Both the position numbers and the translations under genes were made by a program. Below, piece by piece: positions 1-64,000 of a stretch of 64,000 nucleotides of DNA. Each line of letters starts with the position of its first letter. Position 1 is the first letter of the stretch. The stretch comes from Rheinheimera sp. Its GTDB lineage: Bacteria; Pseudomonadota; Gammaproteobacteria; Enterobacterales; Alteromonadaceae. The stretch covers positions 124,001-188,000 of the forward strand of contig DPJG01000022.1 in the NCBI GenBank assembly GCA_003543135.1. Direction: 5' to 3'. The notes below the pieces were generated by a model. That model had not been told where the DNA came from. It saw only the letters and a program-made list of their open reading frames with translations, and searched no databases.

Positions 1-235
1 CACGCGACACCGTTTGGATAGGTTTACTGGATCTGTTGTAGTGCACAGTGTTGGCGACCCGCAACACTTTGGAGGTCAGGCTGGCGTCACGCAAAATAAT
101 TTGTGCCAGATCATCTGCACTGCTTTCTGCGCTGTCATTAAGCTGACACACCTCCAGCACCACACTCTGGATGGCCGGCAATTTGATTTGACCAAGCAAC
201 CGCATCCAGGCCGCCGGCCCTCTTACTTCAGCCAT
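1..235 (-). CDS. HDOD-domain protein, N-terminal part (cut by left edge)
   Basis: The minus strand reads from an ATG at 235 to the window edge, giving 78 residues. The stretch around residues 37-65 (ADDLAQIILRDASLTSKVLR then VANTVHYN) has the pattern of HDOD domains, which are metal-less relatives of HD phosphohydrolases found in bacterial signalling proteins. A GGAGG ribosome site lies 6 bases before the ATG, which supports this start. It follows DUF2288 and glrR on the same strand and may be the last gene of that transcript. The output domain, if any, lies outside the window, so its function cannot be stated. Confidence 0.8.
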   Translation of the reverse strand, partial: MAEVRGPAAWMRLLGQIKLPAIQSVVLEVCQLNDSAESSADDLAQIILRDASLTSKVLRVANTVHYNRSSKPIQTVSR

Positions 236-377
236 CTTAGCCTCCACAGCACCGGCAGCAATATCTGGCCGGCAAATGACAATCTGATGTCAGTGTAGTG
301 CCTGCTGCAGGCAAAACACCAGCGCCAACAAAATTTGCCTGCACCGGTGTTGCTGCAATTAATAGCTGATGGGGGTT

Positions 378-701
378 TTAATGGGTGTCGCGTTCGGTTT
401 TTTGCACCAGCACCCAGGGAGAGATCACCACAGCCCAGAGTTCAGCTTTTTGCTCATACCACTGCTGCGCCTGTGCAGGTTCTACCCGCGCTATCTGATG
501 TTGTGCCAGCCAGCTGGCCACCTGGGTTTTGTCATCCACGGCAAAAGCATAAGCCACATCCACCAAATCTAACTGCGTGCTCACATGCAACACTGCGCCC
601 GAAGCATAAAACTTTTGTAATTCCAGCCAGCTGATGCGGGCTGTTTCTGCGGTAATTTTGGTTTTCAGGACTTCGGGTTCGACTGCAAAATTTTCATTCA
701 T
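378..701 (-). CDS. DUF2288 family protein
   Basis: This 107-residue protein has no signal peptide or membrane segment. The run TARISWLELQKFYASGAVLH, a following LDLVDVAYAF and a C-terminal LWAVVISPWVLVQ match my recollection of DUF2288, a small cytosolic family of unknown function in proteobacteria. It starts 45 bases after the stop of glrR on the same strand and precedes the HDOD gene, so it probably shares the glr transcript. No catalytic motif can be pointed to. The family call is fairly secure; the function is unknown. Confidence 0.8.
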   Translation of the reverse strand: MNENFAVEPEVLKTKITAETARISWLELQKFYASGAVLHVSTQLDLVDVAYAFAVDDKTQVASWLAQHQIARVEPAQAQQWYEQKAELWAVVISPWVLVQKTERDTH

Positions 702-746
702 GCGTCTGACTCACTCTGATCACGGCGCCTGCTGGCGCCTGGGTTG

Positions 747-2099
747 TTATTCCGGCTCATCAGCCTGCTCTGACACCTGCGCAGCACTGAGCTCATGTTT
801 TTTCAGCAGTTTATGAAAATCGGTTCTGTTACGTCCGGCGAGCTCAGCCGCACGGGTGACATTGCCTTCTGACATTTTCAGCACCCGCACCAGATATTGC
901 CGTTCAAACTGATCGCGTGCTTCGCTTAAGGTTGGCCAGAAACTGCGGTTTTGCGCCAGCGCCTGTTCCACCAGCGCCAGACTAATCACTGGGCTGCTGG
1001 TTAAGGCCACACATTGTTCCACCACGTTGACCAGCTGGCGCACATTACCCGGCCACTGCGCCGTAACCAGCGCCTGCATCGCATCTTCGGAAAAACGGTT
1101 CACCTGTACATGATGGCGCTCGCCACTTTGTGCCAGCACATGGCGCGCCAACAGCGGAATATCTTCAGCCCGCTCGCGCAGGGTCGGCAGCTGCAAATTC
1201 ACCACATTCAGGCGGTAATACAAATCTTCGCGGAAACTTTGTTCCTGCATCGCCTGTTTTAAGTCGCGGTGGGTGGCGGAAATAATCCGCACATCAATAG
1301 GAATAGACTTGGCGCTGCCAACAGGGCGGATTTGCCGCTCCTGCAGTGCCCTTAATAATTTCACCTGCAGGGGGAGCGGCATATCACCAATTTCATCGAG
1401 AAACAGTGTGCCACCGTCCGCTTCGCGGAATAAACCAGCGTGTTCAGTGACAGCACCGGTAAAAGCACCTTTGGTATGGCCAAATAATTCAGATTCGAGC
1501 AGATGTTCCGGCAAAGCCCCGCAGTTAATAGCCACAAAAGGCCGGCGCGCTCTGGGGCTGGCCTGATGAATCGCCTTGGCCAGCAACTCTTTACCAGTAC
1601 CACTGGCACCTGTGATCAGTACACTGACATCACGCTGCGCCACCCGGTAAGCCTGCTCCAGCAGCTGCTCCATACCTTTGCTGCGGGTCACTATGGCCTG
1701 ACGCCATTCGTCTTTGCTCGGCACGTGCGACTGATGCACGGCTTTTTGCAGAATGTCCCTAAGCTCAACATTGTTCAGGGGTTTGGTTAAAAAACCAAAG
1801 ACGCCGCGCTGCGTGGCGGCGACGGCTTCCGGAATAGAACCATGGGCAGTCATCAGTACCACAGGCAAACCCGGATTACGTTTGGCAATTTCGTCAAACA
1901 GCGCCATGCCATCCAGCCCCGGCATACGTAGGTCACTGAGCACCACATCCACCGGATTTTTTGCCAGTAAAGTTAAGGCGGTTTCAGCACAGTCGGCGCT
2001 AATTACCTGATAACCTTCACCTTCCAGTCGCAAGGTCATCAACCGCAGCAGACTTGGATCATCGTCAACCAACAATAAACGGGCGTTGTTACCACTCAT
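747..2099 (-). CDS. glrR: Sigma-54-dependent response regulator GlrR (QseF)
   Basis: This 450-residue regulator has the standard three-part NtrC layout. An N-terminal receiver (about 1-120) has acidic residues at 12-14 and the phosphoacceptor Asp56 in LSDLRMPG. A central AAA+ domain carries the Walker A motif GASGTGKE and an intact GAFTGA loop, the sigma-54 contact. A Fis-type helix-turn-helix ends the protein (ARDQFERQYLVRVL, then GRNRTDFHKLLKKH). In enterobacteria GlrR is phosphorylated by GlrK and activates glmY and other envelope-stress genes. Here it is the third gene after glrK and qseG, 2 bases from qseG, so the call rests on both sequence and order. Targets in this organism are not visible in the window. 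Confidence 0.93.
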   Translation of the reverse strand: MSGNNARLLLVDDDPSLLRLMTLRLEGEGYQVISADCAETALTLLAKNPVDVVLSDLRMPGLDGMALFDEIAKRNPGLPVVLMTAHGSIPEAVAATQRGVFGFLTKPLNNVELRDILQKAVHQSHVPSKDEWRQAIVTRSKGMEQLLEQAYRVAQRDVSVLITGASGTGKELLAKAIHQASPRARRPFVAINCGALPEHLLESELFGHTKGAFTGAVTEHAGLFREADGGTLFLDEIGDMPLPLQVKLLRALQERQIRPVGSAKSIPIDVRIISATHRDLKQAMQEQSFREDLYYRLNVVNLQLPTLRERAEDIPLLARHVLAQSGERHHVQVNRFSEDAMQALVTAQWPGNVRQLVNVVEQCVALTSSPVISLALVEQALAQNRSFWPTLSEARDQFERQYLVRVLKMSEGNVTRAAELAGRNRTDFHKLLKKHELSAAQVSEQADEPE

Positions 2100-2101
2100 G
2101 C

Positions 2102-2680
2102 TTAGCCTCCGCCATTCTGGTTCAATTTGGCTTCGATCTGGGTCAGAGCGTCTATTTTCTTCTGCAGATCAGCATTTTGCTTTTGCAAACGGTCCAGATT
2201 GTCTTGCTGCTGGCCATTGAGCCGACCCAGCGCTTTGACTGCCGACTCCGACTCCAGCAGTTTCTGATTGTAGGCATAATCCCAGCGTAATAACTCGGCC
2301 AGCCCTTTGGGCAGAATGGTCAGCTGTTCACCCAGCTGCATCTGCGCTTTAAAACGCACGGCATAAGGAGTGTCGGGGTGAATACGGATCAACAACTGCT
2401 GCAAATTGCTGACCGCAGAAGGGGCCAGCTCTTTACTGAGCGCGTCACGTTGCTTGCCATTCATGGCAAGTAACTCACTGCGAAACTTTGCCCAGGCCGT
2501 TAAACTCAGCGCATCGTCGCTGATCGCCAGCACGGGTTTTACCGGCTCTGGTGCCTGGCGTGGCAACTCCACCACTTTTTCTGGTGCCGGCAAGGGTTTG
2601 TGCACCACAGGCAGTTGCACCGGGCCACCCTGACATCCTGCCAGCAACACAGTTCCAGCCAGCACAGACCATAACTTCAT
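2102..2680 (-). CDS. qseG: QseG-like outer-membrane lipoprotein
   Basis: This 192-residue precursor starts with a lipoprotein signal (VLLAGC lipobox, Cys16). A proline-rich linker follows, then a helical region with TPR-like character (about 57-140) and a C-terminal coiled coil with Leu/Gln heptads (LDRLQKQNADLQKKIDALTQ). Position is the main evidence: it overlaps the end of glrK by 4 bases (ATGA) and lies directly before glrR, the order of glrK-qseG-glrR in enterobacteria. There QseG interacts with the GlrK kinase at the envelope. Sequence similarity to enteric QseG cannot be judged by eye beyond the layout. Confidence 0.75.
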   Translation of the reverse strand: MKLWSVLAGTVLLAGCQGGPVQLPVVHKPLPAPEKVVELPRQAPEPVKPVLAISDDALSLTAWAKFRSELLAMNGKQRDALSKELAPSAVSNLQQLLIRIHPDTPYAVRFKAQMQLGEQLTILPKGLAELLRWDYAYNQKLLESESAVKALGRLNGQQQDNLDRLQKQNADLQKKIDALTQIEAKLNQNGGG

Positions 2681-4095
2681 AACGATTCCTCAACCAAAGG
2701 TAAACGGATGCGGATACACACATCGGCATAATTCACATCAACAATTTCTGCCAGACCACCGAGTAAACGGGCGCAGTCGGCAACAATAGATAATCCTAAA
2801 CCTGATCCCTGCACTGCATCAAAACGTGGCGCCGTGCCCCGCTGGAAGGGTTCAAACAGTTTAGCCCGCATTTCTGCCGGAATAGGAGTACCGTTATTGG
2901 CAACATCAAGCAACATAAACTTGTCATGTTGTTTTAAGATCACCCACACCGGACTGCCCTCAGCGCCATAGGCCTGGGCGTTGTTAATCAGGTTGTCCAG
3001 AATACGGCGGAACAACATGGCGTCGGTATAAATACGCGGTAACTGACAATCCAGCTCGATATATTGCTGACGTTGCTGTAACGACAACGCATGGTCATTA
3101 AAACAACTTTGCAGCAGCTGTTGGCTGTCATGCCAGCCAAACTCCGGCTTGGCCTGTTGTAATAACCTGTTGTAATCCAGCAGCTGTTCGGTCAGCTGAC
3201 TGAGCCGGTCGGCACTGCCATTTAATAAGGTCACCACTTCCATCTGCTGCGGATTTAAACTGCCCACCAGCTGCTCGGACAACAAAGCACAACCTTCGCG
3301 GATACTGGACAGCGGGGTTTTTAATTCGTGAGAGGCATGGCGCAATAAAATCAGCCGCAGCGCTTCGAGTTGTTGTAAACGCGACGCCAGCCAGCGCAGC
3401 TGCTCACCCAGCTCGGTCAATTCGCGTGGCCCTTCCACTTTTTCATTTGGAAAATGATGACTGGCCTGACCGACAGAGCGGATCATGGTATCCAGCTGTT
3501 TAATAGGTGAAGCAATACGGGCCGACGCCCAGAGCACCAGGAATAACGTCAGGATCACCAGCGCCACACTTTGCCACGCCAGCTGGTTTTGTGCGTCCAC
3601 CACATAATTTTGCTGGGTTTGCAGCCGAAGTTCTAACAGCTTCCAGGTTTGTTCAGTCAGCTGTGCCTGATTTTGCCGCAGCGCCACAAGCACAGGCGAC
3701 AACTCTTCAATACTGCTTTGCGGATACACCTGCAGCAACACCGCCAGCTGCCGCTGTTGTTGTTCACACAACTCTTTGGCATCCAGATTCTGACAAACGG
3801 TATCCAGCATTTGCTGATAATTGCGCAGATGGGTGCCAGCCAGCTTTGCCAGCGCTTCGGTGCGTAAAATACTGAACTGACGCACTGCCCTTTCAATATC
3901 AACCACCAGATTTTGCATGTTTTCTGTCACTTTAACGCTGTCGACCGAGTTCTCAGCTTCCACCACTGCATAACGGCTGACATCAGACAAAGCACTGTTA
4001 CTTTGCCACAGCAGCACGCCCAACGGGATTAACGCCAGAAAAAAACTTAATAAAATAAATTGCCTGAGTGACGCAGGCTGAAATGGCATACGCAT
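2677..4095 (-). CDS. glrK: Sensor histidine kinase GlrK (QseE)
   Basis: This 472-residue inner-membrane kinase has a first membrane segment at about 11-30, a periplasmic helical region, a second segment at about 173-192 (SVALVILTLFLVLWA) and a HAMP region beginning SPIKQLDTMI. In the HisKA domain the motif RHASHELKTPL places the phospho-His at 256. The ATPase core has DNLINNAQAYG (N box), DVANNGTPI (G1), FQRGT and GSGLGLSIV (G2). It should autophosphorylate and pass phosphate to GlrR encoded two genes on. The upstream 190 bases carry no gene and should hold the operon promoter; I could not assign convincing -35/-10 boxes. Confidence 0.92.
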   Translation of the reverse strand: MRMPFQPASLRQFILLSFFLALIPLGVLLWQSNSALSDVSRYAVVEAENSVDSVKVTENMQNLVVDIERAVRQFSILRTEALAKLAGTHLRNYQQMLDTVCQNLDAKELCEQQQRQLAVLLQVYPQSSIEELSPVLVALRQNQAQLTEQTWKLLELRLQTQQNYVVDAQNQLAWQSVALVILTLFLVLWASARIASPIKQLDTMIRSVGQASHHFPNEKVEGPRELTELGEQLRWLASRLQQLEALRLILLRHASHELKTPLSSIREGCALLSEQLVGSLNPQQMEVVTLLNGSADRLSQLTEQLLDYNRLLQQAKPEFGWHDSQQLLQSCFNDHALSLQQRQQYIELDCQLPRIYTDAMLFRRILDNLINNAQAYGAEGSPVWVILKQHDKFMLLDVANNGTPIPAEMRAKLFEPFQRGTAPRFDAVQGSGLGLSIVADCARLLGGLAEIVDVNYADVCIRIRLPLVEESL

Positions 4096-4217
4096 AGAAG
4101 CCAGTGCTCCGGAACAAGGGAAGCCAACAAAAGCCTATCATAACGGATTTAACGGTGCGGCCAAACCTAATCAGAGAACTGCGCTGAAAAACAAAGATTT
4201 AGCCTGAAATCTGGCAT

Positions 4218-4246
4218 AAAAAAGGCCGGTATCAAACCGGCCTTTT
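4218..4246 (-). terminator. Rho-independent terminator of the 64-aa membrane protein gene
   Basis: A near-perfect inverted repeat (AAAAGGCCGG, loop TATCAAA, CCGGCCTTTT) lies 37 bases past the stop of the minus-strand gene at 4284. On the minus strand the stem is followed by TTTTTTATGC, a good U-run. It separates this single-gene unit from glrK. Confidence 0.88.
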
Positions 4247-4283
4247 CAGGATTTGTGTACTGATGCCCCAGCATCAGTGGAAC

Positions 4284-4478
4284 TTAAGCGCGGGCAGCAA
4301 CACCAGCAGCACGGGCTTTACGGATTTTGGCAGACTGACGGGCATAAGCATCAGCAAACTGCGCTTTTTCCAACTGACGAACAGCAGTACCGTTCAGGTC
4401 AATTTTGCGTAAGTAAGTAACAAACACTAAAGCATTAATCACGAAGAATACGGCTGCTGCGATTAAAAATGTGTCCAT
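4284..4478 (-). CDS. Small single-pass membrane protein, unknown
   Basis: This 64-residue protein has one hydrophobic helix at residues 4-22 (FLIAAAVFFVINALVFVTY) followed by a basic, alanine-rich cytoplasmic tail (RKIDLNGTAVRQLEKAQFAD and on). An AGAGG site precedes the ATG, and a strong terminator of its own follows, so it looks like a real monocistronic gene rather than a chance frame. I do not recognise the family and no catalytic motif is visible. Small proteins of this shape often associate with larger membrane complexes, but nothing here identifies a partner. Confidence 0.7.
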   Translation of the reverse strand: MDTFLIAAAVFFVINALVFVTYLRKIDLNGTAVRQLEKAQFADAYARQSAKIRKARAAGVAARA

Positions 4479-4825
4479 GGTGTACCTCTGTCATGTTGCC
4501 AGTCGTCGGACCGGGCTTAAATTTTTTCACTTCACTGCTTGTTTCATCAGGTAAAAAACGGAAGTGGAACCTTGTGTATCACTTGCGTTATTTACCTGGA
4601 CAATCTGTTTAATGCAGGCGTTGTGCCAACTTTTAAAATTTAGTTTTTATTGATTAATATCAACAACTTAAAATACAGTCGAGCACAAAAATAATAAGAA
4701 CACCTGAAACTGACCAGATGATCTGTTGCTAATTAGCGACAGCGATCTGCAGCCATAGAAAATATCTATGTTATTCAACATGTTAGTATGTATCTTTTTT
4801 GCGACACTTAACCGAGAATTTTGCG
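4479..4825. other. Gene-free A/T-rich stretch upstream of the small membrane protein
   Basis: About 350 bases without a convincing gene. It must hold the promoter of the small minus-strand gene at 4284-4478 and the untranslated end of the receptor gene. It is richer in A/T than the surroundings, and the string CAACAACTTAAAA occurs at 4661 and again at 4850. I see no RNA gene or clear promoter boxes. Confidence 0.5.
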
Positions 4826-4871
4826 AACCTATGTTTTTAAGTTATTTTTCAACAACTTAAAAACATAGGTT
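4826..4871 (-). terminator. Perfect 18-bp inverted repeat at the 3' end of the TonB receptor gene
   Basis: AACCTATGTTTTTAAGTT (4826-4843) and its exact reverse complement (4854-4871) flank a 10-base loop, and the right arm abuts the receptor stop codon. The position suggests transcription termination of the minus-strand receptor gene. The stem is A/T-rich and no long U-run follows on the minus strand, so it is not a textbook terminator. Confidence 0.55.
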
Positions 4872-6848
4872 TCAGAGGGGCAGATGCAGACTTAACCGGA
4901 CACGCCGGCCCACTGCAGCAGGAATGGTATTGATGGTCTGGCCAACAAACTCGGGCTGATAAATATCTTCATCCAGCAGATTGGCCACATAAAAACGCAG
5001 CTCCGCACTTTCAGGCAAAGCGGCAATAGCAGTGAATGGCAGGCGCCAGTGTAAGTCGAGGCTGTGATAGGCATCAGCCGGGGGGTTCAGCAATAACCGG
5101 TTGGGGTTACGCACTGCAATGTCGGTGGCTGTTCCGGTGTAACTCCACAACAGCGTCAGGTTGCCATAAGACCCGGGCAAGGCCAGTTCGACCGAAGATT
5201 TTGCCAGCCAGTTTGGCACTGTGGTGAAATCTGTGATCTGATTCACTTTATTCTGCTGGTAAGTTACCGCTGTGCTAAATCTGACGTGCTCGGCCCACTG
5301 CTGCTGCGCTTCAAGCTCAATGCCCTTTAATTGCATCTGGCCCTGATTGACAAAATCAATCACCCTGTCCGCCGCCCTTTGTCTGCTGATCAGGTCACGG
5401 GCTTCACTGTGAAACAGCGTCATCGCCAGGTTTAACTGTGAGTTTTGAAAAAACCACTGCAGATCGGTACTGTCTATTTGTTCGGCCAATAATGCCGGGT
5501 TACCGCGCAAACCGCCGGTGATTTGGCCGGCAGCATTACGCAGCACAATATTAAAATCGGTTTCCACTGCATAAGGGTCACGATAAGCGCGCGCCTGTAA
5601 CAGCTTCAGCCCCCACTGTTCTGTCAGCTGCCACACCAGGCCGAACCTGGGCAACCAGTCGCTGCCGCTGCGCTGACTACGGTTAAACTGCACGCCGGAT
5701 GACAGACTGAAGTTATGGAGCAGTTGCCAATCGGCCTGCAGATAAGCGGTGTCTCTTCTGTTATCAGTATCAGGTACAGGTGCTGCCGCCAGGCCAGCTT
5801 TGGTACCGAAGTTTTGCCACCAGCGGGCAATACCGCCTTGCCACTTCCAGTTGGGGCTGGCCTGCCAGTGTTGATCCAGCTCCAGCAGTAAGTCGTTGGC
5901 ATAAGCGTCGTAGTTGTAATGGGAAAAATCCATCCGCGCCCAACTTAAACTGCTTTGTAACCAGCTGTGTTCTTGCTGTTGCCACTGATGTTGCAGCGCA
6001 ATATGCTGACGACTGCTATCCACTTCCCGCTCGTCAGGTGCTATACCGCCACTCCAGTTGGTGGCGGCACCAAAAAAATCCTGCTGACTGCGGGCAAAGT
6101 TCCAGTCCAGTTGCCACTGCTGATAACTGGCAGAAGCAAAAAGCCCGAGGTTTTGCTGACCATAGTCAATCTTGCGCCACTGCCTGTTATTGTCATAAGA
6201 AGCAAAAGGCCAGCCGTCATCCTGCTGTAATTTTGCGGCAAGATTGATCACCCAGTCTTGCTGCTGCAAATGGCCGGCCAGGCCGGCGCTTTGTTGTCCT
6301 TGCTCGCCAAACCCCAGTTGCAGCTCAGGCGCAATTTGTTTGGCTGTCACCAGGTTAATCACGCCGACATAAGCATTAGAGCCATAAAGCACAGAGCCTG
6401 GGCCACGGATAATTTCAAGTCGTTCAATGGCCTGCAGCGGAAAAGCGTTATAGATAGCAAAGTTAATACCGCCGGAATAACTCTCACGCAGTGGGCGGCC
6501 ATTTAGTAATAACAACACATGATTGTCGGCGTGGGTCAGCAGATTTCCGCGGATAGAAGCGACATTACGCGGGAAAAAATGCGAACCTGTCATATAAAAA
6601 CTGCTGACCTGCTGCAGCAGTTGCTGCAGGTTTTCCGCCCCCAGATTACGGATGCGGCTGGCGTCCAGCACTGTCATTACAGCCGCAGCGCTCCTGAGGT
6701 CTTGCTGGTATTTACCGGCCGTCACCACAGAGACTTCAGCCAGTTCTTCCAGCGATAATTCAAATAAGTCTGTACTGTCTTGGGCTATGACGGTGCCGGC
6801 AAAGAGGCAAAGGCTAAACACAGGAAAAATTCGCTGCAGTTGATGCAT
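4872..6848 (-). CDS. TonB-dependent outer-membrane receptor
   Basis: This 658-residue precursor has a signal peptide ending near VIAQ (residues 1-22), an N-terminal plug domain and a C-terminal 22-strand-type barrel ending in aromatic strands. The plug contains VTAGKYQQDLRSAAAVMTVL, DNHVLLLLNGRPL, ERLEIIRGPGSVLYGSNAYV and GVINLVTAK, which are TonB-receptor plug signatures. It lacks obvious siderophore-specific features, and the substrate is unknown. It is divergent from a YfiR-like gene and a histidine kinase, separated by 58 bases. I recall this trio (receptor, YfiR/DUF4154, HAMP kinase) recurring in marine gammaproteobacteria, which suggests a joint signalling or uptake role. A perfect hairpin follows the stop codon. 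Confidence 0.9.
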   Translation of the reverse strand: MHQLQRIFPVFSLCLFAGTVIAQDSTDLFELSLEELAEVSVVTAGKYQQDLRSAAAVMTVLDASRIRNLGAENLQQLLQQVSSFYMTGSHFFPRNVASIRGNLLTHADNHVLLLLNGRPLRESYSGGINFAIYNAFPLQAIERLEIIRGPGSVLYGSNAYVGVINLVTAKQIAPELQLGFGEQGQQSAGLAGHLQQQDWVINLAAKLQQDDGWPFASYDNNRQWRKIDYGQQNLGLFASASYQQWQLDWNFARSQQDFFGAATNWSGGIAPDEREVDSSRQHIALQHQWQQQEHSWLQSSLSWARMDFSHYNYDAYANDLLLELDQHWQASPNWKWQGGIARWWQNFGTKAGLAAAPVPDTDNRRDTAYLQADWQLLHNFSLSSGVQFNRSQRSGSDWLPRFGLVWQLTEQWGLKLLQARAYRDPYAVETDFNIVLRNAAGQITGGLRGNPALLAEQIDSTDLQWFFQNSQLNLAMTLFHSEARDLISRQRAADRVIDFVNQGQMQLKGIELEAQQQWAEHVRFSTAVTYQQNKVNQITDFTTVPNWLAKSSVELALPGSYGNLTLLWSYTGTATDIAVRNPNRLLLNPPADAYHSLDLHWRLPFTAIAALPESAELRFYVANLLDEDIYQPEFVGQTINTIPAAVGRRVRLSLHLPL

Positions 6849-6906
6849 ATTGACACTGATTGACTAGACTCTGTTGTAAATAGCAGTTTAGGAATCAGTA
6901 TCTTAA

Positions 6907-7521
6907 ATGACAAGGCGGTCTGAAATTAAAGTTAAACCACAGCTCAGAGCGCCCAAAACACGGACGTTATTTGTGTTGCTGGCAGGCTTTTGTCTGGCTC
7001 TGACCGGCAAAACCGCCGCCGAATCTGCCCTGGATCAGCAAAAATTTATCGGAGTACAGGCTGCTTATATTTTTAACCTGGCCCGTTTTGTTCAATGGCC
7101 AGCTCTTGGCAGCAGTACTTTTCAAATTTGTCTGCTAGGTGAGTTGCAACAAAAACTGACCACGCAGCTGCAGCAAGGCACCAAAGACAAAACCATTCAG
7201 TCTTTACCAGTGCAGATCCTGGCCATCGATCCGGCTCTGTTATCACAGGCAGAAGCCGAACAACAACTGCAGCAGTGCCGGGTGTTGTATCTGATGGTAG
7301 ATCCGGCCGAAACCGGCTGGGCTCTGCTGGCACAACTGAAACAACCTCAGATTTTGCGTATCGCAGCACCCCAGGTCACCAGCCAGCATTTTTCGCAGGT
7401 GGATCTGGTGTTTGAGCAAGGCCGGATTTTGTTGTATCTGAACAGTGACAGCCTGCAGCAATCAGGCTTGCAGGTAAATCCGGCGTTATTGTCTATTGCC
7501 AGACAAAGGACAAAATCATGA
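6907..7521 (+). CDS. YfiR/DUF4154 family periplasmic protein
   Basis: This 204-residue protein has a basic N-terminus followed by a hydrophobic signal (about 20-39). The mature domain opens with FIGVQAAYIFNLARFVQWP, the hallmark of the YfiR family (DUF4154). It also has the FQICLLG strand and a QCRVLYL block. In Pseudomonas, YfiR is a periplasmic repressor of the diguanylate cyclase YfiN; here no cyclase is adjacent. The gene overlaps the following histidine kinase by 4 bases (ATGA), so the likely partner is that kinase. The first ATG at 6907 gives a long basic leader, and a later start within the leader is possible. Confidence 0.85.
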   Translation: MTRRSEIKVKPQLRAPKTRTLFVLLAGFCLALTGKTAAESALDQQKFIGVQAAYIFNLARFVQWPALGSSTFQICLLGELQQKLTTQLQQGTKDKTIQSLPVQILAIDPALLSQAEAEQQLQQCRVLYLMVDPAETGWALLAQLKQPQILRIAAPQVTSQHFSQVDLVFEQGRILLYLNSDSLQQSGLQVNPALLSIARQRTKS

Positions 7522-9113
7522 AAAAAGTGTCGTTTCAGCACAAAGTATTCTGGGGTTTTGTGCTGGTGGCCTTGTTAAGCCTGGTTTTGGTGGTGCTGCC
7601 GGTGCTGTGGAATATCAGCAATCAATTTCAGTTGCAGCTGGAAGCCTATAACAGATCCCAATCTAAAGTGCTGGCTGATATGAGCGCCGCCGCCATGATG
7701 TTTGATCAGGCGGATAGCGCGTCGTCGTTATTACAATCGCTGCAACAATCACCCGATATTCTGCGGGCGGCTTTATATAAAACCGAGGGCGGCCAACACC
7801 GGCTTTTTGCAGCTTTTGGCCCTGAAGCCCCACCAGTGATTGACCCGGCGAACTTTGTGCACCCGGTACGGCAGCAAGGCATGTACCGGCTGCTGACCCC
7901 TGTGACACTGGACGACAATGTCATTGGTTATTTGCTACTGGACAGCAACTTACAGCCGATGGAACAAAAACTCACCCAAAGTTATGCCCTGGTACTTACC
8001 ACAGTGCTGATTGCCATAGTGCTGGCCAGCTGGCTGGCATTAAGACTCAGCCGGACCCTGTTACAACCGCTCAGCGATCTGCGAGCTGTCACCAGTTCTA
8101 TTGCCGATACCAAAGATTACAGCCGCAGGGCTCAGCTGTCGGATGACCCTGAGTTGGCGATTTTTATCCGCTCTTTTAACAGCATGCTGGACGTGATCCA
8201 GCAATTTAATCAGCTGCAGCAAGACAAAGAACAACAAATTCTGGAACTGAACAAAACACTGGAACAAAAAGTGACCGAGCGCACAGCGCAGCTGGAACAT
8301 AGCCTGAACGACTTAAAAAATACCCAGAGTGCGCTGGTAGAACGCGAGCGTTTGGCCTCTTTGGGCGGACTGGTAGCCGGCGTGGCCCATGAAATTAACA
8401 CCCCGGTTGGCGTGGCCATGACGGCTGTGACCCATTTAACTTACCTGACACAACACCTCAATGATGAAATGCAGGATGGCACCTTAAGTAAATCAGGTTT
8501 GCTTCGGCATATTGCAGAGCTGAACGAAAGTGCATTGATTATTCAGAAAAATCTGGAACGTGCCGCCGAACAAATCCGCAGTTTTAAAATGGTGGCTATT
8601 GATCAGTCGACCGAAGAAGCACGCGAGTTTTATTTATTGGAATATTTGCAAAGTATTGTGTTGTCGCTGCGGCCACAGCTGAAAAAAGGCGATTATCAGG
8701 TAAAACTGGATGTTGACCCCGGGCTTCAGCTGTACAGTTTTCCCGGTATTTATTCGCAGATTTTTACCAATCTGATTATGAATTCGCTGATCCACGGTTT
8801 TGCCGGGCAAAATCAGGGCGAGATCCGTATTGAAGCCCAGCTGCAGCCCAATTTTTTACAGCTAAATTATTACGACAACGGCAAAGGCATAGATCCAAAA
8901 ATTAAACCTAAATTGTGGGACCCTTTTGTCACCAGCAACCGTCAGCAAGGCGGTAGTGGCCTGGGCACTTATATTCTGTATAACTTAATTACCCAGGCAC
9001 TCAAAGGCCGGATTGATCTGGTGGAAGATGTGCCAAAAGGGGTGCATTTTGCATTATTGATCCCACTGACAGACCGTAAAATTGGGGTAGACCAGCACAA
9101 CGACCTGGCTTAA
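7518..9113 (+). CDS. HAMP-containing sensor histidine kinase
   Basis: This 531-residue membrane kinase has a first membrane helix at about 10-30, a periplasmic sensor (about 31-155) and a second helix at about 156-175. HAMP residues begin LLQPLSDLRAV, and a coiled coil runs 222-272. In the dimerisation helix GLVAGVAHEINTPVGV puts the phospho-His at 291. The ATPase core has NLIMNSLIHGF, YYDNGKGIDP, LWDPFVTSNR and GSGLGTYIL. It is translationally coupled to the YfiR-like protein (4-base overlap), which could be its periplasmic regulatory input. No response regulator follows, so the phosphate acceptor must be elsewhere. The next gene is convergent. Confidence 0.88.
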   Translation: MKKVSFQHKVFWGFVLVALLSLVLVVLPVLWNISNQFQLQLEAYNRSQSKVLADMSAAAMMFDQADSASSLLQSLQQSPDILRAALYKTEGGQHRLFAAFGPEAPPVIDPANFVHPVRQQGMYRLLTPVTLDDNVIGYLLLDSNLQPMEQKLTQSYALVLTTVLIAIVLASWLALRLSRTLLQPLSDLRAVTSSIADTKDYSRRAQLSDDPELAIFIRSFNSMLDVIQQFNQLQQDKEQQILELNKTLEQKVTERTAQLEHSLNDLKNTQSALVERERLASLGGLVAGVAHEINTPVGVAMTAVTHLTYLTQHLNDEMQDGTLSKSGLLRHIAELNESALIIQKNLERAAEQIRSFKMVAIDQSTEEAREFYLLEYLQSIVLSLRPQLKKGDYQVKLDVDPGLQLYSFPGIYSQIFTNLIMNSLIHGFAGQNQGEIRIEAQLQPNFLQLNYYDNGKGIDPKIKPKLWDPFVTSNRQQGGSGLGTYILYNLITQALKGRIDLVEDVPKGVHFALLIPLTDRKIGVDQHNDLA

Positions 9114-9175
9114 GGCTCATGCAAGAGTGGCTGGCAGCGCCATTACAGCGCAGCCATGGAACAACCAACAGCTGG

Positions 9176-10423
9176 TTAATAAATAAAACCGTATTTACGC
9201 GCTACCTTGTCAAAATATTCCAGGCACTGTTTGGCATATTCGCGTTTTTCCACATAACTGCCCGGGAAAAAACTCTTTTTAAAACCATAAGCGACTATGT
9301 CTTTTAAGCGTTTGAGCGGGATATCAAAGTTATCCACCGCCAGCTGATATTCACGGCTGACCGTGGTATTGGACACCAGACGGTTGTCGGTACAAATCAC
9401 AGTCGCCATGCGGTTTTCCAGCATATCGCGGAACTTATGCTGTTTAATGTCGGTAATAGCCGGATTGGTTTGCAGGTTCGAGGTCAGACAGACTTCGATG
9501 GCAATACGTTTATCGGCAATATAAGAGGCTAATTCTTTGATATAACGCTGTTTATCTGTGATTGTTGGATCCTGAATCATCTCAGGAATAAACATCGAAT
9601 AACCATGGCCAATACGGTCGGCATAACATTCGGTAATGGCTTCAAACACAGATTCAGCACCATAAGCTTCACCGGCATGCAGGGTTTTTAATAAAAAGTG
9701 CTGATGGGCATATTCATACACTTCTTTAAAATTATGCGCCGGATAACCGGATTCCTGTCCGGCTAAATCCAGTGCCACTATCGGCAGCCCCTCTTCGTCA
9801 CGCAAACGCACACTGGCGCGTACCAGTTCCATCGCAGCAAGTTTAATCACCTGCATAGGTTCAAAATCGCGCATCAGCTGGAACAAATTGGTGTAATAAG
9901 GTGAAAAACCTTTGTCGCCAAACATCCGCATAGCGCAGTTGATAATGCCATAAGCAAAAGGAGGTTTGTCGCCGGCAATTACCGCAGCCTGTTGATTATA
10001 TTCAGTTTGCGCCTGCTTTAAGCCGTTATTCACCGCATGCATCACTTTGTCAAAGTCAATACCGGCCGGTAAATCAATCAGCAACTGGGGAGCAAAACGC
10101 ACTTCGATGTAATTGACACCTTCCTGCTGGTTATCAATGGCCAGCTCATAAGCGGCCTGCTGCAGGTTTTCCATATTTCGCAGCACACCACAGGTGTACT
10201 GGAAACAATGCAGGTATTCACCAAGGTTGTTATAAGACTCTTTAAACACCAGCTCTTTTAAACCGGCCACAGTGTTGGATGGCAGCTGTAACTTACTGCG
10301 TTTGGCCATCTCAATCAGCGACTCTAACCGCAAACTGCCATCGAGGTGCAGGTGCAGATCAGACTTTGGCATTTCTCTAATAAAATCAGCGGAATAAAAC
10401 GGCATTTGATGGGCTCTTTGCAT
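9176..10423 (-). CDS. Adenosine deaminase family protein
   Basis: This 415-residue metallohydrolase of the ADA fold would hydrolyse an aminopurine nucleoside, with adenosine to inosine the likely reaction. The zinc site HLHLDGS has His24 and His26, the catalytic HAGE motif is His249-Glu252, SNLQT is at about 315, and the metal Asp is Asp346 in CTDNR. The usual pair Asp-Asp (TDDP) is Asp-Asn here. As I recall, mycobacterial-type adenosine deaminases have the same TDNR variant, so this is a subfamily feature rather than damage. The protein is longer than the 330-350 residues of most ADAs because of an insertion around residues 130-200. Two starts are possible (10423 or 10405); neither has a strong ribosome site. 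Confidence 0.85.
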   Translation of the reverse strand: MQRAHQMPFYSADFIREMPKSDLHLHLDGSLRLESLIEMAKRSKLQLPSNTVAGLKELVFKESYNNLGEYLHCFQYTCGVLRNMENLQQAAYELAIDNQQEGVNYIEVRFAPQLLIDLPAGIDFDKVMHAVNNGLKQAQTEYNQQAAVIAGDKPPFAYGIINCAMRMFGDKGFSPYYTNLFQLMRDFEPMQVIKLAAMELVRASVRLRDEEGLPIVALDLAGQESGYPAHNFKEVYEYAHQHFLLKTLHAGEAYGAESVFEAITECYADRIGHGYSMFIPEMIQDPTITDKQRYIKELASYIADKRIAIEVCLTSNLQTNPAITDIKQHKFRDMLENRMATVICTDNRLVSNTTVSREYQLAVDNFDIPLKRLKDIVAYGFKKSFFPGSYVEKREYAKQCLEYFDKVARKYGFIY

Positions 10424-10537
10424 AACAGAACAGGTTTTTAGTTATAGCAGCTGGCCGCATCGGGTGCGATAGCAAAAATTTTGTTTTGTAGGAAGTATGA
10501 AATTTTTAAGGGATGTAAAACAATAAGCGGGAATAAA

Positions 10538-10624
10538 TGGTGCCCGGGGCCGGACTTGAACCGGCACGCCCTTTCGAGCGAGGGATTTTAAATCCCTTGT
10601 GTCTACCGATTTCACCACCCGGGC
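10538..10624 (-). tRNA. leuZ: tRNA-Leu (anticodon UAA)
   Basis: The minus strand folds into an 87-nt class II tRNA. The acceptor stem is GCCCGGG/CCCGGGC, the D-arm contains AAATCGGTAGACAC, the anticodon stem AGGGA/TCCCT has loop TTTAAAA (anticodon TAA), a variable arm sits between CGCTCGAAAGGGCG, and the T-arm is GCCGG TTCAAGT CCGGC. The CCA end is encoded. It closely resembles enteric tRNA-Leu(UAA). A short plus-strand frame across it is an artefact. It lies about 490 bases upstream of leuA on the opposite strand. Confidence 0.96.
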
Positions 10625-10663
10625 AGAGTCATGTGTGCAGAAAGCACTGGCAGAACGGCGCGC

Positions 10664-10693
10664 ATTTTAAGCCTGAGTCCGGCAAATTGTCAT
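10664..10693 (-). promoter_or_regulatory. Promoter of tRNA-Leu with GC-rich discriminator
   Basis: On the minus strand ATGACA (10693-10688, 5 of 6 to the -35 consensus) is followed after 18 bases by TAAAAT (10669-10664, 5 of 6 to the -10). GCGCGCC directly follows the -10, as in stringently controlled stable-RNA promoters. The expected transcript start is about 35 bases before the mature tRNA. Confidence 0.7.
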
Positions 10694-10854
10694 GTTATTT
10701 TTGTCATTTCCGGCAAAAAAATGTCAGTTTGTTGTTTTTTCCGGCAAAACCCAGCAAAAAATAGCGGCGGCAAAGCTGATGATCCTGCTGGATAATTTGA
10801 GAAAACAGCCGGAACTGCCCAAAATAAAACCAGCTGGTTTGGCCATCTATACTG

Positions 10855-10883
10855 TTGCATTTCCAAAAGTGCCGTGATATTAC
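10855..10883 (+). promoter_or_regulatory. Candidate promoter of the leu operon
   Basis: TTGCAT, then 17 bases, then TATTAC, with TGA directly before the -10 (extended -10 form). The matches are modest, but it lies about 45 bases before the leader peptide, as expected for an attenuated biosynthetic operon. Confidence 0.42.
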
Positions 10884-10926
10884 TAAAAGCATCAACCCAA
10901 GCGGTGCAGAAATAACCAGAATTTTT

Positions 10927-11010
10927 ATGAACAACCAGAAACCTGTAAACGCCATTATGCTCAACCTCCTCGTGCTCCTACTCAGGCCACGGGGTTTTGC
11001 GCATTGGTAA
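10927..11010 (+). CDS. leuL: leu operon leader peptide
   Basis: This short reading frame of 27 codons is rich in leucine codons near its end. From the internal ATG at 10957 it reads M-L-N-L-L-V-L-L-L, six Leu in eight codons, then RPRGFAHW and a stop. Ribosome stalling on these codons under leucyl-tRNA shortage would leave CACGGGGTTTT (10988-10998) free to pair with AAAACCCCGTG (11033-11043). That pairing blocks the terminator downstream and lets transcription reach leuA. Start choice is uncertain (10927 or 10957), since neither has a clear Shine-Dalgarno. The frame is too short for ordinary gene finding and is easily missed. Confidence 0.85.
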   Translation: MNNQKPVNAIMLNLLVLLLRPRGFAHW

Positions 11011-11031
11011 TACAGGTTTACCTGAACCAGC

Positions 11032-11062
11032 AAAAACCCCGTGCCACAGGCCGGGGTTTTTT
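11032..11062 (+). terminator. leu attenuator (intrinsic terminator)
   Basis: AAAACCCCG (11033-11041) pairs with CGGGGTTTT (11052-11060), followed by further Ts, 22 bases after the leader stop codon and 53 bases before leuA. The left arm is also exactly complementary to the end of the leader reading frame (11 bp), which makes the antiterminator alternative explicit. Confidence 0.88.
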
Positions 11063-11115
11063 GTTACCTCCAGGTCTGATAACGGGATAAAAAATCAGCG
11101 ACAGAGGAACAAAGT

Positions 11116-12669
11116 ATGAGCGGCCAAGAGAAAATCTGGATTTTTGATACCACCTTAAGAGACGGCGAACAGGCGCTGCGCGCCAGCTTAAGTCATAAGC
11201 AAAAAATCCAGCTGGCGCACGCCATTGCCAGGTTAAATGTCGACGTGATGGAAGTGGGTTTTCCGGTGTCATCCCCAGGTGACTTTGAATCTGTGCAGGC
11301 GATAGCCCAAAGTGTCAAAGGCCCTATTATTTGTGGCCTGGCCCGCGCCGTTGCCGCCGACATTGAAGCCTGTGGCGCCGCGTTAAAAGACGCCGAACGC
11401 CGCCGTATTCACACCTTTATCGCCACCTCACCGCTGCATTTACAATACAAATTACGCCGCACTTTAGAACAAGCCACCGAACAAGCTGTTGCCGCCATTC
11501 AGTTAGCCCGCCGTTTTACCGACGACGTGGAGTTTTCCTGTGAAGACGCCGGCCGCACACCCATCGACGATTTGTGCCGTATTGTTGAAGCCGCCATTAA
11601 AGCCGGTGCCCGCACCATTAATATTCCGGATACTGTGGGTTACACCATTCCGAACGAGTTTGCGCAAATTATCACTGGCCTGCGCAACAAGGTACCAAAC
11701 ATCGATCAGGCCATTATCAGCGTGCATTGCCATAACGACTTAGGTTTAGCGGTGGCCAACAGCATCAGCGCCATTCAGGCCGGTGCAAGGCAGATTGAAT
11801 GTACCGTCAATGGCATTGGCGAACGTGCCGGTAACTGTTCGCTGGAAGAAGTGGCGATGATTATTAAAACCCGCGCCGACGTGTTGCCGTTTTACACCGA
11901 CATTAAAAGCACCGAAATTTACCGCTCCAGCCATTTGGTCAGCCAGATCTGCCATATGCCGATTCAGCCAAACAAGGCCATTGTCGGCGAAAACGCTTTT
12001 GCCCACAGCTCAGGCATTCACCAGGATGGCGTGTTAAAAGCACAAAACACTTATGAAATTATGTCACCTGAGCAGGTTGGCATTCGTCAAAACGAATTAA
12101 ACCTGACGTCACGCTCAGGCCGCGCTGTGATTGCGCACCGTTTAGCCGAATTGGGTTATGGCAAAGAAGATTATGATTTAGAACAGATTTACAGCGCCTT
12201 TGTGGCTTTGGCTGACCAAAAAGGCCGGGTTTTCGACTACGACCTGGAGGCTTTGGTATTTTTCCAGAATCTGCAGGATGATGACGAGCATTACCAATTG
12301 GAGTTTTTAAGCTCCAGCACCCACACCGGCCATGTCGCCAGCGCCACTGTTGGCATCAAAGCAGGCAACGAAGTGTTCACCGAAGCGGCCACCGGCAATG
12401 GTCCGGTCGAAGCGGCTTTTTCGGCCATTCACCGCATCGCCAAACTGGACGTCAAAATGGTGGATTACAACTTACAGGCCAAAGGTGAAGGTGAAAACGC
12501 CTTGGGTCAGGTCGACATTATTGCCGAGTATCAGGGCCGCCGTTTTCACGGTGCAGGTTTGGCTACCGACATAGTGCGCTCTTCAGTTTTAGCCTACGTG
12601 CACGTATTGAACCTGATTGAGCGCAGCAAACGCATTGATGCCGTTAAACAAGCACGCAAACAGGCCTGA
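11116..12669 (+). CDS. leuA: 2-isopropylmalate synthase
   Basis: This 517-residue enzyme condenses acetyl-CoA with 2-oxoisovalerate, the first committed step of leucine synthesis. The catalytic TIM barrel starts with [19 protein letters not shown] (Arg15, metal Asp16). It contains the [13 protein letters not shown] metal motif and the [13 protein letters not shown] signature. The C-terminal LeuA regulatory domain, where leucine binds in the family, extends from about residue 390 and contains [12 protein letters not shown]. Length agrees with E. coli LeuA (523). An AGAGGAAC ribosome site precedes the ATG. It is the first structural gene of leuABCD, 53 bases after the attenuator. Confidence 0.97.
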
Positions 12670-12683
12670 ACCGGCCGGTATAA

Positions 12684-13793
<1,110 letters not shown>

Positions 13794-13795
13794 AA

Positions 13796-15256
13796 ATGAG
13801 CCGCACTCTTTCTCAGAACCCTGCTGAGCAGCAAACAGGTAAAACCCTGTATCAGAAAATTTATCAAAGCCATGTGGTGGGCGCATTAAACGGCAGCACC
13901 GACTTATTGTTTGTTGACCGCCACCTGATTCACGAAGTGACCAGCCCGCAGGCGTTTTCCGGTTTAAAACTGGCCGGTCGCAAAGTACGGCGGCCGGATT
14001 TAACCTTCGCCACTATGGATCACAACACCTCCACCCAGGTGCGCAGCTACGACGCCGCTGGTGAAACTTCCCGTAAACAACTGGAAGCCTTAGCGGCCAA
14101 CTGCGCTGAACATGGCATTGAATTGCTGGATTTATATCATCCGGATCAAGGCATAGTGCATGTGATAGGCCCTGAGCTGGGTTTAACCCAACCTGGCATG
14201 GTGATTGTGTGTGGCGATTCCCATACCTCCACCCATGGTGCTTTTGGCGCCATTGCTTTTGGTATCGGTACCTCTGAAGTGGAACATGTGCTGGCCACCC
14301 AAACTTTGCCACAACAAGTGGCTAAAACACTGAAAGTGGAAGTAACAGGCCGGTTATCGCCTTTTGTCACGCCTAAAGATGTGATTCTGGCCATTATCGG
14401 CAAATTAGGCACAGCAGGCGGTAACGGTTATGTGGCGGAATTTTGTGGGGAAGCCATTCGGGGCATGACAATGGAAGGTCGTATGACTTTGTGCAATATG
14501 AGCATAGAAATGGGCGCCAAAGCCGGTTTAATTGCGCCGGATGCCACCACTTTTGCTTATTTGCAGGGCAAAGCCCATGCGCCCAAAGCAGAACATTGGG
14601 ATGCCGCAGTGGCCTACTGGCAATCACTGTATTCAGACGCCGACGCGAGTTTTGATAAAGTAGTCACTATTGACGGCAGCCAGATCAAACCTCAGATCAG
14701 CTGGGGCACTAACCCTGAGCAGGTAATAGCCGTAAATGAGCCGGTGCCTGCGCCTGAGTCTTTTACCGATTTAATTAAAGCCGACGCCGCCAAACGCGCT
14801 TTAACCTATATGGGTTTAGAAGCAGGCCAGAAGCTGACTGATATCAAGGTGGATGTGGTGTTTATCGGCTCCTGCACCAATAGCCGTATTGAAGATTTGC
14901 GCGCTGCCGCCGCTGTGGTGGGTCGCCAGAAAGTGGCGGCCGGTGTGCGTGCTTTAGTGGTGCCGGGCTCTGGTCAGGTCAAACGTCAGGCCGAAGCCGA
15001 AGGTTTGGCTGATGTGTTTAAAAATGCCGGTTTTGAATGGCGTGAACCTGGTTGTTCTATGTGTTTAGGTATGAATGACGATCGGGTTGATGCCGGTCAG
15101 CGCTGTGCATCGACGTCAAACCGAAACTTTGAAGGCCGGCAGGGTCGCGGCAGCCGCACCCATTTAGTCAGCCCTGCGATGGCAGCAGCGGCCGCTATTG
15201 CCGGTAAGTTTGTGGATGTTTCCCAGATTTCATTTTCAGAAGGAGCGCAGGCATGA
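13796..15256 (+). CDS. leuC: 3-isopropylmalate dehydratase large subunit
   Basis: This 486-residue aconitase-family subunit pairs with LeuD to isomerise 2- to 3-isopropylmalate through a [4Fe-4S] cluster. The three cluster cysteines are Cys360 in FIGSCTNSR and Cys420 and Cys423 in [10 protein letters not shown]. Other family motifs are [47 protein letters not shown], and the C-terminal [11 protein letters not shown]. The N-terminus is about 15-20 residues longer than in E. coli before [13 protein letters not shown], but the ATG sits 2 bases after leuB with a GGAG site, which supports it. It overlaps leuD by 4 bases. Confidence 0.97.
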
Positions 15257-15855
15257 GCCAGATTTTCGCCAAGGGTTTAGTCTGCCCGCTGGATAAAAAT
15301 AACGTGGATACTGACCAAATTATCCCAAAACAGTTTTTAACTTCGGTCAGCCGCGATGGTTTTGCGCAGGCGCTGTTTTTTGACTGGCGTTATCAGGCCG
15401 ATGGCAGCGCCAATCCGGATTTTGTGCTGAACGAGCCGCAGTATCAGGGCGCGTCTATTTTGTTGACCCGTGCCAACTTTGGTTGTGGCTCGTCGCGCGA
15501 ACATGCGCCCTGGGCCATTCAGCAATATGGGTTTAATGTCATTATTGCCGAAAGTTTTGCCGACATTTTTTTTAATAACAGCGTCAACAATGGCATGTTA
15601 TTGATTAGCTTAAGCGCGTCCAATATCGAGTTTTTATTTAACCGCTGCAAACAAGGGCCGCAGCAGTGGCAAATTGATTTGGCCAATCAGGAAATTCTGC
15701 TGGGTAATAATGCTGCTGTGGGCTTTCAGATTGATCAGGACGTAAAACAGCGGCTGCTGTCTGGCCTGGATTTTATTGGCGCCAGTGAAACCTTAAGTGC
15801 GCAGATAACACAATATGAAGCGCAGCGCCGCCAAAACACCCCCTGGCTGGGCTGA
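15253..15855 (+). CDS. leuD: 3-isopropylmalate dehydratase small subunit
   Basis: This 200-residue swivelling-domain subunit completes the LeuCD isomerase. It carries [13 protein letters not shown] near the N-terminus and the conserved [16 protein letters not shown], followed by [19 protein letters not shown]. Length matches the family (E. coli 201). It is the last gene of the leu operon; its ATG overlaps the leuC stop, and a strong hairpin follows at 15947. Confidence 0.97.
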
Positions 15856-15946
15856 TTGGCGATTGGGACTCAGCGGGCATAAGTGGCAGGAGCATGCGCG
15901 AGCAGTTGAGGCCTGAACACACTGATGTACCTTGGGTTCACCGCAT

Positions 15947-15976
15947 AAAAAACGCAGGATTTTCCTGCGTTTTTTA
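15947..15976. terminator. Bidirectional terminator between leuD and proA
   Basis: ACGCAGGA (15952-15959), loop TTT, TCCTGCGT (15963-15970), flanked by an A-run on the left and a T-run on the right. It can end leuABCD on the plus strand and proBA on the minus strand. Confidence 0.9.
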
Positions 15977-16049
15977 TTTAAGCCAAACTGCGATTGCGGT
16001 ATTTGGCTCGTTAGCGAACTCTTTATTCGCTTTTTACTTTTCCCAGCCT

Positions 16050-17318
16050 TTAACTGCGTACCTGGCCGTCACCAATCACTATATATTTTTCCGTGGTTAA
16101 AGACTCCAGCCCCATAGGACCGTAAGCATGTAACTTGCTGGTGGAAATACCAATTTCAGCCCCTAACCCCAGCTCGCCGCCATCAGAAAAACGCGATGAA
16201 GCATTCACCATCACCACAGCTGAGTTAATCGCTTTTAAAAAACGCTGGGCGCGGCTGATATCCTGGGTGCAGATCACTTCGGTATGGCCTGAGCTGTGTT
16301 GTTCAATATGCGCGACAGCAGCGGCAAAGTTGTCGACCACTTTCACCGACATGGCCAGCGCCAGATATTCAGTATCAAACTGATCGTCGGCGGCCTGTTG
16401 CACCTGTGGCAGTAACGCTACTGTGTTGGCACAGCCAAATAGTTGTACACCTTTTTCTGTCAAAGCCTTGCCGGCCAAAGGTAAAAACTTAGCGGCAACA
16501 TCAGCATGCACCAACAGGGTTTCCAGCGCATTACACACTCCTGGCCTTTGTGTTTTGCCATTCAGTAACAGCGCCAGCGCTTTGTCAAAGTCGGCCGCTT
16601 TATCCACAAATAAATGGCAAACGCCTTTGTAATGCTGGATCACCGGAATACGGCTATGTTCGCTGACAAAACGGATTAAACCTTCGCCGCCGCGTGGGAT
16701 CACTAAGTCCACTGTGTTGTTTTGCTGCAGCAGCTGCAGCAATAAACTCCGGTCCGGATTGGGCAATACACTAATAGCGGCCGGATTGAGCTGATGAGCA
16801 ACCAGTACCTGTTGCAGCACCCGGGCAATAGCCAGACTGGAATTGAGTGCTTCACGGCCGCCGCGTAAAATCACCGCGTTACCGGATTTAAAACACAAGG
16901 CACCGGCGTCGGCCGTGACATTGGGTCTGGCTTCATAAATCATCGCTATCACGCCAAGCGGAATGCGCATGCGCCCCACCTGAATACCATTGGGTCTTGG
17001 CGCCAGCTGCCGGATTTGCCCGACAGGGTCAGCCAGACTGGCAATTTGCCGCACTGCGCCCGCCAGCGCCTGAATGCGCTCCGGCGTTAATAACAACCTG
17101 TCCTGCATTGCAGCTGCTAAACCATTGGCAACAGCATTTTGCATATCCAGCTGATTTTGCTCCAGAATGCTGCTGGTTGCCGCCTCCAGCGCATCGGCCA
17201 TCGCCAGCAATACCTGGTTTTTTTGCGCTTCAGACAACTGCGCCAATTGCCGGCTGGCCGCTTTGGCTTGCTGGCATAAAGCCACTACTTCTGCGGCTGT
17301 ATTCACTTGCTGCTGCAT
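16050..17318 (-). CDS. proA: Gamma-glutamyl phosphate reductase
   Basis: This 422-residue NADPH-dependent enzyme makes glutamate-5-semialdehyde, the second step of proline synthesis. The aldehyde-dehydrogenase-type catalytic Cys262 lies in KTQRPGVCNALETLLVH. Cofactor and substrate regions include PLGVIAMIYEARPNVTADA, CFKSGNAVILRGGREA and the C-terminal GPMGLESLTTEKYIV. Length agrees with the family (417). The start codon shares a base with the proB stop, so the two genes are translationally coupled. Confidence 0.97.
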   Translation of the reverse strand: MQQQVNTAAEVVALCQQAKAASRQLAQLSEAQKNQVLLAMADALEAATSSILEQNQLDMQNAVANGLAAAMQDRLLLTPERIQALAGAVRQIASLADPVGQIRQLAPRPNGIQVGRMRIPLGVIAMIYEARPNVTADAGALCFKSGNAVILRGGREALNSSLAIARVLQQVLVAHQLNPAAISVLPNPDRSLLLQLLQQNNTVDLVIPRGGEGLIRFVSEHSRIPVIQHYKGVCHLFVDKAADFDKALALLLNGKTQRPGVCNALETLLVHADVAAKFLPLAGKALTEKGVQLFGCANTVALLPQVQQAADDQFDTEYLALAMSVKVVDNFAAAVAHIEQHSSGHTEVICTQDISRAQRFLKAINSAVVMVNASSRFSDGGELGLGAEIGISTSKLHAYGPMGLESLTTEKYIVIGDGQVRS

Positions 17319-18451
17319 TATTGCTGCTCCATCAGAACTAAATCATCACGGTGAACCGCCACTTCGCTTGGGCAATAACCCAGCACGGCCTCAATCTGGC
17401 TGCTGTGAATACCTTTGATTTTATTCAGCTCAGGTGCGCTGTATTGGCAAACCCCTTTGGCCAGTCTGGTACCTGCGCTGCTCACCAGCCAAATTGCATC
17501 CCCTTTATCAAAATCGCCCTGAACAGCCGTCACTCCTTTGGCCAGCAATGAAGCGCCTTTATGTAATAAGGCATCCACAGCACCGGCGTCCAGTGTCACT
17601 TCAGCACTGGCTTTGCTGCTGTGTAATAACCAGTGTTTTTTGGCCGATAAGTGGCCAGGCTGAGCACAAAACAAAGTGCCCTCCGCTTTGCCTTGCAACA
17701 ACGCATCAAAACTACCGGCTTTCTGGCCATTGATGATTAGCGTTTCGATGCCCTGAGCTGTGGCTTTGGCGGCTGCCTGTAACTTAGTCACCATACCCCC
17801 TGTGCCAACACTGTGGTGGCTGCCACCGGCCATGGCATAAATATCCGCCGTGATGGCATCAACCCGGGCGATAAACCGGGCGTCCGGATTGGTTTTTGGG
17901 TTAGCGCTATATAAACCATCAATATCAGAGCAGATGATCAATGCATCCGCATCCACCACAGTAGCAACCATGGCCGCTAAATTGTCGTTATCACCTACTT
18001 TGAGTTCGGCTGTGGCCACAGTGTCGTTTTCATTGACCACAGGCAAAGCGCCATGGCTTAACAAAGTACGCAAGGTATTGTCGATATTCAGATATCTTTT
18101 GCGATCGCGTAAATCGTCATGGGTTAATAAAATCTGCGCACAGGGCCAGTCCAGCAGCTTGCTCCAGATCATCATCATCTGACTCTGGCCAATAGCTGCC
18201 ATGGCTTGTTTCACGTTGATGGGCAAGGGTTGATGGCTAAAGGGGATAGCGGCGCGACCTGCAGCCACACTACCGCTGGAGACCAGCACCACGTCCACTC
18301 CCTGTAATTTGCATTCGCTGATAAAGCGGGCAATCGCCAGCAAATAACGGGTGGAACAACCTTTGCCTTCCGGCGCAATCAAAGCACTACCCACTTTGAT
18401 CACAATCCGCTTCCAACGCAGCGCGTTCATCTTGTTAAAAACCTCTGTCAT
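17318..18451 (-). CDS. proB: Glutamate 5-kinase
   Basis: This kinase phosphorylates glutamate at the gamma position, the first and feedback-controlled step of proline synthesis. The amino-acid-kinase domain (about 10-260) has RIVIKVGSALI, VVLVSSGSVAAGR, VVNENDTVAT, FGDND-like VGDNDNLAAMVA and GTGGMVTKLQAA. A C-terminal PUA domain (about 285-370) follows, as in E. coli ProB (367 residues). The listed start gives 377 residues. A second ATG at 18430, 7 codons in, has an AGAGG site at suitable spacing and may be the true start. It is followed directly by proA. Confidence 0.95.
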   Translation of the reverse strand: MTEVFNKMNALRWKRIVIKVGSALIAPEGKGCSTRYLLAIARFISECKLQGVDVVLVSSGSVAAGRAAIPFSHQPLPINVKQAMAAIGQSQMMMIWSKLLDWPCAQILLTHDDLRDRKRYLNIDNTLRTLLSHGALPVVNENDTVATAELKVGDNDNLAAMVATVVDADALIICSDIDGLYSANPKTNPDARFIARVDAITADIYAMAGGSHHSVGTGGMVTKLQAAAKATAQGIETLIINGQKAGSFDALLQGKAEGTLFCAQPGHLSAKKHWLLHSSKASAEVTLDAGAVDALLHKGASLLAKGVTAVQGDFDKGDAIWLVSSAGTRLAKGVCQYSAPELNKIKGIHSSQIEAVLGYCPSEVAVHRDDLVLMEQQ

Positions 18452-18661
18452 TCCGGTTAAATCCGGCCTGAGCTTAACTTTTCAGACGTATATATGTCCA
18501 GTTCAATCCAGTGGCCAGACTAGTTCAGTAAAATACAGCCAAATTTACTGGCATCCACGCCTTGCTCTGACTACACTGCCGCCGCCTTTAAACCAGAAAT
18601 TCAGCCAAAATTCAGTTCTGCCGAACTAGGCTGCCTTTAATGCTTACATCAAGGAACGCTG

Positions 18662-19300
18662 ATGAATACACGTCATTTTTTGGTTGCAGCCTTATGCACC
18701 AGCTTAACTTTAAGTGGTTGTGCCACTATCAATCAGAACAACACCACCAGAGGTGCGGCTATTGGTGCCGCAGTGGGTGCTATTGCAGGTAAAGCCACTG
18801 GCAACCACAAAAACAAAAGGTTAGCCATTGGCGCGGCTTTGGGTGCATTAACAGGCGCTGCAGTGGGCCGTTATATGGACAATCAGGAACAGGCATTGCG
18901 TGAGCAGCTATCGGGCACTGGTGTAAAAGTGTATCGCGACGGCGATATTCTGCGTCTGGACATTCCGGCTCAGGTCACTTTTGCCGTTGGCCGCTCTGAT
19001 ATTCGCGCCGATTTATATCCGGTGTTAAACGATATCGCCAAAGTGCTGGGTGAATACAACAAAACCATGCTGGTGATCACAGGTCACACCGACGACACAG
19101 GCCCAATGGCGCTGAATATGCAGTTGTCACAATCCCGTGCTGACGCTGTAAAAAGTTACCTGATTGCCCAGCAGGTTGACCCTATCCGCCTAGAAACCCG
19201 CGGCGTAGGCCCAAATTATCCGGCAGTACCTAATACCAACGAAGCCAACCGCGCTATGAACCGCCGGGTGGAAATTCATATCGAACCCGTGACTGAATAA
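18662..19300 (+). CDS. OmpA-family outer-membrane lipoprotein with glycine zipper (YiaD-like)
   Basis: This 212-residue precursor has a lipoprotein signal ending LTLSGC (Cys20). A Gly/Ala-rich zipper region follows (AAIGAAVGAIAGKATG and AIGAALGALTGAAVGRYMD, about 31-75). The OmpA peptidoglycan-binding domain covers about 90-210, with ITGHTDDTG, LSQSRADAVKSYL and NRAMNRRVEI. This is the layout of E. coli YiaD. The protein should be anchored in the outer membrane and bind peptidoglycan. An AAGGAACG ribosome site precedes the ATG. It has its own terminator and lies divergent from proBA. Confidence 0.9.
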   Translation: MNTRHFLVAALCTSLTLSGCATINQNNTTRGAAIGAAVGAIAGKATGNHKNKRLAIGAALGALTGAAVGRYMDNQEQALREQLSGTGVKVYRDGDILRLDIPAQVTFAVGRSDIRADLYPVLNDIAKVLGEYNKTMLVITGHTDDTGPMALNMQLSQSRADAVKSYLIAQQVDPIRLETRGVGPNYPAVPNTNEANRAMNRRVEIHIEPVTE

Positions 19301-19311
19301 GGTTGTCCCAG

Positions 19312-19348
19312 GGGCGGTTGTTGGTTGTTTTTTAAACCGCCCTTTTTT
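19312..19348 (+). terminator. Terminator of the OmpA-family lipoprotein gene
   Basis: GGGCGGTT (19312-19319) pairs with AACCGCCC (19335-19342), followed by TTTTTT. It starts 12 bases after the stop codon. Confidence 0.85.
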
Positions 19349-19502
19349 CTGCTGAACTCTGTGCTGTATTGCCCACATCCACACCACCCACTAAAACCTG
19401 ATGCTGGTTTTAAGTATCAGCAGCATAGCCCCACCGCCATACTGTTTAATCCGGCGAAAAAACGGTAGTCTTGGCCGGTTTTGACATCAAGGGCAATTTT
19501 GC

Positions 19503-20348
19503 ATGCAGTTATTAATCTGGGTGACACTGATCTGGTCTTTTAGTTTTTCACTGATAGGTGAGTTTCTGGCTGGTAAAGTCGACCCTTATCTGGCGGTTGG
19601 CAGCCGGATGGCACTGGCGCTGTTGTTGTTTTTACCCTGGTTAATCCGTTATAAAACACCGCCCAAACAAGCATTGGCATTGGCCGGTATTGGTGCAGTG
19701 CAGCTTGGGCTGATGTATCTGTTTTTTTATCACAGCTTTTTATATCTGACAGTGGCTGAAGTGCTGCTGTTCACTATTCTGACACCTGTGTATGTGGTGC
19801 TGTTTGACCGCATTTTGCAGCGCCAAGTCATCAGCTGGCGCTGGCTTGGGCCGGCCACTTTGGCTGTGCTGGGGGCTCTGGTGATCCGCTTTACCGCCCC
19901 AACCACGGATTTCTGGCTGGGCCTGATGCTGGTGCAGGCTGCTAACCTCTGTTTTGCTTTTGGTCAGGTGGCTTACCGTCAACTAAACCTTGGCAGCAGC
20001 ATGCTACAACAACAGAGTTTTGGCTGGTTTTTTGTCGGTGCTTCCCTGGTTGCGGCTGTGGGTGCCTGGTTATTTGCCGACTGGCAAAAAGTGCCACAAC
20101 AAGGCAGCGAATGGGCCATTTTAGTCTGGTTGGGGCTGGTGGCATCAGGCCTCGGTTATTGGTTGTGGAATGCCGGCGCGCGGCAGGTGAATGCCCATCA
20201 GCTGGCTGTGATGAATAACCTGTTGATCCCGGCCGGTTTATTGGTGAATTTTGTGCTCTGGCAGCATCAGGTGAACTGGCTGACTTTTAGTCTGGGGTCG
20301 CTGTTGATTTTGTTGAGTTTAGGCTGGGGTAAAAGGCTCAGCAATTAG
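19503..20348 (+). CDS. DMT/EamA family inner-membrane transporter
   Basis: This 281-residue protein has about ten hydrophobic segments in two EamA-type repeats. The first repeat contains TLIWSFSFSLIGEFLAGKVD and SRMALALLLFLPWL, and the second starts near FWLGLMLVQAANLCFAFGQV. The EamA family exports or imports small metabolites such as amino acids and nucleotide-sugar precursors; the substrate cannot be read from sequence. It appears monocistronic. Its 3' end contains a hairpin that probably terminates the convergent DUF4124 gene. Confidence 0.85.
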   Translation: MQLLIWVTLIWSFSFSLIGEFLAGKVDPYLAVGSRMALALLLFLPWLIRYKTPPKQALALAGIGAVQLGLMYLFFYHSFLYLTVAEVLLFTILTPVYVVLFDRILQRQVISWRWLGPATLAVLGALVIRFTAPTTDFWLGLMLVQAANLCFAFGQVAYRQLNLGSSMLQQQSFGWFFVGASLVAAVGAWLFADWQKVPQQGSEWAILVWLGLVASGLGYWLWNAGARQVNAHQLAVMNNLLIPAGLLVNFVLWQHQVNWLTFSLGSLLILLSLGWGKRLSN

Positions 20349-20356
20349 CTGAGCCT
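20331..20356 (-). terminator. Terminator hairpin between convergent genes
   Basis: AGGCTCAGC (20334-20342) and GCTGAGCCT (20348-20356) form a perfect 9-bp stem with loop AATTA. On the minus strand it is followed by TTTT, so it suits the DUF4124 gene. It includes the stop codon of the plus-strand transporter. Confidence 0.72.
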
Positions 20357-20364
20357 ACAGGGAA

Positions 20365-20817
20365 TTAGTTCACCGCATACTGGCGTTGCAACGCGTTCAT
20401 CTGGTTTTGCAAAGCGGCGAGCTCGTGTTGCTGTTTTTGCTTCTGCTCGGCAAATTCCTGCCGCAGTTTTTGCATTTTCTGATTCAGCATCGCCAGGTAA
20501 TTCGACTTGGCACCTTTTTTCTGCGCTTCGTAATATTCATCTTCAAGTGCTGTTAACTGCTTTTTTTGCTGCTGCTCAGTGACAGACAGCTGATATTCCA
20601 GATAACGGCCTTTTTTCTTCAGACTTTCTATCTGCAGATCGGTTTTTTTATTGCTGCTCAGCACCACATTACCGGCGTTCACTTCCTGTGCCAGCTCTGC
20701 GTTTTCTTCACAAGGGAACTGACTAAAAGTAACTTTGCCGTCCTGTTCGCATTGATAGACGTTGGCATGTGCACTGGTGGCACAAAGTAATAATAAGCAA
20801 AGACTATGACTTTTCAT
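20365..20817 (-). CDS. DUF4124 periplasmic coiled-coil protein
   Basis: This 150-residue precursor starts at the ATG at 20817, which has GGGAG upstream; the frame extends further but without support. A signal peptide ends at SAHA (residue 18). NVYQCEQDGKVTFSQFPC resembles the N-terminal DUF4124 motif, with two cysteines that could form a disulfide. The rest is charged and glutamine-rich with strong coiled-coil character (about 60-145). The family is periplasmic and of unknown function. It lies downstream of speE on the same strand but about 90 bases away and beyond a hairpin. Confidence 0.8.
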   Translation of the reverse strand: MKSHSLCLLLLCATSAHANVYQCEQDGKVTFSQFPCEENAELAQEVNAGNVVLSSNKKTDLQIESLKKKGRYLEYQLSVTEQQQKKQLTALEDEYYEAQKKGAKSNYLAMLNQKMQKLRQEFAEQKQKQQHELAALQNQMNALQRQYAVN

Positions 20818-20927
20818 CGGCAGTTCTCCCAACTTGAACGTTAAATGTACAGAAGCATTTAAGATCAAGCAAGTACTGAACCAACAAAGTTACATATTTC
20901 TGACGATGTTACAGCTGGTTAACAATA

Positions 20928-20951
20928 GACGCCGGCAGCAGCGCCGGCGTC
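20928..20951 (-). terminator. Probable speE terminator hairpin
   Basis: GACGCCGGC, loop AGCAGC, GCCGGCGTC form a perfect 9-bp stem 8 bases after the speE stop. The following minus-strand bases are TATTGTT, a weak U-tract. Confidence 0.6.
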
Positions 20952-20958
20952 AAAGCCT

Positions 20959-21819
20959 TTAACCACGCAGCTTGCGGCGCATAAAGTTAGGCCATGCCAT
21001 AGCGGCCTGATGGATATCGGCGTTGTAATATTCAGTGGGAAAATCGGCGTTATCAGCATCTTCCCGACGGAAACCGTCAAAAGGCTGACCTTTGCGTGCC
21101 AGAGTGCAAGTCCACCAACCACTTGGGTATACCATTTGTGGAAAATTCAAGGTTTGCAGTGCAGCAAAACCCGCGTCTTTCATCGCTTCACGCATGGCGT
21201 TCAACAGCTCCAGATGGATCAGCGGCGACTCACTTTGTTGCACCAGAATGCCGCCTGGTTTTAACGCATGAAAACAGCTCTGATAAAAAGCGCGGTTAAA
21301 TAAACCTTCACCAGGACCAATAGGATCAGTTGAATCCACAATCACCACATCCAGGCTTTCAGGCGCCGCTTCACGCATATATTTAATGCCGTCATCAAAC
21401 AATAAGGTGACACGCGGGTCGTTATTGGAGGCGCACAGCTCGGGGAAATATTGCTCCGCCATCCGGGTAACCTGCTCATCAATATCAATTTGCGTGACAG
21501 CTTGTACTGATCGATGTTTTAACACTTCACGTAAGGTACCGCAGTCACCACCGCCGATAATCACCACCTGCTGCGGATTGGGATGAGTAAACAATACCGG
21601 ATGGCTTAACATCTCGTGATACAGGAAATTTTCCCGGCTGCTGAGCATAATAACGCCGTCGATCACCATCATATTGCCAAAGTCTGTGGTTTCGTAGACT
21701 TCAATATGTTGGAAAGGAGACTGAACTTCAGCTAACTTTTGGTGAATTTGCAGCGAAAACGCACTTCCGCTTGGTTGAAAAATCTCGGTAAACCATTGTT
21801 TAGAAATAAGTTCTGACAT
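20959..21819 (-). CDS. speE: Spermidine synthase
   Basis: This 286-residue aminopropyltransferase transfers an aminopropyl group from decarboxylated S-adenosylmethionine to putrescine. Motifs are HIEVYETTDFGNMMVIDGVI, REVLKHRSVQAVTQIDID and the catalytic DSTDPIGPGEGLF segment with the proton-accepting Asp. The ATG at 21819 is preceded by GGAGTGGAG and gives the family length (E. coli 288); a longer frame upstream is unsupported. It is divergent from speA with about 130 bases between. No speD or speB is seen in the window, so decarboxylated SAM and putrescine must come from enzymes encoded elsewhere. Confidence 0.95.
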   Translation of the reverse strand: MSELISKQWFTEIFQPSGSAFSLQIHQKLAEVQSPFQHIEVYETTDFGNMMVIDGVIMLSSRENFLYHEMLSHPVLFTHPNPQQVVIIGGGDCGTLREVLKHRSVQAVTQIDIDEQVTRMAEQYFPELCASNNDPRVTLLFDDGIKYMREAAPESLDVVIVDSTDPIGPGEGLFNRAFYQSCFHALKPGGILVQQSESPLIHLELLNAMREAMKDAGFAALQTLNFPQMVYPSGWWTCTLARKGQPFDGFRREDADNADFPTEYYNADIHQAAMAWPNFMRRKLRG

Positions 21820-21948
21820 AGCTCCACTCCGGGCACAGGCAAAGGGGGCAATTATTTTGCCAGTGAAGCCGCTTTGGGACAAATTTTTCATGTTTTTTTG
21901 CTGCTATTGCACTTAAAATAGCGGCCTAATTTTTTGAAGGGCACGACA

Positions 21949-23835
21949 ATGGCAGAATGGGGTATCGACAAAGCAAGATCCATCTATAACGTAGCAGTCT
22001 GGAGCGAAGGCTATTTTGACGTCAACGCACAGGGCGATCTCGTTGCTTATCCGGATCAGGATCACAGCAAACCAGGCATTAGCTTTCCGGAGCTGACTGC
22101 ACGTTTTAAAGAAGAAGGATTAACGCTGCCAGTGTTGGTACGTTTTACCGACATTCTGGAACATCGTGTTGATACGCTGATCAAGTCTTTTGCCAAAGCG
22201 AAGCAAGAACGCGAGTATCAGGGCGAATACACAGCGGTTTACCCAATCAAAGTAAACCAGCAGTTTTCCGTAGTCAGCAAACTGGTCAGCCATCACAGCG
22301 GCAAAGTGGGCCTGGAAGCAGGTTCCAAACCTGAGCTGATGGCCATTTTAGGTGTGACAGAACAGCCTCTGCGGATTGTTTGTAACGGTTATAAAGACAG
22401 CGAGTTTTTACGTCTGGCGACTATTGGCCAGATGATGGGCCACAGCGTTTACGTGGTGGTGGAAAAACTGTCGGAATTAAAAACCCTGATCCGCGAAATT
22501 GACAGCCTGGAAGCGGCGCCTTTTATCGGTATCCGTATCAAACTGAATTCAGTGGGTAAAGGCAAATGGCAAAACACGGGTGGTGAAAAAGGCAAGTTTG
22601 GCCTCACCGCCACTCAGGTGCTGCAAGCCATTGATATTTTAAAAGAAGCCGGCAAGTTAGATTTATTACAGCTGGTGCATTTCCATATAGGTTCACAAAT
22701 TGCGAATATCCGTGATATTCACAATGCGATTCGTGAATGTGCCCGTCATTATGCCGAACTGCGTACCTTAGGCGTGCCTATCACGACAGTGGATGTGGGT
22801 GGTGGTTTAGGTGTGGATTACGAAGGTTCGAACTCACGTTCAGCCTGTTCGATGAACTACACCATGTACGAATATGCCCGTAACGTAGTCTATGGCTTAA
22901 AAGAAGTCTGTGACGAATACGATTTGCCACATCCGAATATCATCACTGAATCTGGCCGCGCCATGACAGCCCACCACGCTGTACTGGTCACAGACGCTAT
23001 CGACGTTGAACGTGCACCGGGCCTGCGTCATCTGCCGGAACCAAGCGAAGATTCACCTCAGGTGGTTTGGGCCTTATGGGATTCTTACCAGAATGTCACG
23101 GCCCGCTCTGCGGTTGAGGCTTACCACGACGCTGTGCATTATTTTACCGACGCCCACGCCCAGTATGTGCACGGTTTGCTGACGCTCAAAGACTGGTCGT
23201 TACTGGAGCAGATTTATTTTGCCACCATTAACAAAGTGAAAGACAAGCTGGACTTATCCTCACGTTCACACCGTGAAATTCACGATGAACTGAATGAAAA
23301 ACTGGCCGACAAGTTATTCGTTAACTTCTCATTATTCCAGTCGATGCCGGATGCCTGGGGTATTGACCAGCTGTTCCCGGTGATGCCCCTGGAGCGGATG
23401 AACGAATCGCTGGAACAACGCGCCATTATTCAGGACATCACCTGTGACTCAGACGGTGCACTGAAGAGTTATGCTGACGGCAACGGTATTGAATCCAGTT
23501 TGCCGCTGCCAGCGTATAAAGAAGATGAACAGTACCTACTGGGTATGTTTATGGTCGGCGCTTATCAGGAAATTCTGGGTGACTTGCACAACCTGTTTGG
23601 TGACACAGACTCAGTGCATGTTGAACTGAACAACGATGGCAGCTACAAACTGACCAACGCCATTAAAGGTGACACTGTGGCAGACGTATTACGTTATGTG
23701 CAGTTTGACGCGGAAAAACTGCTGCAGTCGTACAAAAACCAGCTGGCGACCTCGAAGTTTAACCCTGAACAACAGGCCTCTATGCTCGAAGAGCTGAAAG
23801 CCGGTGTTTATGGTTACACCTATTTCGAAGATTAA
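21949..23835 (+). CDS. speA: Biosynthetic arginine decarboxylase
   Basis: This 628-residue PLP enzyme converts arginine to agmatine at the head of the agmatine route to putrescine. The PLP-binding lysine is Lys101 in TAVYPIKVNQQ. Further features are GLEAGSKPEL, the HFHIGSQI strand, VDVGGGLGVDYEGSNS and SGRAMTAHHAVLV. The ATG at 21949 gives MAEWGIDKARSIYNV, as in SpeA homologues; an in-frame TTG 15 bases earlier is less likely. Length agrees with E. coli SpeA (658 with leader). A strong terminator follows. Confidence 0.96.
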   Translation: MAEWGIDKARSIYNVAVWSEGYFDVNAQGDLVAYPDQDHSKPGISFPELTARFKEEGLTLPVLVRFTDILEHRVDTLIKSFAKAKQEREYQGEYTAVYPIKVNQQFSVVSKLVSHHSGKVGLEAGSKPELMAILGVTEQPLRIVCNGYKDSEFLRLATIGQMMGHSVYVVVEKLSELKTLIREIDSLEAAPFIGIRIKLNSVGKGKWQNTGGEKGKFGLTATQVLQAIDILKEAGKLDLLQLVHFHIGSQIANIRDIHNAIRECARHYAELRTLGVPITTVDVGGGLGVDYEGSNSRSACSMNYTMYEYARNVVYGLKEVCDEYDLPHPNIITESGRAMTAHHAVLVTDAIDVERAPGLRHLPEPSEDSPQVVWALWDSYQNVTARSAVEAYHDAVHYFTDAHAQYVHGLLTLKDWSLLEQIYFATINKVKDKLDLSSRSHREIHDELNEKLADKLFVNFSLFQSMPDAWGIDQLFPVMPLERMNESLEQRAIIQDITCDSDGALKSYADGNGIESSLPLPAYKEDEQYLLGMFMVGAYQEILGDLHNLFGDTDSVHVELNNDGSYKLTNAIKGDTVADVLRYVQFDAEKLLQSYKNQLATSKFNPEQQASMLEELKAGVYGYTYFED

Positions 23836-23890
23836 GGTACACTGACACAGGTCGGAGCAGTTCTTCACTGTCACGATGCATTGAGATATA

Positions 23891-23917
23891 AAGAGCAGGC
23901 CACCCTGCTCTTTTTAT
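23891..23917 (+). terminator. speA terminator
   Basis: AAGAGCAGG, loop CCAC, CCTGCTCTT, then TTT. It lies 55 bases after the speA stop and 17 bases before the acyltransferase start. Confidence 0.88.
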
Positions 23918-23933
23918 TTGTGGAGGAATACTT

Positions 23934-24824
23934 ATGTTGCACGTTTTGCCTAAGCCTTTGATTGGCATTATTTCTTTTCTAATGTATCTGCTGAATACCC
24001 TGTTCTGGGCCGGCCCTATTTTGTTATTGGCTATGTTAAAACTGCCGCCGATCCGGTTATGGCAGGTAGCCATCACCTATTTACTGGACACCTGCGCCAG
24101 TGCCTGGATCAGCCTGAACAACTTCACCACGAGTTTATTCAGCAAAATTCATTGGGATATCAAAGGTCTGGACAAGTTGTCAGTGAAGGATTGGTATCTG
24201 GTGGTAGCCAATCATCAGTCCTGGGTCGACATTCTGGTTTTGCAAAAAGTGATGAACAGGCAAATCCCGTTTTTGAAGTTTTTCCTGAAAAAAGAGCTGA
24301 TTTATGTGCCTGTGATTGGCCTGTGCTGGTGGGCGCTGGATTTTCCTTTTATGAAACGCTACAACGCTGCTTTTTTAAAAAAATATCCGCAGCTTAAAGG
24401 CAAAGACATAGAAACCACCCGCAAAGCCTGCGAAAAATTCCGTTATAAACCAGTGTCTGTGATGAATTTCCTCGAAGGCACCCGCTTTACCCCGGAAAAA
24501 CAACAACAGCAGCAGTCACCATTCCGGCATTTATTAAAACCCAAGGCCGGTGGCATTTCTTTTGTGCTGAATGCCATGGGCGAACATCTGCATAAATTGC
24601 TGGATGTGACCATCTATTACCCCAAGGGCGCGCCAAGCTTCTGGGATTTTATTTCTGGTAAAGTGCACGACATTAAAGTAAGAGTAAGGGTACTGCCGAT
24701 TGAACAACATTTAATTGGCGACTACGAAGATCCGCATTTTCGCGAACGTTTTCAACACTGGGTTAATCAGTTATGGCTGGACAAAGACCGGCAACTGAGT
24801 GCTCTGCAACAGGGAGAAGTATGA
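23934..24824 (+). CDS. PlsC-type acyltransferase (YihG-like), first of a tandem pair
   Basis: This 296-residue membrane enzyme probably acylates lysophospholipid at the cytoplasmic face. Two hydrophobic stretches occupy about 5-40. The NHQSWVDI motif supplies the catalytic His and Asp (H-x4-D), and FLEGTRFT is the glycerophosphate-binding block. KGKDIETTRKACEKFRYKP also occurs nearly unchanged in the next gene. A GGAGGAAT ribosome site lies just before the ATG. It overlaps the next acyltransferase gene by 1-4 bases, so the two are co-translated. The exact acceptor is not visible. Confidence 0.88.
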   Translation: MLHVLPKPLIGIISFLMYLLNTLFWAGPILLLAMLKLPPIRLWQVAITYLLDTCASAWISLNNFTTSLFSKIHWDIKGLDKLSVKDWYLVVANHQSWVDILVLQKVMNRQIPFLKFFLKKELIYVPVIGLCWWALDFPFMKRYNAAFLKKYPQLKGKDIETTRKACEKFRYKPVSVMNFLEGTRFTPEKQQQQQSPFRHLLKPKAGGISFVLNAMGEHLHKLLDVTIYYPKGAPSFWDFISGKVHDIKVRVRVLPIEQHLIGDYEDPHFRERFQHWVNQLWLDKDRQLSALQQGEV

Positions 24825-25756
24825 TGCTGATGGATGTATTCCGGCTGTTGCGTGCCCCGCTCGCACTGTTGTTGTTTAGTCTGAACCTGAGTCTCTGGGG
24901 CATCATTGTGACAGTCTGCGGCCTGCTGAAACTGCTGCTGCCAGTGCCTGCACTGCAGCGTCAGGTCTCGCGGCTGGCGCACTGGGCTTACCGCCACTGG
25001 TCTTTGCATAACCGCCAGCTGATCAACCTGTTTAACCCGGTAGAGTGGCAACTCTCCGGCCTGACCGAACTGAAACAGGACAGCTGGTATTTATTAATTT
25101 CCAATCATAAAAGCTGGCTGGATATTCCGGTATTGAGTCAGTTTGCGCTGGAACGTATTCCGGAGCCGAAGTTCTTTTTAAAAGAAGAACTGAAATGGGT
25201 ACCTTTTATTGGTTCCGCATCCTGGGCGCTGGATATGCCTTTTATGAAAAGATACAACCAGGCGCAAATTCAGAAAAACCCGGCACTTAAAGGCAAGGAT
25301 ATTGAAACCACAAAAAAATCCTGTGAAAAGTTCCGCCATACGCCCACCACTATTATTAATTTTGTCGAAGGCACCCGCTTTACCCGGGCTAAACATAAAC
25401 ACAAAAACAGCCCGTTCCGGCATTTATTGCCGGCCAAAGCAGGCGGTATTGCCTTTACGCTGGCCAGTATGGGCTCGCAGTTTGATGCTGTGCTGGATGT
25501 CACCCTGATTTACCCTGACAATCCCAATCATGTGCTGATCGACATGTTATTGGGTAAGTTAAAGCGGGTGGTGATCCAGGTGGAAGTGCTGCCGGTGGAT
25601 GACAGCATTATTGGCGATTATTTTAACGACGAAGCTTTTCGCCAGCGCTTTCAGCAATGGCTGAACCAACGCTGGGTGCATAAAGACCAGCAAATCAGCC
25701 ATTATCTGGGCACTGCGCCTGTCACTCTGACAGAGCTGGATTGTTCGTCGGTGTAA
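24824..25756 (+). CDS. PlsC-type acyltransferase (YihG-like), second of a tandem pair
   Basis: This 310-residue paralogue of the preceding gene keeps the same motifs. ISNHKSWLDI carries the His/Asp pair, FVEGTRFT is present, and KGKDIETTKKSCEKFRHTP is nearly identical. A hydrophobic N-terminus (about 8-40) anchors it. GGGAG lies 7 bases before the ATG at 24824, whose first base is the last base of the previous stop codon; ATGs at 24821 and 24830 are alternatives. Its 3' end overlaps the convergent methyltransferase gene by 55 bases. Confidence 0.87.
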   Translation: MLMDVFRLLRAPLALLLFSLNLSLWGIIVTVCGLLKLLLPVPALQRQVSRLAHWAYRHWSLHNRQLINLFNPVEWQLSGLTELKQDSWYLLISNHKSWLDIPVLSQFALERIPEPKFFLKEELKWVPFIGSASWALDMPFMKRYNQAQIQKNPALKGKDIETTKKSCEKFRHTPTTIINFVEGTRFTRAKHKHKNSPFRHLLPAKAGGIAFTLASMGSQFDAVLDVTLIYPDNPNHVLIDMLLGKLKRVVIQVEVLPVDDSIIGDYFNDEAFRQRFQQWLNQRWVHKDQQISHYLGTAPVTLTELDCSSV

Positions 25757-26934
25757 CGATAAGCACTGAGCAGCAGATTGCGGGGGGTCACACTGGCCTG
25801 ACACAACTGCTGCAGCTGCACCTGATACCCCTGCTCCGCCAGATATAAAGCCCTATCCAGCACCAGCCACAGTTCCAGCGGCCGGCGAAACAAATGCTGC
25901 ACCAGCTCAATGCGTCTTTGCAGCAACAACAATTGTTCGGCCTGCACTAAATAACACTCGCCGTCTTGCCATGCCGGCCACTCAAGCTGATGCTGGGCCG
26001 CAGCCCAGTGGGCAAAGTCGGCAAAAGCGCCACTAAACCAGTGCTTAGCGGTCGAAGGCAAAGCTCGGTATAAAGTACTGCCGCTTTGTTCACTCAGCCA
26101 CAGCTGATAAGCACGGCGCCATAACACTTCGGTATGACGTAACCGCCGCACCCGCTCGCCCGCCGTGTTTTGCCCCTGCACCGCCAGTTTCAGCTCAGCA
26201 CGGCTTAACCGCAAACGGCTTGCCAAAGCCTGCACCGACAACGGCTGATACCACTCATCCTGCTGCAAATGATAACAACAGGGCAGCAGATGCAGCTCAG
26301 GACAACGGGCCGCCACCCCGGCGGTCAATGCCACCCGGTGTAAATCACCACAGGCATGCAGCGCCACCAGCTGATCAACACCGGCCAATAACGGCTGCGA
26401 CTGCGCTTGCAGCACATTGTGTTCGATAAAAAACTGGTCAAGGTTAAGTTTATTGGCACTTTGCTGACCTTGTTGACACAACTCAGCCTGCCATTCCAGG
26501 CTTGTCACCTTATTTTGATAAGCAAAACACAACACTTTGCCTAAATGGCCTTTACCGGCGCACCACTCCAGCACCTTGCTGCCGGGTTTGCCAACGGCTT
26601 CGGCAAACAAACTGATTTGCTGCCATTTGCGCCCGCCAATATCGGTGCTGAGCCAGAACGGTAATTCCAGCCCCTGTGGTGCAAAGTGCTGAAGCTTTGG
26701 TAAAGCCGCAAATAACAATGGGAAAAAACCGGCAAAATACTGCTGTTGTAATGCCGGGCTTTGGTCGATAGCGTCACATTGTTCCAGACTGAAAGATAAC
26801 AACAGCTCGTTTAGGCTGTGATCGGCAAAAGGCAGATCATTTTGCTGCATCGGCTGCAACCGCCAATAAGCTTGCTGCTGCTCCAGTAGCTGGTCCAGCT
26901 GTAAAAACCACAACTTCAGATCGTCAATCGACAC
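25702..26934 (-). CDS. Class I SAM-dependent methyltransferase
   Basis: This 410-residue protein has a central Rossmann methyltransferase domain. LEWCAGKGHLGKVL is the glycine-rich SAM loop, and TSLEWQ is the acidic strand-2 end. VALHACGDLHRVAL resembles the METTL25/Methyltransf_32 family, and LLPCCYH follows as the motif IV region. The flanks are Gln/Leu-rich and unassigned. The substrate is unknown. The last 55 bases overlap the end of the convergent acyltransferase gene, so both C-termini are encoded on opposite strands of the same DNA. Confidence 0.82.
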   Translation of the reverse strand: MSIDDLKLWFLQLDQLLEQQQAYWRLQPMQQNDLPFADHSLNELLLSFSLEQCDAIDQSPALQQQYFAGFFPLLFAALPKLQHFAPQGLELPFWLSTDIGGRKWQQISLFAEAVGKPGSKVLEWCAGKGHLGKVLCFAYQNKVTSLEWQAELCQQGQQSANKLNLDQFFIEHNVLQAQSQPLLAGVDQLVALHACGDLHRVALTAGVAARCPELHLLPCCYHLQQDEWYQPLSVQALASRLRLSRAELKLAVQGQNTAGERVRRLRHTEVLWRRAYQLWLSEQSGSTLYRALPSTAKHWFSGAFADFAHWAAAQHQLEWPAWQDGECYLVQAEQLLLLQRRIELVQHLFRRPLELWLVLDRALYLAEQGYQVQLQQLCQASVTPRNLLLSAYRYTDEQSSSVRVTGAVPR

Positions 26935-27079
26935 AGATTATCCGCTTTTAAGGCCATATCAGATTGGCATTATACGAAGGCAAGTTGCAGCAAAGCTACT
27001 GTTCCGGCGCCCGGCACTGGCCTATGCCGCCCAGTTATGCCAGACTAAAACAACCCCGGTTTTTGCGCAGAATAAACAA

Positions 27080-27469
27080 ATGAATGATTTAGTTCGTGTA
27101 ATGCATGTTGAAGATGATCAATCTATTCAGGATGTTGCCAGAGTGGCACTGGAAATAGTCGGCGGTTATCAGGTGTGCACCTGCAGCTCGGGTCAGGAAG
27201 CCCTGGACAAATTCAACAGCTTTGCACCGCAGCTGGTGCTGCTGGACGTGATGATGCCTGGCATGGATGGCACCACCACCCTGAAACAGCTGCAGCAAAG
27301 GTATGATCTGCGTCAGGTGCCGGTGGTGTTTATGACGGCCAAGGTGCAGGCCAGCGAAATTGAATCTTATAAAGCGCTGGGCGCCAGTGACGTGGTCGTC
27401 AAACCTTTTGACCCTATGACCTTATCAAGCCAAATCAGGCAGATCTGGCTTGACGGTCATCAGACTTAG
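27080..27469 (+). CDS. Single-domain response regulator (CheY-like receiver)
   Basis: This 129-residue protein is one receiver domain. The acidic pocket is Glu11-Asp12-Asp13, the phosphoacceptor is Asp56 in LLLDVMMPGMDG, Thr86 lies in VVFMTAK, and the conserved Lys is in VVVKPFDP. There is no output domain, so it must act by protein contact or in a phosphorelay. It shares a 4-base convergent overlap with the FHA gene and has no kinase beside it. The kinase at 7518 in this window lacks an adjacent regulator, but linking them is speculation. Confidence 0.92.
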   Translation: MNDLVRVMHVEDDQSIQDVARVALEIVGGYQVCTCSSGQEALDKFNSFAPQLVLLDVMMPGMDGTTTLKQLQQRYDLRQVPVVFMTAKVQASEIESYKALGASDVVVKPFDPMTLSSQIRQIWLDGHQT

Positions 27470-28437
27470 TCTTGTTCCTGCCGCGCTTTAGCGGCAGTTT
27501 CAAACAACTGATTGTTTTGTGCGGCAAAATCTTCGGCCGAAACAGGGCTATTCAGATAAAAATTCAGTGGTAATAAGCTGTTATCAAATTTAGGCGCCAG
27601 CTGACGCGACTCATCAAACCAAAAACCCAGCCCCAGGCTTTGCACACTGAGTAACAACGCCAATCCAAAAGCCATGGCTATTTTTTTGCCGGTGCTGATC
27701 TGCATCGCCAGATAAAAGTTCGCCCCCAGCAGCAAGGTGAAAATCAGCAAACGTCCGCCTTCCTGCAACCAATTGATAGCGGCGGCCCCGTCAAAACTGA
27801 AATTGAGGATCACCATCAGACCCTGCCATACCGCCAGCACACTGAGCCCAATAAAAGTGATGCCTAACTGGGGCAAAAACCTGGCTTCGTGCTGATTAAT
27901 TTTCGACCAGAGCGCCAGCACGGCCGGCCATAAAGTTAACACCAGTAATAACAAGGGCAAATTTGCCAGGCTGCGCGACCACTGCGCCTGTTGTTGCTCA
28001 GGTGCCGACAGCCAGATATGAAATACTTCTTCGAGCAACACAAACAGCAACAGCAGCAGGATCATGCCAAGATGACCACAACGCAACAGCAGTTGTTCCA
28101 GCGGATTAAAAGGCAAGGCCGGCGCCACCTGATGGCTGTCGTCGTAAATACGCACCGCTTGTTCACCCAGCCAGCATAACTGACCCGACGCCAGCGGCTG
28201 AGCTTCGGTCAGTGGTTGTTTTGGTTGCAGGTAACTGCCATTCATCGAGGCCAGATCCCGCAATAACCATTGCCCTTGTTCGTCCTGCACCAGCTCGGCA
28301 TGATGTGGACAAATATGTTTGTCGTACAAAATCACATCATTGTCATAAGCCCGACCCAGCGCCACTCTGTGCTGGCTGAATTTATGGCGTTCTGTCACTT
28401 TGTGCTGTTTATTCAGCACCTCAATAATTATTGCCAT
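27466..28437 (-). CDS. FHA-domain multi-pass membrane protein
   Basis: This 323-residue protein has an N-terminal forkhead-associated domain (about 20-95): VALGRAYDNDVILYDKHICP then HHAEL and DLASMNGSYL. It binds phosphothreonine peptides in known cases. About six hydrophobic helices follow between residues 115 and 270. The C-terminal tail appears periplasmic or cytoplasmic and is unassigned. It overlaps the protease gene upstream by 10 bases, so the two are probably translated together. The combination suggests a regulated envelope protease module, but the signal is unknown. Confidence 0.83.
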   Translation of the reverse strand: MAIIIEVLNKQHKVTERHKFSQHRVALGRAYDNDVILYDKHICPHHAELVQDEQGQWLLRDLASMNGSYLQPKQPLTEAQPLASGQLCWLGEQAVRIYDDSHQVAPALPFNPLEQLLLRCGHLGMILLLLLFVLLEEVFHIWLSAPEQQQAQWSRSLANLPLLLLVLTLWPAVLALWSKINQHEARFLPQLGITFIGLSVLAVWQGLMVILNFSFDGAAAINWLQEGGRLLIFTLLLGANFYLAMQISTGKKIAMAFGLALLLSVQSLGLGFWFDESRQLAPKFDNSLLPLNFYLNSPVSAEDFAAQNNQLFETAAKARQEQD

Positions 28438-29681
28438 AACACAGCCTCACTGAATTTGCGGGCAAAAGCCTGAGCGTTTTCCTGACTGACCCCTGACAAG
28501 GTAAAGTGGCTGATCACCCCTTGCTGCTGATGGTCCAAAGAAGCGGCCAGATACAACACATCAAATAAAGCGGCAAAGTTGCGGTAAGCCCGCACACAAA
28601 AAATAGTTTTGGCGTGTTGGCCATTGGCCTGCTGCACCACCTTGTGCTGACACTCAAAAGGGGTCACATCTTCTTTGCTGGCCTGATTATCGGCATTGGC
28701 ACTACTGATATTCTGCTGATAACGGTTAAAAAACTGCAGTGGATGTAAAGCAGCACCATGTAACCACTCAAACTGCATCTCAATACGGCCAGTGCTGAAC
28801 TGCTGAGACAGGAAAATTTCTTCACCCTGACTACAAAATGCCGCCACTTTTTTCAGCTGATCTTTGCTTTTTTCCACATTGGATTCACCCCAGCAGCGGA
28901 TAAAAGGCACCACTTCGTCCGGCACCTTGCCCGGGCCAAAATCTTTGAGTTGCCAGTTAGCCGCTAAAATTTCACTGAACATTTTTTGCTGACTGTCAAA
29001 CAACTGCTGCGCTATTTGTTTGGGTAAATCGGCATCATTCTGGTGTTGCTGATAACTGGCGAGCAAGCGCTGTAGCGCATCGGCAGGCACCAAAAAACCA
29101 AGCTGATTGCCAGCAGAAGCGACGTTCACCCCCACCACTTTGCCACTGGCATCCACTGTGGGGCCGCCGCTCATGCCGGCATTCACAGCACCGGTAAAAT
29201 GAATACGCGGGTAATAACTGTATTTTTGCAGGCCATTGTAGGTACCAGGCACCAGAATCATGCCCAAATCATGCGGGTTGCCCAGTGAATACAAGGTCGC
29301 GCCTTGCACCGGCTTTTCGGTCTGAATGCTGAACCTGTGCTCTGGCTGATAATCGGTTTGCACCAGCGCCAGATCGTTGACCACATCCACCGCCAACACT
29401 GTTAAAGCGCCTTTCTGCTGATTGACCGCCAGATATTCCAACTGATATTTGTCGGGAAATAACACAGCTTCCGACACCACATGGTAATTGGTGACCAGTA
29501 AATTGGGTTGCTCCAGCACAAAACCGGTGCCAATCGAAGACTTGGCACCCGAGGCTTTTTCCAGCACCCGCACCTGCAATAACGCGGGTTCATAACGGGC
29601 GAATAATTGCTCCGCCGAATCGGCTTGCACCTTCAGAGTGGTGAGCAACAACAAACAACAGCAAAACCAAATCCAGCGCAT
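28428..29681 (-). CDS. Secreted trypsin-like serine protease
   Basis: This 417-residue precursor has a signal peptide (1-20, ending KVQA). The trypsin-fold domain (about 25-220) has a complete triad: His in VTNYHVVS, Asp in VNDLALV and Ser in NAGMSGGPTVD. There is no PDZ domain; instead about 190 residues follow, with several cysteines (IRCWGES, AAFCSQ, ECQH, IFCVRA) that may form disulfides in the periplasm. It overlaps the FHA membrane protein gene by 10 bases. The fold is clear but the substrate is not; it is not DegP-like. Confidence 0.85.
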   Translation of the reverse strand: MRWIWFCCCLLLLTTLKVQADSAEQLFARYEPALLQVRVLEKASGAKSSIGTGFVLEQPNLLVTNYHVVSEAVLFPDKYQLEYLAVNQQKGALTVLAVDVVNDLALVQTDYQPEHRFSIQTEKPVQGATLYSLGNPHDLGMILVPGTYNGLQKYSYYPRIHFTGAVNAGMSGGPTVDASGKVVGVNVASAGNQLGFLVPADALQRLLASYQQHQNDADLPKQIAQQLFDSQQKMFSEILAANWQLKDFGPGKVPDEVVPFIRCWGESNVEKSKDQLKKVAAFCSQGEEIFLSQQFSTGRIEMQFEWLHGAALHPLQFFNRYQQNISSANADNQASKEDVTPFECQHKVVQQANGQHAKTIFCVRAYRNFAALFDVLYLAASLDHQQQGVISHFTLSGVSQENAQAFARKFSEAVLWQ

Positions 29682-29749
29682 AACAGATCCTTGTGAACTC
29701 AGATGCCAGCCTGCATCTGCAACAGCCGAAAACCGGCTGTATTGCCAGG

Positions 29750-30592
29750 TTAATACAATAAACTATACAGCTTACGCCGGTAAGTTGCGGTCAGGGCATC
29801 CCCTTTGGGTTGCACCGCCAGCATATCCAGCATCAGTTTTTTACTTTCGCCAAAATTTAAATCCTGTTGCAGAATTTTATACAACAGCGCCAGCGCATCA
29901 GCCACTCTGTTGGCTTGCTGATACTGCACCGCCAGCTGCTGACACAACAATAAATTATCCGGCTCTGTTGCCAGCTGCTGTTCCAGCGCGCGGATCTCCG
30001 GGCTGTCGGCTGCTTGCTCGGCCAATTCGATTAATGCCAGCACCTGCTGATACAAGCCATCCTGATCGGCCAGCAGCACAGTACCCAGCAGCTGTTTGGT
30101 TTCATCAATTTTGCCAAGTGAAGCAGCGCAATACGCCAGCATTTTGCGGATATCCGCCCGCTCCGGTGCCATTTGCTGCGCCTGAGCTAACAGCGGATAA
30201 GCCTCGGCCCACTGCTGCGCTGCCAGCAGCGGCTCTGCCTGTTGTAACAACAAGTCGTCTGCTTTGGGCAAATAAGGCTGCAAGCGCTGACGGATTTGCG
30301 CTTCGTTTTCAGCACCGGCAAAACCGTCCACCGGTTGGCCATTTTGAATAAAAAGCGTGGTTGGCACACTGCGTACGCCAAATTGCATCGCCAGTTCCTG
30401 CTCCAGATCACAGTTGACTGTGGCCAGCACTAATTGTTCCGGATAAGCAGTGCTGATCGCCGACAGCACCTGCAACAACATTTTGCTTTGTTCAGCACGT
30501 TCAGACCAGAACGCAAAAATCACCAGTTTTTGTTGGGATAAAGCCAATAAATCCCGCACGTTTTCAAAACCAGCCGCAACCTGATTCACCAA
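29750..30592 (-). CDS. cnoX: CnoX/YbbN-like chaperedoxin
   Basis: This 280-residue protein has a thioredoxin-fold domain (about 5-110) and a TPR-rich C-terminal half (about 115-275), the layout of CnoX. The family protects proteins during bleach or heat stress and hands them to GroEL. The active-site region reads FWSERAEQSKML, so both positions of the thioredoxin CxxC are non-cysteine; E. coli keeps Cys at the second. Cys61 in TVNCDLE matches the E. coli Cys63 position. The frame opens with a GTG at 30592, and an in-frame alternative downstream cannot be excluded. A short hairpin (29722-29740) follows the gene. Confidence 0.88.
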   Translation of the reverse strand: MVNQVAAGFENVRDLLALSQQKLVIFAFWSERAEQSKMLLQVLSAISTAYPEQLVLATVNCDLEQELAMQFGVRSVPTTLFIQNGQPVDGFAGAENEAQIRQRLQPYLPKADDLLLQQAEPLLAAQQWAEAYPLLAQAQQMAPERADIRKMLAYCAASLGKIDETKQLLGTVLLADQDGLYQQVLALIELAEQAADSPEIRALEQQLATEPDNLLLCQQLAVQYQQANRVADALALLYKILQQDLNFGESKKLMLDMLAVQPKGDALTATYRRKLYSLLY

Positions 30593-30993
30593 GACAACAC
30601 CTGTAACTGAATTAACTTATTGATTTAATACTATGTGGTCAGGCCGGTGTTTTTGCAAGGCACAGCCTTGCCGTTGCCGTAATTGTCGGCAACGGCCGGA
30701 AAATATGCCGCCAACAGCGGCAAAAGCCAAAAAAGAAGTCGACAAAGCCTGAGTTTTTCCCTTAGAGTAACGCCCTGACGAGCCTGCAAAATGAACTTCT
30801 GAGCACAGAAGTCACCACTAAAAATCAGGGCCGTAGTTTGAACTATTTGTTGCCAGTGCCTTACGCTGCCAACCTGTCCACGTAGCAAAAGAATTTCTTG
30901 TTTCGACAAGACCCAACCGGAACTGCGCCCGTGTTTTTTCACCACAGCCGCAGTGCCGATATTTTTGCATACGCAAACTATGAGACCTGAGTC
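30593..30993. promoter_or_regulatory. Divergent control region between cnoX and ilvI with two adjacent hairpins
   Basis: This gene-free 400-base stretch separates divergent cnoX and ilvI. Two neighbouring perfect inverted repeats lie closer to cnoX: GCAAGGC/GCCTTGC (30655-30671, loop ACA) and GCCGTTGCCG/CGGCAACGGC (30670-30696, loop TAATTGT). Neither is followed by a U-run on either strand, so they look like regulatory structures rather than terminators. I found no leader peptide rich in Leu, Ile or Val codons before ilvI. A 126-codon minus-strand frame crosses the area but has no supported start. Confidence 0.5.
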
Positions 30994-32742
30994 ATGAGCC
31001 AACAAAACCAACCAGAAATGCTGTCTGGCGGTGCCATGTTAGTTCGCGCCCTGCACGATGAGGGCGTGGAATACGTTTATGGTTACCCCGGCGGCGCCGT
31101 GTTACATATCTATGATGCGCTGTTTCAGCAAAATGATGTGAAGCATGTGCTGGTCCGCCACGAACAAGCTGCAACCCATATGGCGGACGCATATGCCCGT
31201 GCCAGCGGCAAAGCTGGCGTCGTGCTCGTCACTTCAGGCCCTGGCGCCACCAATGCGGTCACCGGCATTGCCACTGCTTATATGGATTCTATTCCGATGG
31301 TGGTGATTTGTGGTCAGGTGATGAGCCACCTGATTGGCGACGACGCTTTCCAGGAAACCGATATGCTCGGTATTTCCCGCCCTATTGTGAAACACAATAT
31401 GTCGGTCAGGAACCCGGCTGATATACCGGAAATGGTGAAAAAGGCCTTTTATATCGCCCAAAGTGGCCGGCCTGGCCCCGTGGTATTGGATATCCCAAAA
31501 GATATGACCATGCCCAATCAGAAATTTCCGTATTCTTATCCTAAAGATATCAAGCTGCGCTCTTATAACCCCAATGCCAAAGGCCATCCGGGGCAAATTA
31601 AAAAGGCGCTGCAAACCTTATTGGCCGCCAAAAGGCCGGTACTTTATTCAGGCGGCGGGGTGATTTTAGGCCGCGCCTCTGAAGAGCTGACTGAGCTTGC
31701 CAGAAGGTTAAACTTACCTGTCACCAATACCCTGATGGGACTGGGCGCTTATCCGGCGTCGGACAAACAATTTATCGGCATGCTGGGTATGCACGGCAGC
31801 TATGAAGCCAACCAGGCCATGCATCATGCCGATGTGATTTTTGCTGTGGGCGCCCGTTTTGATGACAGGGTCACCAACGCCACCAAAAAATTCTGCCCCA
31901 ACGCCACTATTATTCACATCGATATAGACCCGGCCAGTATTTCCAAAACAGTTAACGCCCATGTGCCTATAGTGGGTTTGGTTAAACCTGTGTTGCAGGA
32001 AATGCTCAGCCAGCTGGACAAACAGGACAGCAAATCTCAGGCACAGCTGGACCAAACAGCGCTCAACCAGTGGTGGCAGCAAATTCAGCAATGGCGTGAA
32101 GTGCATGGCGGCCGTTATGAGCAGCGCTCCGATCTGCTGAAACCTCAGGCGGTGATTGAAGCCGTGCACCGTCATACCAAAGGTGAAGCTTATGTCACTT
32201 CCGATGTGGGCCAGCACCAGATGTTTGCGGCGCAGTATTACAAGTTTGATAAACCCAACCGCTGGATCAACTCTGGTGGCCTTGGCACCATGGGTTTTGG
32301 TTTGCCGGCCGCTATGGGCGTGAAACTGCATTACCCGGACGCTGAAGTGGTCTGTGTCACAGGTGAAGGTTCCATTCAGATGAATATTCAGGAGCTGTCG
32401 ACCTGCAAACAATATGGCCTTGGCGTCAAAATCATCAACCTGAACAACGGTTATCTGGGCATGGTGAAGCAGTGGCAGGATATGAACTACGACTCACGTT
32501 ATTCCAGTTCATACATGGATTCGCTGCCGGACTTTGTCAAGCTGGCCGAAGCTTATGGCCATATTGGTATCCGCGTCACCAGTCCGGAAGAGTTAGAACC
32601 AGCGCTGGAGCGGGCTTTTGCCTTAAAAGACCGGCTGGTGTTTCTGGATATTCATATTGATCCCAAAGAACATGTGTACCCGATGCAGGTGCCGGGTGGC
32701 GCCATGAATGACATGTTCTTAAGCAAAACGGAGCGGACTTAA
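30994..32742 (+). CDS. ilvI: Acetolactate synthase large (catalytic) subunit
   Basis: This 582-residue ThDP-, Mg- and FAD-dependent enzyme makes acetolactate or acetohydroxybutyrate, the first common step of valine, leucine and isoleucine synthesis. Motifs are the N-terminal [34 protein letters not shown] (catalytic Glu), [13 protein letters not shown], and the C-terminal ThDP site [20 protein letters not shown] with [14 protein letters not shown]. Length fits IlvI (574). It lies 1 base before ilvH. The products feed leuABCD found elsewhere in the window. Confidence 0.96.
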
Positions 32743-32743
32743 C

Positions 32744-33235
32744 ATGCGGCACATTATTGCAGTTCTGCTGGAAAACGAGTCCGGCGCCCTGGCCCGTGTG
32801 GTGGGTTTGTTTGCCCAGCGGGGTTATAACATTGATTCGTTAACAGTGGCTGCCACTGAAGACCCAACCATGTCACGCCTGACCTTGGTCACGCGCGGTG
32901 ACGACCAGGTCATAGAACAAATCACCAAACAGCTGCATAAGCTGATTGAAGTGGTCAAGCTGGTGGACTTAAGCGAAAGCGCCCATATCGAACGGGAGCT
33001 GATGATGGTGAAGGTGAAAGCCAGCGGCGAACAGCGGGAAGAAGTCAAACGTTGTGCCGATATCTTCCGCGGCCAGATCATCGACGTATCGCCCACCACT
33101 TATACCATTCAGGTAGTGGGGACCAGTGACAAACTGGAAGCTTTTATTGAAGCCATGCGCAACACCCAGATCCTGGAAGTGGTACGTACCGGCGTTTCGG
33201 GTATTTCCAGAGGCGAAAAAGCGCTGGCCCTCTGA
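32744..33235 (+). CDS. ilvH: Acetolactate synthase small (regulatory) subunit
   Basis: This 163-residue regulatory subunit is identical in length to E. coli IlvH. The N-terminal ACT domain reads RHIIAVLLENESGALARVVG then LFAQRGYNIDSLTVA, with the valine-binding loop of the family. The C-terminal domain contains VKRCADIFRGQIIDVSPTTY and ends SGISRGEKALAL. It activates the large subunit and confers valine feedback inhibition. It directly follows ilvI and is closed by a terminator. Confidence 0.96.
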   Translation: MRHIIAVLLENESGALARVVGLFAQRGYNIDSLTVAATEDPTMSRLTLVTRGDDQVIEQITKQLHKLIEVVKLVDLSESAHIERELMMVKVKASGEQREEVKRCADIFRGQIIDVSPTTYTIQVVGTSDKLEAFIEAMRNTQILEVVRTGVSGISRGEKALAL

Positions 33236-33268
33236 AACCGGGCACTCTCACAAGGGTAACAACAACCA

Positions 33269-33299
33269 GGGGCGCTGCTAATAGCGGCGCCCCTTTTTT
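33269..33299 (+). terminator. ilvIH terminator
   Basis: GGGGCGC (33269-33275) pairs with GCGCCCC (33287-33293), followed by TTTTTT. It lies 34 bases after the ilvH stop and before the convergent antiporter gene. Confidence 0.88.
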
Positions 33300-33317
33300 A
33301 TGTTGTATCAAATGAAC

Positions 33318-34616
33318 TCAGCCCGCTTTCAGCGCTGTTGGATTGATATCCTGCTCTGCGGTTTGGGGCGCTGTTTTGGCCATATGCCGGCCGTACACCA
33401 GCTGAAATAATGGGGTGGCCATTAAGGTGGTGACTATCGCCATTAACACCATAATGGAAAATAATCCCTGCTGGATCACGCCATAACTCAACGCAATATT
33501 AATAATAATCAGCTCCATCAAGCCACGGGAGTTCATTAAAGCGCCCACTGCCATTGCAGTGCGGTTATCGGCTCCGCCAATACGCGCGGCAGCCCAACAG
33601 GCCACGCCTTTGGCAAAAATAGACGCCGCCAGAATAATCAGTGCTGTCGAAAACACCTGCCAGGAGCCCAGCACATCAAGCTTGGTTTTTAAACCTGAAT
33701 AAGTAAAAAACATCGGCAACAGCAAAAAAACAGTGATGTTGCTTAAACGGGCGCTGACCATTTCAGTCATTTTGCCCCTGGGCATCGCAATACCCAATAA
33801 AAAACCACCAAACACAGCGTGCAGGCCCACCCACTCCATGGCATAAGCTGACAGCGCCCACAGCAGCAGCACCAGCAAAAACACCGGCTGAGTTAACACT
33901 CCGGTGTGCTCGACCTTGTCGGCCAGCGGCTGCAACCAGCCACGGACTTTGGTCAGCATCAAAGAAGCGTAAATGGCTCCACCCAGCACAGCCTTGATGG
34001 CCAGCAAAGCCCCCCCACCAAAACTGGCCAGGACCACAGCAAGCACTATCCAGGCCGCAGCATCATCAATAGCACCGGCAGCCAGCGCAAGGGTGCCTAA
34101 AGCAGTGCCTGCCAGTTTACGTTCATAAATAATGCGCGCCAACATTGGAAAAGCGGTAATGGCAATAGCAGCGCCCATAAAAAGTGCGGCATTGGTGTAG
34201 GAAATGTTGGCGGCGAATAAACCGGGTTGCTCCAGCAGCCATACACACAATAAAGCACCCACAATAAATGGCACTATCATGCCAGCAAGCGAAACCCCGA
34301 CAGCACTGCGGGCTTGTTGTTTGAATAACCGGATATTAAATTCCAGCCCAACCAGAAACATATAAAGGCCAACACCAATTTGGGCACCTATGTACAAAAT
34401 GGGCATAGTGTCGGCGACAAAAATACCTTGTTGCAGCTCTGGCCAAAACAAACCAAATAACGAAGGCCCAAGCACCACACCGGCAATCATTTCACCCACT
34501 ACACGGGGCTGGCCGATAAATTTAGCTAAATAACCAAAGAGTTGTGCGGCCAGTAAAATGACCACTAACTGCTGGAGAAAGGCCCAGGCCAACTCGGGAT
34601 TTGTCATAGATATCAC
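33318..34616 (-). CDS. CPA2-type cation/proton antiporter
   Basis: This 432-residue membrane protein has about 12-13 hydrophobic segments. Family features are GQPRVVGEMIAGVVLGPSLF near the N-terminus, VGLEFNIRLF, the substrate-site motif GAIDDAAAW (paired Asp residues) and MNSRGLMELIIIN. It lacks the C-terminal TrkA-N (RCK) domain of KefB/KefC and ends in a short tail, so it is a transporter core only. Na+ or K+ specificity cannot be told. It is transcribed alone, convergent with ilvIH. Confidence 0.87.
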   Translation of the reverse strand: MISMTNPELAWAFLQQLVVILLAAQLFGYLAKFIGQPRVVGEMIAGVVLGPSLFGLFWPELQQGIFVADTMPILYIGAQIGVGLYMFLVGLEFNIRLFKQQARSAVGVSLAGMIVPFIVGALLCVWLLEQPGLFAANISYTNAALFMGAAIAITAFPMLARIIYERKLAGTALGTLALAAGAIDDAAAWIVLAVVLASFGGGALLAIKAVLGGAIYASLMLTKVRGWLQPLADKVEHTGVLTQPVFLLVLLLWALSAYAMEWVGLHAVFGGFLLGIAMPRGKMTEMVSARLSNITVFLLLPMFFTYSGLKTKLDVLGSWQVFSTALIILAASIFAKGVACWAAARIGGADNRTAMAVGALMNSRGLMELIIINIALSYGVIQQGLFSIMVLMAIVTTLMATPLFQLVYGRHMAKTAPQTAEQDINPTALKAG

Positions 34617-34871
34617 TCGCTATTGCTGTTGTTTTATAAGGCAATGCAGGACTGAGGGTTGTTATACCGAAAGACCGGGCGCTGGCCCGCTTCACCGCCG
34701 GCTTCAGCCGGTCTGTGTTGTTATCACAGCAACATAACGCTGCGCCAAAGCCATAGCAAGCACTTTATCAACGGCGGTATTTGGCGTGATGACAGGCTAT
34801 TTATCGGCTCTGCGCCTAGGCAATACGGGGCATTTCTGGCATGCTGCAGCTTTTGCATACGGAATATACTG

Positions 34872-35144
34872 ATGTCAAATCAAGAGTCTGAACAGGTTGA
34901 TCAAAGCCTGCTGTTTGAAGTGATTGAAAACCAGCTGGCTGACGCTTACCCGGCCAAAGTCAAAGCCACTTTAATGCGCCTGCGCATGACTGGTCATAGC
35001 CAGGAAGAAGCGATGGAATTGATTGCCTGCGCCCTGGCACCGGAAATGCTGGCCGTGGTTGAACAGCAACAACAGTTTAATCTGGCCCGTTATGAACAAC
35101 ATCTGGATCTGCTGCCGGAAACACCCTGGCTGGAATCCGAATAA
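34872..35144 (+). CDS. Conserved-looking small cytosolic protein, unknown
   Basis: The ATG at 34872 gives a 90-residue acidic protein; the frame extends 71 codons upstream, but that part looks non-coding. The protein reads as mostly helical, with FEVIENQLADAYPAKVKATL and MRLRMTGHSQEEAMELIACA as notable stretches, and ends WLESE. I do not recognise a family. It precedes the Sel1-repeat lipoprotein gene by 37 bases on the same strand, so the two may be co-transcribed. Confidence 0.72.
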   Translation: MSNQESEQVDQSLLFEVIENQLADAYPAKVKATLMRLRMTGHSQEEAMELIACALAPEMLAVVEQQQQFNLARYEQHLDLLPETPWLESE

Positions 35145-35181
35145 CCACTTTTGTTGTTGCTAAATAACAGGGAAGCATCTT

Positions 35182-37080
35182 GTGATATTGCGTCTGATAA
35201 GCCTGTGTTGTTGCCTCTGGTTGTTGTCTGGCTGTCAGAGCAAAGCCACTACGCCAACTGCAGCACAGTTATATCTGCAGACTATCAATAACTTGCCTGC
35301 CGCCGAACAACTGCCGCCTTATGCCACCTTGTATCAGAGTTATCTGCAAAGCGCTGAAGTGGCCAATACTGCATCTGCCTGGAATAAATGGCAAAAGCAG
35401 GCTGCAACTAAACAATGTCAGCAGCTCAACTGGCAACAAGGGCAAAAAGACAATTTCTGGACTCTGGCGTTTTATCGTCATGCCATTCAGTGTTTTAGCG
35501 AACAGCCAGATAAAGCTCAGTTAAAACATTGGCATAGTTATCTGAACTATCTGCGCAGCGGTATTTTGCAAAGCGGTCATGGCAAAACCGCTTATGGTGC
35601 TTATCAAATCAATCTGTATCAGGACGGCCACGATTTGGTGCAACTGCTCGGAATGCAGGTGCTGGATTATTATGCCGAACTTTCCGCCAGCAACAACGCC
35701 CTGCATTATGTGCTGCAGGTCTACGACAACAACGAGCAGAAATTTAAAGCTATTTATCTGGAAAATCAGCGTTATCTGCATGCATTGGATCAAATCCCTT
35801 TCCCTTTTACCGGCCTGGTTGACGGCTGGAGCCGGCAGATGCAACCGGAATACACTAAAACCAATTCAGTGTTGCTGGTGCCTGTGGCGATGATGCTGCA
35901 GCAAAAAGGCGATACAGCACAGGCGGCCAGTCTTTATCTGCAAGGCATCGGCCAGGGTTCGCATCAGGCGGCGGTCAAACTGGCCGAACTTTGTTATCAG
36001 GTGGAACTGACGCTTAGCAAAAACCAATGTCACCAATGGTTACTGGCTGCTGCCGACGATGACTATGTGCCGGCGCTGCAATTTTTGCTGTTCCTGCATC
36101 AAAGTGGCCGGCTTGGCAAAGTGGATGAAAGCAATATCAGGTTGCAACGCGCGCAAATCAACGAGCTGGCCGGTGCTGGTCAGGCGGAGTTACAGCTGTC
36201 GCGTTATTATTTTGGTAATAAATTTGGCAAGTCCGACCCGGCGCAAGGTGATTTCTGGTTAAAAGAAGCAGCTGCCGCCGGCTTGCAGGACGCCAGGGCT
36301 TTTTATCTGTTGTCGCAGCTGGAACAACACCCACAGCAACAGGCTACTCTGGCGGCACAATTAAAACCTTTGGCCGATCAAGGCAATAGTGTTGCCGCTT
36401 ATCTTTATGCATCACAACTGATGCAGGAAAACCCATTGCCTGCCAAAGTACCGGCGGCCGAAGCGTATTTGCTGCAAGCCAGTAAAAACTGGCATCCGGA
36501 AGCGCTTTATCTGCTTGGTTATGGTTATGAAGAAGCAGTGTTTGGCGAAGCCAACTCCAAACTGGCACTGCATTATTATCAACTGGCTGCAGAGCGTTTT
36601 TTTAGCAGAGCTATGTTAAGGCTCGGCACTTTGTACCGTGATGGTCAATTGCTGCCCAAAAACAGCGAAATGGCCAACCGCTGGTTTATGTTGTGCAGCA
36701 AACAAGGCAATGTGGCCTGCGCTTTTAATGCCGGTCTGATGTTTGATGATGGTGAAGGTGTTAGCCAGGACGCCAAAACTGCCGCGCATTTTTACCAGTA
36801 TGCCGCCGCCGAAGGTTATACCCCGGCCAAAAACCGGTTGGCCCTGTTGTATCTGTTTGGCAAAGGGGTGAAGGAAGACACAGCCAAAGCTTTGGCATTA
36901 TTGACTGAAGCGGCTGCTGCCGGCAGCAACAGCGCTAACTACTACCTCGGACTGCTGTATTTTGAAGGCAAAGTCGTACCCCGCGATTTTGCCAAAGCCA
37001 AATTGTATTTTGAGCAGGCAGGCGAACACCCCAACGCTATCCGCTACCTGCAAAACTGGCAACAACTGACAGAGCAATAG
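35182..37080 (+). CDS. Sel1-repeat lipoprotein
   Basis: This 632-residue precursor starts at GTG (35182) with GGAAG upstream. The lipoprotein signal ends WLLSGC (Cys18). The N-terminal half is helical without a recognised domain. From about residue 240 there are repeated Sel1-like units of about 36 residues: ALHYYQLAAERFFSRAMLRL then GTLYRDGQ, NAGLMFDDGEGVSQD, RLALLYLFGKGVKED and YLGLLYFEGKVVPRD. Sel1 repeats are protein-binding scaffolds, often at the envelope. The partner is unknown. It probably forms a unit with the 90-residue gene upstream. Confidence 0.88.
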   Translation: MILRLISLCCCLWLLSGCQSKATTPTAAQLYLQTINNLPAAEQLPPYATLYQSYLQSAEVANTASAWNKWQKQAATKQCQQLNWQQGQKDNFWTLAFYRHAIQCFSEQPDKAQLKHWHSYLNYLRSGILQSGHGKTAYGAYQINLYQDGHDLVQLLGMQVLDYYAELSASNNALHYVLQVYDNNEQKFKAIYLENQRYLHALDQIPFPFTGLVDGWSRQMQPEYTKTNSVLLVPVAMMLQQKGDTAQAASLYLQGIGQGSHQAAVKLAELCYQVELTLSKNQCHQWLLAAADDDYVPALQFLLFLHQSGRLGKVDESNIRLQRAQINELAGAGQAELQLSRYYFGNKFGKSDPAQGDFWLKEAAAAGLQDARAFYLLSQLEQHPQQQATLAAQLKPLADQGNSVAAYLYASQLMQENPLPAKVPAAEAYLLQASKNWHPEALYLLGYGYEEAVFGEANSKLALHYYQLAAERFFSRAMLRLGTLYRDGQLLPKNSEMANRWFMLCSKQGNVACAFNAGLMFDDGEGVSQDAKTAAHFYQYAAAEGYTPAKNRLALLYLFGKGVKEDTAKALALLTEAAAAGSNSANYYLGLLYFEGKVVPRDFAKAKLYFEQAGEHPNAIRYLQNWQQLTEQ

Positions 37081-37224
37081 TTCAGGCCTTCAGCGGTGAC
37101 TATTTAATAACCAGTTGTTTTACAATGATCTGTATTCAATTAGTGACTAAATGTAATGGCGCTGGCATCTGCACTCAGCCGTCGTATAAGCTGCGGCTGA
37201 TATTCAAATCCGGAGTAACCCCCA

Positions 37225-38007
37225 ATGCAGAAAAAAACCGCCCCAGTGCTGGCTAGCCTGGCCACCGCCCTGTTGTTTATTTGTGCGCCAGTCAGCGCGA
37301 CAGTGGTGCTGGTGAAAACCAGTCTGGGTAATTTTGAAGTGAACCTGTTTGATCAAACCACCCCAGCCACAGTGAATAATTTCCTGGCTTATGTCAAAAA
37401 CGGCAGTTACCAGAACACTGTATTTCACCGTAGCGTCAAAGGTTTTGTATTACAGGGTGGTGGTTTTCGCTTCAGTGGTGACAACAACGCCCCTTTTGTT
37501 GCAGTTCCGCAGCTGGCTGCCATTACCAACGAACCTAAGTTATCCAATGTTCGCGGCACTATTGCGATGGCAAAAGTCAGTGGCAACCCGAATAGCGCAA
37601 CCAATCAGTGGTTTATTAATTTAAGCGACAACAGCGCCAATCTGGATCTGCAAAACGGTGGTTTTACCGTTTTTGGTCAAGTGACAGGCACTGGTATGGA
37701 AATTATTGATTCCATCAGCAACTTACCGAACAACCTTAATACCAATTACCCGGAAGTACCGCTGCGTAACTACACCGCAGCCGACGGCACCGCCAAAACG
37801 CCGGTCACCAGCAATAACCTGGTGATGATTGAAAGCATTACCGTGATTAATGCTGAAGTGAATACCGCTTCGGGCCTGAATCCCAAAACCAACACACTGA
37901 TCACCAGTACGCCGGCCAGCGGTAGTGGTGGTTCCTCAGGTGGCAGCCTTGGCTGGTTCAGTTTGCTGGCTGGCGCCTTACTGGTTTGGCGTCGCCGCAG
38001 CTGCTAA
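37225..38007 (+). CDS. Cyclophilin-type peptidyl-prolyl isomerase with GlyGly-CTERM tail
   Basis: This 260-residue precursor has a signal peptide (about 1-25, ending PVSA). The cyclophilin domain (about 26-205) has VFHRSVKGFVLQGGGF, GTIAMAKVSGNPNSATNQWF and NGGFTVFGQV. The C-terminus has a Gly/Ser run (GSGGSSGGS), a hydrophobic segment (LGWFSLLAGALLVW) and a basic end RRRSC, matching the GlyGly-CTERM signal processed by rhombosortase. The foldase is therefore likely routed to the surface or secreted through type II secretion. It has its own terminator. Confidence 0.9.
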   Translation: MQKKTAPVLASLATALLFICAPVSATVVLVKTSLGNFEVNLFDQTTPATVNNFLAYVKNGSYQNTVFHRSVKGFVLQGGGFRFSGDNNAPFVAVPQLAAITNEPKLSNVRGTIAMAKVSGNPNSATNQWFINLSDNSANLDLQNGGFTVFGQVTGTGMEIIDSISNLPNNLNTNYPEVPLRNYTAADGTAKTPVTSNNLVMIESITVINAEVNTASGLNPKTNTLITSTPASGSGGSSGGSLGWFSLLAGALLVWRRRSC

Positions 38008-38038
38008 GTCCGTCAAAAACCCAGTACTCAAAAACATT

Positions 38039-38065
38039 AACCGGGCAACAGCCCGGTTTATGTTT
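38039..38065 (+). terminator. Terminator of the cyclophilin gene
   Basis: AACCGGGC, loop AACA, GCCCGGTT, then TATGTTTTG. It lies 31 bases after the stop and abuts the end of the convergent cysteine-rich gene. Confidence 0.75.
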
Positions 38066-38276
38066 TGTGCTCAATGCTGGACCCGGTATTGGGTTCAGTG
38101 GCGGGTTTTGCCGCCAGAGTTGTCAGACAAGCCTGACAATAACAAAACTCTGTTGCCTGTAAACCGGCCTGCTCAGCTAAACCAAAGGGCAAGCGCAAAC
38201 ACCAGCAATTTTCAGCCGGTTCACCGGCACTGACCGCACACAGATTTTCTTTGCCACAACCCGGACACAAGCTCAT
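38058..38276 (-). CDS. Cysteine-rich CWC-type small protein
   Basis: This 72-residue protein has eight cysteines in pairs: SLCPGCGKENLC, ENCWC, EFCYCQAC. This matches the cysteine-rich CWC family, probably a small zinc-binding protein. The ATG at 38276 (or 38279) has GGAGGGG before it and overlaps the stop of the BenE-type permease gene (ATGA), so it is the last gene of that operon. The function is unknown. Confidence 0.8.
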   Translation of the reverse strand: MSLCPGCGKENLCAVSAGEPAENCWCLRLPFGLAEQAGLQATEFCYCQACLTTLAAKPATEPNTGSSIEHKT

Positions 38277-39460
38277 CATCCCCTCCGCCAGTTCAGCAGC
38301 ACCAGAGTAACAACACCAGCCACTAAGCCCCAGAAAGGGGATGCAATCCCCCAAAAACTCAGGCCAGATGCGGTGACCAGAAAAGTCAGCATAGCGGCAT
38401 CACGATGCGGCGACTCCGCACTGACCTGCGCCAGATTGGCGGCGATAGTCCCAAGCAGAGCAACCCCCGCAACTGTTGCCACCAACGCCTTTGGAAAAGC
38501 CGCAAACAGCGCTACCACTGTGGCACCGGCCAGGCCGGTCAACAAATAAAACACCCCGGCAGCAATGCCGGCAGTATAACGTTTTGCCGGGTCCGAATGA
38601 GCTTCAGGACCACTGCAGATGGCTGCCGTAATAGCGGCCAGATTAATCGAAAAGTTACCCAAAGGGGCCGTCAGCAAAGTCACCAGGCCGGTCCAGCTGA
38701 GCAATGGCGACACCGGCAGCTGATAACCACTGGCCTTCAAGACCGCCAGACCGGGAATATTTTGTGACGTCATGGTCACCAGAAACAACGGCACACCAAC
38801 GCCAAGCAGCGCCTGCCATGACCACTGCGGGCTGACCCACACTGGTTCCACCAGCATCAAAGACACCTGGTTCAGCTGCAATTGTCCCGTGACGGATGCA
38901 AACAGCAAACCGGCCATTAACACCAGCGGCACCGCATAACGGGGCCACCATCTTTTTGCCGCCAGAAACACCCCTAACATGGTGATCACCAGCACGGGAG
39001 CATCGGGCAGGCTGATAAAAATGGCCAGACCAAACTTAAATAAAATACCAGCCAGCATGGCAGCGGCAATAGGTAACGGAATGCGGCTACTGAGTTTGTC
39101 AAACCAGCCGCTTAGACCAAGCAACAAAGTCAGTACTGCACTGAACATAAAGACGCCAACAGCCTCGGCTAAACTGACATCCGTTAAACTGCTGGCCAGC
39201 AAAGCTGCGCCCGGCGTAGACCAGGCGGTCAGCACCGGCGCTTTAAAATACCAGGAAAAGCCAATACAGGTGATGCCCATGGCAAAACCCAGCACCGCAA
39301 TCCACGACGCTGTCACCGCCTGATCTGCACCTGCCGCGCTGGCCGCCTGAAACACAATAGCCACTGAACTGGCAAAACCTACCAATACAGCGACAAAACC
39401 TGCCACCACTGCCGACACACTCCAGTCCTGCCATTGCATTGGCGTTCTTTCCGGTTTCAT
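38276..39460 (-). CDS. BenE-family benzoate/proton symporter homologue
   Basis: This 394-residue inner-membrane protein has about 11-12 hydrophobic segments. GFVAVLVGFASSVAIVFQAA, FKAPVLTAWSTPGAALLASS and PLGNFSINLAAITAAICSGP match the BenE family (E. coli YdcO). The family is named for benzoate uptake, but most members have no tested substrate, and no benzoate catabolic gene is nearby. The ATG at 39460 has GGGAG at good spacing; a GTG one codon upstream is possible. It follows the small GNAT gene and overlaps the CWC gene. Confidence 0.88.
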   Translation of the reverse strand: MKPERTPMQWQDWSVSAVVAGFVAVLVGFASSVAIVFQAASAAGADQAVTASWIAVLGFAMGITCIGFSWYFKAPVLTAWSTPGAALLASSLTDVSLAEAVGVFMFSAVLTLLLGLSGWFDKLSSRIPLPIAAAMLAGILFKFGLAIFISLPDAPVLVITMLGVFLAAKRWWPRYAVPLVLMAGLLFASVTGQLQLNQVSLMLVEPVWVSPQWSWQALLGVGVPLFLVTMTSQNIPGLAVLKASGYQLPVSPLLSWTGLVTLLTAPLGNFSINLAAITAAICSGPEAHSDPAKRYTAGIAAGVFYLLTGLAGATVVALFAAFPKALVATVAGVALLGTIAANLAQVSAESPHRDAAMLTFLVTASGLSFWGIASPFWGLVAGVVTLVLLNWRRG

Positions 39461-39491
39461 CACGACTCCCAGTGTTCTGTAACAACAACCA

Positions 39492-39758
39492 CTAACGCAA
39501 AAACTTCGCCACGTACCAGCAGCTGGCGACGATTTGCAACTGCTGCGCCCTGGCCCAACTCAGCCCCGCCCGCACCAGTTGCTCGGCCAGCCCCTGGCCA
39601 CGCGCTGCTTCAGGCACAAAAGTATGGGTAAAATTAACCTGCACGGCATCACCTGACGCATCGGTAGCAAGCTGATAGTCCAGCCGGGCTTGGTGGCCGG
39701 CAAAGTCCAGCACAAAACAATGTTGCTCCGGCAAATGTCGGATAACTGCCTGATCCAT
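39492..39758 (-). CDS. Small GNAT-fold acetyltransferase (COG2388/YidJ-type)
   Basis: This 88-residue protein is a minimal GNAT domain. VNFTHTFVPEAARGQGLAEQ holds the acetyl-CoA loop (RGQGLA), followed by VASCWYVAKFL, the end typical of the small COG2388 group. A GGAG site lies 6 bases before the ATG. It is the first gene of a three-gene minus-strand unit with the BenE-type permease and the CWC protein. The substrate is unknown. Confidence 0.85.
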   Translation of the reverse strand: MDQAVIRHLPEQHCFVLDFAGHQARLDYQLATDASGDAVQVNFTHTFVPEAARGQGLAEQLVRAGLSWARAQQLQIVASCWYVAKFLR

Positions 39759-40019
39759 AATAGGCTCCTCAGCTGATGACCATAGAAAAACTGCCCAGCT
39801 ACTTTACGCCGCAGCGCAACAAAGTACCAGCGCCTGGCTCAGTCCATCCACCGTGGCAACAATTCAGCGAAGCTGCTCATCACGACACCTCAGCCGTGGT
39901 TAGGTATGCATGAACCAATACAGATAAAACTGCAGGCAAAGCGCCAATTTCTTGTTAATCTACCAAAAATTTTATCGCCCCAGCCCAAAGCGTCTGCGGC
40001 TTTTTCAGATGGAGTGGTT

Positions 40020-41201
40020 ATGACCCGCATTGGCACCCCGGCCAGCCCAACCAGCACCAAGGTTTTGTTACTTGGCGCCGGCGAGTTAGGCAAAGAAGTA
40101 TGTATCGAATTAAAACGTTATGGCTGTGAAGTGATAGCGGTTGACCGCTACGTAAATGCCCCAGCCATGCAGGTGGCAGACCGCCATCATGTGATTTCAA
40201 TGCTGAATGGCGCAGCCTTGCGTCAGCTGGTGATCAAAGAAAAACCTGATCTGATAGTGCCTGAAATAGAAGCCATCGCCACGGCCACTTTACTGGAGCT
40301 TGAGCAGGAAGGTTTTCAGGTGATCCCTAGCGCCCGCGCAGCACACCTGACGATGAACCGCGAAGGCATTCGTCGTCTGGCCGCTGAAGAGCTGCAACTG
40401 CCGACCTCGCGTTACCAGTTTGCCGATGACCATGCCAGTTATCTGGCTGCTATTGCCGCCGTGGGTTATCCCTGTGTCGTCAAACCCATTATGTCGTCAT
40501 CCGGCAAAGGCCAGTCGGTATTAAAGTCTGATGCCGATGTCGAAACAGCCTGGGCTTATGCGCAGGAAGGCGGCCGTGCCGGCAAAGGCCGGGTGATAGT
40601 GGAAGCTTTTGTGGATTTTGATTACGAAATTACTTTATTAACCGTCTGTTCTGTCAGCGGCACGCAATTTTGCGCGCCGATTGGCCATCGTCAGGAAAAA
40701 GGCGATTACCGAGAGTCCTGGCAGCCACAAGCCATGTCTGCCGCAGCCCTTGCCAAAGCTGAAGATTATGCACGCCGCATTACCCAGGCACTGGGGGGCC
40801 GTGGCGTTTTTGGTGTTGAGTTATTTATCAAAGGAGACGATGTCTGGTTCAGCGAAGTGTCGCCGCGGCCACACGACACCGGCATGGTGACGCTGATGTC
40901 ACAGAACCTGTCTGAGTTTGCCCTGCATGCCCGCGCTATCCTGGGTTTACCCATTCCGGCAATACGGCAGCTTGGTCCAACCGCCTCTGCTGTGTTACTG
41001 GTGCAGGGACAATCACAACAGATGCGTTTTCATGGGCTTGACCGCGCATTGACCGAAGCAGATACTGAAATTCGTTTATTCGGAAAACCTGAAGTACAGG
41101 GTGAACGCCGGCTCGGTGTTGCCCTGGCGCAGGCCGGCACTATTGAACAAGCGGTAGATAAAGCCCTGAATGTAATTCAGCAGATCAGGGTGGAGTTATA
41201 G
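40020..41201 (+). CDS. purT: Formate-dependent phosphoribosylglycinamide formyltransferase
   Basis: This 393-residue ATP-grasp enzyme formylates GAR with formate and ATP in purine synthesis. The ATG at 40020, with GGAG 7 bases upstream, gives [20 protein letters not shown], matching E. coli PurT in start and length (392); the longer frame from 39906 is not needed. Motifs are [35 protein letters not shown] and the metal-site [16 protein letters not shown]. The 260 bases upstream hold no gene and I see no clear PurR box. It is monocistronic. Confidence 0.96.
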
Positions 41202-41210
41202 AGGGACACA

Positions 41211-41257
41211 ACAACTGCAAAGACTTATTGGCAAACTTTGCCAGTCTGCAGAGTTGT
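41211..41257. repeat. Imperfect 47-base palindrome after purT
   Basis: ACAACT (41211-41216) and AGTTGT (41252-41257) enclose AGAC/GTCT and a central GGCAAA-C-TTTGCC (41230-41242). It could end purT transcription, but there is no U-run. It also begins the cluster of inverted repeats upstream of the ParA-like gene. Confidence 0.6.
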
Positions 41258-41270
41258 CTCCTACACTAAG

Positions 41271-41312
41271 AAACTGATAGTCAGCAACATCTGTGCACTG
41301 AACTATCAGTTT
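41271..41312. promoter_or_regulatory. Inverted repeat upstream of the ParA-like operon (candidate operator or centromere-like site)
   Basis: AAACTGATAGT (41271-41281) and its exact reverse complement ACTATCAGTTT (41302-41312) are separated by 20 bases, ending 61 bases before the ParA-like start. Directly after comes CTGCAGTTCTGCAG. The arrangement is what an autoregulatory site for the ribbon-helix-helix partner would look like; no proof of binding is visible. Confidence 0.5.
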
Positions 41313-41373
41313 AACCTGCAGTTCTGCAGCAGCAGTGCTGAATTGTCGTGGTCGCAACGAAGAGGGAATGTGC

Positions 41374-42072
41374 ATGATTTTGTTAGTCGGTGGGGAAAAA
41401 GGCGGTAGTGGCAAAAGTTGTCTGGCCCAAAATATCGCCGTGTATTTTTCAACCCAGAAAAATGCCAACGTGATTCTGGTGGATTGTGATCCGCAGCGAA
41501 CCACGTCTGATTGGGTGCAGGAACGCCACCTGTCACCGAACGTACAATGGATCAACTGTGTACAAATGTACGGCAAGATCCGTTATGAACTGAAGAGCCT
41601 TGAACATCACTACGACTATGTCATCGTCGACTGTGGTGGTCAGGATAGCGTGGCGCTGCGTTCCGCCATGTCGGTTGCCTCTCATGTACTGTTACCGCTG
41701 CGGCCAAAACGCCGCGACTTAAAAACGCTGGAACACTTAGAAGATTTGGTCAGCAACTGTAATGTGGTCAACCCCGACATGATAGTTGCGTGTGTACTGA
41801 CCCAGTGCCCTTCGTTACCGAATCAGGCCAACCGCATTCTCGATGCAAAAGAAGTGGTACGCAGCTTTAATTTACGGGTGTTAAACGGCGTCACATACAG
41901 CCGCAATATCTATGATGACAGTGAAGAAAAAGGTATGTCTGTGATGGACACTGAGCCGGATGGTAAAGCGGCTACCGAAATCAAAGACATTATTGTTGAA
42001 CTGATGGCAATGAAGGCAATTCAAGAAGATGGCATTGACCGATCTGAAAAAAAATTCAACACGATCGAATAA
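41374..42072 (+). CDS. ParA-like P-loop ATPase (orphan)
   Basis: This 232-residue protein is of the ParA/MinD family. The deviant Walker A lies at residues 8-15 (EKGGSGKS), DCDPQRTTSDW is the switch region, and YVIVDCGGQDS is Walker B. The ATG at 41374 has GAGGG 7 bases upstream; earlier in-frame starts lack this. It has no N-terminal helix-turn-helix, so it resembles the small type Ib ParAs. Its end overlaps the ribbon-helix-helix gene by 44 bases, a partition-pair arrangement. The neighbours (purT, ccoG) are not the usual mnmG/rsmG partners of chromosomal parAB, so it is an orphan pair, perhaps positioning a cellular cargo. Confidence 0.88.
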   Translation: MILLVGGEKGGSGKSCLAQNIAVYFSTQKNANVILVDCDPQRTTSDWVQERHLSPNVQWINCVQMYGKIRYELKSLEHHYDYVIVDCGGQDSVALRSAMSVASHVLLPLRPKRRDLKTLEHLEDLVSNCNVVNPDMIVACVLTQCPSLPNQANRILDAKEVVRSFNLRVLNGVTYSRNIYDDSEEKGMSVMDTEPDGKAATEIKDIIVELMAMKAIQEDGIDRSEKKFNTIE

Positions 42073-42376
42073 ACGCGCTTTCACCGTGGAAGAATTTATT
42101 GCCGATGCTGAAAACTACGCTATGGGGATCCCCAAAATCGTTAGTGTCAGACAGGCACCGGAAGAAGATTCAGCAAACCTGCTGAGTCAGGGGCCAATGC
42201 GTCATGCAACTTTCACTTTAAGTGCCGAAGCGATTGAAGTGTTAAACAATCTGAGTAAAGAAACTGGCGTATCAAAATCAAAATTGATCCGCCAGCTGAT
42301 TCTCAGCGTCAACGAACAAAATCAAAGTGCCGCTGTGGGCGTAGGTAAGTCTGTGGTGGTGAAAAAGGTAGAGTAA
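42029..42376 (+). CDS. Ribbon-helix-helix partner of the ParA-like ATPase
   Basis: This 115-residue protein starts inside the ParA gene (44-base overlap, different frame), implying coupled translation. The N-terminus is basic and disordered (KKNSTRSNKRAFTVEEF) and could stimulate the ATPase, as the basic N-terminus of ParB-like proteins does. Residues about 57-98 form a ribbon-helix-helix pattern: strand HATFTLS, helix AEAIEVLNNLSKETG, helix SKSKLIRQLILSVNE. Such proteins dimerise and bind short DNA repeats; the inverted repeats at 41211-41330 are the obvious candidates. The tail is Val/Lys-rich. Role inferred from context. Confidence 0.78.
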   Translation: MALTDLKKNSTRSNKRAFTVEEFIADAENYAMGIPKIVSVRQAPEEDSANLLSQGPMRHATFTLSAEAIEVLNNLSKETGVSKSKLIRQLILSVNEQNQSAAVGVGKSVVVKKVE

Positions 42377-42394
42377 CACCGCTGTGCGGTCTGG

Positions 42395-42760
42395 TTAATT
42401 TGTCAGACCGCCACGGTTGTTCTCGATGACAGCACACACCTGCGTAATACTGTCACCATAGAGCTGTTGGTGAAACTGCCGTTCCACACAATAACGCTGA
42501 TAAAACTCCAGAACATTGGCCGCACTACTGGCAACCCGTTCCAATTCGGTTTGCTGACCTCTGCCCAGACTGCCGCCAATTTCAGCAAAACGGGTTTTAA
42601 TGGCACGCATACTTTGATCCGACTTCACCTTGCTGGCATTGTGCGTCGAATCACTGAATTTTGCGTACAGTTGTTGTTTATAAGGCAGCAACACAGGATG
42701 ATCTGACAATGTGGCAAGCGCCAACACTAACACGATAAACCATAAGACTTTTTTCATCAT
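42395..42760 (-). CDS. Membrane-anchored or secreted small protein, unknown
   Basis: This 121-residue protein has a hydrophobic N-terminal helix (VLWFIVLVLALATL, about residues 5-18) that is either a signal peptide or an anchor. The rest is soluble, with two cysteines (RYCVERQ and QVCAVIE) that could form a disulfide outside the cytoplasm. AAAGG lies just before the first of two adjacent ATGs. It is convergent with the ParA/RHH pair, 18 bases away, and divergent from ccoG across 350 bases. I do not recognise the family. Confidence 0.7.
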   Translation of the reverse strand: MMKKVLWFIVLVLALATLSDHPVLLPYKQQLYAKFSDSTHNASKVKSDQSMRAIKTRFAEIGGSLGRGQQTELERVASSAANVLEFYQRYCVERQFHQQLYGDSITQVCAVIENNRGGLTN

Positions 42761-42853
42761 TACACCTTTATTTGCGCATTGTCGCTTATTCTACGCATAA
42801 AATAACCCGAACGAAATCCGGCATTGTGTTTTGACGGTTTGCAACCGATTCAC

Positions 42854-42888
42854 ACAGTAAAGTGTCATCAGTGTTGACACTTTACTGT
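42854..42888. promoter_or_regulatory. Perfect 14-bp inverted repeat between the small secreted-protein gene and ccoG
   Basis: ACAGTAAAGTGTCA (42854-42867) and TGACACTTTACTGT (42875-42888) are exact reverse complements with a 7-base spacer. They sit in the 352-base gene-free region 42761-43112, 94 bases upstream of the minus-strand gene and 225 bases upstream of ccoG. It could be an operator for a dimeric regulator or a hairpin. It does not match the FNR/Anr consensus. The rest of the region shows no gene. Confidence 0.55.
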
Positions 42889-43112
42889 TGCCAAAGTTTA
42901 CATATTTTTGGCTGAACCTGCGCTTTATCAGGCATTCGGGTTCGCCAAACACTGGTACAAAAATTGCTTTTTAGGACTGACTTTCAGGATATAGCCTGCG
43001 GTTGATCTACCGCAATGCAGGCAAGACCATGATCCATCAGCATTTACTGCTATAATCGCCCACAGCGCCGGCCACATAGATGCCGGCCAAGTTGCAGCAT
43101 CAGAGGTACAGC

Positions 43113-44531
43113 GTGGAACCACAACAAAAGCAACAGGCTATCCCTATTAAAGTGGATATGCACAATCCAAAAGAGCAAAAAAATTACCCGGTTCGGGATC
43201 GGATTTATGTGCGGGCAGTCAAAGGCTTACATCAGAAATTACGCCGCAATATGGGTTTTATTTTTATGGGCCTGTTTATGCTGTTGCCCTGGCTGCAGTT
43301 TGACGGCCATCAGGCCATTCTGCTTGATATAGGCGAGCAAAAATTTAATATTTTTGGCATGACCTTATGGCCACAAGACTTCACCATCATGGCCTGGATT
43401 TTTGTCATCGGCGCTTACGCCTTGTTTTTTGTCACTACTTTTTATGGCCGGGTTTGGTGTGGTTATTTATGTCCGCAAACGGTCTGGACCTTTATTTTTA
43501 TCTGGTTTGAAGAAAAAATTCAGGGCAACCGTAATAACAGAATGAAGTTGGATAAAGACCCCTGGTCCGCGCAAAAAGTGCTGAAAAAAGGTCTGACCCA
43601 CTTCGCCTGGCTGGCATTTTCCTTGTTAACTTCATTGATTTTTGTCGGTTACTTTACGCCTGTAGATCAACTATTTATCGATTTTTTCAGCGGTAATGCC
43701 GGTTTCTGGGCCCTGGTATCTGTGTTGTTTTTTATGGTCTGTACCTATGGCAACGCTGGCTGGATGCGCGAAATTATGTGTACCCACATTTGCCCTTACG
43801 CCCGCTTCCAGTCTGCGATGTTTGATAAAGACACTTTTACCGTGACCTATGACGCAGTGCGGGGTGAAAACCGCGGCCCGCGTTCGCGTAAAGACGCCGA
43901 CTATAAAGAAAAAGGTCTGGGTGATTGTATTGACTGTAACCTCTGTGTGCATGTGTGCCCAACAGGTATTGATATCCGCAATGGTCTGCAATATGAGTGC
44001 ATCAACTGTGGCGCCTGTATTGATGCCTGTGATGACACCATGGACAAAATGGGTTATGCCAAGGGCCTGATCAGCTATACCACCGAGCACAGCCTGGCTG
44101 GTAAACCGACCAAAGTGCTGCGGCCAAAACTGCTGGGTTATTTTGTGGTGCTGCTGGTGGTTTGTACTGCATTTGCCTGGACCCTCTGGACCCGGATGCC
44201 GGCAGAGCTGGACGTGGTGCGCGACCGTGGCAGTTTGTTCCGCGAAACGGATGAAGGTTTAATTGAAAACACCTACACCTTAAAAATCATTAATAAATCG
44301 CAGCAGGATCAAACCTTTGTGCTGAGTTTCACCGGTCTGGAGCAAGCCAGCTGGATAGGTGAAAAAGAAGTCACCATCAAAGGCGGTGACACAGCCGGCA
44401 TTCCAATCAGTTTGTCGTTGGACCCGGCCGATGCGAAAAAACCTGTAATGGATATTCAGTTCCAGGTACGCGACAAAGACGAGCCTGACGTAGAACTAAC
44501 CCAGGGCAGTAAGTTTTTTGCCGGCCGTTAA
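43113..44531 (+). CDS. ccoG: Cytochrome c oxidase cbb3 accessory protein CcoG (FixG/RdxA)
   Basis: This 472-residue inner-membrane iron-sulfur protein is needed for copper delivery and assembly of cbb3 oxidase in known cases. A GTG at 43113 with AGAGG 6 bases before it is the best start. Membrane segments occur at about 47-66, 86-106, 156-176, 193-212 and 343-361. The first Cys motif is GRVWCGYLCPQTVW. The two [4Fe-4S] ferredoxin motifs are GDCIDCNLCVHVCPTGIDIR and ECINCGACIDACDDTM. A C-terminal immunoglobulin-like FixG domain ends the protein. No ccoNOPQ genes lie in the window. Confidence 0.95.
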   Translation: MEPQQKQQAIPIKVDMHNPKEQKNYPVRDRIYVRAVKGLHQKLRRNMGFIFMGLFMLLPWLQFDGHQAILLDIGEQKFNIFGMTLWPQDFTIMAWIFVIGAYALFFVTTFYGRVWCGYLCPQTVWTFIFIWFEEKIQGNRNNRMKLDKDPWSAQKVLKKGLTHFAWLAFSLLTSLIFVGYFTPVDQLFIDFFSGNAGFWALVSVLFFMVCTYGNAGWMREIMCTHICPYARFQSAMFDKDTFTVTYDAVRGENRGPRSRKDADYKEKGLGDCIDCNLCVHVCPTGIDIRNGLQYECINCGACIDACDDTMDKMGYAKGLISYTTEHSLAGKPTKVLRPKLLGYFVVLLVVCTAFAWTLWTRMPAELDVVRDRGSLFRETDEGLIENTYTLKIINKSQQDQTFVLSFTGLEQASWIGEKEVTIKGGDTAGIPISLSLDPADAKKPVMDIQFQVRDKDEPDVELTQGSKFFAGR

Positions 44532-44554
44532 TCCTGCTATTTAAAGGCTGAACC

Positions 44555-44580
44555 GGAGCAGCAGTTTAAGCTGCTGCTCC
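44555..44580 (+). terminator. Hairpin after ccoG
   Basis: GGAGCAGCAG, loop TTTAAG, CTGCTGCTCC form a perfect 10-bp stem 23 bases after the ccoG stop. No U-run follows, so it may be a weak terminator or an mRNA end stabiliser. Confidence 0.5.
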
Positions 44581-44645
44581 AACAAAGCCATCGCAGTCTT
44601 GTCCAGAGCCGGTTACACTGCCCACTGCTTTTGATGAGGTTGGTT

Positions 44646-45629
44646 ATGGCCGCTGCTTTTGATTTTTCTGAACTCTCCCCCGACTTAATTCTTGATGCCT
44701 GTCAGCATTATGGTTTTTATGCTGAATCTGGTTTATTGGCGCTAAACAGTTATGAAAACAGGGTGTATCAGTTTAAAGCCGACGATGGCCTTCGTTATGT
44801 GGTGAAGTTTTACCGGCCGCAGCGCTGGAGTACGGCACAAATTCTGGAAGAGCATCAGTTTGCTTTTGAACTGGCCGAAGCCGAGATCCCTGTGGTGGCG
44901 CCACTTAGAGTCGAGGGGCAATCCCTGCTGCCCTATCAGGGTTATCAGTTTGCCGTATTCCCAAGCCGCGGTGGCCGCCCATTGGAAATTGATGATGATG
45001 AACAGTTATGCCAGCTCGGGCGTTTTTTAGGTCAGCTACATCAGCTTGGCGGTGCCAAAGACTTTTTACACAGACCAAAGCTGTCGGTGCAGGAATTTAT
45101 CGGTGACAGCCGCAGCTTATTGCTGCAACAAGGCCGGTTCAGCACCCACACAGGTCAGCAGCTTGAGCAGTTATTACAACAAATAGAGCTGCTATGCCAG
45201 CAACAATACCAGCCTAAACGCACCATCCGCTGTCACGGCGATTGCCATCCAGGCAACCTGTTTTATCATCAACAGCCATTTTTTGTTGATCTCGATGATT
45301 GCCGTCAGGCACCGGCCATGCAGGATTTATGGATGCTGCTGGGAGGCGAAGCGCCGGAGCAAAGAATACGCCTCGAGCTATTACTTGATGAATATCAACA
45401 GTTTTGTGATTTTGATTTTGCGGAACTTAAATTGATTGAAGCACTCAGAGCGATGCGGATGGTGCATTATATGGCGTGGCTCGCCAGACGCTGGGTGGAT
45501 CCGGCTTTCCCTTTGCATTTTCCCTGGTTTAACACCGAGGCATATTGGCAACAGCAGCTGGTGGTATTGCAGGAGCAAATATGGCGTTTACAACAGCCAT
45601 CATTGCAAATGCATCCGTTTGATTATTAA
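44646..45629 (+). CDS. srkA: Stress response kinase SrkA (YihE/RdoA)
   Basis: This 327-residue aminoglycoside-phosphotransferase-fold kinase corresponds to SrkA, which in E. coli counters toxin-linked and envelope stress. The ATG at 44646 has GAGG 6 bases upstream and gives the family length (328); the frame extends 5 codons earlier. Features are ALNSYENRVYQF, VVKFYRPQRWS (ATP Lys), the catalytic loop TIRCHGDCHPGNLF and metal-binding FVDLDDC. It lies upstream of dsbA on the same strand, exactly as in E. coli, where Cpx controls both. A nested hairpin (45648-45678) lies between them. Confidence 0.95.
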   Translation: MAAAFDFSELSPDLILDACQHYGFYAESGLLALNSYENRVYQFKADDGLRYVVKFYRPQRWSTAQILEEHQFAFELAEAEIPVVAPLRVEGQSLLPYQGYQFAVFPSRGGRPLEIDDDEQLCQLGRFLGQLHQLGGAKDFLHRPKLSVQEFIGDSRSLLLQQGRFSTHTGQQLEQLLQQIELLCQQQYQPKRTIRCHGDCHPGNLFYHQQPFFVDLDDCRQAPAMQDLWMLLGGEAPEQRIRLELLLDEYQQFCDFDFAELKLIEALRAMRMVHYMAWLARRWVDPAFPLHFPWFNTEAYWQQQLVVLQEQIWRLQQPSLQMHPFDY

Positions 45630-45749
45630 CAATGAAATTTCATCAGGCCAAGCCGCTATACAGCGGAATTTAGCTTGGTGTAAGCTGTGCGCCAGCTGAC
45701 TGCCGGCTTGCCGGTAATGGACGATAGAAAGTAACTCTGGAACTGAAAA

Positions 45750-46388
45750 ATGAAAAAATTAATGATGTGGTTTGCAGCGGCTTTATTGCTGGTGCCTGCG
45801 GTACAAGCTGCCGGTAAATATGAAGAAGGTGAACACTATCAGGTTATTTCTGAGCAAAAAACCGCCAAACCTGAAGTGAAAGAGTTTTTCTCTTTTTATT
45901 GCCCACACTGTAACGCATTTGAACCTGTAGTGCAGAGCCTGGAAAAATCTCTGCCTGAAGGTGTGGCGCTGAAAAAATTTCATGTTGATTTTATGGGCGG
46001 TGCCAAACAGGAAACTCAGGCCGCATTAAGCCGTGCTATGGTACTGGGCAAAGTTAAAGGCAAAGGCAATGAAGTGAACCGTGCATTATTTGAGCACATT
46101 CATACCAAACGCAAAGCTTTCGCCAGCGAGCAGGATATTCGTGAGGTGGTATTAAGCGCAGGGATTGACGCCGCCGACTACGACAAAAACATCAACAACT
46201 TTGTGGTGAAATCTCAGGTTAGCCTGATGCAAAAAGAACAAAATACCCTGTCAAAGTCCCGTGTGCTGACTTCGGTGCCGACTTTTATTGTCAACGGTCG
46301 CTACAAAATCGACATCAGCAAGCTGGATCAGTCCAACCTGGAACAGGACTTAAAAGCGCTGGTTAACCATTTACTGCAACTGCCTTAA
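45750..46388 (+). CDS. dsbA: Periplasmic disulfide oxidase DsbA, CPHC type
   Basis: This 212-residue precursor has a signal peptide ending at VQA (residue 20). The thioredoxin-fold domain carries the canonical DsbA active site Cys51-Pro-His-Cys54 within FFSFYCPHCNAFEP. The helical insertion domain follows, and the cis-proline loop is TSVPTFIVNG. It introduces disulfides into exported proteins and is reoxidised by DsbB. It lies downstream of srkA and 18 bases before a second dsbA paralogue. Confidence 0.96.
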   Translation: MKKLMMWFAAALLLVPAVQAAGKYEEGEHYQVISEQKTAKPEVKEFFSFYCPHCNAFEPVVQSLEKSLPEGVALKKFHVDFMGGAKQETQAALSRAMVLGKVKGKGNEVNRALFEHIHTKRKAFASEQDIREVVLSAGIDAADYDKNINNFVVKSQVSLMQKEQNTLSKSRVLTSVPTFIVNGRYKIDISKLDQSNLEQDLKALVNHLLQLP

Positions 46389-46406
46389 TTTTCCGGAGGT
46401 TTTATC

Positions 46407-47048
46407 ATGTTTCGCCGTATTTTACTCAGTGCCGCTGCACTGCTTAGCCTGACATTGACCGTTCAGGCGACAGAATTTGTTGAAGGTACCCACTATGAAG
46501 TGGTTGCTGAAAAAGCCACTGCCAAACCTGAAGTGAAAGAGTTTTTTTCGTTTTATTGTGGCCATTGTTTCCGCTTTGAGCCTTTCGCCAATAAACTGGC
46601 CAATCAGCTGCCAAAAGGCGTGATGCTGGAAAAAGTGCATGTGGATTTTGTGCAAGCCGCAGCACCAGACATACAAAACGCGCTGGCCCGTGCTTATCTG
46701 GTGGGTAAATCCGCAGGTCAGGGTGAAAAAGTTGCAGCGATGATTTTTGATTATATTCATCAAAAACGCGCTACTTTCAGCAATGAAGCTGATATTCGCA
46801 ACCTGTTAGTGGTCAATGATTTTGACGGCAAAGTGTTTGACGCGAAAATCAACAGCATGCCAATTGTGACTGGCGCCAACGCGATGAAATCTGCCCAAAA
46901 CCACTGGTCAGAAAAGCGCGTACTGACCGGTGTACCTATGCTGTTGGTGAATGGCAAATACAAACTGAAGTTTGACCAGCTGAACTCAGAAAATTTTGAC
47001 CAGGAACTGCAACAGCTGGTGACCTACCTGCTGGCGAAAAAAGACTAA
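46407..47048 (+). CDS. DsbA paralogue with CGHC active site
   Basis: This 213-residue precursor is clearly a duplicate of the preceding DsbA. It has a signal peptide to residue 20, the same AKPEVKEFFSFYC block, and an insertion domain with the same spacing (FDYIHQKRATFSNEADIRNL against FEHIHTKRKAFASEQDIREV). The active site is Cys51-Gly-His-Cys54, as in protein disulfide isomerase, and the cis-Pro loop is TGVPMLLVNG. The dipeptide between the cysteines tunes redox potential, so this copy probably differs in redox behaviour or substrates. A GGAGG site precedes the ATG, and a strong terminator follows. Confidence 0.92.
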   Translation: MFRRILLSAAALLSLTLTVQATEFVEGTHYEVVAEKATAKPEVKEFFSFYCGHCFRFEPFANKLANQLPKGVMLEKVHVDFVQAAAPDIQNALARAYLVGKSAGQGEKVAAMIFDYIHQKRATFSNEADIRNLLVVNDFDGKVFDAKINSMPIVTGANAMKSAQNHWSEKRVLTGVPMLLVNGKYKLKFDQLNSENFDQELQQLVTYLLAKKD

Positions 47049-47063
47049 TACATGCGTTATCTG

Positions 47064-47091
47064 AGCCCGGCCTGCTGCCGGGCTTTTTTTT
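47064..47091 (+). terminator. Terminator of the tandem dsbA unit
   Basis: AGCCCGG, loop CCTGCTG, CCGGGCT, then a run of seven further Ts. It lies 16 bases after the stop codon. Confidence 0.93.
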
Positions 47092-47154
47092 GCTTTAAAA
47101 ACGCTGGCACAATGATTCATTCCAAGGCATGGCAAACTAAGGTATAACGGCTGC

Positions 47155-48006
47155 ATGAAAATACCAAAAAGAATCCAGCCACTGGTTGATGAAGGCCTGG
47201 TTGATGAAGTACTACGGCCACTGATGAGCGGCAAAGAGGCCGCTGTGTTTGTCGTACGTTGTGGCGGGCAGATCCGCTGCGCCAAAGTATATAAAGACGC
47301 CAGCCAGCGCAGTTTTAAGCAGGCAGTGCAGTATCAGGAAGGCCGCAAGGTGCGCAGTTCGCGCCGGGCCAGAGCGATGGAAAAAGGCTCGCGATATGGC
47401 CGGGAGCAACAGGAACAAAGCTGGCAGCAGGCCGAAGTCTCAGCCCTGGCTAAATTAGCCGACGCCGGTGTTCGGGTACCTGAACCTTATGGCTGTTTTG
47501 ACGGTGTATTGCTGATGGAACTGGTCACCGACGCCGATGGCGATGTGGCGCCAAGACTGAATGATGTGTCGATGTCCGCAGAACAGGCCATTGAAGATCA
47601 CGCCATTATGATGCGTTACATTATGCGGATGCTGGGTGTGGGTCTGGTGCATGGCGATTTGTCGGAATTTAACGTACTGGTCGACAGCTATGGCCCTGTC
47701 ATTATCGACTTACCTCAGGCGGTGGACGCAGCCGCCAATAATAATGCACTCTGGATGCTGGAGCGCGACATTAACAACATGACGCAGTACTACGGCCAGT
47801 TTGCGCCAGAACTGCTAAAAACCCGGTACGCCGAAGAAATCCGGGCTTTGTATCAGGCCGGTGATTTTGACCCTGAAGCTGAATTAACAGGGCAATTCCA
47901 GGACACAACAGCGGCAGCCGATGTCGACGCTGTGTTAGAAGAAATTAAGGCAGCTTTTGCCCAGATGCAGGAGCGGCAACTGCGCCAGCAACAACACGAC
48001 GATTGA
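47155..48006 (+). CDS. RIO-type serine/threonine protein kinase
   Basis: This 283-residue protein has the RIO1-like fold. GKEAAVFVVRCGGQIRCAKV holds the ATP loop and Lys, LVHGDLSEFNVLV is the catalytic loop, and VIIDLPQAVD is the metal-binding DLPQ variant typical of RIO kinases. The C-terminal about 50 residues are acidic and then Gln/Arg-rich (QERQLRQQQHDD). In eukaryotes and archaea RIO kinases act in ribosome maturation; bacterial roles are little known. It is preceded by a terminator and stands alone. Confidence 0.9.
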   Translation: MKIPKRIQPLVDEGLVDEVLRPLMSGKEAAVFVVRCGGQIRCAKVYKDASQRSFKQAVQYQEGRKVRSSRRARAMEKGSRYGREQQEQSWQQAEVSALAKLADAGVRVPEPYGCFDGVLLMELVTDADGDVAPRLNDVSMSAEQAIEDHAIMMRYIMRMLGVGLVHGDLSEFNVLVDSYGPVIIDLPQAVDAAANNNALWMLERDINNMTQYYGQFAPELLKTRYAEEIRALYQAGDFDPEAELTGQFQDTTAAADVDAVLEEIKAAFAQMQERQLRQQQHDD

Positions 48007-48185
48007 CCGCTGTACCTGGCCTTTGTGTGCTTAGCGCGGGATGTTCTGCAGCAAGCCAAAAGCAACAGTGCACCAAAGGACAGCAACCGACACAGAAAAA
48101 CTTTGATGCCGCAAGTTTGCCTGCCATGATCACCAAAGGCAACCAGCGGTGTGAAACCAGCAAACTGCAACCACAGGAGTAGGTC

Positions 48186-48731
48186 ATGCGACTGGAGCGG
48201 GAACAAAGCCTTGTAATACTGATTGATATTCAGCAAAAACTGGCACCAGCCATTTTTCAAACTTCCCAGGTGCAGCATTCAGCCCTTTGGGTGTTACAGG
48301 TGGCGCAGCAACTAAAGGTGCCTGTGCTGGCTACTGAACAATATCCGCAGGGGCTAGGGCAAACAGTGCCTGATTTGCGTCAACTGCTGGCACCGGCCAA
48401 TATTTTCAGCAAAATTCATTTCAGCGCCTGGCGTGAAGCCGATATTGCTCAAGCAATTCGTGTTCAGCAGCGTCAGCAAATTGTGTTACTAGGCACCGAA
48501 AGCCACGTCTGTGTGCTGCAAACCGCACTGGATTTGTTAGAGGCTGGCTTTGCGGTCTTTGTGGTGGCCAGCGCCGTGGGCTCACGCACCGAAGAGAACA
48601 AACTACTGGCACTGGCCCGGTTGCAACAGGCCGGCGCCAGTATTATCAGTCTGGAAATGCTGGCTTTTGAATGGCTGGATAAAGCCGGCACCGACGAATT
48701 CAGGCGTCTGAATCAGGGCTGGATCCGCTAA
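48186..48731 (+). CDS. Isochorismatase-fold hydrolase (YcaC-like)
   Basis: This 181-residue protein is of the isochorismatase-like cysteine hydrolase fold. The catalytic set is Asp14 in VILIDIQQKLAPAI, Lys in FSKIHFSAW and Cys in GTESHVCVLQTALD. LPVLATEQYPQGLG-like PVLATEQYPQGLG supplies the substrate-pocket loop. The substrate is not predictable; relatives hydrolyse nicotinamide, carbamates or are uncharacterised. The 180 bases before it hold no gene that I can support. The next gene is convergent. Confidence 0.87.
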   Translation: MRLEREQSLVILIDIQQKLAPAIFQTSQVQHSALWVLQVAQQLKVPVLATEQYPQGLGQTVPDLRQLLAPANIFSKIHFSAWREADIAQAIRVQQRQQIVLLGTESHVCVLQTALDLLEAGFAVFVVASAVGSRTEENKLLALARLQQAGASIISLEMLAFEWLDKAGTDEFRRLNQGWIR

Positions 48732-48755
48732 CGGCCACAGCCTCGTGAACATTGT

Positions 48756-49220
48756 TTATTCAGCCAGAATTTCCACTGCAGTTGGCACCAGTTGCCAGCT
48801 GACCTGTGGCTTCGTTACTGTTGCCGGGTCAAAACTTTTCCCCTGCGCTTTTGCCTCTGCCGCCAGCTGTTCATGGCTTGAAGCTAAATCCTGCTCAATT
48901 TTAACCAGCTGACCTGTCGCCAGCGCGTTTTTGCCACGGGCACTGACCGGAAACACCATATCGCCATCCCGGACCTTAATTTTAAAGGTGTGACCGGAAT
49001 TTACCGCCAGCTGCATCCAGCAACCTTTTTTCTGGCAAACACTGACAATTTTGCCTTGCACCGTAATGGTCTTGCCGACAAATTGCTCCGGCGTCGCCTG
49101 CACTTTGGTCAGATCTGTCAGCAAGGTTTTATCTACCCCAGAGCCAAACTGCAATGAAGCGGCCAGCAATTGGCCACAGAATAATGCCGGTAATACAAAA
49201 AATATCCATTTGTTGATCAT
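48756..49220 (-). CDS. DUF4920 family exported protein
   Basis: The ATG at 49220 (a second lies one codon upstream) with GGGAG gives a 154-residue precursor with a signal peptide ending LLAA. The core GKTITVQGKIVSVCQKKGCW then MQL is the DUF4920 pattern, an OB-like beta fold with two close cysteines. The two cysteines (VCQKKGCW) could bind a metal or form a disulfide. The tail is helical. It is transcribed alone and its function is unknown. Confidence 0.82.
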   Translation of the reverse strand: MINKWIFFVLPALFCGQLLAASLQFGSGVDKTLLTDLTKVQATPEQFVGKTITVQGKIVSVCQKKGCWMQLAVNSGHTFKIKVRDGDMVFPVSARGKNALATGQLVKIEQDLASSHEQLAAEAKAQGKSFDPATVTKPQVSWQLVPTAVEILAE

Positions 49221-49281
49221 CATCTCTCCCGGGTGCTTTTGGTTGTTTATTAGTGTTTATGCGCGAACTTCTTTATTTTCA

Positions 49282-49293
49282 GTGATATATCAC
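49282..49293. promoter_or_regulatory. Perfect 12-bp palindrome in the divergent gap
   Basis: GTGATATATCAC lies between the DUF4920 gene (minus) and the small Thr/Ser-rich gene (plus). It could be a binding site for a dimeric regulator serving either gene; no boxes were assigned. Confidence 0.35.
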
Positions 49294-49423
49294 AGCAATA
49301 TCATATTTTTGTCAGCCTTTTACTGCTGCGCCGTAGTGAAATTCAAATACGGAAGTTCCACTATAACTTTGGTACTGCAAGTACGACAACAACAGTGAAC
49401 GTTCAAAATAGGGAGAAATTCTA

Positions 49424-49678
49424 ATGAACACCAGCGGCATTAATAACCTGCAAAATCAATATGCACTTTATAGTGGCAGCACCAGCAATACGACCACTTC
49501 AACCAACACAACCAGCACCGTTGATACTCAAAATACCGTCAGCAGCACTGCAGATACCGTGACTTTAAGTGCGGAAGCGTTAGCGTTGCAGGCGACGATT
49601 GAAGAACCTCCAATTACTGAAGAACCACCGGTAACACCTAACTATGGTGGTGGTTATAGCGCCCGCCCGCCTCGCTAA
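49424..49678 (+). CDS. Small Thr/Ser-rich protein, unknown
   Basis: This 84-residue protein has a low-complexity N-terminal half full of Thr, Ser and Asn (TSNTTTSTNTTSTVDTQNT). A short helical motif DTVTLSAEALALQ follows, then a proline-rich acidic tail with a Gly-Tyr end (EEPPVTPNYGGGYSARPPR). A strong GGGAGAAATT site precedes the ATG. No signal peptide is evident. Small proteins with a DTVTLS-type end motif occur in many gammaproteobacteria, but I know no function. It heads a three-gene plus-strand run. Confidence 0.7.
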   Translation: MNTSGINNLQNQYALYSGSTSNTTTSTNTTSTVDTQNTVSSTADTVTLSAEALALQATIEEPPITEEPPVTPNYGGGYSARPPR

Positions 49679-49699
49679 CATGCAGGAGTTATTCAACTG

Positions 49700-50239
49700 A
49701 TGGATGAAAAGTTTCAACAGCTTATGCTGACACTGGCAGCTGAAAGTCAGATATTTCTGTACATCGCAAACTACGCTATTGTCGGCAATTTACTATTGTT
49801 GGTGCTGGCGTTGGTTTACGAGAAAAAACTTAACTCCATTACTATTTCATTTTTTGTCATTTGTTTGAGCTTAACAATGTCGAGGTTGTTAAGCCCTTTG
49901 CTCTACGAAATTGCGTCCGGCCCAACGGTATTGCACAAGTTTGCCTGGTACGGTGGTTGGATACTGATCAACGTATTTTGTATCTGGTTCATTTATTACA
50001 TGCACTGGCTACAAAAGATAAGAGCAACACAATTGTCGATGGTCACTTCGTTAATTTTTATCGCGATGTGTTTGGTTCAAGCTATTGATTTTATTGATAG
50101 AGCCACACTGCAAAGCAACTTTTTCGCCGATGCTTATCAGATACTGATTGCAGTCATCAACCTATGTTCGTTGCCATTAAGTGCATATTTCTGGTTGGTT
50201 GAAATCCGCAAACGCCAGCTCATTGCGGCAGGAGCATAA
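49700..50239 (+). CDS. Five-helix inner-membrane protein, unknown
   Basis: This 179-residue protein is mostly hydrophobic, with segments at about 20-40, 45-68, 82-102, 112-132 and 142-166. There are few charged residues inside the helices and no catalytic motif I recognise. An AGGAG site lies 11 bases before the ATG. It sits between the Thr/Ser-rich protein and a single-pass protein that starts 3 bases after its stop, so all three are likely one transcript ended by the hairpin at 50524. Confidence 0.75.
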   Translation: MDEKFQQLMLTLAAESQIFLYIANYAIVGNLLLLVLALVYEKKLNSITISFFVICLSLTMSRLLSPLLYEIASGPTVLHKFAWYGGWILINVFCIWFIYYMHWLQKIRATQLSMVTSLIFIAMCLVQAIDFIDRATLQSNFFADAYQILIAVINLCSLPLSAYFWLVEIRKRQLIAAGA

Positions 50240-50241
50240 CC

Positions 50242-50544
50242 ATGGCTTTTTTCCTGATTCTTTTTACCTGCTGTTTGTTGATCCTGGCTTTGCATCTGCA
50301 TTTAAAATTGCGGCAACTGGCCAGCGAACCACAAATTTTTGCCGAAGTTGCCGTTGAGCTGCAACAACGCGCGCACGATTTGCTGGTACGTAAAGACCAA
50401 TTGGATGCAAGACAAAACAGTGTGAGCAAGGATGAAGATGAGCACTGGCGCAATGATGTCGCCCAGTATATGGAAGATTATGAGCAGGAAGCTTTGGCGC
50501 GCGCCAGAGTGCATTTAGGCCGTAAAACTCCGTCAGTCAGCTGA
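50242..50544 (+). CDS. Single-pass membrane protein with charged cytoplasmic tail, unknown
   Basis: This 100-residue protein has an N-terminal membrane helix (residues 2-21, rich in Leu and Cys) followed by a charged, helical tail of about 75 residues with coiled-coil character (LRQLASEPQIFAEVAVELQQ and on). It starts 3 bases after the stop of the five-helix protein, which suggests the two act together. The stop codon lies inside the terminator stem. I do not recognise the family. Confidence 0.72.
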   Translation: MAFFLILFTCCLLILALHLHLKLRQLASEPQIFAEVAVELQQRAHDLLVRKDQLDARQNSVSKDEDEHWRNDVAQYMEDYEQEALARARVHLGRKTPSVS

Positions 50545-50557
50545 CGGAGTTTTATTT
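50524..50557 (+). terminator. Terminator overlapping the stop codon of the three-gene unit
   Basis: CTCCGTCAG (50528-50536), loop TCAG, CTGACGGAG (50541-50549), flanked by AAAA and TTTTATTTTT. The stop codon (50542-50544) lies in the right arm. Confidence 0.88.
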
Positions 50558-50566
50558 TTACCTTTA

Positions 50567-51763
50567 TCAGCCACCACTACGACGCACCTTTGTTTGTGCT
50601 TGTTGTGCCAGCTTTAACTGTTGCGGTCCAGCCAACACCTGCTGCCAGAACCAGCCAGCCAGAGGTCCTATCACATCCGCTTCCGCATTGGTCAGCAGCA
50701 CCAGGCCATAACCACTTTGGGGTGAATAGGCAATATAAGGCCGGTAACCGTCTACCACACCAGCATGGTAATACAACTTTTCATTGTCATATTGCACCAT
50801 CCGCCAGCCGCGGCCGTACCAGGCACTCACCTGTTTAAACTGCTGCCACACCGGCCAGCGTGGTTTACCCGGCATTCGGGTTAACGGCTGCTGCAGCTGG
50901 CTCAGTAACTGTGGTGGCAACACGTCTGGCCTTTGCCCCAGCATGGCCTGTAAATAAATGGCCAGATCCCGCGCGCTCGCATTCACCCCGGCTGCAGCGC
51001 TTACACGGTAAAAATTGGCTTTGGGTTTCACCTGCCGCCAACCTTTGCCGCCCCGTTCATGCGGCATGGCTTTGTTGCGTGACGCCAGTAGTGGTGCAAG
51101 GCCAACAGAAGCGGTTTGCATACCCAAAGGTTGAAACAAACGCTGCTTTAATAACTGATCGTATTTTTGGCCTGTTGCCCGCTCCAGCGCATTGCCGAGC
51201 AAACCAAAAAACACGTTCTGATAACTGTAACAACGCCCCAGCGGACACACCGGGCTGAGCTCTTTCAGGCGTGGCAGGATTTGCGCCGGCGTTTGGTCGG
51301 CTTCAATTAAGTCTTCAAAAGCATGAGCCCAAAAACCACTGCTGTGCGACAACACCTGCTCCAGGGTCAGGCTTTGTGTCAGCTCCGGGGTTCTGAGCTG
51401 CAGTTCAGGCACGTATTTAGATAAAGCCTGCTGTAATTCCAGCTGCTGCGCCTGTTGTGCCTGCACCAGACTGACACCGGCAAAAGTTTTTGATACTGAC
51501 GCCAGACGAAATACGGTATCAGCATTAACTGTGGCACGCTCGCCCACAGATCGCACACCATAATGTCCCAGCTTCAGAATACGGTCGCCCTGCACTATGG
51601 CATAAGCACCGCCCGGCACTTTGGCTTTTTGCAGCTTTTCTCTGAACTGCTGTTCAAAACTGTGCAATAACTCGGCTTCTGACACAGGCGCGGCCGGCAC
51701 AGCCGCACTCAATAGCGCCAATATCAGCAACACTTTGCGCAAGCGCGATTCTTTTAACAACAT
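50567..51763 (-). CDS. AmpC-like serine hydrolase (beta-lactamase/penicillin-binding family)
   Basis: This 398-residue precursor starts at the ATG at 51763 with GGAG 6 bases upstream. A signal peptide ends near AAVPAA. The beta-lactamase/transpeptidase fold motifs are Ser89-Val-Ser-Lys (S-x-x-K), Tyr181-Gln-Asn (Y-x-N) and a His-Ala-Gly in place of the KTG box. This HxG variant is usual in class C-like esterases and D-alanyl-peptidases, so beta-lactamase activity is not assured. It is the third gene of an operon with a BlaI-like repressor and an M56-M23 membrane protease, 49 bases after the latter. Confidence 0.86.
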   Translation of the reverse strand: MLLKESRLRKVLLILALLSAAVPAAPVSEAELLHSFEQQFREKLQKAKVPGGAYAIVQGDRILKLGHYGVRSVGERATVNADTVFRLASVSKTFAGVSLVQAQQAQQLELQQALSKYVPELQLRTPELTQSLTLEQVLSHSSGFWAHAFEDLIEADQTPAQILPRLKELSPVCPLGRCYSYQNVFFGLLGNALERATGQKYDQLLKQRLFQPLGMQTASVGLAPLLASRNKAMPHERGGKGWRQVKPKANFYRVSAAAGVNASARDLAIYLQAMLGQRPDVLPPQLLSQLQQPLTRMPGKPRWPVWQQFKQVSAWYGRGWRMVQYDNEKLYYHAGVVDGYRPYIAYSPQSGYGLVLLTNAEADVIGPLAGWFWQQVLAGPQQLKLAQQAQTKVRRSGG

Positions 51764-51812
51764 GCCAAACTCCGGAAAATAATACTTCATCGCTCAAAGG
51801 CGTTGCGCCTGT

Positions 51813-53210
51813 TTAAGGTAAAGCCGGTAAATACAACATAGGATCCTGGGGTACACCCTGGTGCAGCAGTTCAAAATGCAAATGTGCCCCTGTAGCTTTG
51901 CCACTGCTGCCCACTGCCGCTATCGGAGCCCCGGCCAGCACCCTGTCACCAGGCTTAACATTCACCTGTTGCAAATGTGCGTATAAGGTCTGGTAGCCAG
52001 CACCATGGTCCAGCAACACCACCAAACCAAGATTGGGGTGCAAAGTGCTGTCATCGGCAATCAGGACTCTGGCCGTCGCCACGGCGCGGACTTCATCACC
52101 GGTATGTCCGGCTAAATCAAGCCCCGAATGAGGTCTGTACTGACGAAGAGCACTTTTCACACCAAAAGCTGAATTCACTTCCACCTGTTGCAGCGGCCAT
52201 TGCCACTGCCGGGGAGCTGCGTGTTGCCCCCACACCTGGCTCAACAACAAATAACCCAACAACATCAACAGCAGCAGCACAACAACCAGCGCTGTCAACC
52301 GACGTGCCGGCCATAACGGCACCGGCTGAAACAGTTGCACTAAGCGCTGTTGATAAAACTGCTCGTCCAGCTGCTGCTGAGTAAAACCGGCACTGACCTG
52401 GCTGGCATGTTGCTGATATTTCAGGCTGGTCAACATGGCTTTGCCATAACTGAGCGCCAGCTCAGGCTGAGATGCCAGTACCTGACGGTCTACACAAAAC
52501 TCCATGGCACAGACAAAAGCCGCCTCCAGTTTGCTGACCACCGGATTAAACCAGCATAAAGCGGCCAGCAGCCGCCAGCACACCAATTGTTGTGGATCGC
52601 AGCGCTGCACATGACAAAGCTCATGTTGTAATAACAACACACGTTCAGCAGGGGGAAAATCGCTAAAATTGGCCGGCAACAGCAGTGACAAGCGGAACAA
52701 GCCAAACACAAAAGGTGAGCCGGTACCCTGTTGCTGTTTTATCTGTAATTTAGCAAGCTGTGCCCCCAGTTGGTCAGCAGCTGCCGGGTTTATCCCCTGC
52801 AGCACAGCGCTCAGCACCAGATTGTCTGCCTGAGCAGACAACAGAGACAACCGCCGCCATTGTTGCCGGAGCTGCCATAACCGCCAGCAAGCACCGCTGA
52901 ACCAGATGCAGCTCAACAACATCAGCAACAATTCGGACCAATGCAACTGCGCACTCAGACCTGGATGCATAACCTTCGCCGTCCAATAAGCTGTGGTACC
53001 GGCAACGGGCTCTAATAAAGCAGCAGGGATCACCCATTCTTGTTGCCATTTTAACGGTGGCCAGAGCGGCAAAGTGCAACAAAAAAGTGCCAGCCAGTAT
53101 CCTGTCGACCACTGCGCCAGCGCGGGTCTTTTCCTTAGCACAACCTGCAATCCAGACCAGAGCAAAAAGCTCCAGAGTACAAAAACACAAAGTTGCAGCA
53201 AGATCAGCAT
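51813..53210 (-). CDS. M56 (BlaR1-like) membrane protease fused to an M23 (LytM) peptidase domain
   Basis: This 465-residue protein has two complete metallopeptidase domains. The N-terminal BlaR1-type M56 part has membrane helices at about 3-22, 36-52, 88-108 and 305-325. Its zinc site is His196-Glu-x-x-His200 (HELCH) with Glu237 in AMEFCVDRQVL. After the last helix, where BlaR1 carries a penicillin-binding sensor, there is an M23 domain (about 340-462): His361-x3-Asp365 (HSGLDLAG), His412 (LYAHLQ) and His443-x-His445 (GAHLHFEL). All zinc and catalytic positions are present. It overlaps the BlaI-like gene by 7 bases. Inference: the M23 domain contacts or cuts peptidoglycan and the M56 domain signals inward to the repressor. 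Confidence 0.9.
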   Translation of the reverse strand: MLILLQLCVFVLWSFLLWSGLQVVLRKRPALAQWSTGYWLALFCCTLPLWPPLKWQQEWVIPAALLEPVAGTTAYWTAKVMHPGLSAQLHWSELLLMLLSCIWFSGACWRLWQLRQQWRRLSLLSAQADNLVLSAVLQGINPAAADQLGAQLAKLQIKQQQGTGSPFVFGLFRLSLLLPANFSDFPPAERVLLLQHELCHVQRCDPQQLVCWRLLAALCWFNPVVSKLEAAFVCAMEFCVDRQVLASQPELALSYGKAMLTSLKYQQHASQVSAGFTQQQLDEQFYQQRLVQLFQPVPLWPARRLTALVVVLLLLMLLGYLLLSQVWGQHAAPRQWQWPLQQVEVNSAFGVKSALRQYRPHSGLDLAGHTGDEVRAVATARVLIADDSTLHPNLGLVVLLDHGAGYQTLYAHLQQVNVKPGDRVLAGAPIAAVGSSGKATGAHLHFELLHQGVPQDPMLYLPALP

Positions 53211-53593
53211 TTGTTGTCCGCCTGCTCTGCTGCCGCCAGCCTGCTGAGCAACTGTTCCAGTTCGGCAATTTCTGTTGCATTCACCAGTTGACTGCCAGCA
53301 AACATGGCCACAGGCAAAGGCCCTTTCAGCTCAAAAATGCGGCTGGCAAAGTCCTGGGCAAAAGCCGCCAGCGTACTGACTTTATCGGCCAACGCGCTGT
53401 AACTGTTTTTGTGACCCTGACTTTCAAAACTAACCAGTCCTTTTTCGGTCATACGCTCCAACGTTTTGCGGGTGGATGAATAACCCCAACCCAATACCGG
53501 CGCCAGCTCATCGTGCAGTTCACGCGCCGTCAGCGGTTGTTTTGACCATAACAGTTTCAGAATTTCCAACTCAGGCGCCGTTGGTTGTTGCAT
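53204..53593 (-). CDS. BlaI/MecI-family transcriptional repressor
   Basis: This 129-residue protein has a winged helix with the BlaI pattern: PTAPELEILKLLWSKQPLTA, RELHDELAPVLGWGYSSTRK and TLERMTEKGLVSFESQG, then a dimerisation tail. In the family, the partner BlaR1 protease leads to cleavage of the repressor between helices. The ATG at 53593 is the best start by homology; the frame runs upstream through the operator and is unlikely to be translated there. It is the first gene of the three-gene unit and overlaps the M56-M23 gene. Two matching palindromes lie 38-87 bases upstream, fitting autoregulation. Confidence 0.9.
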   Translation of the reverse strand: MQQPTAPELEILKLLWSKQPLTARELHDELAPVLGWGYSSTRKTLERMTEKGLVSFESQGHKNSYSALADKVSTLAAFAQDFASRIFELKGPLPVAMFAGSQLVNATEIAELEQLLSRLAAAEQADNKC

Positions 53594-53630
53594 CAGTGAA
53601 CCCAGCGTAAAAACAATAATAGCGTTATAG

Positions 53631-53646
53631 TGCGACATATGTCGCA
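53631..53646. promoter_or_regulatory. Operator palindrome 1 of the BlaI-like repressor
   Basis: TGCGACATATGTCGCA is a perfect 16-bp palindrome 38 bases upstream of the repressor start. It shares the core TGCGAC-N4-GTCGCA with the second site. TATAAC lies just next to it on the minus strand and may be part of the repressor promoter. Confidence 0.8.
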
Positions 53647-53662
53647 GAGTAGCAAGCAAAAA

Positions 53663-53680
53663 CTGCGACTACTGTCGCAG
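53663..53680. promoter_or_regulatory. Operator palindrome 2 of the BlaI-like repressor
   Basis: CTGCGACTACTGTCGCAG has perfect 7-bp arms around TACT. Its centre is 33 bp from that of the first site, about three helical turns, so two repressor dimers would bind the same face. It lies between the repressor operon and the divergent lipoprotein gene. Confidence 0.8.
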
Positions 53681-53830
53681 CTTTTATCCTTCTGGAAAAA
53701 CCGTTGCAACCGCGCTTTAGCTGAGTCACACAACTTTTTTGCCTGTGGCTTGAAGCTGCAGTGGATAAACCCCATCTTTATGGGCATAGCAGCCAGCCTG
53801 ACTGGCACCCATTTATTTTCAGGAGTTGTT

Positions 53831-54394
53831 ATGTCTGTTGTTCATCGTTATACCCTGCCTGTGTTGTTGTCATTTTTTCTGACCAGCTGTGGTTATTTTT
53901 CTGCTGATCCTAAACAACTGGCTGAACAGGCCTGGCTTGCCAAAGATCAACAATTAGCAGAGGCAGTGAGCCAAATTCGTGAACAGGGGCTGGATGCAGT
54001 GGTAGCCTCTGCAGAAGCAGGTTCGGTGGCTGCCTGTGTGGCCGGAAAACTGACCACAGACCCACTGGGGAAACTGATTAGTGTTGAAGGTGCTCTGGCG
54101 GAATCGGCCAAAGTGGCGCAATTATTAGCCGACTTAGAACAATTGTTACAGCAGGATTTTAGCTTTGAACAGCTGGCCAGCACCCTTGAAAAAGGTGCAG
54201 CGGCTGCAGCTTATGCCAAAACCTTAATCGACCAGCAAGGTCTGGAACAGGCGCTGCAGACGTTAAAACAAATGGTGAGTGCCAGCAGCGCTGTTGCACA
54301 GCAAGACTTAGGGGCGCATTTGCAGTCCTTATTACAGTCTTGTCAGACTGCAGCCCCGGCAGAAACAACTAGCACCACATCACAAAAAGTCTGA
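53831..54394 (+). CDS. Lipoprotein divergent from the BlaI-like operon, unknown
   Basis: The ATG at 53831 with AGGAG 6 bases upstream gives a 187-residue precursor; the longer frame from 53630 runs through the operators and is not plausible. The lipobox is FLTSC (Cys20). The mature part is Ala/Leu/Gln-rich and helical, with conserved-looking AEAGSVAACVAGKL and a Cys near the end (SLLQSCQTA). No domain is recognised. Sharing the operator region with the repressor suggests joint control with the M56-M23 protease and the serine hydrolase. Confidence 0.8.
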   Translation: MSVVHRYTLPVLLSFFLTSCGYFSADPKQLAEQAWLAKDQQLAEAVSQIREQGLDAVVASAEAGSVAACVAGKLTTDPLGKLISVEGALAESAKVAQLLADLEQLLQQDFSFEQLASTLEKGAAAAAYAKTLIDQQGLEQALQTLKQMVSASSAVAQQDLGAHLQSLLQSCQTAAPAETTSTTSQKV

Positions 54395-54416
54395 GTACTT
54401 TTGTATCTGCTTCATT

Positions 54417-54448
54417 AAAAAACGGCGACTCAAGTCGCCGTTTTTTTT
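54417..54448 (+). terminator. Strong terminator after the lipoprotein gene
   Basis: AACGGCGACT, loop CA, AGTCGCCGTT, with an A-run before and eight Ts after. It can work in both directions and also ends the barrel remnant on the minus strand. Confidence 0.93.
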
Positions 54449-54450
54449 GC

Positions 54451-54900
54451 TCAGAACTGATACCGCAGATGTATCAGATACTGGTTTACATCCGCAGGCT
54501 CCAGCAACACTCGCTGGTAGCTAATGCCAGCCTGCCAGTCCGGACTTAACTGATAGTTCAGCGTCAGCCCGGAAAACCAGTCGGTGCCGTCCAGCTCCTG
54601 CGTTAAAGTGCTAGCTGCCATCTGGCTGCTTAGATCGGCTTGCCAGTGGAACACTCCCAGTGGCAGTTCAAACTGCCAGTTATTAAACTGCCAGAATTGC
54701 CAGCGTATTGCTGCCGACACCCCGTCACCTAACACCGGTGTGGCCTGGGCTACCAGCTGCTGATATTTGGTCGCATCCAACACTGAGCCGGATATAGTGG
54801 CACTGCCTTCCCCCAGCTTTTGGTAACCAGTGTCAGTGCTTATCGAATTGGGATTATGCTGAAAAGTGTTTGCAGGAGAACTTTTTACGGAAAGAGAAGC
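54451..54900 (-). pseudogene. 5'-truncated outer-membrane beta-barrel gene remnant
   Basis: The minus-strand frame opens right after a stop codon at 54901-54903 and runs to 54451 with no ATG. The only start-like codons are a GTG at 54783 and a TTG after it, well inside. The reading from 54900 looks coding throughout: SSPANTFQHNPNSIS and STDTGYQKLGEG, then alternating aromatic strands (WQFWQFNNWQFELPLGVFHW), GTDWFSGLTLNYQLSPDWQA, and a terminal aromatic strand HLRYQF. This matches the C-terminal half of an OmpA-like 8-strand barrel. The N-terminal strands and signal peptide are missing, replaced by the end of the ICMT-like gene. I read it as a decayed gene; a short GTG-started protein of 110 residues is the alternative. 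Confidence 0.65.
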
Positions 54901-54947
54901 TCAATATCTTGGCCGCCACTGCAGCAAAAACGGAGCACTCGGCCCCG

Positions 54948-55421
54948 CTACAACCACCGCCTCACTTTTTGTTGATATTGCAAAAACGCTGCGCCAAATA
55001 AGGCGGTGAGGGCTCGCTCTTCCGGCTTGATCTGAAATTGATTCAGGTACCAGACAAAAAACGGCAAAGGTACAAAAGCACTGACGTCCGCCAGCCATAA
55101 AGCCCAGCCGAACAGCACCAGCAACATACCCAGATACATCGGATTGCGGCTGTTCCGGAAAATACCCTGTTGCACCAGCTGACTGGCAGCCTGGGGATTT
55201 AACGGGTTCACAGTGGTTTGCGCGCGGCGAAAAGTAATAACGCCAAGCAGAGCTATCACGATCCCGGCTGCGCACCAAGCACCAGCCAACCCTGCTCGCC
55301 AGAACACAAAATCCACCGGAATAAATTGCCATAATGGCAGCAGATGGGTGCAGCCAAACATCAGAACGGCAAAAATCAGCATCAATAAAAGCGGGGGAAT
55401 TTTTAATTCAAGGCGGGACAT
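54948..55421 (-). CDS. ICMT-like membrane methyltransferase (isoprenylcysteine carboxyl methyltransferase family)
   Basis: The ATG at 55421 with GGAG 6 bases before it gives a 157-residue membrane protein. It has about four hydrophobic segments: residues 8-24, 37-58, 95-110 and 113-125. The family core is QGIFRNSRNPMYLGMLLVLF with a later KPEERALTALFG (conserved Glu-Glu). Bacterial members are called ICMT or PEMT-like; their substrates are largely unknown, as bacteria lack prenylated proteins. A terminator of deoA lies just upstream. Confidence 0.87.
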   Translation of the reverse strand: MSRLELKIPPLLLMLIFAVLMFGCTHLLPLWQFIPVDFVFWRAGLAGAWCAAGIVIALLGVITFRRAQTTVNPLNPQAASQLVQQGIFRNSRNPMYLGMLLVLFGWALWLADVSAFVPLPFFVWYLNQFQIKPEERALTALFGAAFLQYQQKVRRWL

Positions 55422-55438
55422 CAGAAACTCCATCTTGC

Positions 55439-55464
55439 AAAAACAGGCAATCCTTTGCCTGTTT
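55439..55464 (-). terminator. cdd-deoA terminator
   Basis: AAACAGGCAA (55441-55450), loop TCCT, TTGCCTGTTT (55455-55464). On the minus strand it is followed by TTTTGC. It lies 28 bases after the deoA stop. Confidence 0.82.
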
Positions 55465-55491
55465 TATCAGCGTTCTTGAAAAAGTGCCAGC

Positions 55492-56808
55492 CTAATCAAT
55501 CACTTTATGCACTATCGGGTGCAGCAGCGCAGCGCTGTCACTGAAAGTTAAAGCGGCCAGATATTCACTGCAGGCTTTATCAGCCGCTTCTTTTGAAGCA
55601 GCATGTACCCGCGCCAGCAGATCACCTTTGGTGACCTTATTGCCAAGGGCAAGCACATCACTAAAACCAACGGCTGGGTCTATTTGTTGGGACGGATGGG
55701 CACGGCCCCCCCCTAAACGCACCACAGCCATCCCCACAGCGACAGTATCGCTAGCTGCCAGGAAGCCATCCTGAGGCGCCAGAATATCCTGCACCACTGG
55801 CGCTGCCGCCAGGTATTGCTGTGGTTTTTCCATCAGATCCACAGGTCCGCCCATAGCCGCAACCATCTGGGCAAATATTTCCGCCGCTTTGCCTGATGTT
55901 AAGCTGTGTTCCAGTGCTTTAATAGCGCTGGCTTTATCAGGCTGTAAACCAGCCAGTTGTAACATGCTGGCACCCAGCTCTAAAGTCACCTGATGTAGTC
56001 TTGGCTCGCGGTATTTGCCGGTTAAATAATCCAGCGTTTCCAATACTTCCAATACGTTGCCCGCGGTCGCGCCCAAACATTCGTTCATATCTGTCAGCAG
56101 CGCCTGAGTTTTTACACCGGCGCCTTTGGCAGTATTCACAATGCTGGTGGCAAGGGCTGAAGCGTCGGCCACATTTTTCATAATGGCGCCTGAACCGATT
56201 TTGACGTCCATCGTCAGCACATCCAGACCAGCCGCCAGTTTTTTCGACAAAATAGAAGCGGTAATAAGCGGAATAGATTCCACAGTGGCGGTGACATCAC
56301 GAATAAGATACAAACGACGGTCGGCCGGCGCGAGTTCAGCACTTTGGCCAACGATGACACAACCTAACCGTGCCACTTCGGCCTGAATTTTCGCCAGTGG
56401 CTGAGTGCAGCTATAACCCGGAATAGTTTCCAGTTTATCTACAGTGCCGCCGGTATGGCCTAAACCACGGCCAGCAATCATCGGCACATAAGCACCACAA
56501 GCCGCTATCATCGGCGCCAGCATTAAACTGACTTTGTCGCCGACACCACCGGTGGAATGTTTATCCACCACAGGGCCATTGAGTTTACCGGCCCAGTTTA
56601 ATACAGCGCCTGAGTCACGCATGGCACGGGTTAAGGCCACAGTTTCTTCGGTGACCATGCCATTTAAATAAATCGCCATGGCAAGGGCTGCGGTCTGGCC
56701 TTCGCTGAAACTATTGTCAGTAATACCTTTGACAAACTGCTCTATGGCCGCCTGAGGTAACTGGCCGCCATTTCGTTTTAATTTGATAATTTCCTGCGGT
56801 AAATACAC
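55492..56808 (-). CDS. deoA: Thymidine phosphorylase
   Basis: This 438-residue enzyme cleaves thymidine or deoxyuridine with phosphate in pyrimidine salvage. Signatures are EGQTAALAMAIYLNGM, VVDKHSTGGVGDKVSLMLAP, MIAGRGLGHTGGTVDKLETI, the KLAAGLDVLTMDVKIGSGAI block and the C-terminal barrel-sandwich domain with VVRLGGGRAHPSQQIDPAVG. Length matches E. coli DeoA (440). It lies 11 bases after cdd, so cytidine deamination and the next salvage step are co-expressed. Confidence 0.97.
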   Translation of the reverse strand: MYLPQEIIKLKRNGGQLPQAAIEQFVKGITDNSFSEGQTAALAMAIYLNGMVTEETVALTRAMRDSGAVLNWAGKLNGPVVDKHSTGGVGDKVSLMLAPMIAACGAYVPMIAGRGLGHTGGTVDKLETIPGYSCTQPLAKIQAEVARLGCVIVGQSAELAPADRRLYLIRDVTATVESIPLITASILSKKLAAGLDVLTMDVKIGSGAIMKNVADASALATSIVNTAKGAGVKTQALLTDMNECLGATAGNVLEVLETLDYLTGKYREPRLHQVTLELGASMLQLAGLQPDKASAIKALEHSLTSGKAAEIFAQMVAAMGGPVDLMEKPQQYLAAAPVVQDILAPQDGFLAASDTVAVGMAVVRLGGGRAHPSQQIDPAVGFSDVLALGNKVTKGDLLARVHAASKEAADKACSEYLAALTFSDSAALLHPIVHKVID

Positions 56809-56819
56809 GTTGAACTCCG

Positions 56820-57266
56820 TTAAGATTTGGCAGCTGCGCTGGTGTCAACTTTAGTGCTTTCAGCTAAATACAAGGGAGTAAAAGCACTGGGTAATAATTC
56901 GCCTAAAGTCCACTGCTGGATTTGGCCCAGATGATTACAACTGGCTATCGGGCTTTGTGGGGTAAAAAATTCGGCAATCACCTGACGGCAAATACCACAG
57001 GGAGGGGTCAGTTTTTCCTGGGGTGTATAGACCACTAAAGCCTGAAACTGACGCTCACCCGCCACTACGGCGGCAGCAATAGCATTACGTTCAGCACAAG
57101 TAGTACCGCCATAAGAGGCGTTTTCAACGTTACAACCGGTATAAATTTTGCCGCTTTGCGCCAGAATGGCCACACCCACCGGAAAGTGGCTGTAAGGGGC
57201 GTATGCTTGCTCAGAGGCAGCGCGGGCTTGTTGTTGCAGTAAAGCCCAATCCACAGATGTTTTCAT
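56820..57266 (-). CDS. cdd: Cytidine deaminase (short tetrameric type)
   Basis: This 148-residue zinc enzyme deaminates cytidine and deoxycytidine. The start is the ATG at 57266; an upstream TTG is less likely. Motifs are AYAPYSHFPVGVAI, TGCNVENASYGGTTCAERNA (catalytic Glu and zinc Cys) and PPCGICRQVIAEF (two zinc Cys). It is the short tetrameric form rather than the two-domain E. coli form. The first gene of the cdd-deoA unit. Confidence 0.95.
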   Translation of the reverse strand: MKTSVDWALLQQQARAASEQAYAPYSHFPVGVAILAQSGKIYTGCNVENASYGGTTCAERNAIAAAVVAGERQFQALVVYTPQEKLTPPCGICRQVIAEFFTPQSPIASCNHLGQIQQWTLGELLPSAFTPLYLAESTKVDTSAAAKS

Positions 57267-57411
57267 CAACTGAAAATCTCAGGTTTGTTAGGGCAGCCTG
57301 TTATGCACCGATTTTTGCGCGGAATCAAGAGTGGTTTTCGCAAATTTGCCGAAATTACTCACAGATTGTTGTTTTTAGCTACAAAGTAGCAACAACCATA
57401 CTGCCGGATGG

Positions 57412-58593
57412 CTAAATGCTGGCAGCAGCCTGTGCAGCACGGGCGCGCTGACTGAACAACCAGACTGCAGCAAATAACCATAAAGCCACCAGTGGTAACA
57501 TCCAGAATGCAGTACCAATACCGGCCGCGTTGGCCCAAAGCCCGGTGCCAAGGCCTGCCAGCTGGCAGCCTAAAGAACCGCCGATATTCGATAAACCCGA
57601 TAACACCGGGCCCTGCTGCGGTGCCAGATCCATGGCTGTTGCCAGTAGCAGCGGATAAACACCACCAAGGCCAAGCCCCAGTAACAGATTACCTGCCGAC
57701 AAAACCCAGCTGCTATCGGCCAGTTTTAATACCAGAGCGCCGGCCAACATCATCAGCACGAGTAGCCGCAGCAAAGACGTGGCGCCAAGATAGGGGATCA
57801 GATAAGCAAAACCCAGGCGGCTTAGCACCATTCCACCGGTAAACCAGGCAAAAATTAATCTGGCCTGTTCAGTTGGATACATCAGGGCGGAACTGGCATA
57901 ACTGACAAACCAGTTGCCATTGCCCCATTCCACAGCACCATAACCAAACATCGCCAAAGCCAAAGCAACAAACACCGGCTGTTTTAATACCGCTTTATAC
58001 GACAAACTATGCCTTGGCGCAGGCTCAGCGGCCGGGTCTGCTTCTACCCTGCGCCCTATCCATAACGCATACATCGCCAGCACCACTAACAACAAGGCCA
58101 GCAGTCGCAAAGGCCAGCGCCAGTCAGGCAACCACCAGTACATCACCACCACCAGAAAAGGCGCCGCCAGGGTGCCAAGACTAAACATAAAGTCCATCAA
58201 CCCCATCATTTTGGCTCTTTTATTGGCGTGCAGACGGGCGATCAGGGTATGACCAATGGTGAACATCACAGAGCAGAACAGCCCAAAGAAAAAAATGCCC
58301 AATAACAAATGCCAGGCCTGATATGCCAGTGAAATGGCCAGCAGAATCACTGTTTCAGTCAGCGCTAAAAAGGCGAATAACGGCAGAAAATGAAACTTCT
58401 GCACATATTTGCCCCCCAGATAAGCGCCGGACACAGTGCCAAGGGCCATCACCAGAAAAAACCAGCCACTTTGCGCTGCGCTCATGCCAAGCTCGTGGTT
58501 TAAATCCGGTAGCAATACGCCCCACAAAATAATTAATAAACCCAGCAGAAAAAATCCGCTGAAGATCAAGGCTGTGGGGTGAAGTCTGGACAT
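57412..58593 (-). CDS. MFS transporter
   Basis: This 393-residue protein has 12 hydrophobic segments in two halves. The start at ATG 58593 gives MSRLHPTALIFSGFFLLGLL; the frame extends 16 codons upstream without support. Family marks are a loop between helices 2 and 3 (GGKYVQKF) and GLGLGGVYPLLLATAMD in the second half. LDFMFSLGTLAAP-like LMDFMFSLGTLAAP and WGNGNWFVSYAS recall sugar- or nucleoside-type MFS members, but the substrate cannot be named. It stands between cdd and the YafV-like gene and is likely its own unit. Confidence 0.85.
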   Translation of the reverse strand: MSRLHPTALIFSGFFLLGLLIILWGVLLPDLNHELGMSAAQSGWFFLVMALGTVSGAYLGGKYVQKFHFLPLFAFLALTETVILLAISLAYQAWHLLLGIFFFGLFCSVMFTIGHTLIARLHANKRAKMMGLMDFMFSLGTLAAPFLVVVMYWWLPDWRWPLRLLALLLVVLAMYALWIGRRVEADPAAEPAPRHSLSYKAVLKQPVFVALALAMFGYGAVEWGNGNWFVSYASSALMYPTEQARLIFAWFTGGMVLSRLGFAYLIPYLGATSLLRLLVLMMLAGALVLKLADSSWVLSAGNLLLGLGLGGVYPLLLATAMDLAPQQGPVLSGLSNIGGSLGCQLAGLGTGLWANAAGIGTAFWMLPLVALWLFAAVWLFSQRARAAQAAASI

Positions 58594-58743
58594 CTGCTCA
58601 GGATCCGCTGGCTGGAAAACCGTGATTATAAAGCAGATCATGTTGTTGTAAGCGCTTTAGCGCAGCGTTTTTACCCGCATACGAATGCAGCGCCTGTTTT
58701 CAAACGAGCGGCAGGCCATGCTTATAGGCAAGTGAGCCTGCCG

Positions 58744-59535
58744 TTACAGCAGGCTAAAATCGTCGGCGTCCAGCATGGCCGGAAATTTCTGCCGGAAGTC
58801 CTGCAATTGCACTAAATCCAGGTTGGCCAGCAACACGCCGGCCTGATGTGGCTTTAGCTCAGCCTGTGGTTGCCCCAGATAATCCAGCACCAGCGAATCA
58901 CCGCTGTAATCAAAACCATTGTCGTCCTGACCCACTCTGTTACAGCCCAGCACATAAGCCTGATTTTCAATAGCACGGGCAGCCAGCAGCGTACGCCAGA
59001 TGTCACGGCGCGCCTGTGGCCAGTTGGCTACATAGATCAGCACATCATAATCGCCCCTGTTGCGGGCAAACACCGGAAAACGCAGGTCATAACAAACCTG
59101 CAGCATCAAACGAAACCCTTTATATTGCACTACTTTGCGACAAGCACCCGCCACATAATGCTGATGTTCGTTTGCCATCCGGAACAGGTGTTTTTTATCG
59201 TAATACTCAATCGACCCGTCCGGGTGTACAAACAACAATCTGTTGTGCACCCCTTCGGCGGTTTTTATCGCCACAGAACCACAAATGGCCCACTGATAAA
59301 ACATCGCCTGTTGCTGCAGCCACTGTACTGTTGGCCCTGTCATCTCTTCGGCAATCAGGTTGCTTTGCATCGAAAAACCACTGTTAAAGGTTTCCGGCAG
59401 CAGCACCAGATCAACCTCTCTGAGTTTGCTGAATTGTTCCGCAAAATAGGCTCTGTTGGCCGCTGCGTCCTGCCACACCAGCTCAGACTGAATGAGCGCT
59501 ACATTCAGCTGTTTTGTTATCGGCTTAACCGGCAT
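58744..59535 (-). CDS. YafV-like omega-amidase (nitrilase family)
   Basis: The ATG at 59535 gives a 263-residue carbon-nitrogen hydrolase. The catalytic triad is Glu in LLPETFNSGF, Lys in YDKKHLFRM and Cys in LQVCYDLRFP. E. coli YafV hydrolyses alpha-ketoglutaramate and related omega-amides produced by glutamine transaminases. Its start overlaps the end of the aminotransferase gene by 19 bases. The pair fits the methionine-salvage logic in which 2-oxo-4-methylthiobutyrate is transaminated with Gln or Asn and the oxo-amide is then cleared. Confidence 0.92.
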   Translation of the reverse strand: MPVKPITKQLNVALIQSELVWQDAAANRAYFAEQFSKLREVDLVLLPETFNSGFSMQSNLIAEEMTGPTVQWLQQQAMFYQWAICGSVAIKTAEGVHNRLLFVHPDGSIEYYDKKHLFRMANEHQHYVAGACRKVVQYKGFRLMLQVCYDLRFPVFARNRGDYDVLIYVANWPQARRDIWRTLLAARAIENQAYVLGCNRVGQDDNGFDYSGDSLVLDYLGQPQAELKPHQAGVLLANLDLVQLQDFRQKFPAMLDADDFSLL

Positions 59536-60668
59536 AACCGCTCCGCTGCTTGTTGTAAGGTTGCATCCTGTTTGGCAAAACAAAAACGGATAATTTTACT
59601 GTCCTGCTCCTGGCGGGAAAATACTGACAAAGGAATGGCTGCCACGCCAACATCTGTTGCCAGAGAGCGGCAAAATTCCAGGTCATCAAGATCACTGATG
59701 GCGCTGTAGTCAGCCAGCTGAAAATAAGTGCCGGCACAAGGCAATAACTTAAACTGGCTCTGGCTGAGTAAAGCGGCAAAACGGTCGCGTTTTTGCTGAT
59801 AAAAACCAGCCAGGCCTGTGACCAGCTCAGGTGACGTTTCTAAGATGCTGGCAATGGCATATTGCGCCGGGGTAAAACTGGAAAAAGTCACATACTGATG
59901 AATTTTGCGAAATTCCGTGGTTAATGCCGGCGGTGCCACGCAATAACCGAGTTTCCAGCCAGTGACATGGAAAGTTTTGCCAAAAGAGCTGACGACAAAA
60001 CTACGCTCCTGCAGCGCAGCCTGCTGATGTGCACTGAGCTGTGGTGCCCCATCAAACACCATATGCTCATACACTTCATCACTGATACAAAACAGGCCAT
60101 GTTGCTGCACCAGTTCTGCTAAGGCCTGCCAGTCTTGCTGACTAAATACCATGCCTGTTGGATTGTGTGGGCTATTGACGATAATCAGTTTGGTTTGGTC
60201 ACTGACTCGGCGGTGCACCGCCGGCCAGTCAATCCGATAATCCGGCGCCGTTAACTGAATATGTACAGTTTTACCACCGGCCAGTTCAACAGCTGGCTGA
60301 TAACTGTCATAAGCGGGATCAAACACCAGCACTTCATCACCGGGCCGCACCACCGCCTGAATGGCAACAAACAGCGCTTCAGTGGCACCAGAGGTAATAG
60401 TAACTTCGGTATCGGCATTGACCATACGGCCATAACAACGCTCAGTGAGCCGCGCAATTTGCTGGCGTAATTCCAGCACACCTGCCATTGGCGCATATTG
60501 GTTTTTACCGGCCAATACCTGTTGATTTAACTGTTGCAATAAGGCTTCCGGCGCCGGAAAATCCGGAAAACCCTGAGACAAATTAATGGCTTGCTGTTCT
60601 AAAGCTAACTGAGACATCTGGGTGAAAATAGTAGTGCCCACCCAGGGCAACTTACTGCGCAAATCCAT
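59517..60668 (-). CDS. YbdL-like methionine/glutamine-type aminotransferase
   Basis: The ATG at 60668 with AGGAG 5 bases upstream gives a 383-residue class I PLP aminotransferase. It starts MDLRSKLPWVGTTIFTQM like E. coli YbdL (386 residues), which prefers methionine, His and Phe. Motifs are the NLSQGFPDFPAP loop, TSGATEALF, VNSPHNPTGMVF, and the PLP lysine in SFGKTFHVTGWKLGY. Overlap with the omega-amidase gene indicates co-translation. It is divergent from the MtnB-like gene, 161 bases away, which supports a methionine-salvage context. Confidence 0.92.
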   Translation of the reverse strand: MDLRSKLPWVGTTIFTQMSQLALEQQAINLSQGFPDFPAPEALLQQLNQQVLAGKNQYAPMAGVLELRQQIARLTERCYGRMVNADTEVTITSGATEALFVAIQAVVRPGDEVLVFDPAYDSYQPAVELAGGKTVHIQLTAPDYRIDWPAVHRRVSDQTKLIIVNSPHNPTGMVFSQQDWQALAELVQQHGLFCISDEVYEHMVFDGAPQLSAHQQAALQERSFVVSSFGKTFHVTGWKLGYCVAPPALTTEFRKIHQYVTFSSFTPAQYAIASILETSPELVTGLAGFYQQKRDRFAALLSQSQFKLLPCAGTYFQLADYSAISDLDDLEFCRSLATDVGVAAIPLSVFSRQEQDSKIIRFCFAKQDATLQQAAERLCRLSR

Positions 60669-60829
60669 AAAACTCCTTTTGACCTCATGTTGCAGCGCGG
60701 CAGAACAAGCTGATGCTAGCATTTTTGCCGGCCAATTGTCTGTCAGCACCGAAAAAAACGGCTTGGCCTCAAGCTGCCAGCAATGTTACCATCCAAGACA
60801 TTTCAACACCTAGACGTCTAACCATAAAG

Positions 60830-61462
60830 ATGAATCAACTAGCCAGCAGCAATCAACTCAATCCATATGCCATTCAACTTTGTGCTTTGGGACGCTGGAT
60901 CAGCGCTAAACAATGGGCACCGGCCGGCAGCGGTAATTTTTCTATCCGGCTGAATGAGCACAGTGCGCTGGTCACTCCGGCATATAAGGACAAAGCTGAG
61001 CTGAGCCCACAAGATTTGGCTTTACTGACCTGGCACAATACCCAACCAAATCAGAACCCAACACTTTCACCCTGCACTTTGCTGCACAGCACTATTTACC
61101 AGCTGGTTAGCAGTGCCAGAGTGGTGCTGCAAACCCAGTCTGTTGCGGCAATAGTGTTTTCCAGGCTGATGAGAGCCGATCAGCATCTGTTTTGTGGTTA
61201 TGATCTGCAGCAGTTGATCCAGCCAGAGACGCGACATCAGGCCGGTGTGAATCTGCCGATTCTGGATGCCAACCTTACCTGGCCACAACTGGCCCGGGAA
61301 CTTGAACATCGTCAGCATCAGCTCAGCTCCGCCTTCTTAGTGCGGGGCCAGGGCCTTTATGTCTGGGCCGACAATCTGGAGCAAGCCAAACGGCAACTGG
61401 AGGCGTGGGAGTTTTTATTCAGCTGTGAACTGGAAAGACTCAAAGTGTCAGGACAGCTATAA
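60830..61462 (+). CDS. MtnB-like class II aldolase protein lacking zinc ligands
   Basis: This 210-residue protein follows the methylthioribulose-1-phosphate dehydratase (MtnB/APIP) sequence closely: LGRWISAKQWAPAGSGNFSI then RL, VTPAYKDKAELSPQDLALL, RVVLQTQSVAAIVFSRLM, FCGYDLQQLI, and SAFLVRGQGLYVWADNLEQA. The family zinc site is His-x-His in LHTHS and His in RGHGxYxWG. Here these are Gln101, Gln103 and Gln174. MtnB uses the metal for its dehydration, so this copy is probably not a normal dehydratase. The frame is intact with no sign of decay. No mtnC, mtnD or mtnA follows. Start ATG 60830 chosen by homology; the frame opens earlier. Confidence 0.83.
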   Translation: MNQLASSNQLNPYAIQLCALGRWISAKQWAPAGSGNFSIRLNEHSALVTPAYKDKAELSPQDLALLTWHNTQPNQNPTLSPCTLLHSTIYQLVSSARVVLQTQSVAAIVFSRLMRADQHLFCGYDLQQLIQPETRHQAGVNLPILDANLTWPQLARELEHRQHQLSSAFLVRGQGLYVWADNLEQAKRQLEAWEFLFSCELERLKVSGQL

Positions 61463-61646
61463 CAGCAGCAATCTAAGCCCCGTCATTTCTGCCCGGCAGC
61501 CTGCGCGCTTTTTTGGTGCATTTACGCGCCAGCAAATAGCAACCAGGTAACACGTCAACCAATATTGTTCATATAATTCAATTAATTACACACAGGAACA
61601 ACAATTGCTTTATGCCTGTAATCTCTGAGCATGGAGCTGTTGCCAC

Positions 61647-62555
61647 ATGGCCGTTCATACCCCACTGCGAGGTTTACGCTGTTTTTGCGTGGCCGCTGAA
61701 TGTTTAAGTTTTAAAGAAACCGCCAGTCAGCTGTATCTGACCCCTTCGGCTGTCAGTCATCAAATCAAACAACTGGAAGAAAGCCTGGGTTTTAGCCTGT
61801 TTGAACGCCAGACCAGAGCCGTGATATTAACAGCCGAAGGCCGGCGTTTTTACCAGGCCATTCACCCTGTGTTACATACATTGTCGGCCACTGTTGCGGA
61901 GTTCTGTCAAAGCAAAAGGGAGCAGGTGGTTAGCATCACACTGCCGGAATTTTTTGCCAGCGAATTTTTTGTCCCCAGATTGGTTGGTTGGTCAACTCAA
62001 TATCCACAAGTAAATTTACGGCTGGAAACGGTGAAATCACGTCAGGACGCGAGTCGTCACACCGATTTGCAAATAGTGCTGGCCAGCAGCAAACCAACAG
62101 ATAAAACAGCTTATCAATTGTTTGCAATCAGTTATGTGCCAGCTTGCAGCCCTGAGTTATTTCAGCGATTGCAAACCGGGTCGGCAGATTTACCCTTGCT
62201 GGAAACAGTGCCGCTGATCGTGCATCAGGCCAGGCCCTGGTGCTGGCATCAATGGGCTGATCAGGCCGGTTATGACGACTTCAGACCCAGACAAATTATC
62301 CAGCTCGACAGCATGTTCAGCGTGGCCAGAGCGGCGCAGCAAGGCCTGGGGATTGCGCTGATCCCTTTGCCTATCAGCCAGAGCTGGTTTGATAGTGGCA
62401 CTCTGGTGCGGTTGTTTGACGAGGAGCTGCACACCCGGGACCATTATTATCTGGTGCAACATGAGCAACACCAGCAAAAACCGGAGATCCAGTTATTAAT
62501 CGACTGGATATTGGCTGGTTTTGCCAAATGCAACAACAGTGGTACAGATGAATGA
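61647..62555 (+). CDS. LysR-family transcriptional regulator
   Basis: This 302-residue regulator has an N-terminal winged helix (LRCFCVAAECLSFKETASQL, then YLTPSAVSHQIKQLEESLGF) and a C-terminal periplasmic-binding-fold effector domain (about 93-295). It resembles the GcvA-type branch (LRGLRCF start, SAVSHQIKQLE). A GGAG site lies 10 bases before the ATG. The next gene, a TPR protein on the same strand, has a promoter with palindromes 30-100 bases after this gene and may be its target. The effector is unknown. Confidence 0.9.
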   Translation: MAVHTPLRGLRCFCVAAECLSFKETASQLYLTPSAVSHQIKQLEESLGFSLFERQTRAVILTAEGRRFYQAIHPVLHTLSATVAEFCQSKREQVVSITLPEFFASEFFVPRLVGWSTQYPQVNLRLETVKSRQDASRHTDLQIVLASSKPTDKTAYQLFAISYVPACSPELFQRLQTGSADLPLLETVPLIVHQARPWCWHQWADQAGYDDFRPRQIIQLDSMFSVARAAQQGLGIALIPLPISQSWFDSGTLVRLFDEELHTRDHYYLVQHEQHQQKPEIQLLIDWILAGFAKCNNSGTDE

Positions 62556-62563
62556 ACTTCAGC

Positions 62564-62613
62564 TGTCAGCTGCAATTTTCTCGTTTGTCAGCTGACATCC
62601 CGGCCCCTAGAGT
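62564..62613 (+). promoter_or_regulatory. Promoter of the TPR protein gene with overlapping palindromes
   Basis: TTGTCA (62585-62590), 17 bases, TAGAGT (62608-62613) form a sigma-70-like promoter about 50 bases before the TPR gene. TGTCAGCTGACA (62586-62597) is a perfect 12-bp palindrome overlapping the -35. A second copy of TGTCAGCTG lies at 62564-62572, exactly 22 bases upstream. A dimeric regulator binding both, perhaps the adjacent LysR protein, is the natural reading. Confidence 0.6.
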
Positions 62614-62664
62614 TGGCGATACAACAGGCAGCAGCTTTGTTGTATACCAACCAGGAGCAAAACC

Positions 62665-63162
62665 ATGAAACTGATTCAATCACGCTGTTTATTGGCCACC
62701 TCTTTGTTGTTGGCCAGTTTTGCCAGTCAGGCTGGCAGTCAAAGTTATCAAATGGTGCTGATGACGGAAAATACCGCAACAGCACAGAGCAAAACCCAGC
62801 CGGCTGCCAGCGCAGCAACAACAGATCCCTATATCCGGCAAACCAGGCTCTGTGTCGCTTACAGCCAACAAGGCCAAACTGCCGAGGCAATGCGGGCTTG
62901 TCATCAGGCCGTCATGCTGGTGCGGCAAGCTGGCGACCGCCCTGTAGGCATGCAGCGGCAGCTGCGCTCTTATGCTTATAGCAACAGGGGGGTGGCCAAG
63001 GCACTCAGTGGCGACCATCTTGGCGCCCTGACAGATTTTCAGCGTGCATACCTGATTAACGCCAATGCAGTCAGCCAGCACAACCTTGGCAAACTGGTCA
63101 AGGCGCTGCATTCGGACGCGCCTTTACTGGCAGCTTCCCTGGCTGATAGCAACAACGACTAA
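62665..63162 (+). CDS. Exported TPR-like protein
   Basis: This 165-residue precursor has a signal peptide ending SQAG (about residue 24) and an AGGAG site before the ATG. The mature part is Ala/Thr-rich (about 35-52) and then shows two TPR-like units: YSQQGQTAEAMRACHQAVML and NRGVAKALSGDHLGALTDFQ then RAYLINAN. Two cysteines could form a disulfide. It is periplasmic by prediction, and its partner is unknown. It lies between a LysR regulator and a 48-residue gene. Confidence 0.82.
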   Translation: MKLIQSRCLLATSLLLASFASQAGSQSYQMVLMTENTATAQSKTQPAASAATTDPYIRQTRLCVAYSQQGQTAEAMRACHQAVMLVRQAGDRPVGMQRQLRSYAYSNRGVAKALSGDHLGALTDFQRAYLINANAVSQHNLGKLVKALHSDAPLLAASLADSNND

Positions 63163-63210
63163 TCAAACTTTTGGGTGCCGGTATAGCCCCCGTTATTACA
63201 GGAGAGGCAG

Positions 63211-63357
63211 ATGAAAAGTTATCACAGCATTTTTCCAAGCCAGACCAGTAACTTACAGCTGTTCTTCTGGCATTGTTGGCAAGGCATAACAGAGCAGTGG
63301 CAGTTTTATCAGCACTTAGCCGTCAGCCAATGGGATCCACATGACGAAAATCTGTAA
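63211..63357 (+). CDS. 48-residue Trp/His-rich small protein, unknown
   Basis: This short frame starts with ATG at 63211, preceded by ACAGGAGAGGCAG, a very good ribosome site, and ends at TAA 63355-63357. The product is MKSYHSIFPSQTSNLQLFFW followed by HCWQGITEQWQF and YQHLAVSQWDPHDENL. It has four Trp and three Phe in 48 residues and no signal peptide. It lies 49 bases after the TPR gene, so it may be co-transcribed. I know no family. The ribosome site and position support it. Confidence 0.6.
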   Translation: MKSYHSIFPSQTSNLQLFFWHCWQGITEQWQFYQHLAVSQWDPHDENL

Positions 63358-63458
63358 GCCAAATGTCGATTAATCAGCACAGCTATATGATGTTACTGCT
63401 ACCTTTAGCCTTTTACATGGCATAATAACGGCCTTTTGCAAAATGGCGGGTAAAGAAC

Positions 63459-63881
63459 ATGCGGGTATGTGGCGTTGAGATTAAAGGCAGTGAAATAATT
63501 TTGTGTTTGATGGAAATGGATAACGGCCTGATGGTGTTGCCCGATTGCCGTCAGGTGCGTTTCCCACTGCTAAACGATCAGGATACTGAGCAGATGCGCA
63601 AGTTTCAGTTCAGTATGGCCAAACTGGCAGAAGATTATAAAATCAGCAAGTTTTTGGTGCGTGAAAGACCGCAAAAAGGCAAGTTTTCCGGTTCAGCCGT
63701 TGGTTTTAAAATTGAAGCTGCACTGCAGTTGATCCCAACAGTAGATACTGTCATTTGTACCAATGCAGCCATTAAAGACAAACTGGCCAGGCACCCTGTT
63801 CCTGTTGATTTCAGAGATACAGGCCTTAAAGCCTTCCAGGAAAGCGCCTTTATTACCGCTTACGCCTATCTTATTTATTAA
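63459..63881 (+). CDS. DUF3010 family protein
   Basis: This 140-residue cytosolic protein matches the DUF3010 family of marine gammaproteobacteria. MRVCGVEIKGSEIILCLMEM opens with a strand pair resembling RuvC/RNase H-fold proteins. VRERPQKGKFSGSAVGFKIE follows in the middle, and the end is GLKAFQESAFITAYAYLIY. The acidic residues in the first strand and in the ESAF region could be metal ligands of a nuclease-like site, but no activity is known to me. It is followed by a terminator. Confidence 0.85.
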   Translation: MRVCGVEIKGSEIILCLMEMDNGLMVLPDCRQVRFPLLNDQDTEQMRKFQFSMAKLAEDYKISKFLVRERPQKGKFSGSAVGFKIEAALQLIPTVDTVICTNAAIKDKLARHPVPVDFRDTGLKAFQESAFITAYAYLIY

Positions 63882-63904
63882 TCACAAGTTTCTGCCGGTA
63901 AAAG

Positions 63905-63929
63905 TCCCTGCTCATGCGGGGATTTTTTT
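63905..63929 (+). terminator. Terminator of the DUF3010 gene
   Basis: TCCCTGC, loop TCAT, GCGGGGA (one G-T pair), then seven Ts. It lies 24 bases after the stop codon. Confidence 0.85.
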
Positions 63930-64000
63930 ATGCTTTTAAGAAGCGGATTGGTGGGGTTAGTGGCTTTATTGGGAGCCTTGATATCCCTCGCAGAGCTCGG
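63930..64000 (+). CDS. Possible start of a membrane or exported protein (cut by right edge)
   Basis: From the ATG at 63930 the frame stays open to the edge and reads MLLRSGLVGLVALLGALISL then AEL, a signal-peptide-like hydrophobic stretch. GGGGA 7 bases upstream could serve as a ribosome site, but it is the right arm of the preceding terminator. With 23 codons visible this cannot be settled. Confidence 0.28.
   Translation, partial: MLLRSGLVGLVALLGALISLAEL

What the first reader, a model, noticed from the sequence alone, without database searches (positions are those of the whole stretch)
51813..53210. BlaR1-like M56 protease whose sensor is replaced by an M23 peptidoglycan peptidase domain
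The protein keeps the full BlaR1 membrane protease (HELCH and the distal Glu). Where BlaR1 has a penicillin-binding sensor it has a complete LytM-type M23 domain with every zinc and catalytic residue. If it senses by binding or cutting peptidoglycan, the circuit would report on cell-wall structure directly rather than on a beta-lactam. M56-M23 fusions have been seen in databases, as I recall, but I know of no experimental account of one as a signal transducer.
Basis: partly seen in the sequence, partly recalled or inferred. Interest (0 to 1): 0.82.

Follow-up and report, generated by a model that had tools for sequence, protein, structure and literature searches.

The report
BlaR1-type receptor with peptidoglycan-peptidase sensor
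A bacterial membrane receptor of the kind that normally switches on penicillin resistance here carries a cell-wall-cutting enzyme domain where the penicillin sensor usually sits; the arrangement, with its repressor gene, recurs in related bacteria, so it may be a switch that reads cell-wall fragments, which has not been tested.

Summary
The 465-aa minus-strand protein is a BlaR1-type M56 protease (model residues 3-287 match BlaR1 cryo-EM structures) followed by a complete LytM-type M23 domain (331-463). It is the middle gene of a three-gene operon: BlaI-like repressor, M56-M23 receptor, class C-type serine hydrolase, with two tandem TGCGACA-NN-TGTCGCA dyads before blaI. In 39 distinct fusions from Pseudomonadota, BlaI is next door in 39, M56 residues are intact in 39, all five M23 residues in 38, and the operator (up to two mismatches) is present in 38. 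In Oxalobacteraceae and an unnamed relative the same repressor lineage, protease and operator occur with either M23 or a penicillin-binding domain, in one genome with both, so M23 sits in the sensor slot. Where recognisable, neighbours are extracytoplasmic hydrolases or TonB receptors. A regulated-proteolysis circuit with M23 as sensor is well supported by sequence. That the ligand is peptidoglycan-derived is inference; binding, cutting and induction are untested. The architecture was already noted in a review without a function; the operator-defined lineage and sensor exchange look new within my limited searches.

The parts
53663..53680 (-). Operator O1, 18-bp dyad CTGCGAC-AGTA-GTCGCAG
   Evidence: one mismatch to TGCGACANNTGTCGCA. 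The only other one-mismatch site of the genome, C5:166459, lies inside an ORF
53631..53646 (-). Operator O2, TGCGACATATGTCGCA, centre 33 bp from O1
   Evidence: the only exact match in the 3.99-Mb assembly; two sites 33-34 bp apart in 19 of 19 genus loci
53204..53593 (-). BlaI/MecI-like repressor, 129 aa from the ATG at 53593; cleavage-site equivalent Met97-Phe98
   Evidence: PF03965 6.1e-22; aligned with MecI; P1' Phe in 38 of 39. Start codon chosen by me
52227..53210 (-). BlaR1-type M56 membrane protease part, residues 1-328 (HELCH 196-200, E237, D241; last helix of the model 302-328)
   Evidence: PF05569; model helices; BlaR1 fold; residues in 39 of 39
51813..52205 (-). M23/LytM domain in the sensor position, residues 336-465 (H361, D365, H412, H443, H445)
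   Evidence: PF01551; LytM fold; residues; dN/dS
50567..51790 (-). Class C beta-lactamase-fold serine hydrolase (SVSK, YQN, HAG); a later ATG at 51763 may be the start
   Evidence: PF00144 1.8e-63; motifs; third gene in 19 of 19 genus loci
50522..50555 (.). Terminator-like stem of 15 pairs after the operon
   Evidence: consensus match only, and such sites are no more frequent than in shuffles (4 found, mean 5.3)

Best explanation
This is a BlaI/BlaR1-type regulated-proteolysis circuit whose sensor is an M23 domain. Proposed working: BlaI dimers sit on the two dyads and repress the operon. The receptor lies in the inner membrane with the M56 protease facing the cytoplasm and the M23 domain just outside. 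When the M23 groove binds, and probably cuts, a peptidoglycan-derived peptide in the periplasm (nascent strands or soluble muropeptides more likely than the mature sacculus), the change passes through the last helix and the extracellular loop. M56 then cuts BlaI before Phe98 and the operon is derepressed, raising a periplasmic serine hydrolase. SHOWN by sequence or predicted model: domain order, both folds, intact catalytic residues, BlaI partner, operators, the P1' Phe in BlaI. INFERRED: membrane sidedness, BlaI binding and cleavage, signal passage, and the peptidoglycan ligand.
For: BlaR1 fold and LytM fold in one model. BlaI immediately upstream in 39 of 39 fusions. Operator with 0-1 mismatches of 14 before blaI in 35 of 39, 0-2 in 38 of 39. 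The Phe of the BlaR1 self-cleavage site is matched in 34 of 39 receptors and the Phe of the BlaI site in 38 of 39; the sites S283-F284 and N101-F102 are from PMC9834060, passages. Sensor exchange: 7 receptors with a PBP-like C-terminus group with 4 M23-type receptors (100/100); the BlaIs of 39 M23-type and 6 PBP-type loci form one clade (100/98) and 5 of 6 named PBP-type loci share the operator; genome G837 has both types. Recognised neighbours of M23-type loci include an M23 endopeptidase (L076), polysaccharide deacetylases (L052, L179), PF00756 esterases and M1 peptidases. The M23 part is under purifying selection (dN/dS 0.077, 0.084, 0.167).
Against: No ligand, binding, cleavage or induction is shown. 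Neighbours vary: TonB receptors (6 loci) and PF00756 esterases are not specific to peptidoglycan, and for six loci no clear partner was found. That output follows sensor type rests on little: a class C gene with KTG was recognised in only 2 of 7 PBP-type loci (L078, L083). In the own clade M23 starts only 7-14 residues after the last-helix window, so the mature wall may be out of reach (geometry recalled). L198 lacks one zinc His at its place and the self-cleavage Phe is missing in 5 of 39. The extracellular loop is not resolved (pLDDT under 50 for 55-89).
Confidence: 0.57

Rival explanations
1. Same circuit, other ligand: the M23 domain is a receptor for a peptide that is not peptidoglycan, for example one taken up through the TonB receptor encoded next door, and the regulon processes that compound.
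For: TonB receptors follow the fusion in L085, L088, L178, L186, L187, L198; M1 peptidases near L177, L186, L190 and a PF00756 esterase near L177.
Against: The domain matches LytM-family domains, most of them known to act in peptidoglycan turnover, in sequence and fold; L076 carries an M23 endopeptidase in third position.
Confidence: 0.22
2. The M23 domain is the effector, not the sensor: a membrane-tethered peptidoglycan endopeptidase whose amount, and perhaps release by M56 self-cleavage or signal peptidase, is set by BlaI, another part of the protein doing the sensing.
For: All catalytic residues kept in 38 of 39, more than a pure binding domain needs; purifying selection on M23.
Against: A PBP-type domain replaces M23 at the same position in sister loci that share the operator; no other known domain is found in the protein.
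Confidence: 0.16
3. The M23 part is a non-functional or decorative tail on an ordinary M56 protein.
For: M56 proteins of very different length and C-terminus exist.
Against: dN/dS 0.077-0.167 in M23; residues kept across families.
Confidence: 0.03

Closest known systems
BlaR1/MecR1 with BlaI/MecI (S. aureus, B. licheniformis)
   Same: M56 protease fold and catalytic residues, gene partner, P1' Phe in the repressor, dyad operators, a domain after the last helix
   Different: That domain is M23, not penicillin-binding; operator TGCGACA-NN-TGTCGCA; the third gene of the window lacks KTG
LytM/M23 endopeptidases and LytM regulators (ShyA, DipM, EnvC)
   Same: Fold and, unlike EnvC (recalled), a full zinc and catalytic set
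   Different: Fused to an M56 protease and encoded with a repressor
M23 plus M56 architecture listed in the M23 review PMC9662197 (passages)
   Same: Same two domains in one protein
   Different: The passages give no signalling role for the fusion; they say that a role of M56 in peptidoglycan cleavage has not been shown and name BlaR1/MecR1 as M56 members
Peptidoglycan dipeptide as BlaI coactivator in B. licheniformis (PMC3305447, abstract and outline)
   Same: A cell-wall fragment as a signal in a BlaI circuit
   Different: There the fragment acts on BlaI in the cytoplasm; here a periplasmic receptor domain is proposed

Membership tests
BlaR1/MecR1 receptor | M56 protease (PF05569, HExxH and distal Glu) | tested here: met
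   (84.9 bits, cut-off 31); 39 of 39
BlaR1/MecR1 receptor | BlaR1 membrane-protease fold | tested here: met
BlaR1/MecR1 receptor | BlaI/MecI gene partner and dyad operator | tested here: met
   (binding itself not tested)
BlaR1/MecR1 receptor | C-terminal penicillin-binding sensor (PF00905) | tested here: not met
   the Pfam scan gives M56, M23 and a weak DUF7859 hit below its cut-off
BlaR1/MecR1 receptor | NCBIfam blaR1_generic cut-off | tested here: not met
   40.3 bits against 400
BlaR1/MecR1 receptor | Induction by beta-lactam acylation | not testable with these tools
   needs bench work
M23 peptidase (PF01551) | Profile, fold and five zinc/catalytic residues | tested here: met
M23 peptidase (PF01551) | Peptidoglycan hydrolysis | not testable with these tools
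   needs purified protein
BlaI/MecI (PF03965) | Penicillinase_R profile and cleavage-site Phe | tested here: met
   78.6 bits, cut-off 22.6; Phe in 38 of 39. The narrow NCBIfam BlaI_of_BCL (35.5 of 180) and CopY (50.1 of 121.95) cut-offs are not met
Class C beta-lactamase (third gene) | SxxK, YxN and KTG motifs | tested here: not met
   SVSK and YQN present, HAG in place of KTG; bla_class_C 115.2 bits against 415

The most novel reading that the evidence does not exclude
A whole BlaI/BlaR1 lineage in Pseudomonadota reads peptidoglycan peptides directly: the M23 groove is plugged by the receptor's own extracellular loop (in the Rheinheimera group by the invariant His82-Pro83, which could cap the zinc), a muropeptide displaces the plug as beta-lactams displace EL1 in BlaR1, and in Oxalobacteraceae the M23 sensor was exchanged for a penicillin-binding one, so that a wall sensor became an antibiotic sensor on the same chassis.
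Probability: 0.25. Interest if true: 0.88.

Novelty: new variant of a known kind. Interest (0 to 1): 0.7.

Why it matters
If true, bacteria have a one-receptor route from a peptidoglycan peptide in the periplasm to gene control by repressor proteolysis, next to the AmpR-type and kinase-type routes (recalled). The shared repressor, protease and operator with exchangeable sensors would let one test how BlaR1-type receptors pass a signal, and would make the relation between wall sensing and beta-lactam sensing something to examine by domain swaps in harmless aquatic bacteria.

Tried and rejected
Plasmid search for the full fusion: 3552 records match, none over 80% of the query; the 20 listed rows are M23-only stretches. 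Defence-system library: no hit for the receptor at E 0.01. Operator search in the own genome: with up to 2 mismatches 19 forward matches against 16 for the reversed control, so beyond the promoter pair I claim no wider regulon there; the other one-mismatch site (C5:166459, L066) lies inside an ORF. G018:C234 (L065) is a single site inside a long ORF and was dropped; G018:C476, G011:C61 and G007:C14 and G917:C19 are single sites not followed. For the 12-base core used the reversed control also gives 0-2 matches a genome, so single sites there mean little. Promoter hexamers: not above shuffles (2 found, mean 1.8).

Output follows sensor: weakened on recheck. A class C gene with KTG was recognised in 2 of 7 PBP-type loci; in L079, L081, L084, L144 and L199 a motif search found none that I could accept (one L081 row looked like a wrong-frame stretch).

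Strength of selection: M23 has lower dN/dS than M56 in the two closest pairs (0.077 against 0.218; 0.084 against 0.141) but not against L076 (0.167 against 0.137); for L036 the M23 value could not be computed; BlaI and the third gene are lower still where measured (0.040-0.074).

Direction of the sensor exchange: holding the four M23-type receptors of the mixed group together costs 0.04 log units (p-AU 0.504), so M23-first is not shown; holding all M23 rows except L052 on one side is rejected only at p-AU 0.021, for a group named after seeing the tree. L052 falls with the other M56 proteins in the M56 tree, as a long branch, but with the M23-type repressors in the BlaI tree. My searches for distant members used an M23-containing profile, so PBP-type members elsewhere would have been missed.

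A conserved EL1 histidine as a general zinc plug was rejected: His-Pro is in 23 of 23 Rheinheimera/Arsukibacterium-group proteins, and anywhere in the loop in only 3 of the other 16 (L088, L198, L202).

Literature: ten answered searches in an open-access library. Opened: PMC9662197 passages; PMC9834060 passages; PMC3305447 abstract and outline; PMC2405808 one passage, a list of separate peptidases. All other papers: listings only, so a mention inside one of them could have been missed.

Full report
WHAT IS THERE. The ORF 53210..51813 (minus strand, 465 aa) holds a Peptidase_M56 match (residues 5-274) and a Peptidase_M23 match (360-457), both far above Pfam's cut-offs. It overlaps by 7 bases a Penicillinase_R (BlaI) gene upstream, and a PF00144 serine hydrolase ORF starts 22 bases downstream, or 49 if its later ATG is used. 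The genome has one M56 protein above cut-off, this one; a second match is below it. Several same-genus genomes are Rheinheimera by their matching named records.

CONSERVATION. I gathered 39 distinct fusions: the window, 18 more of the same genus and G048, 4 Rheinheimera/Arsukibacterium-group and 3 Oxalobacteraceae loci, and 12. HExxH, E237, D241 and R289 are in 39 of 39; D365, H412, H443, H445 in 39 of 39; H361 in 38 of 39 (not L198). dN/dS of the M23 part is 0.077, 0.084 and 0.167 against L034, L035 and L076, of the M56 part 0.218, 0.141 and 0.137 (synonymous sites near saturation beyond the first pair). So M23 is constrained, but not always more than M56.

REPRESSOR AND OPERATOR. BlaI lies directly upstream in 39 of 39. 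Two dyads, TGCGACA-NN-TGTCGCA with up to 2 mismatches, centres 33-34 bp apart, precede blaI in 19 of 19 genus loci, although the flanking DNA differs between subgroups (by eye). In all 39 the best site has 0 mismatches in 21, 1 in 14, 2 in 3 and 3 in 1. In the own genome the exact site occurs once, in this promoter. In 13 distant genomes the exact site is found in 9; of 11 sites, 9 lie at blaI-M56-M23 promoters, one at the blaI-M56-PBP locus of G837 and one elsewhere (G917), with no match of the reversed control. In the genus 19 of 22 genomes have the fusion; the three without (G007, G008, G020) show no tandem pair at up to one mismatch, G007 having one isolated exact core.

CLEAVAGE SITES. 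In S. aureus BlaR1 cuts itself between Ser283 and Phe284 and BlaI between Asn101 and Phe102 (PMC9834060, passages). The matching receptor position is Phe in 34 of 39 (Gly275-Phe276 in the window) and in BlaI Phe in 38 of 39 (Leu in L179). The substrate preference of a BlaR1 protease thus appears to be kept.

SENSOR EXCHANGE. Six Oxalobacteraceae loci (L078, L079, L081, L083, L084, L144) and G837 (L199, unnamed) have a PBP-like C-terminus; Pfam confirms PF00905 with PF05569 in the three I scanned (L078, L083, L199). The operator with up to two mismatches stands before 14 of 14 M23-type loci and 5 of the 6 named PBP-type loci (not L079), before two loci whose sensor is cut off by the contig end (L080, L087), and before none of the other 58, a few of which have little upstream DNA. 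In the M56 tree the seven PBP-type rows and four M23-type rows form one group (100/100); in the BlaI tree the 39 M23-type and six PBP-type repressors form one clade (100/98) apart from 14 others. G837 carries both types about 47 kb apart. The direction of the exchange is not settled (and see Tried and rejected). The exchange is my strongest argument that M23 fills the sensor slot.

OUTPUTS. Third gene: PF00144 hydrolase in 19 of 19 genus loci (by similarity to the window's); PF00756 esterase in L069, L072, L075; an M23 endopeptidase with a LysM-like part in L076; TonB receptors in L085, L088, L178, L186, L187, L198; polysaccharide deacetylase in L052 and L179. In L177 an M1 peptidase and a PF00756 esterase run divergently from blaI with the operator between. 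L186 has an M1 peptidase after the TonB receptor; L190 has one 1.1 kb downstream. For L097, L188, L189, L200, L201 and L202 no clear partner was established (L200 is followed by an RND-type gene by eye). Five genus genomes (G005, G006, G011, G013, G014) have a second tandem site pair 33-34 bp apart beside an esterase gene, exact in the core in four and with mismatches in G005. PF00756 was scanned for G005, G006 and G011; the G014 protein is 71% identical to the in-operon esterase of L072; G013 is by eye. In G005 and G014 another alpha/beta-hydrolase gene starts on the other side of the pair, so the pair may serve either. A gene beside the operator in trans in one species thus stands in the operon in another, which supports the operator. 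In G011 (Pfam) and G006 (by eye) an acyltransferase and a deacetylase follow the esterase. A cell-wall theme is plausible, not proven.

THIRD GENE OF THE WINDOW. SVSK and YQN are present but HAG stands for KTG, while the class C enzymes beside two PBP-type receptors (L078, L083) have KTG; in the other five PBP-type loci I recognised no such gene. I do not call the window's enzyme a beta-lactamase; an AmpH/DD-peptidase-like or esterase role is possible.

MECHANISM. In BlaR1 an extracellular loop lies in the sensor groove and is displaced by the beta-lactam (PMC9834060, passages). By analogy the loop before the third helix may lie in the M23 groove; in the 23 Rheinheimera/Arsukibacterium-group proteins it ends with an invariant His-Pro (H82-P83), which could cap the zinc. 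This is speculation, and the motif is not general. The M23 domain begins 7-14 residues after the last-helix window in that group, up to 40 elsewhere, so nascent or soluble fragments are likelier ligands than the mature wall (geometry recalled).

SPREAD. In samples: 8 of 398 genomes of the phylum at E 1e-45; 6 of 149 in the family of G071 (seven matches, one of them M23 only); in the class sample of 369 the own genome and 3 others by full-length match among the rows listed, most of the 319 matching genomes having M23-only matches there. Only the best few candidates per genome were scored, so these are lower bounds.

NOVELTY. The two-domain architecture is in print without a function (PMC9662197, passages), and I recall it as a database product name (M23/M56 family metallopeptidase). 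I found no account of it as a regulator in searches of an open-access library, of which I opened four papers. I class it as a new variant of the BlaI/BlaR1 kind.

Noticed in passing
L078, L079, L081, L083, L084, L144, L199: The PBP-like sensors of the sister receptors read STFN where class D enzymes and BlaR1 have STFK (motif recalled), in 7 of 7 by eye; loss of that Lys might make acylation irreversible.
   Followed up: partly
L062:2677-4680: In G013 a second BlaI-like gene and an M56 protein without M23 (weak TPR matches in its tail) lie next to the operator pair and the esterase.
   Followed up: partly
L049:4352-5347 and L051:8712-9566: Stand-alone M23 proteins about 41% identical to the fusion's M23 domain lie about 4 kb from the fusion in G003 and G018.
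   Followed up: no
L200:5707-8058: The G917 fusion has about 300 residues of charged, probably coiled-coil sequence after M23 (by eye).
   Followed up: no
L198:5777-7405: This M23 domain lacks the first zinc His at the aligned place (QHGVD instead of HxGxD), the only such case in 39.
   Followed up: no
L179:7682-8080: Its BlaI reads Asn-Leu at the cleavage-site position where the other 38 have Phe.
   Followed up: no
window 45750-47048: Two adjacent DsbA-like thiol-disulphide oxidoreductase genes (CPHC and CGHC motifs by eye).
   Followed up: no
window 53630-54394: Divergent plus-strand ORF, lipoprotein-like (LTSC by eye), without a Pfam match above cut-off; its longest reading overlaps the operators, so it might share the control region.
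   Followed up: no
L203:4258-5004: The own genome has a separate lipoprotein-like M23 protein (PF01551 1.7e-32), the second-best own match to the fusion profile.
   Followed up: partly
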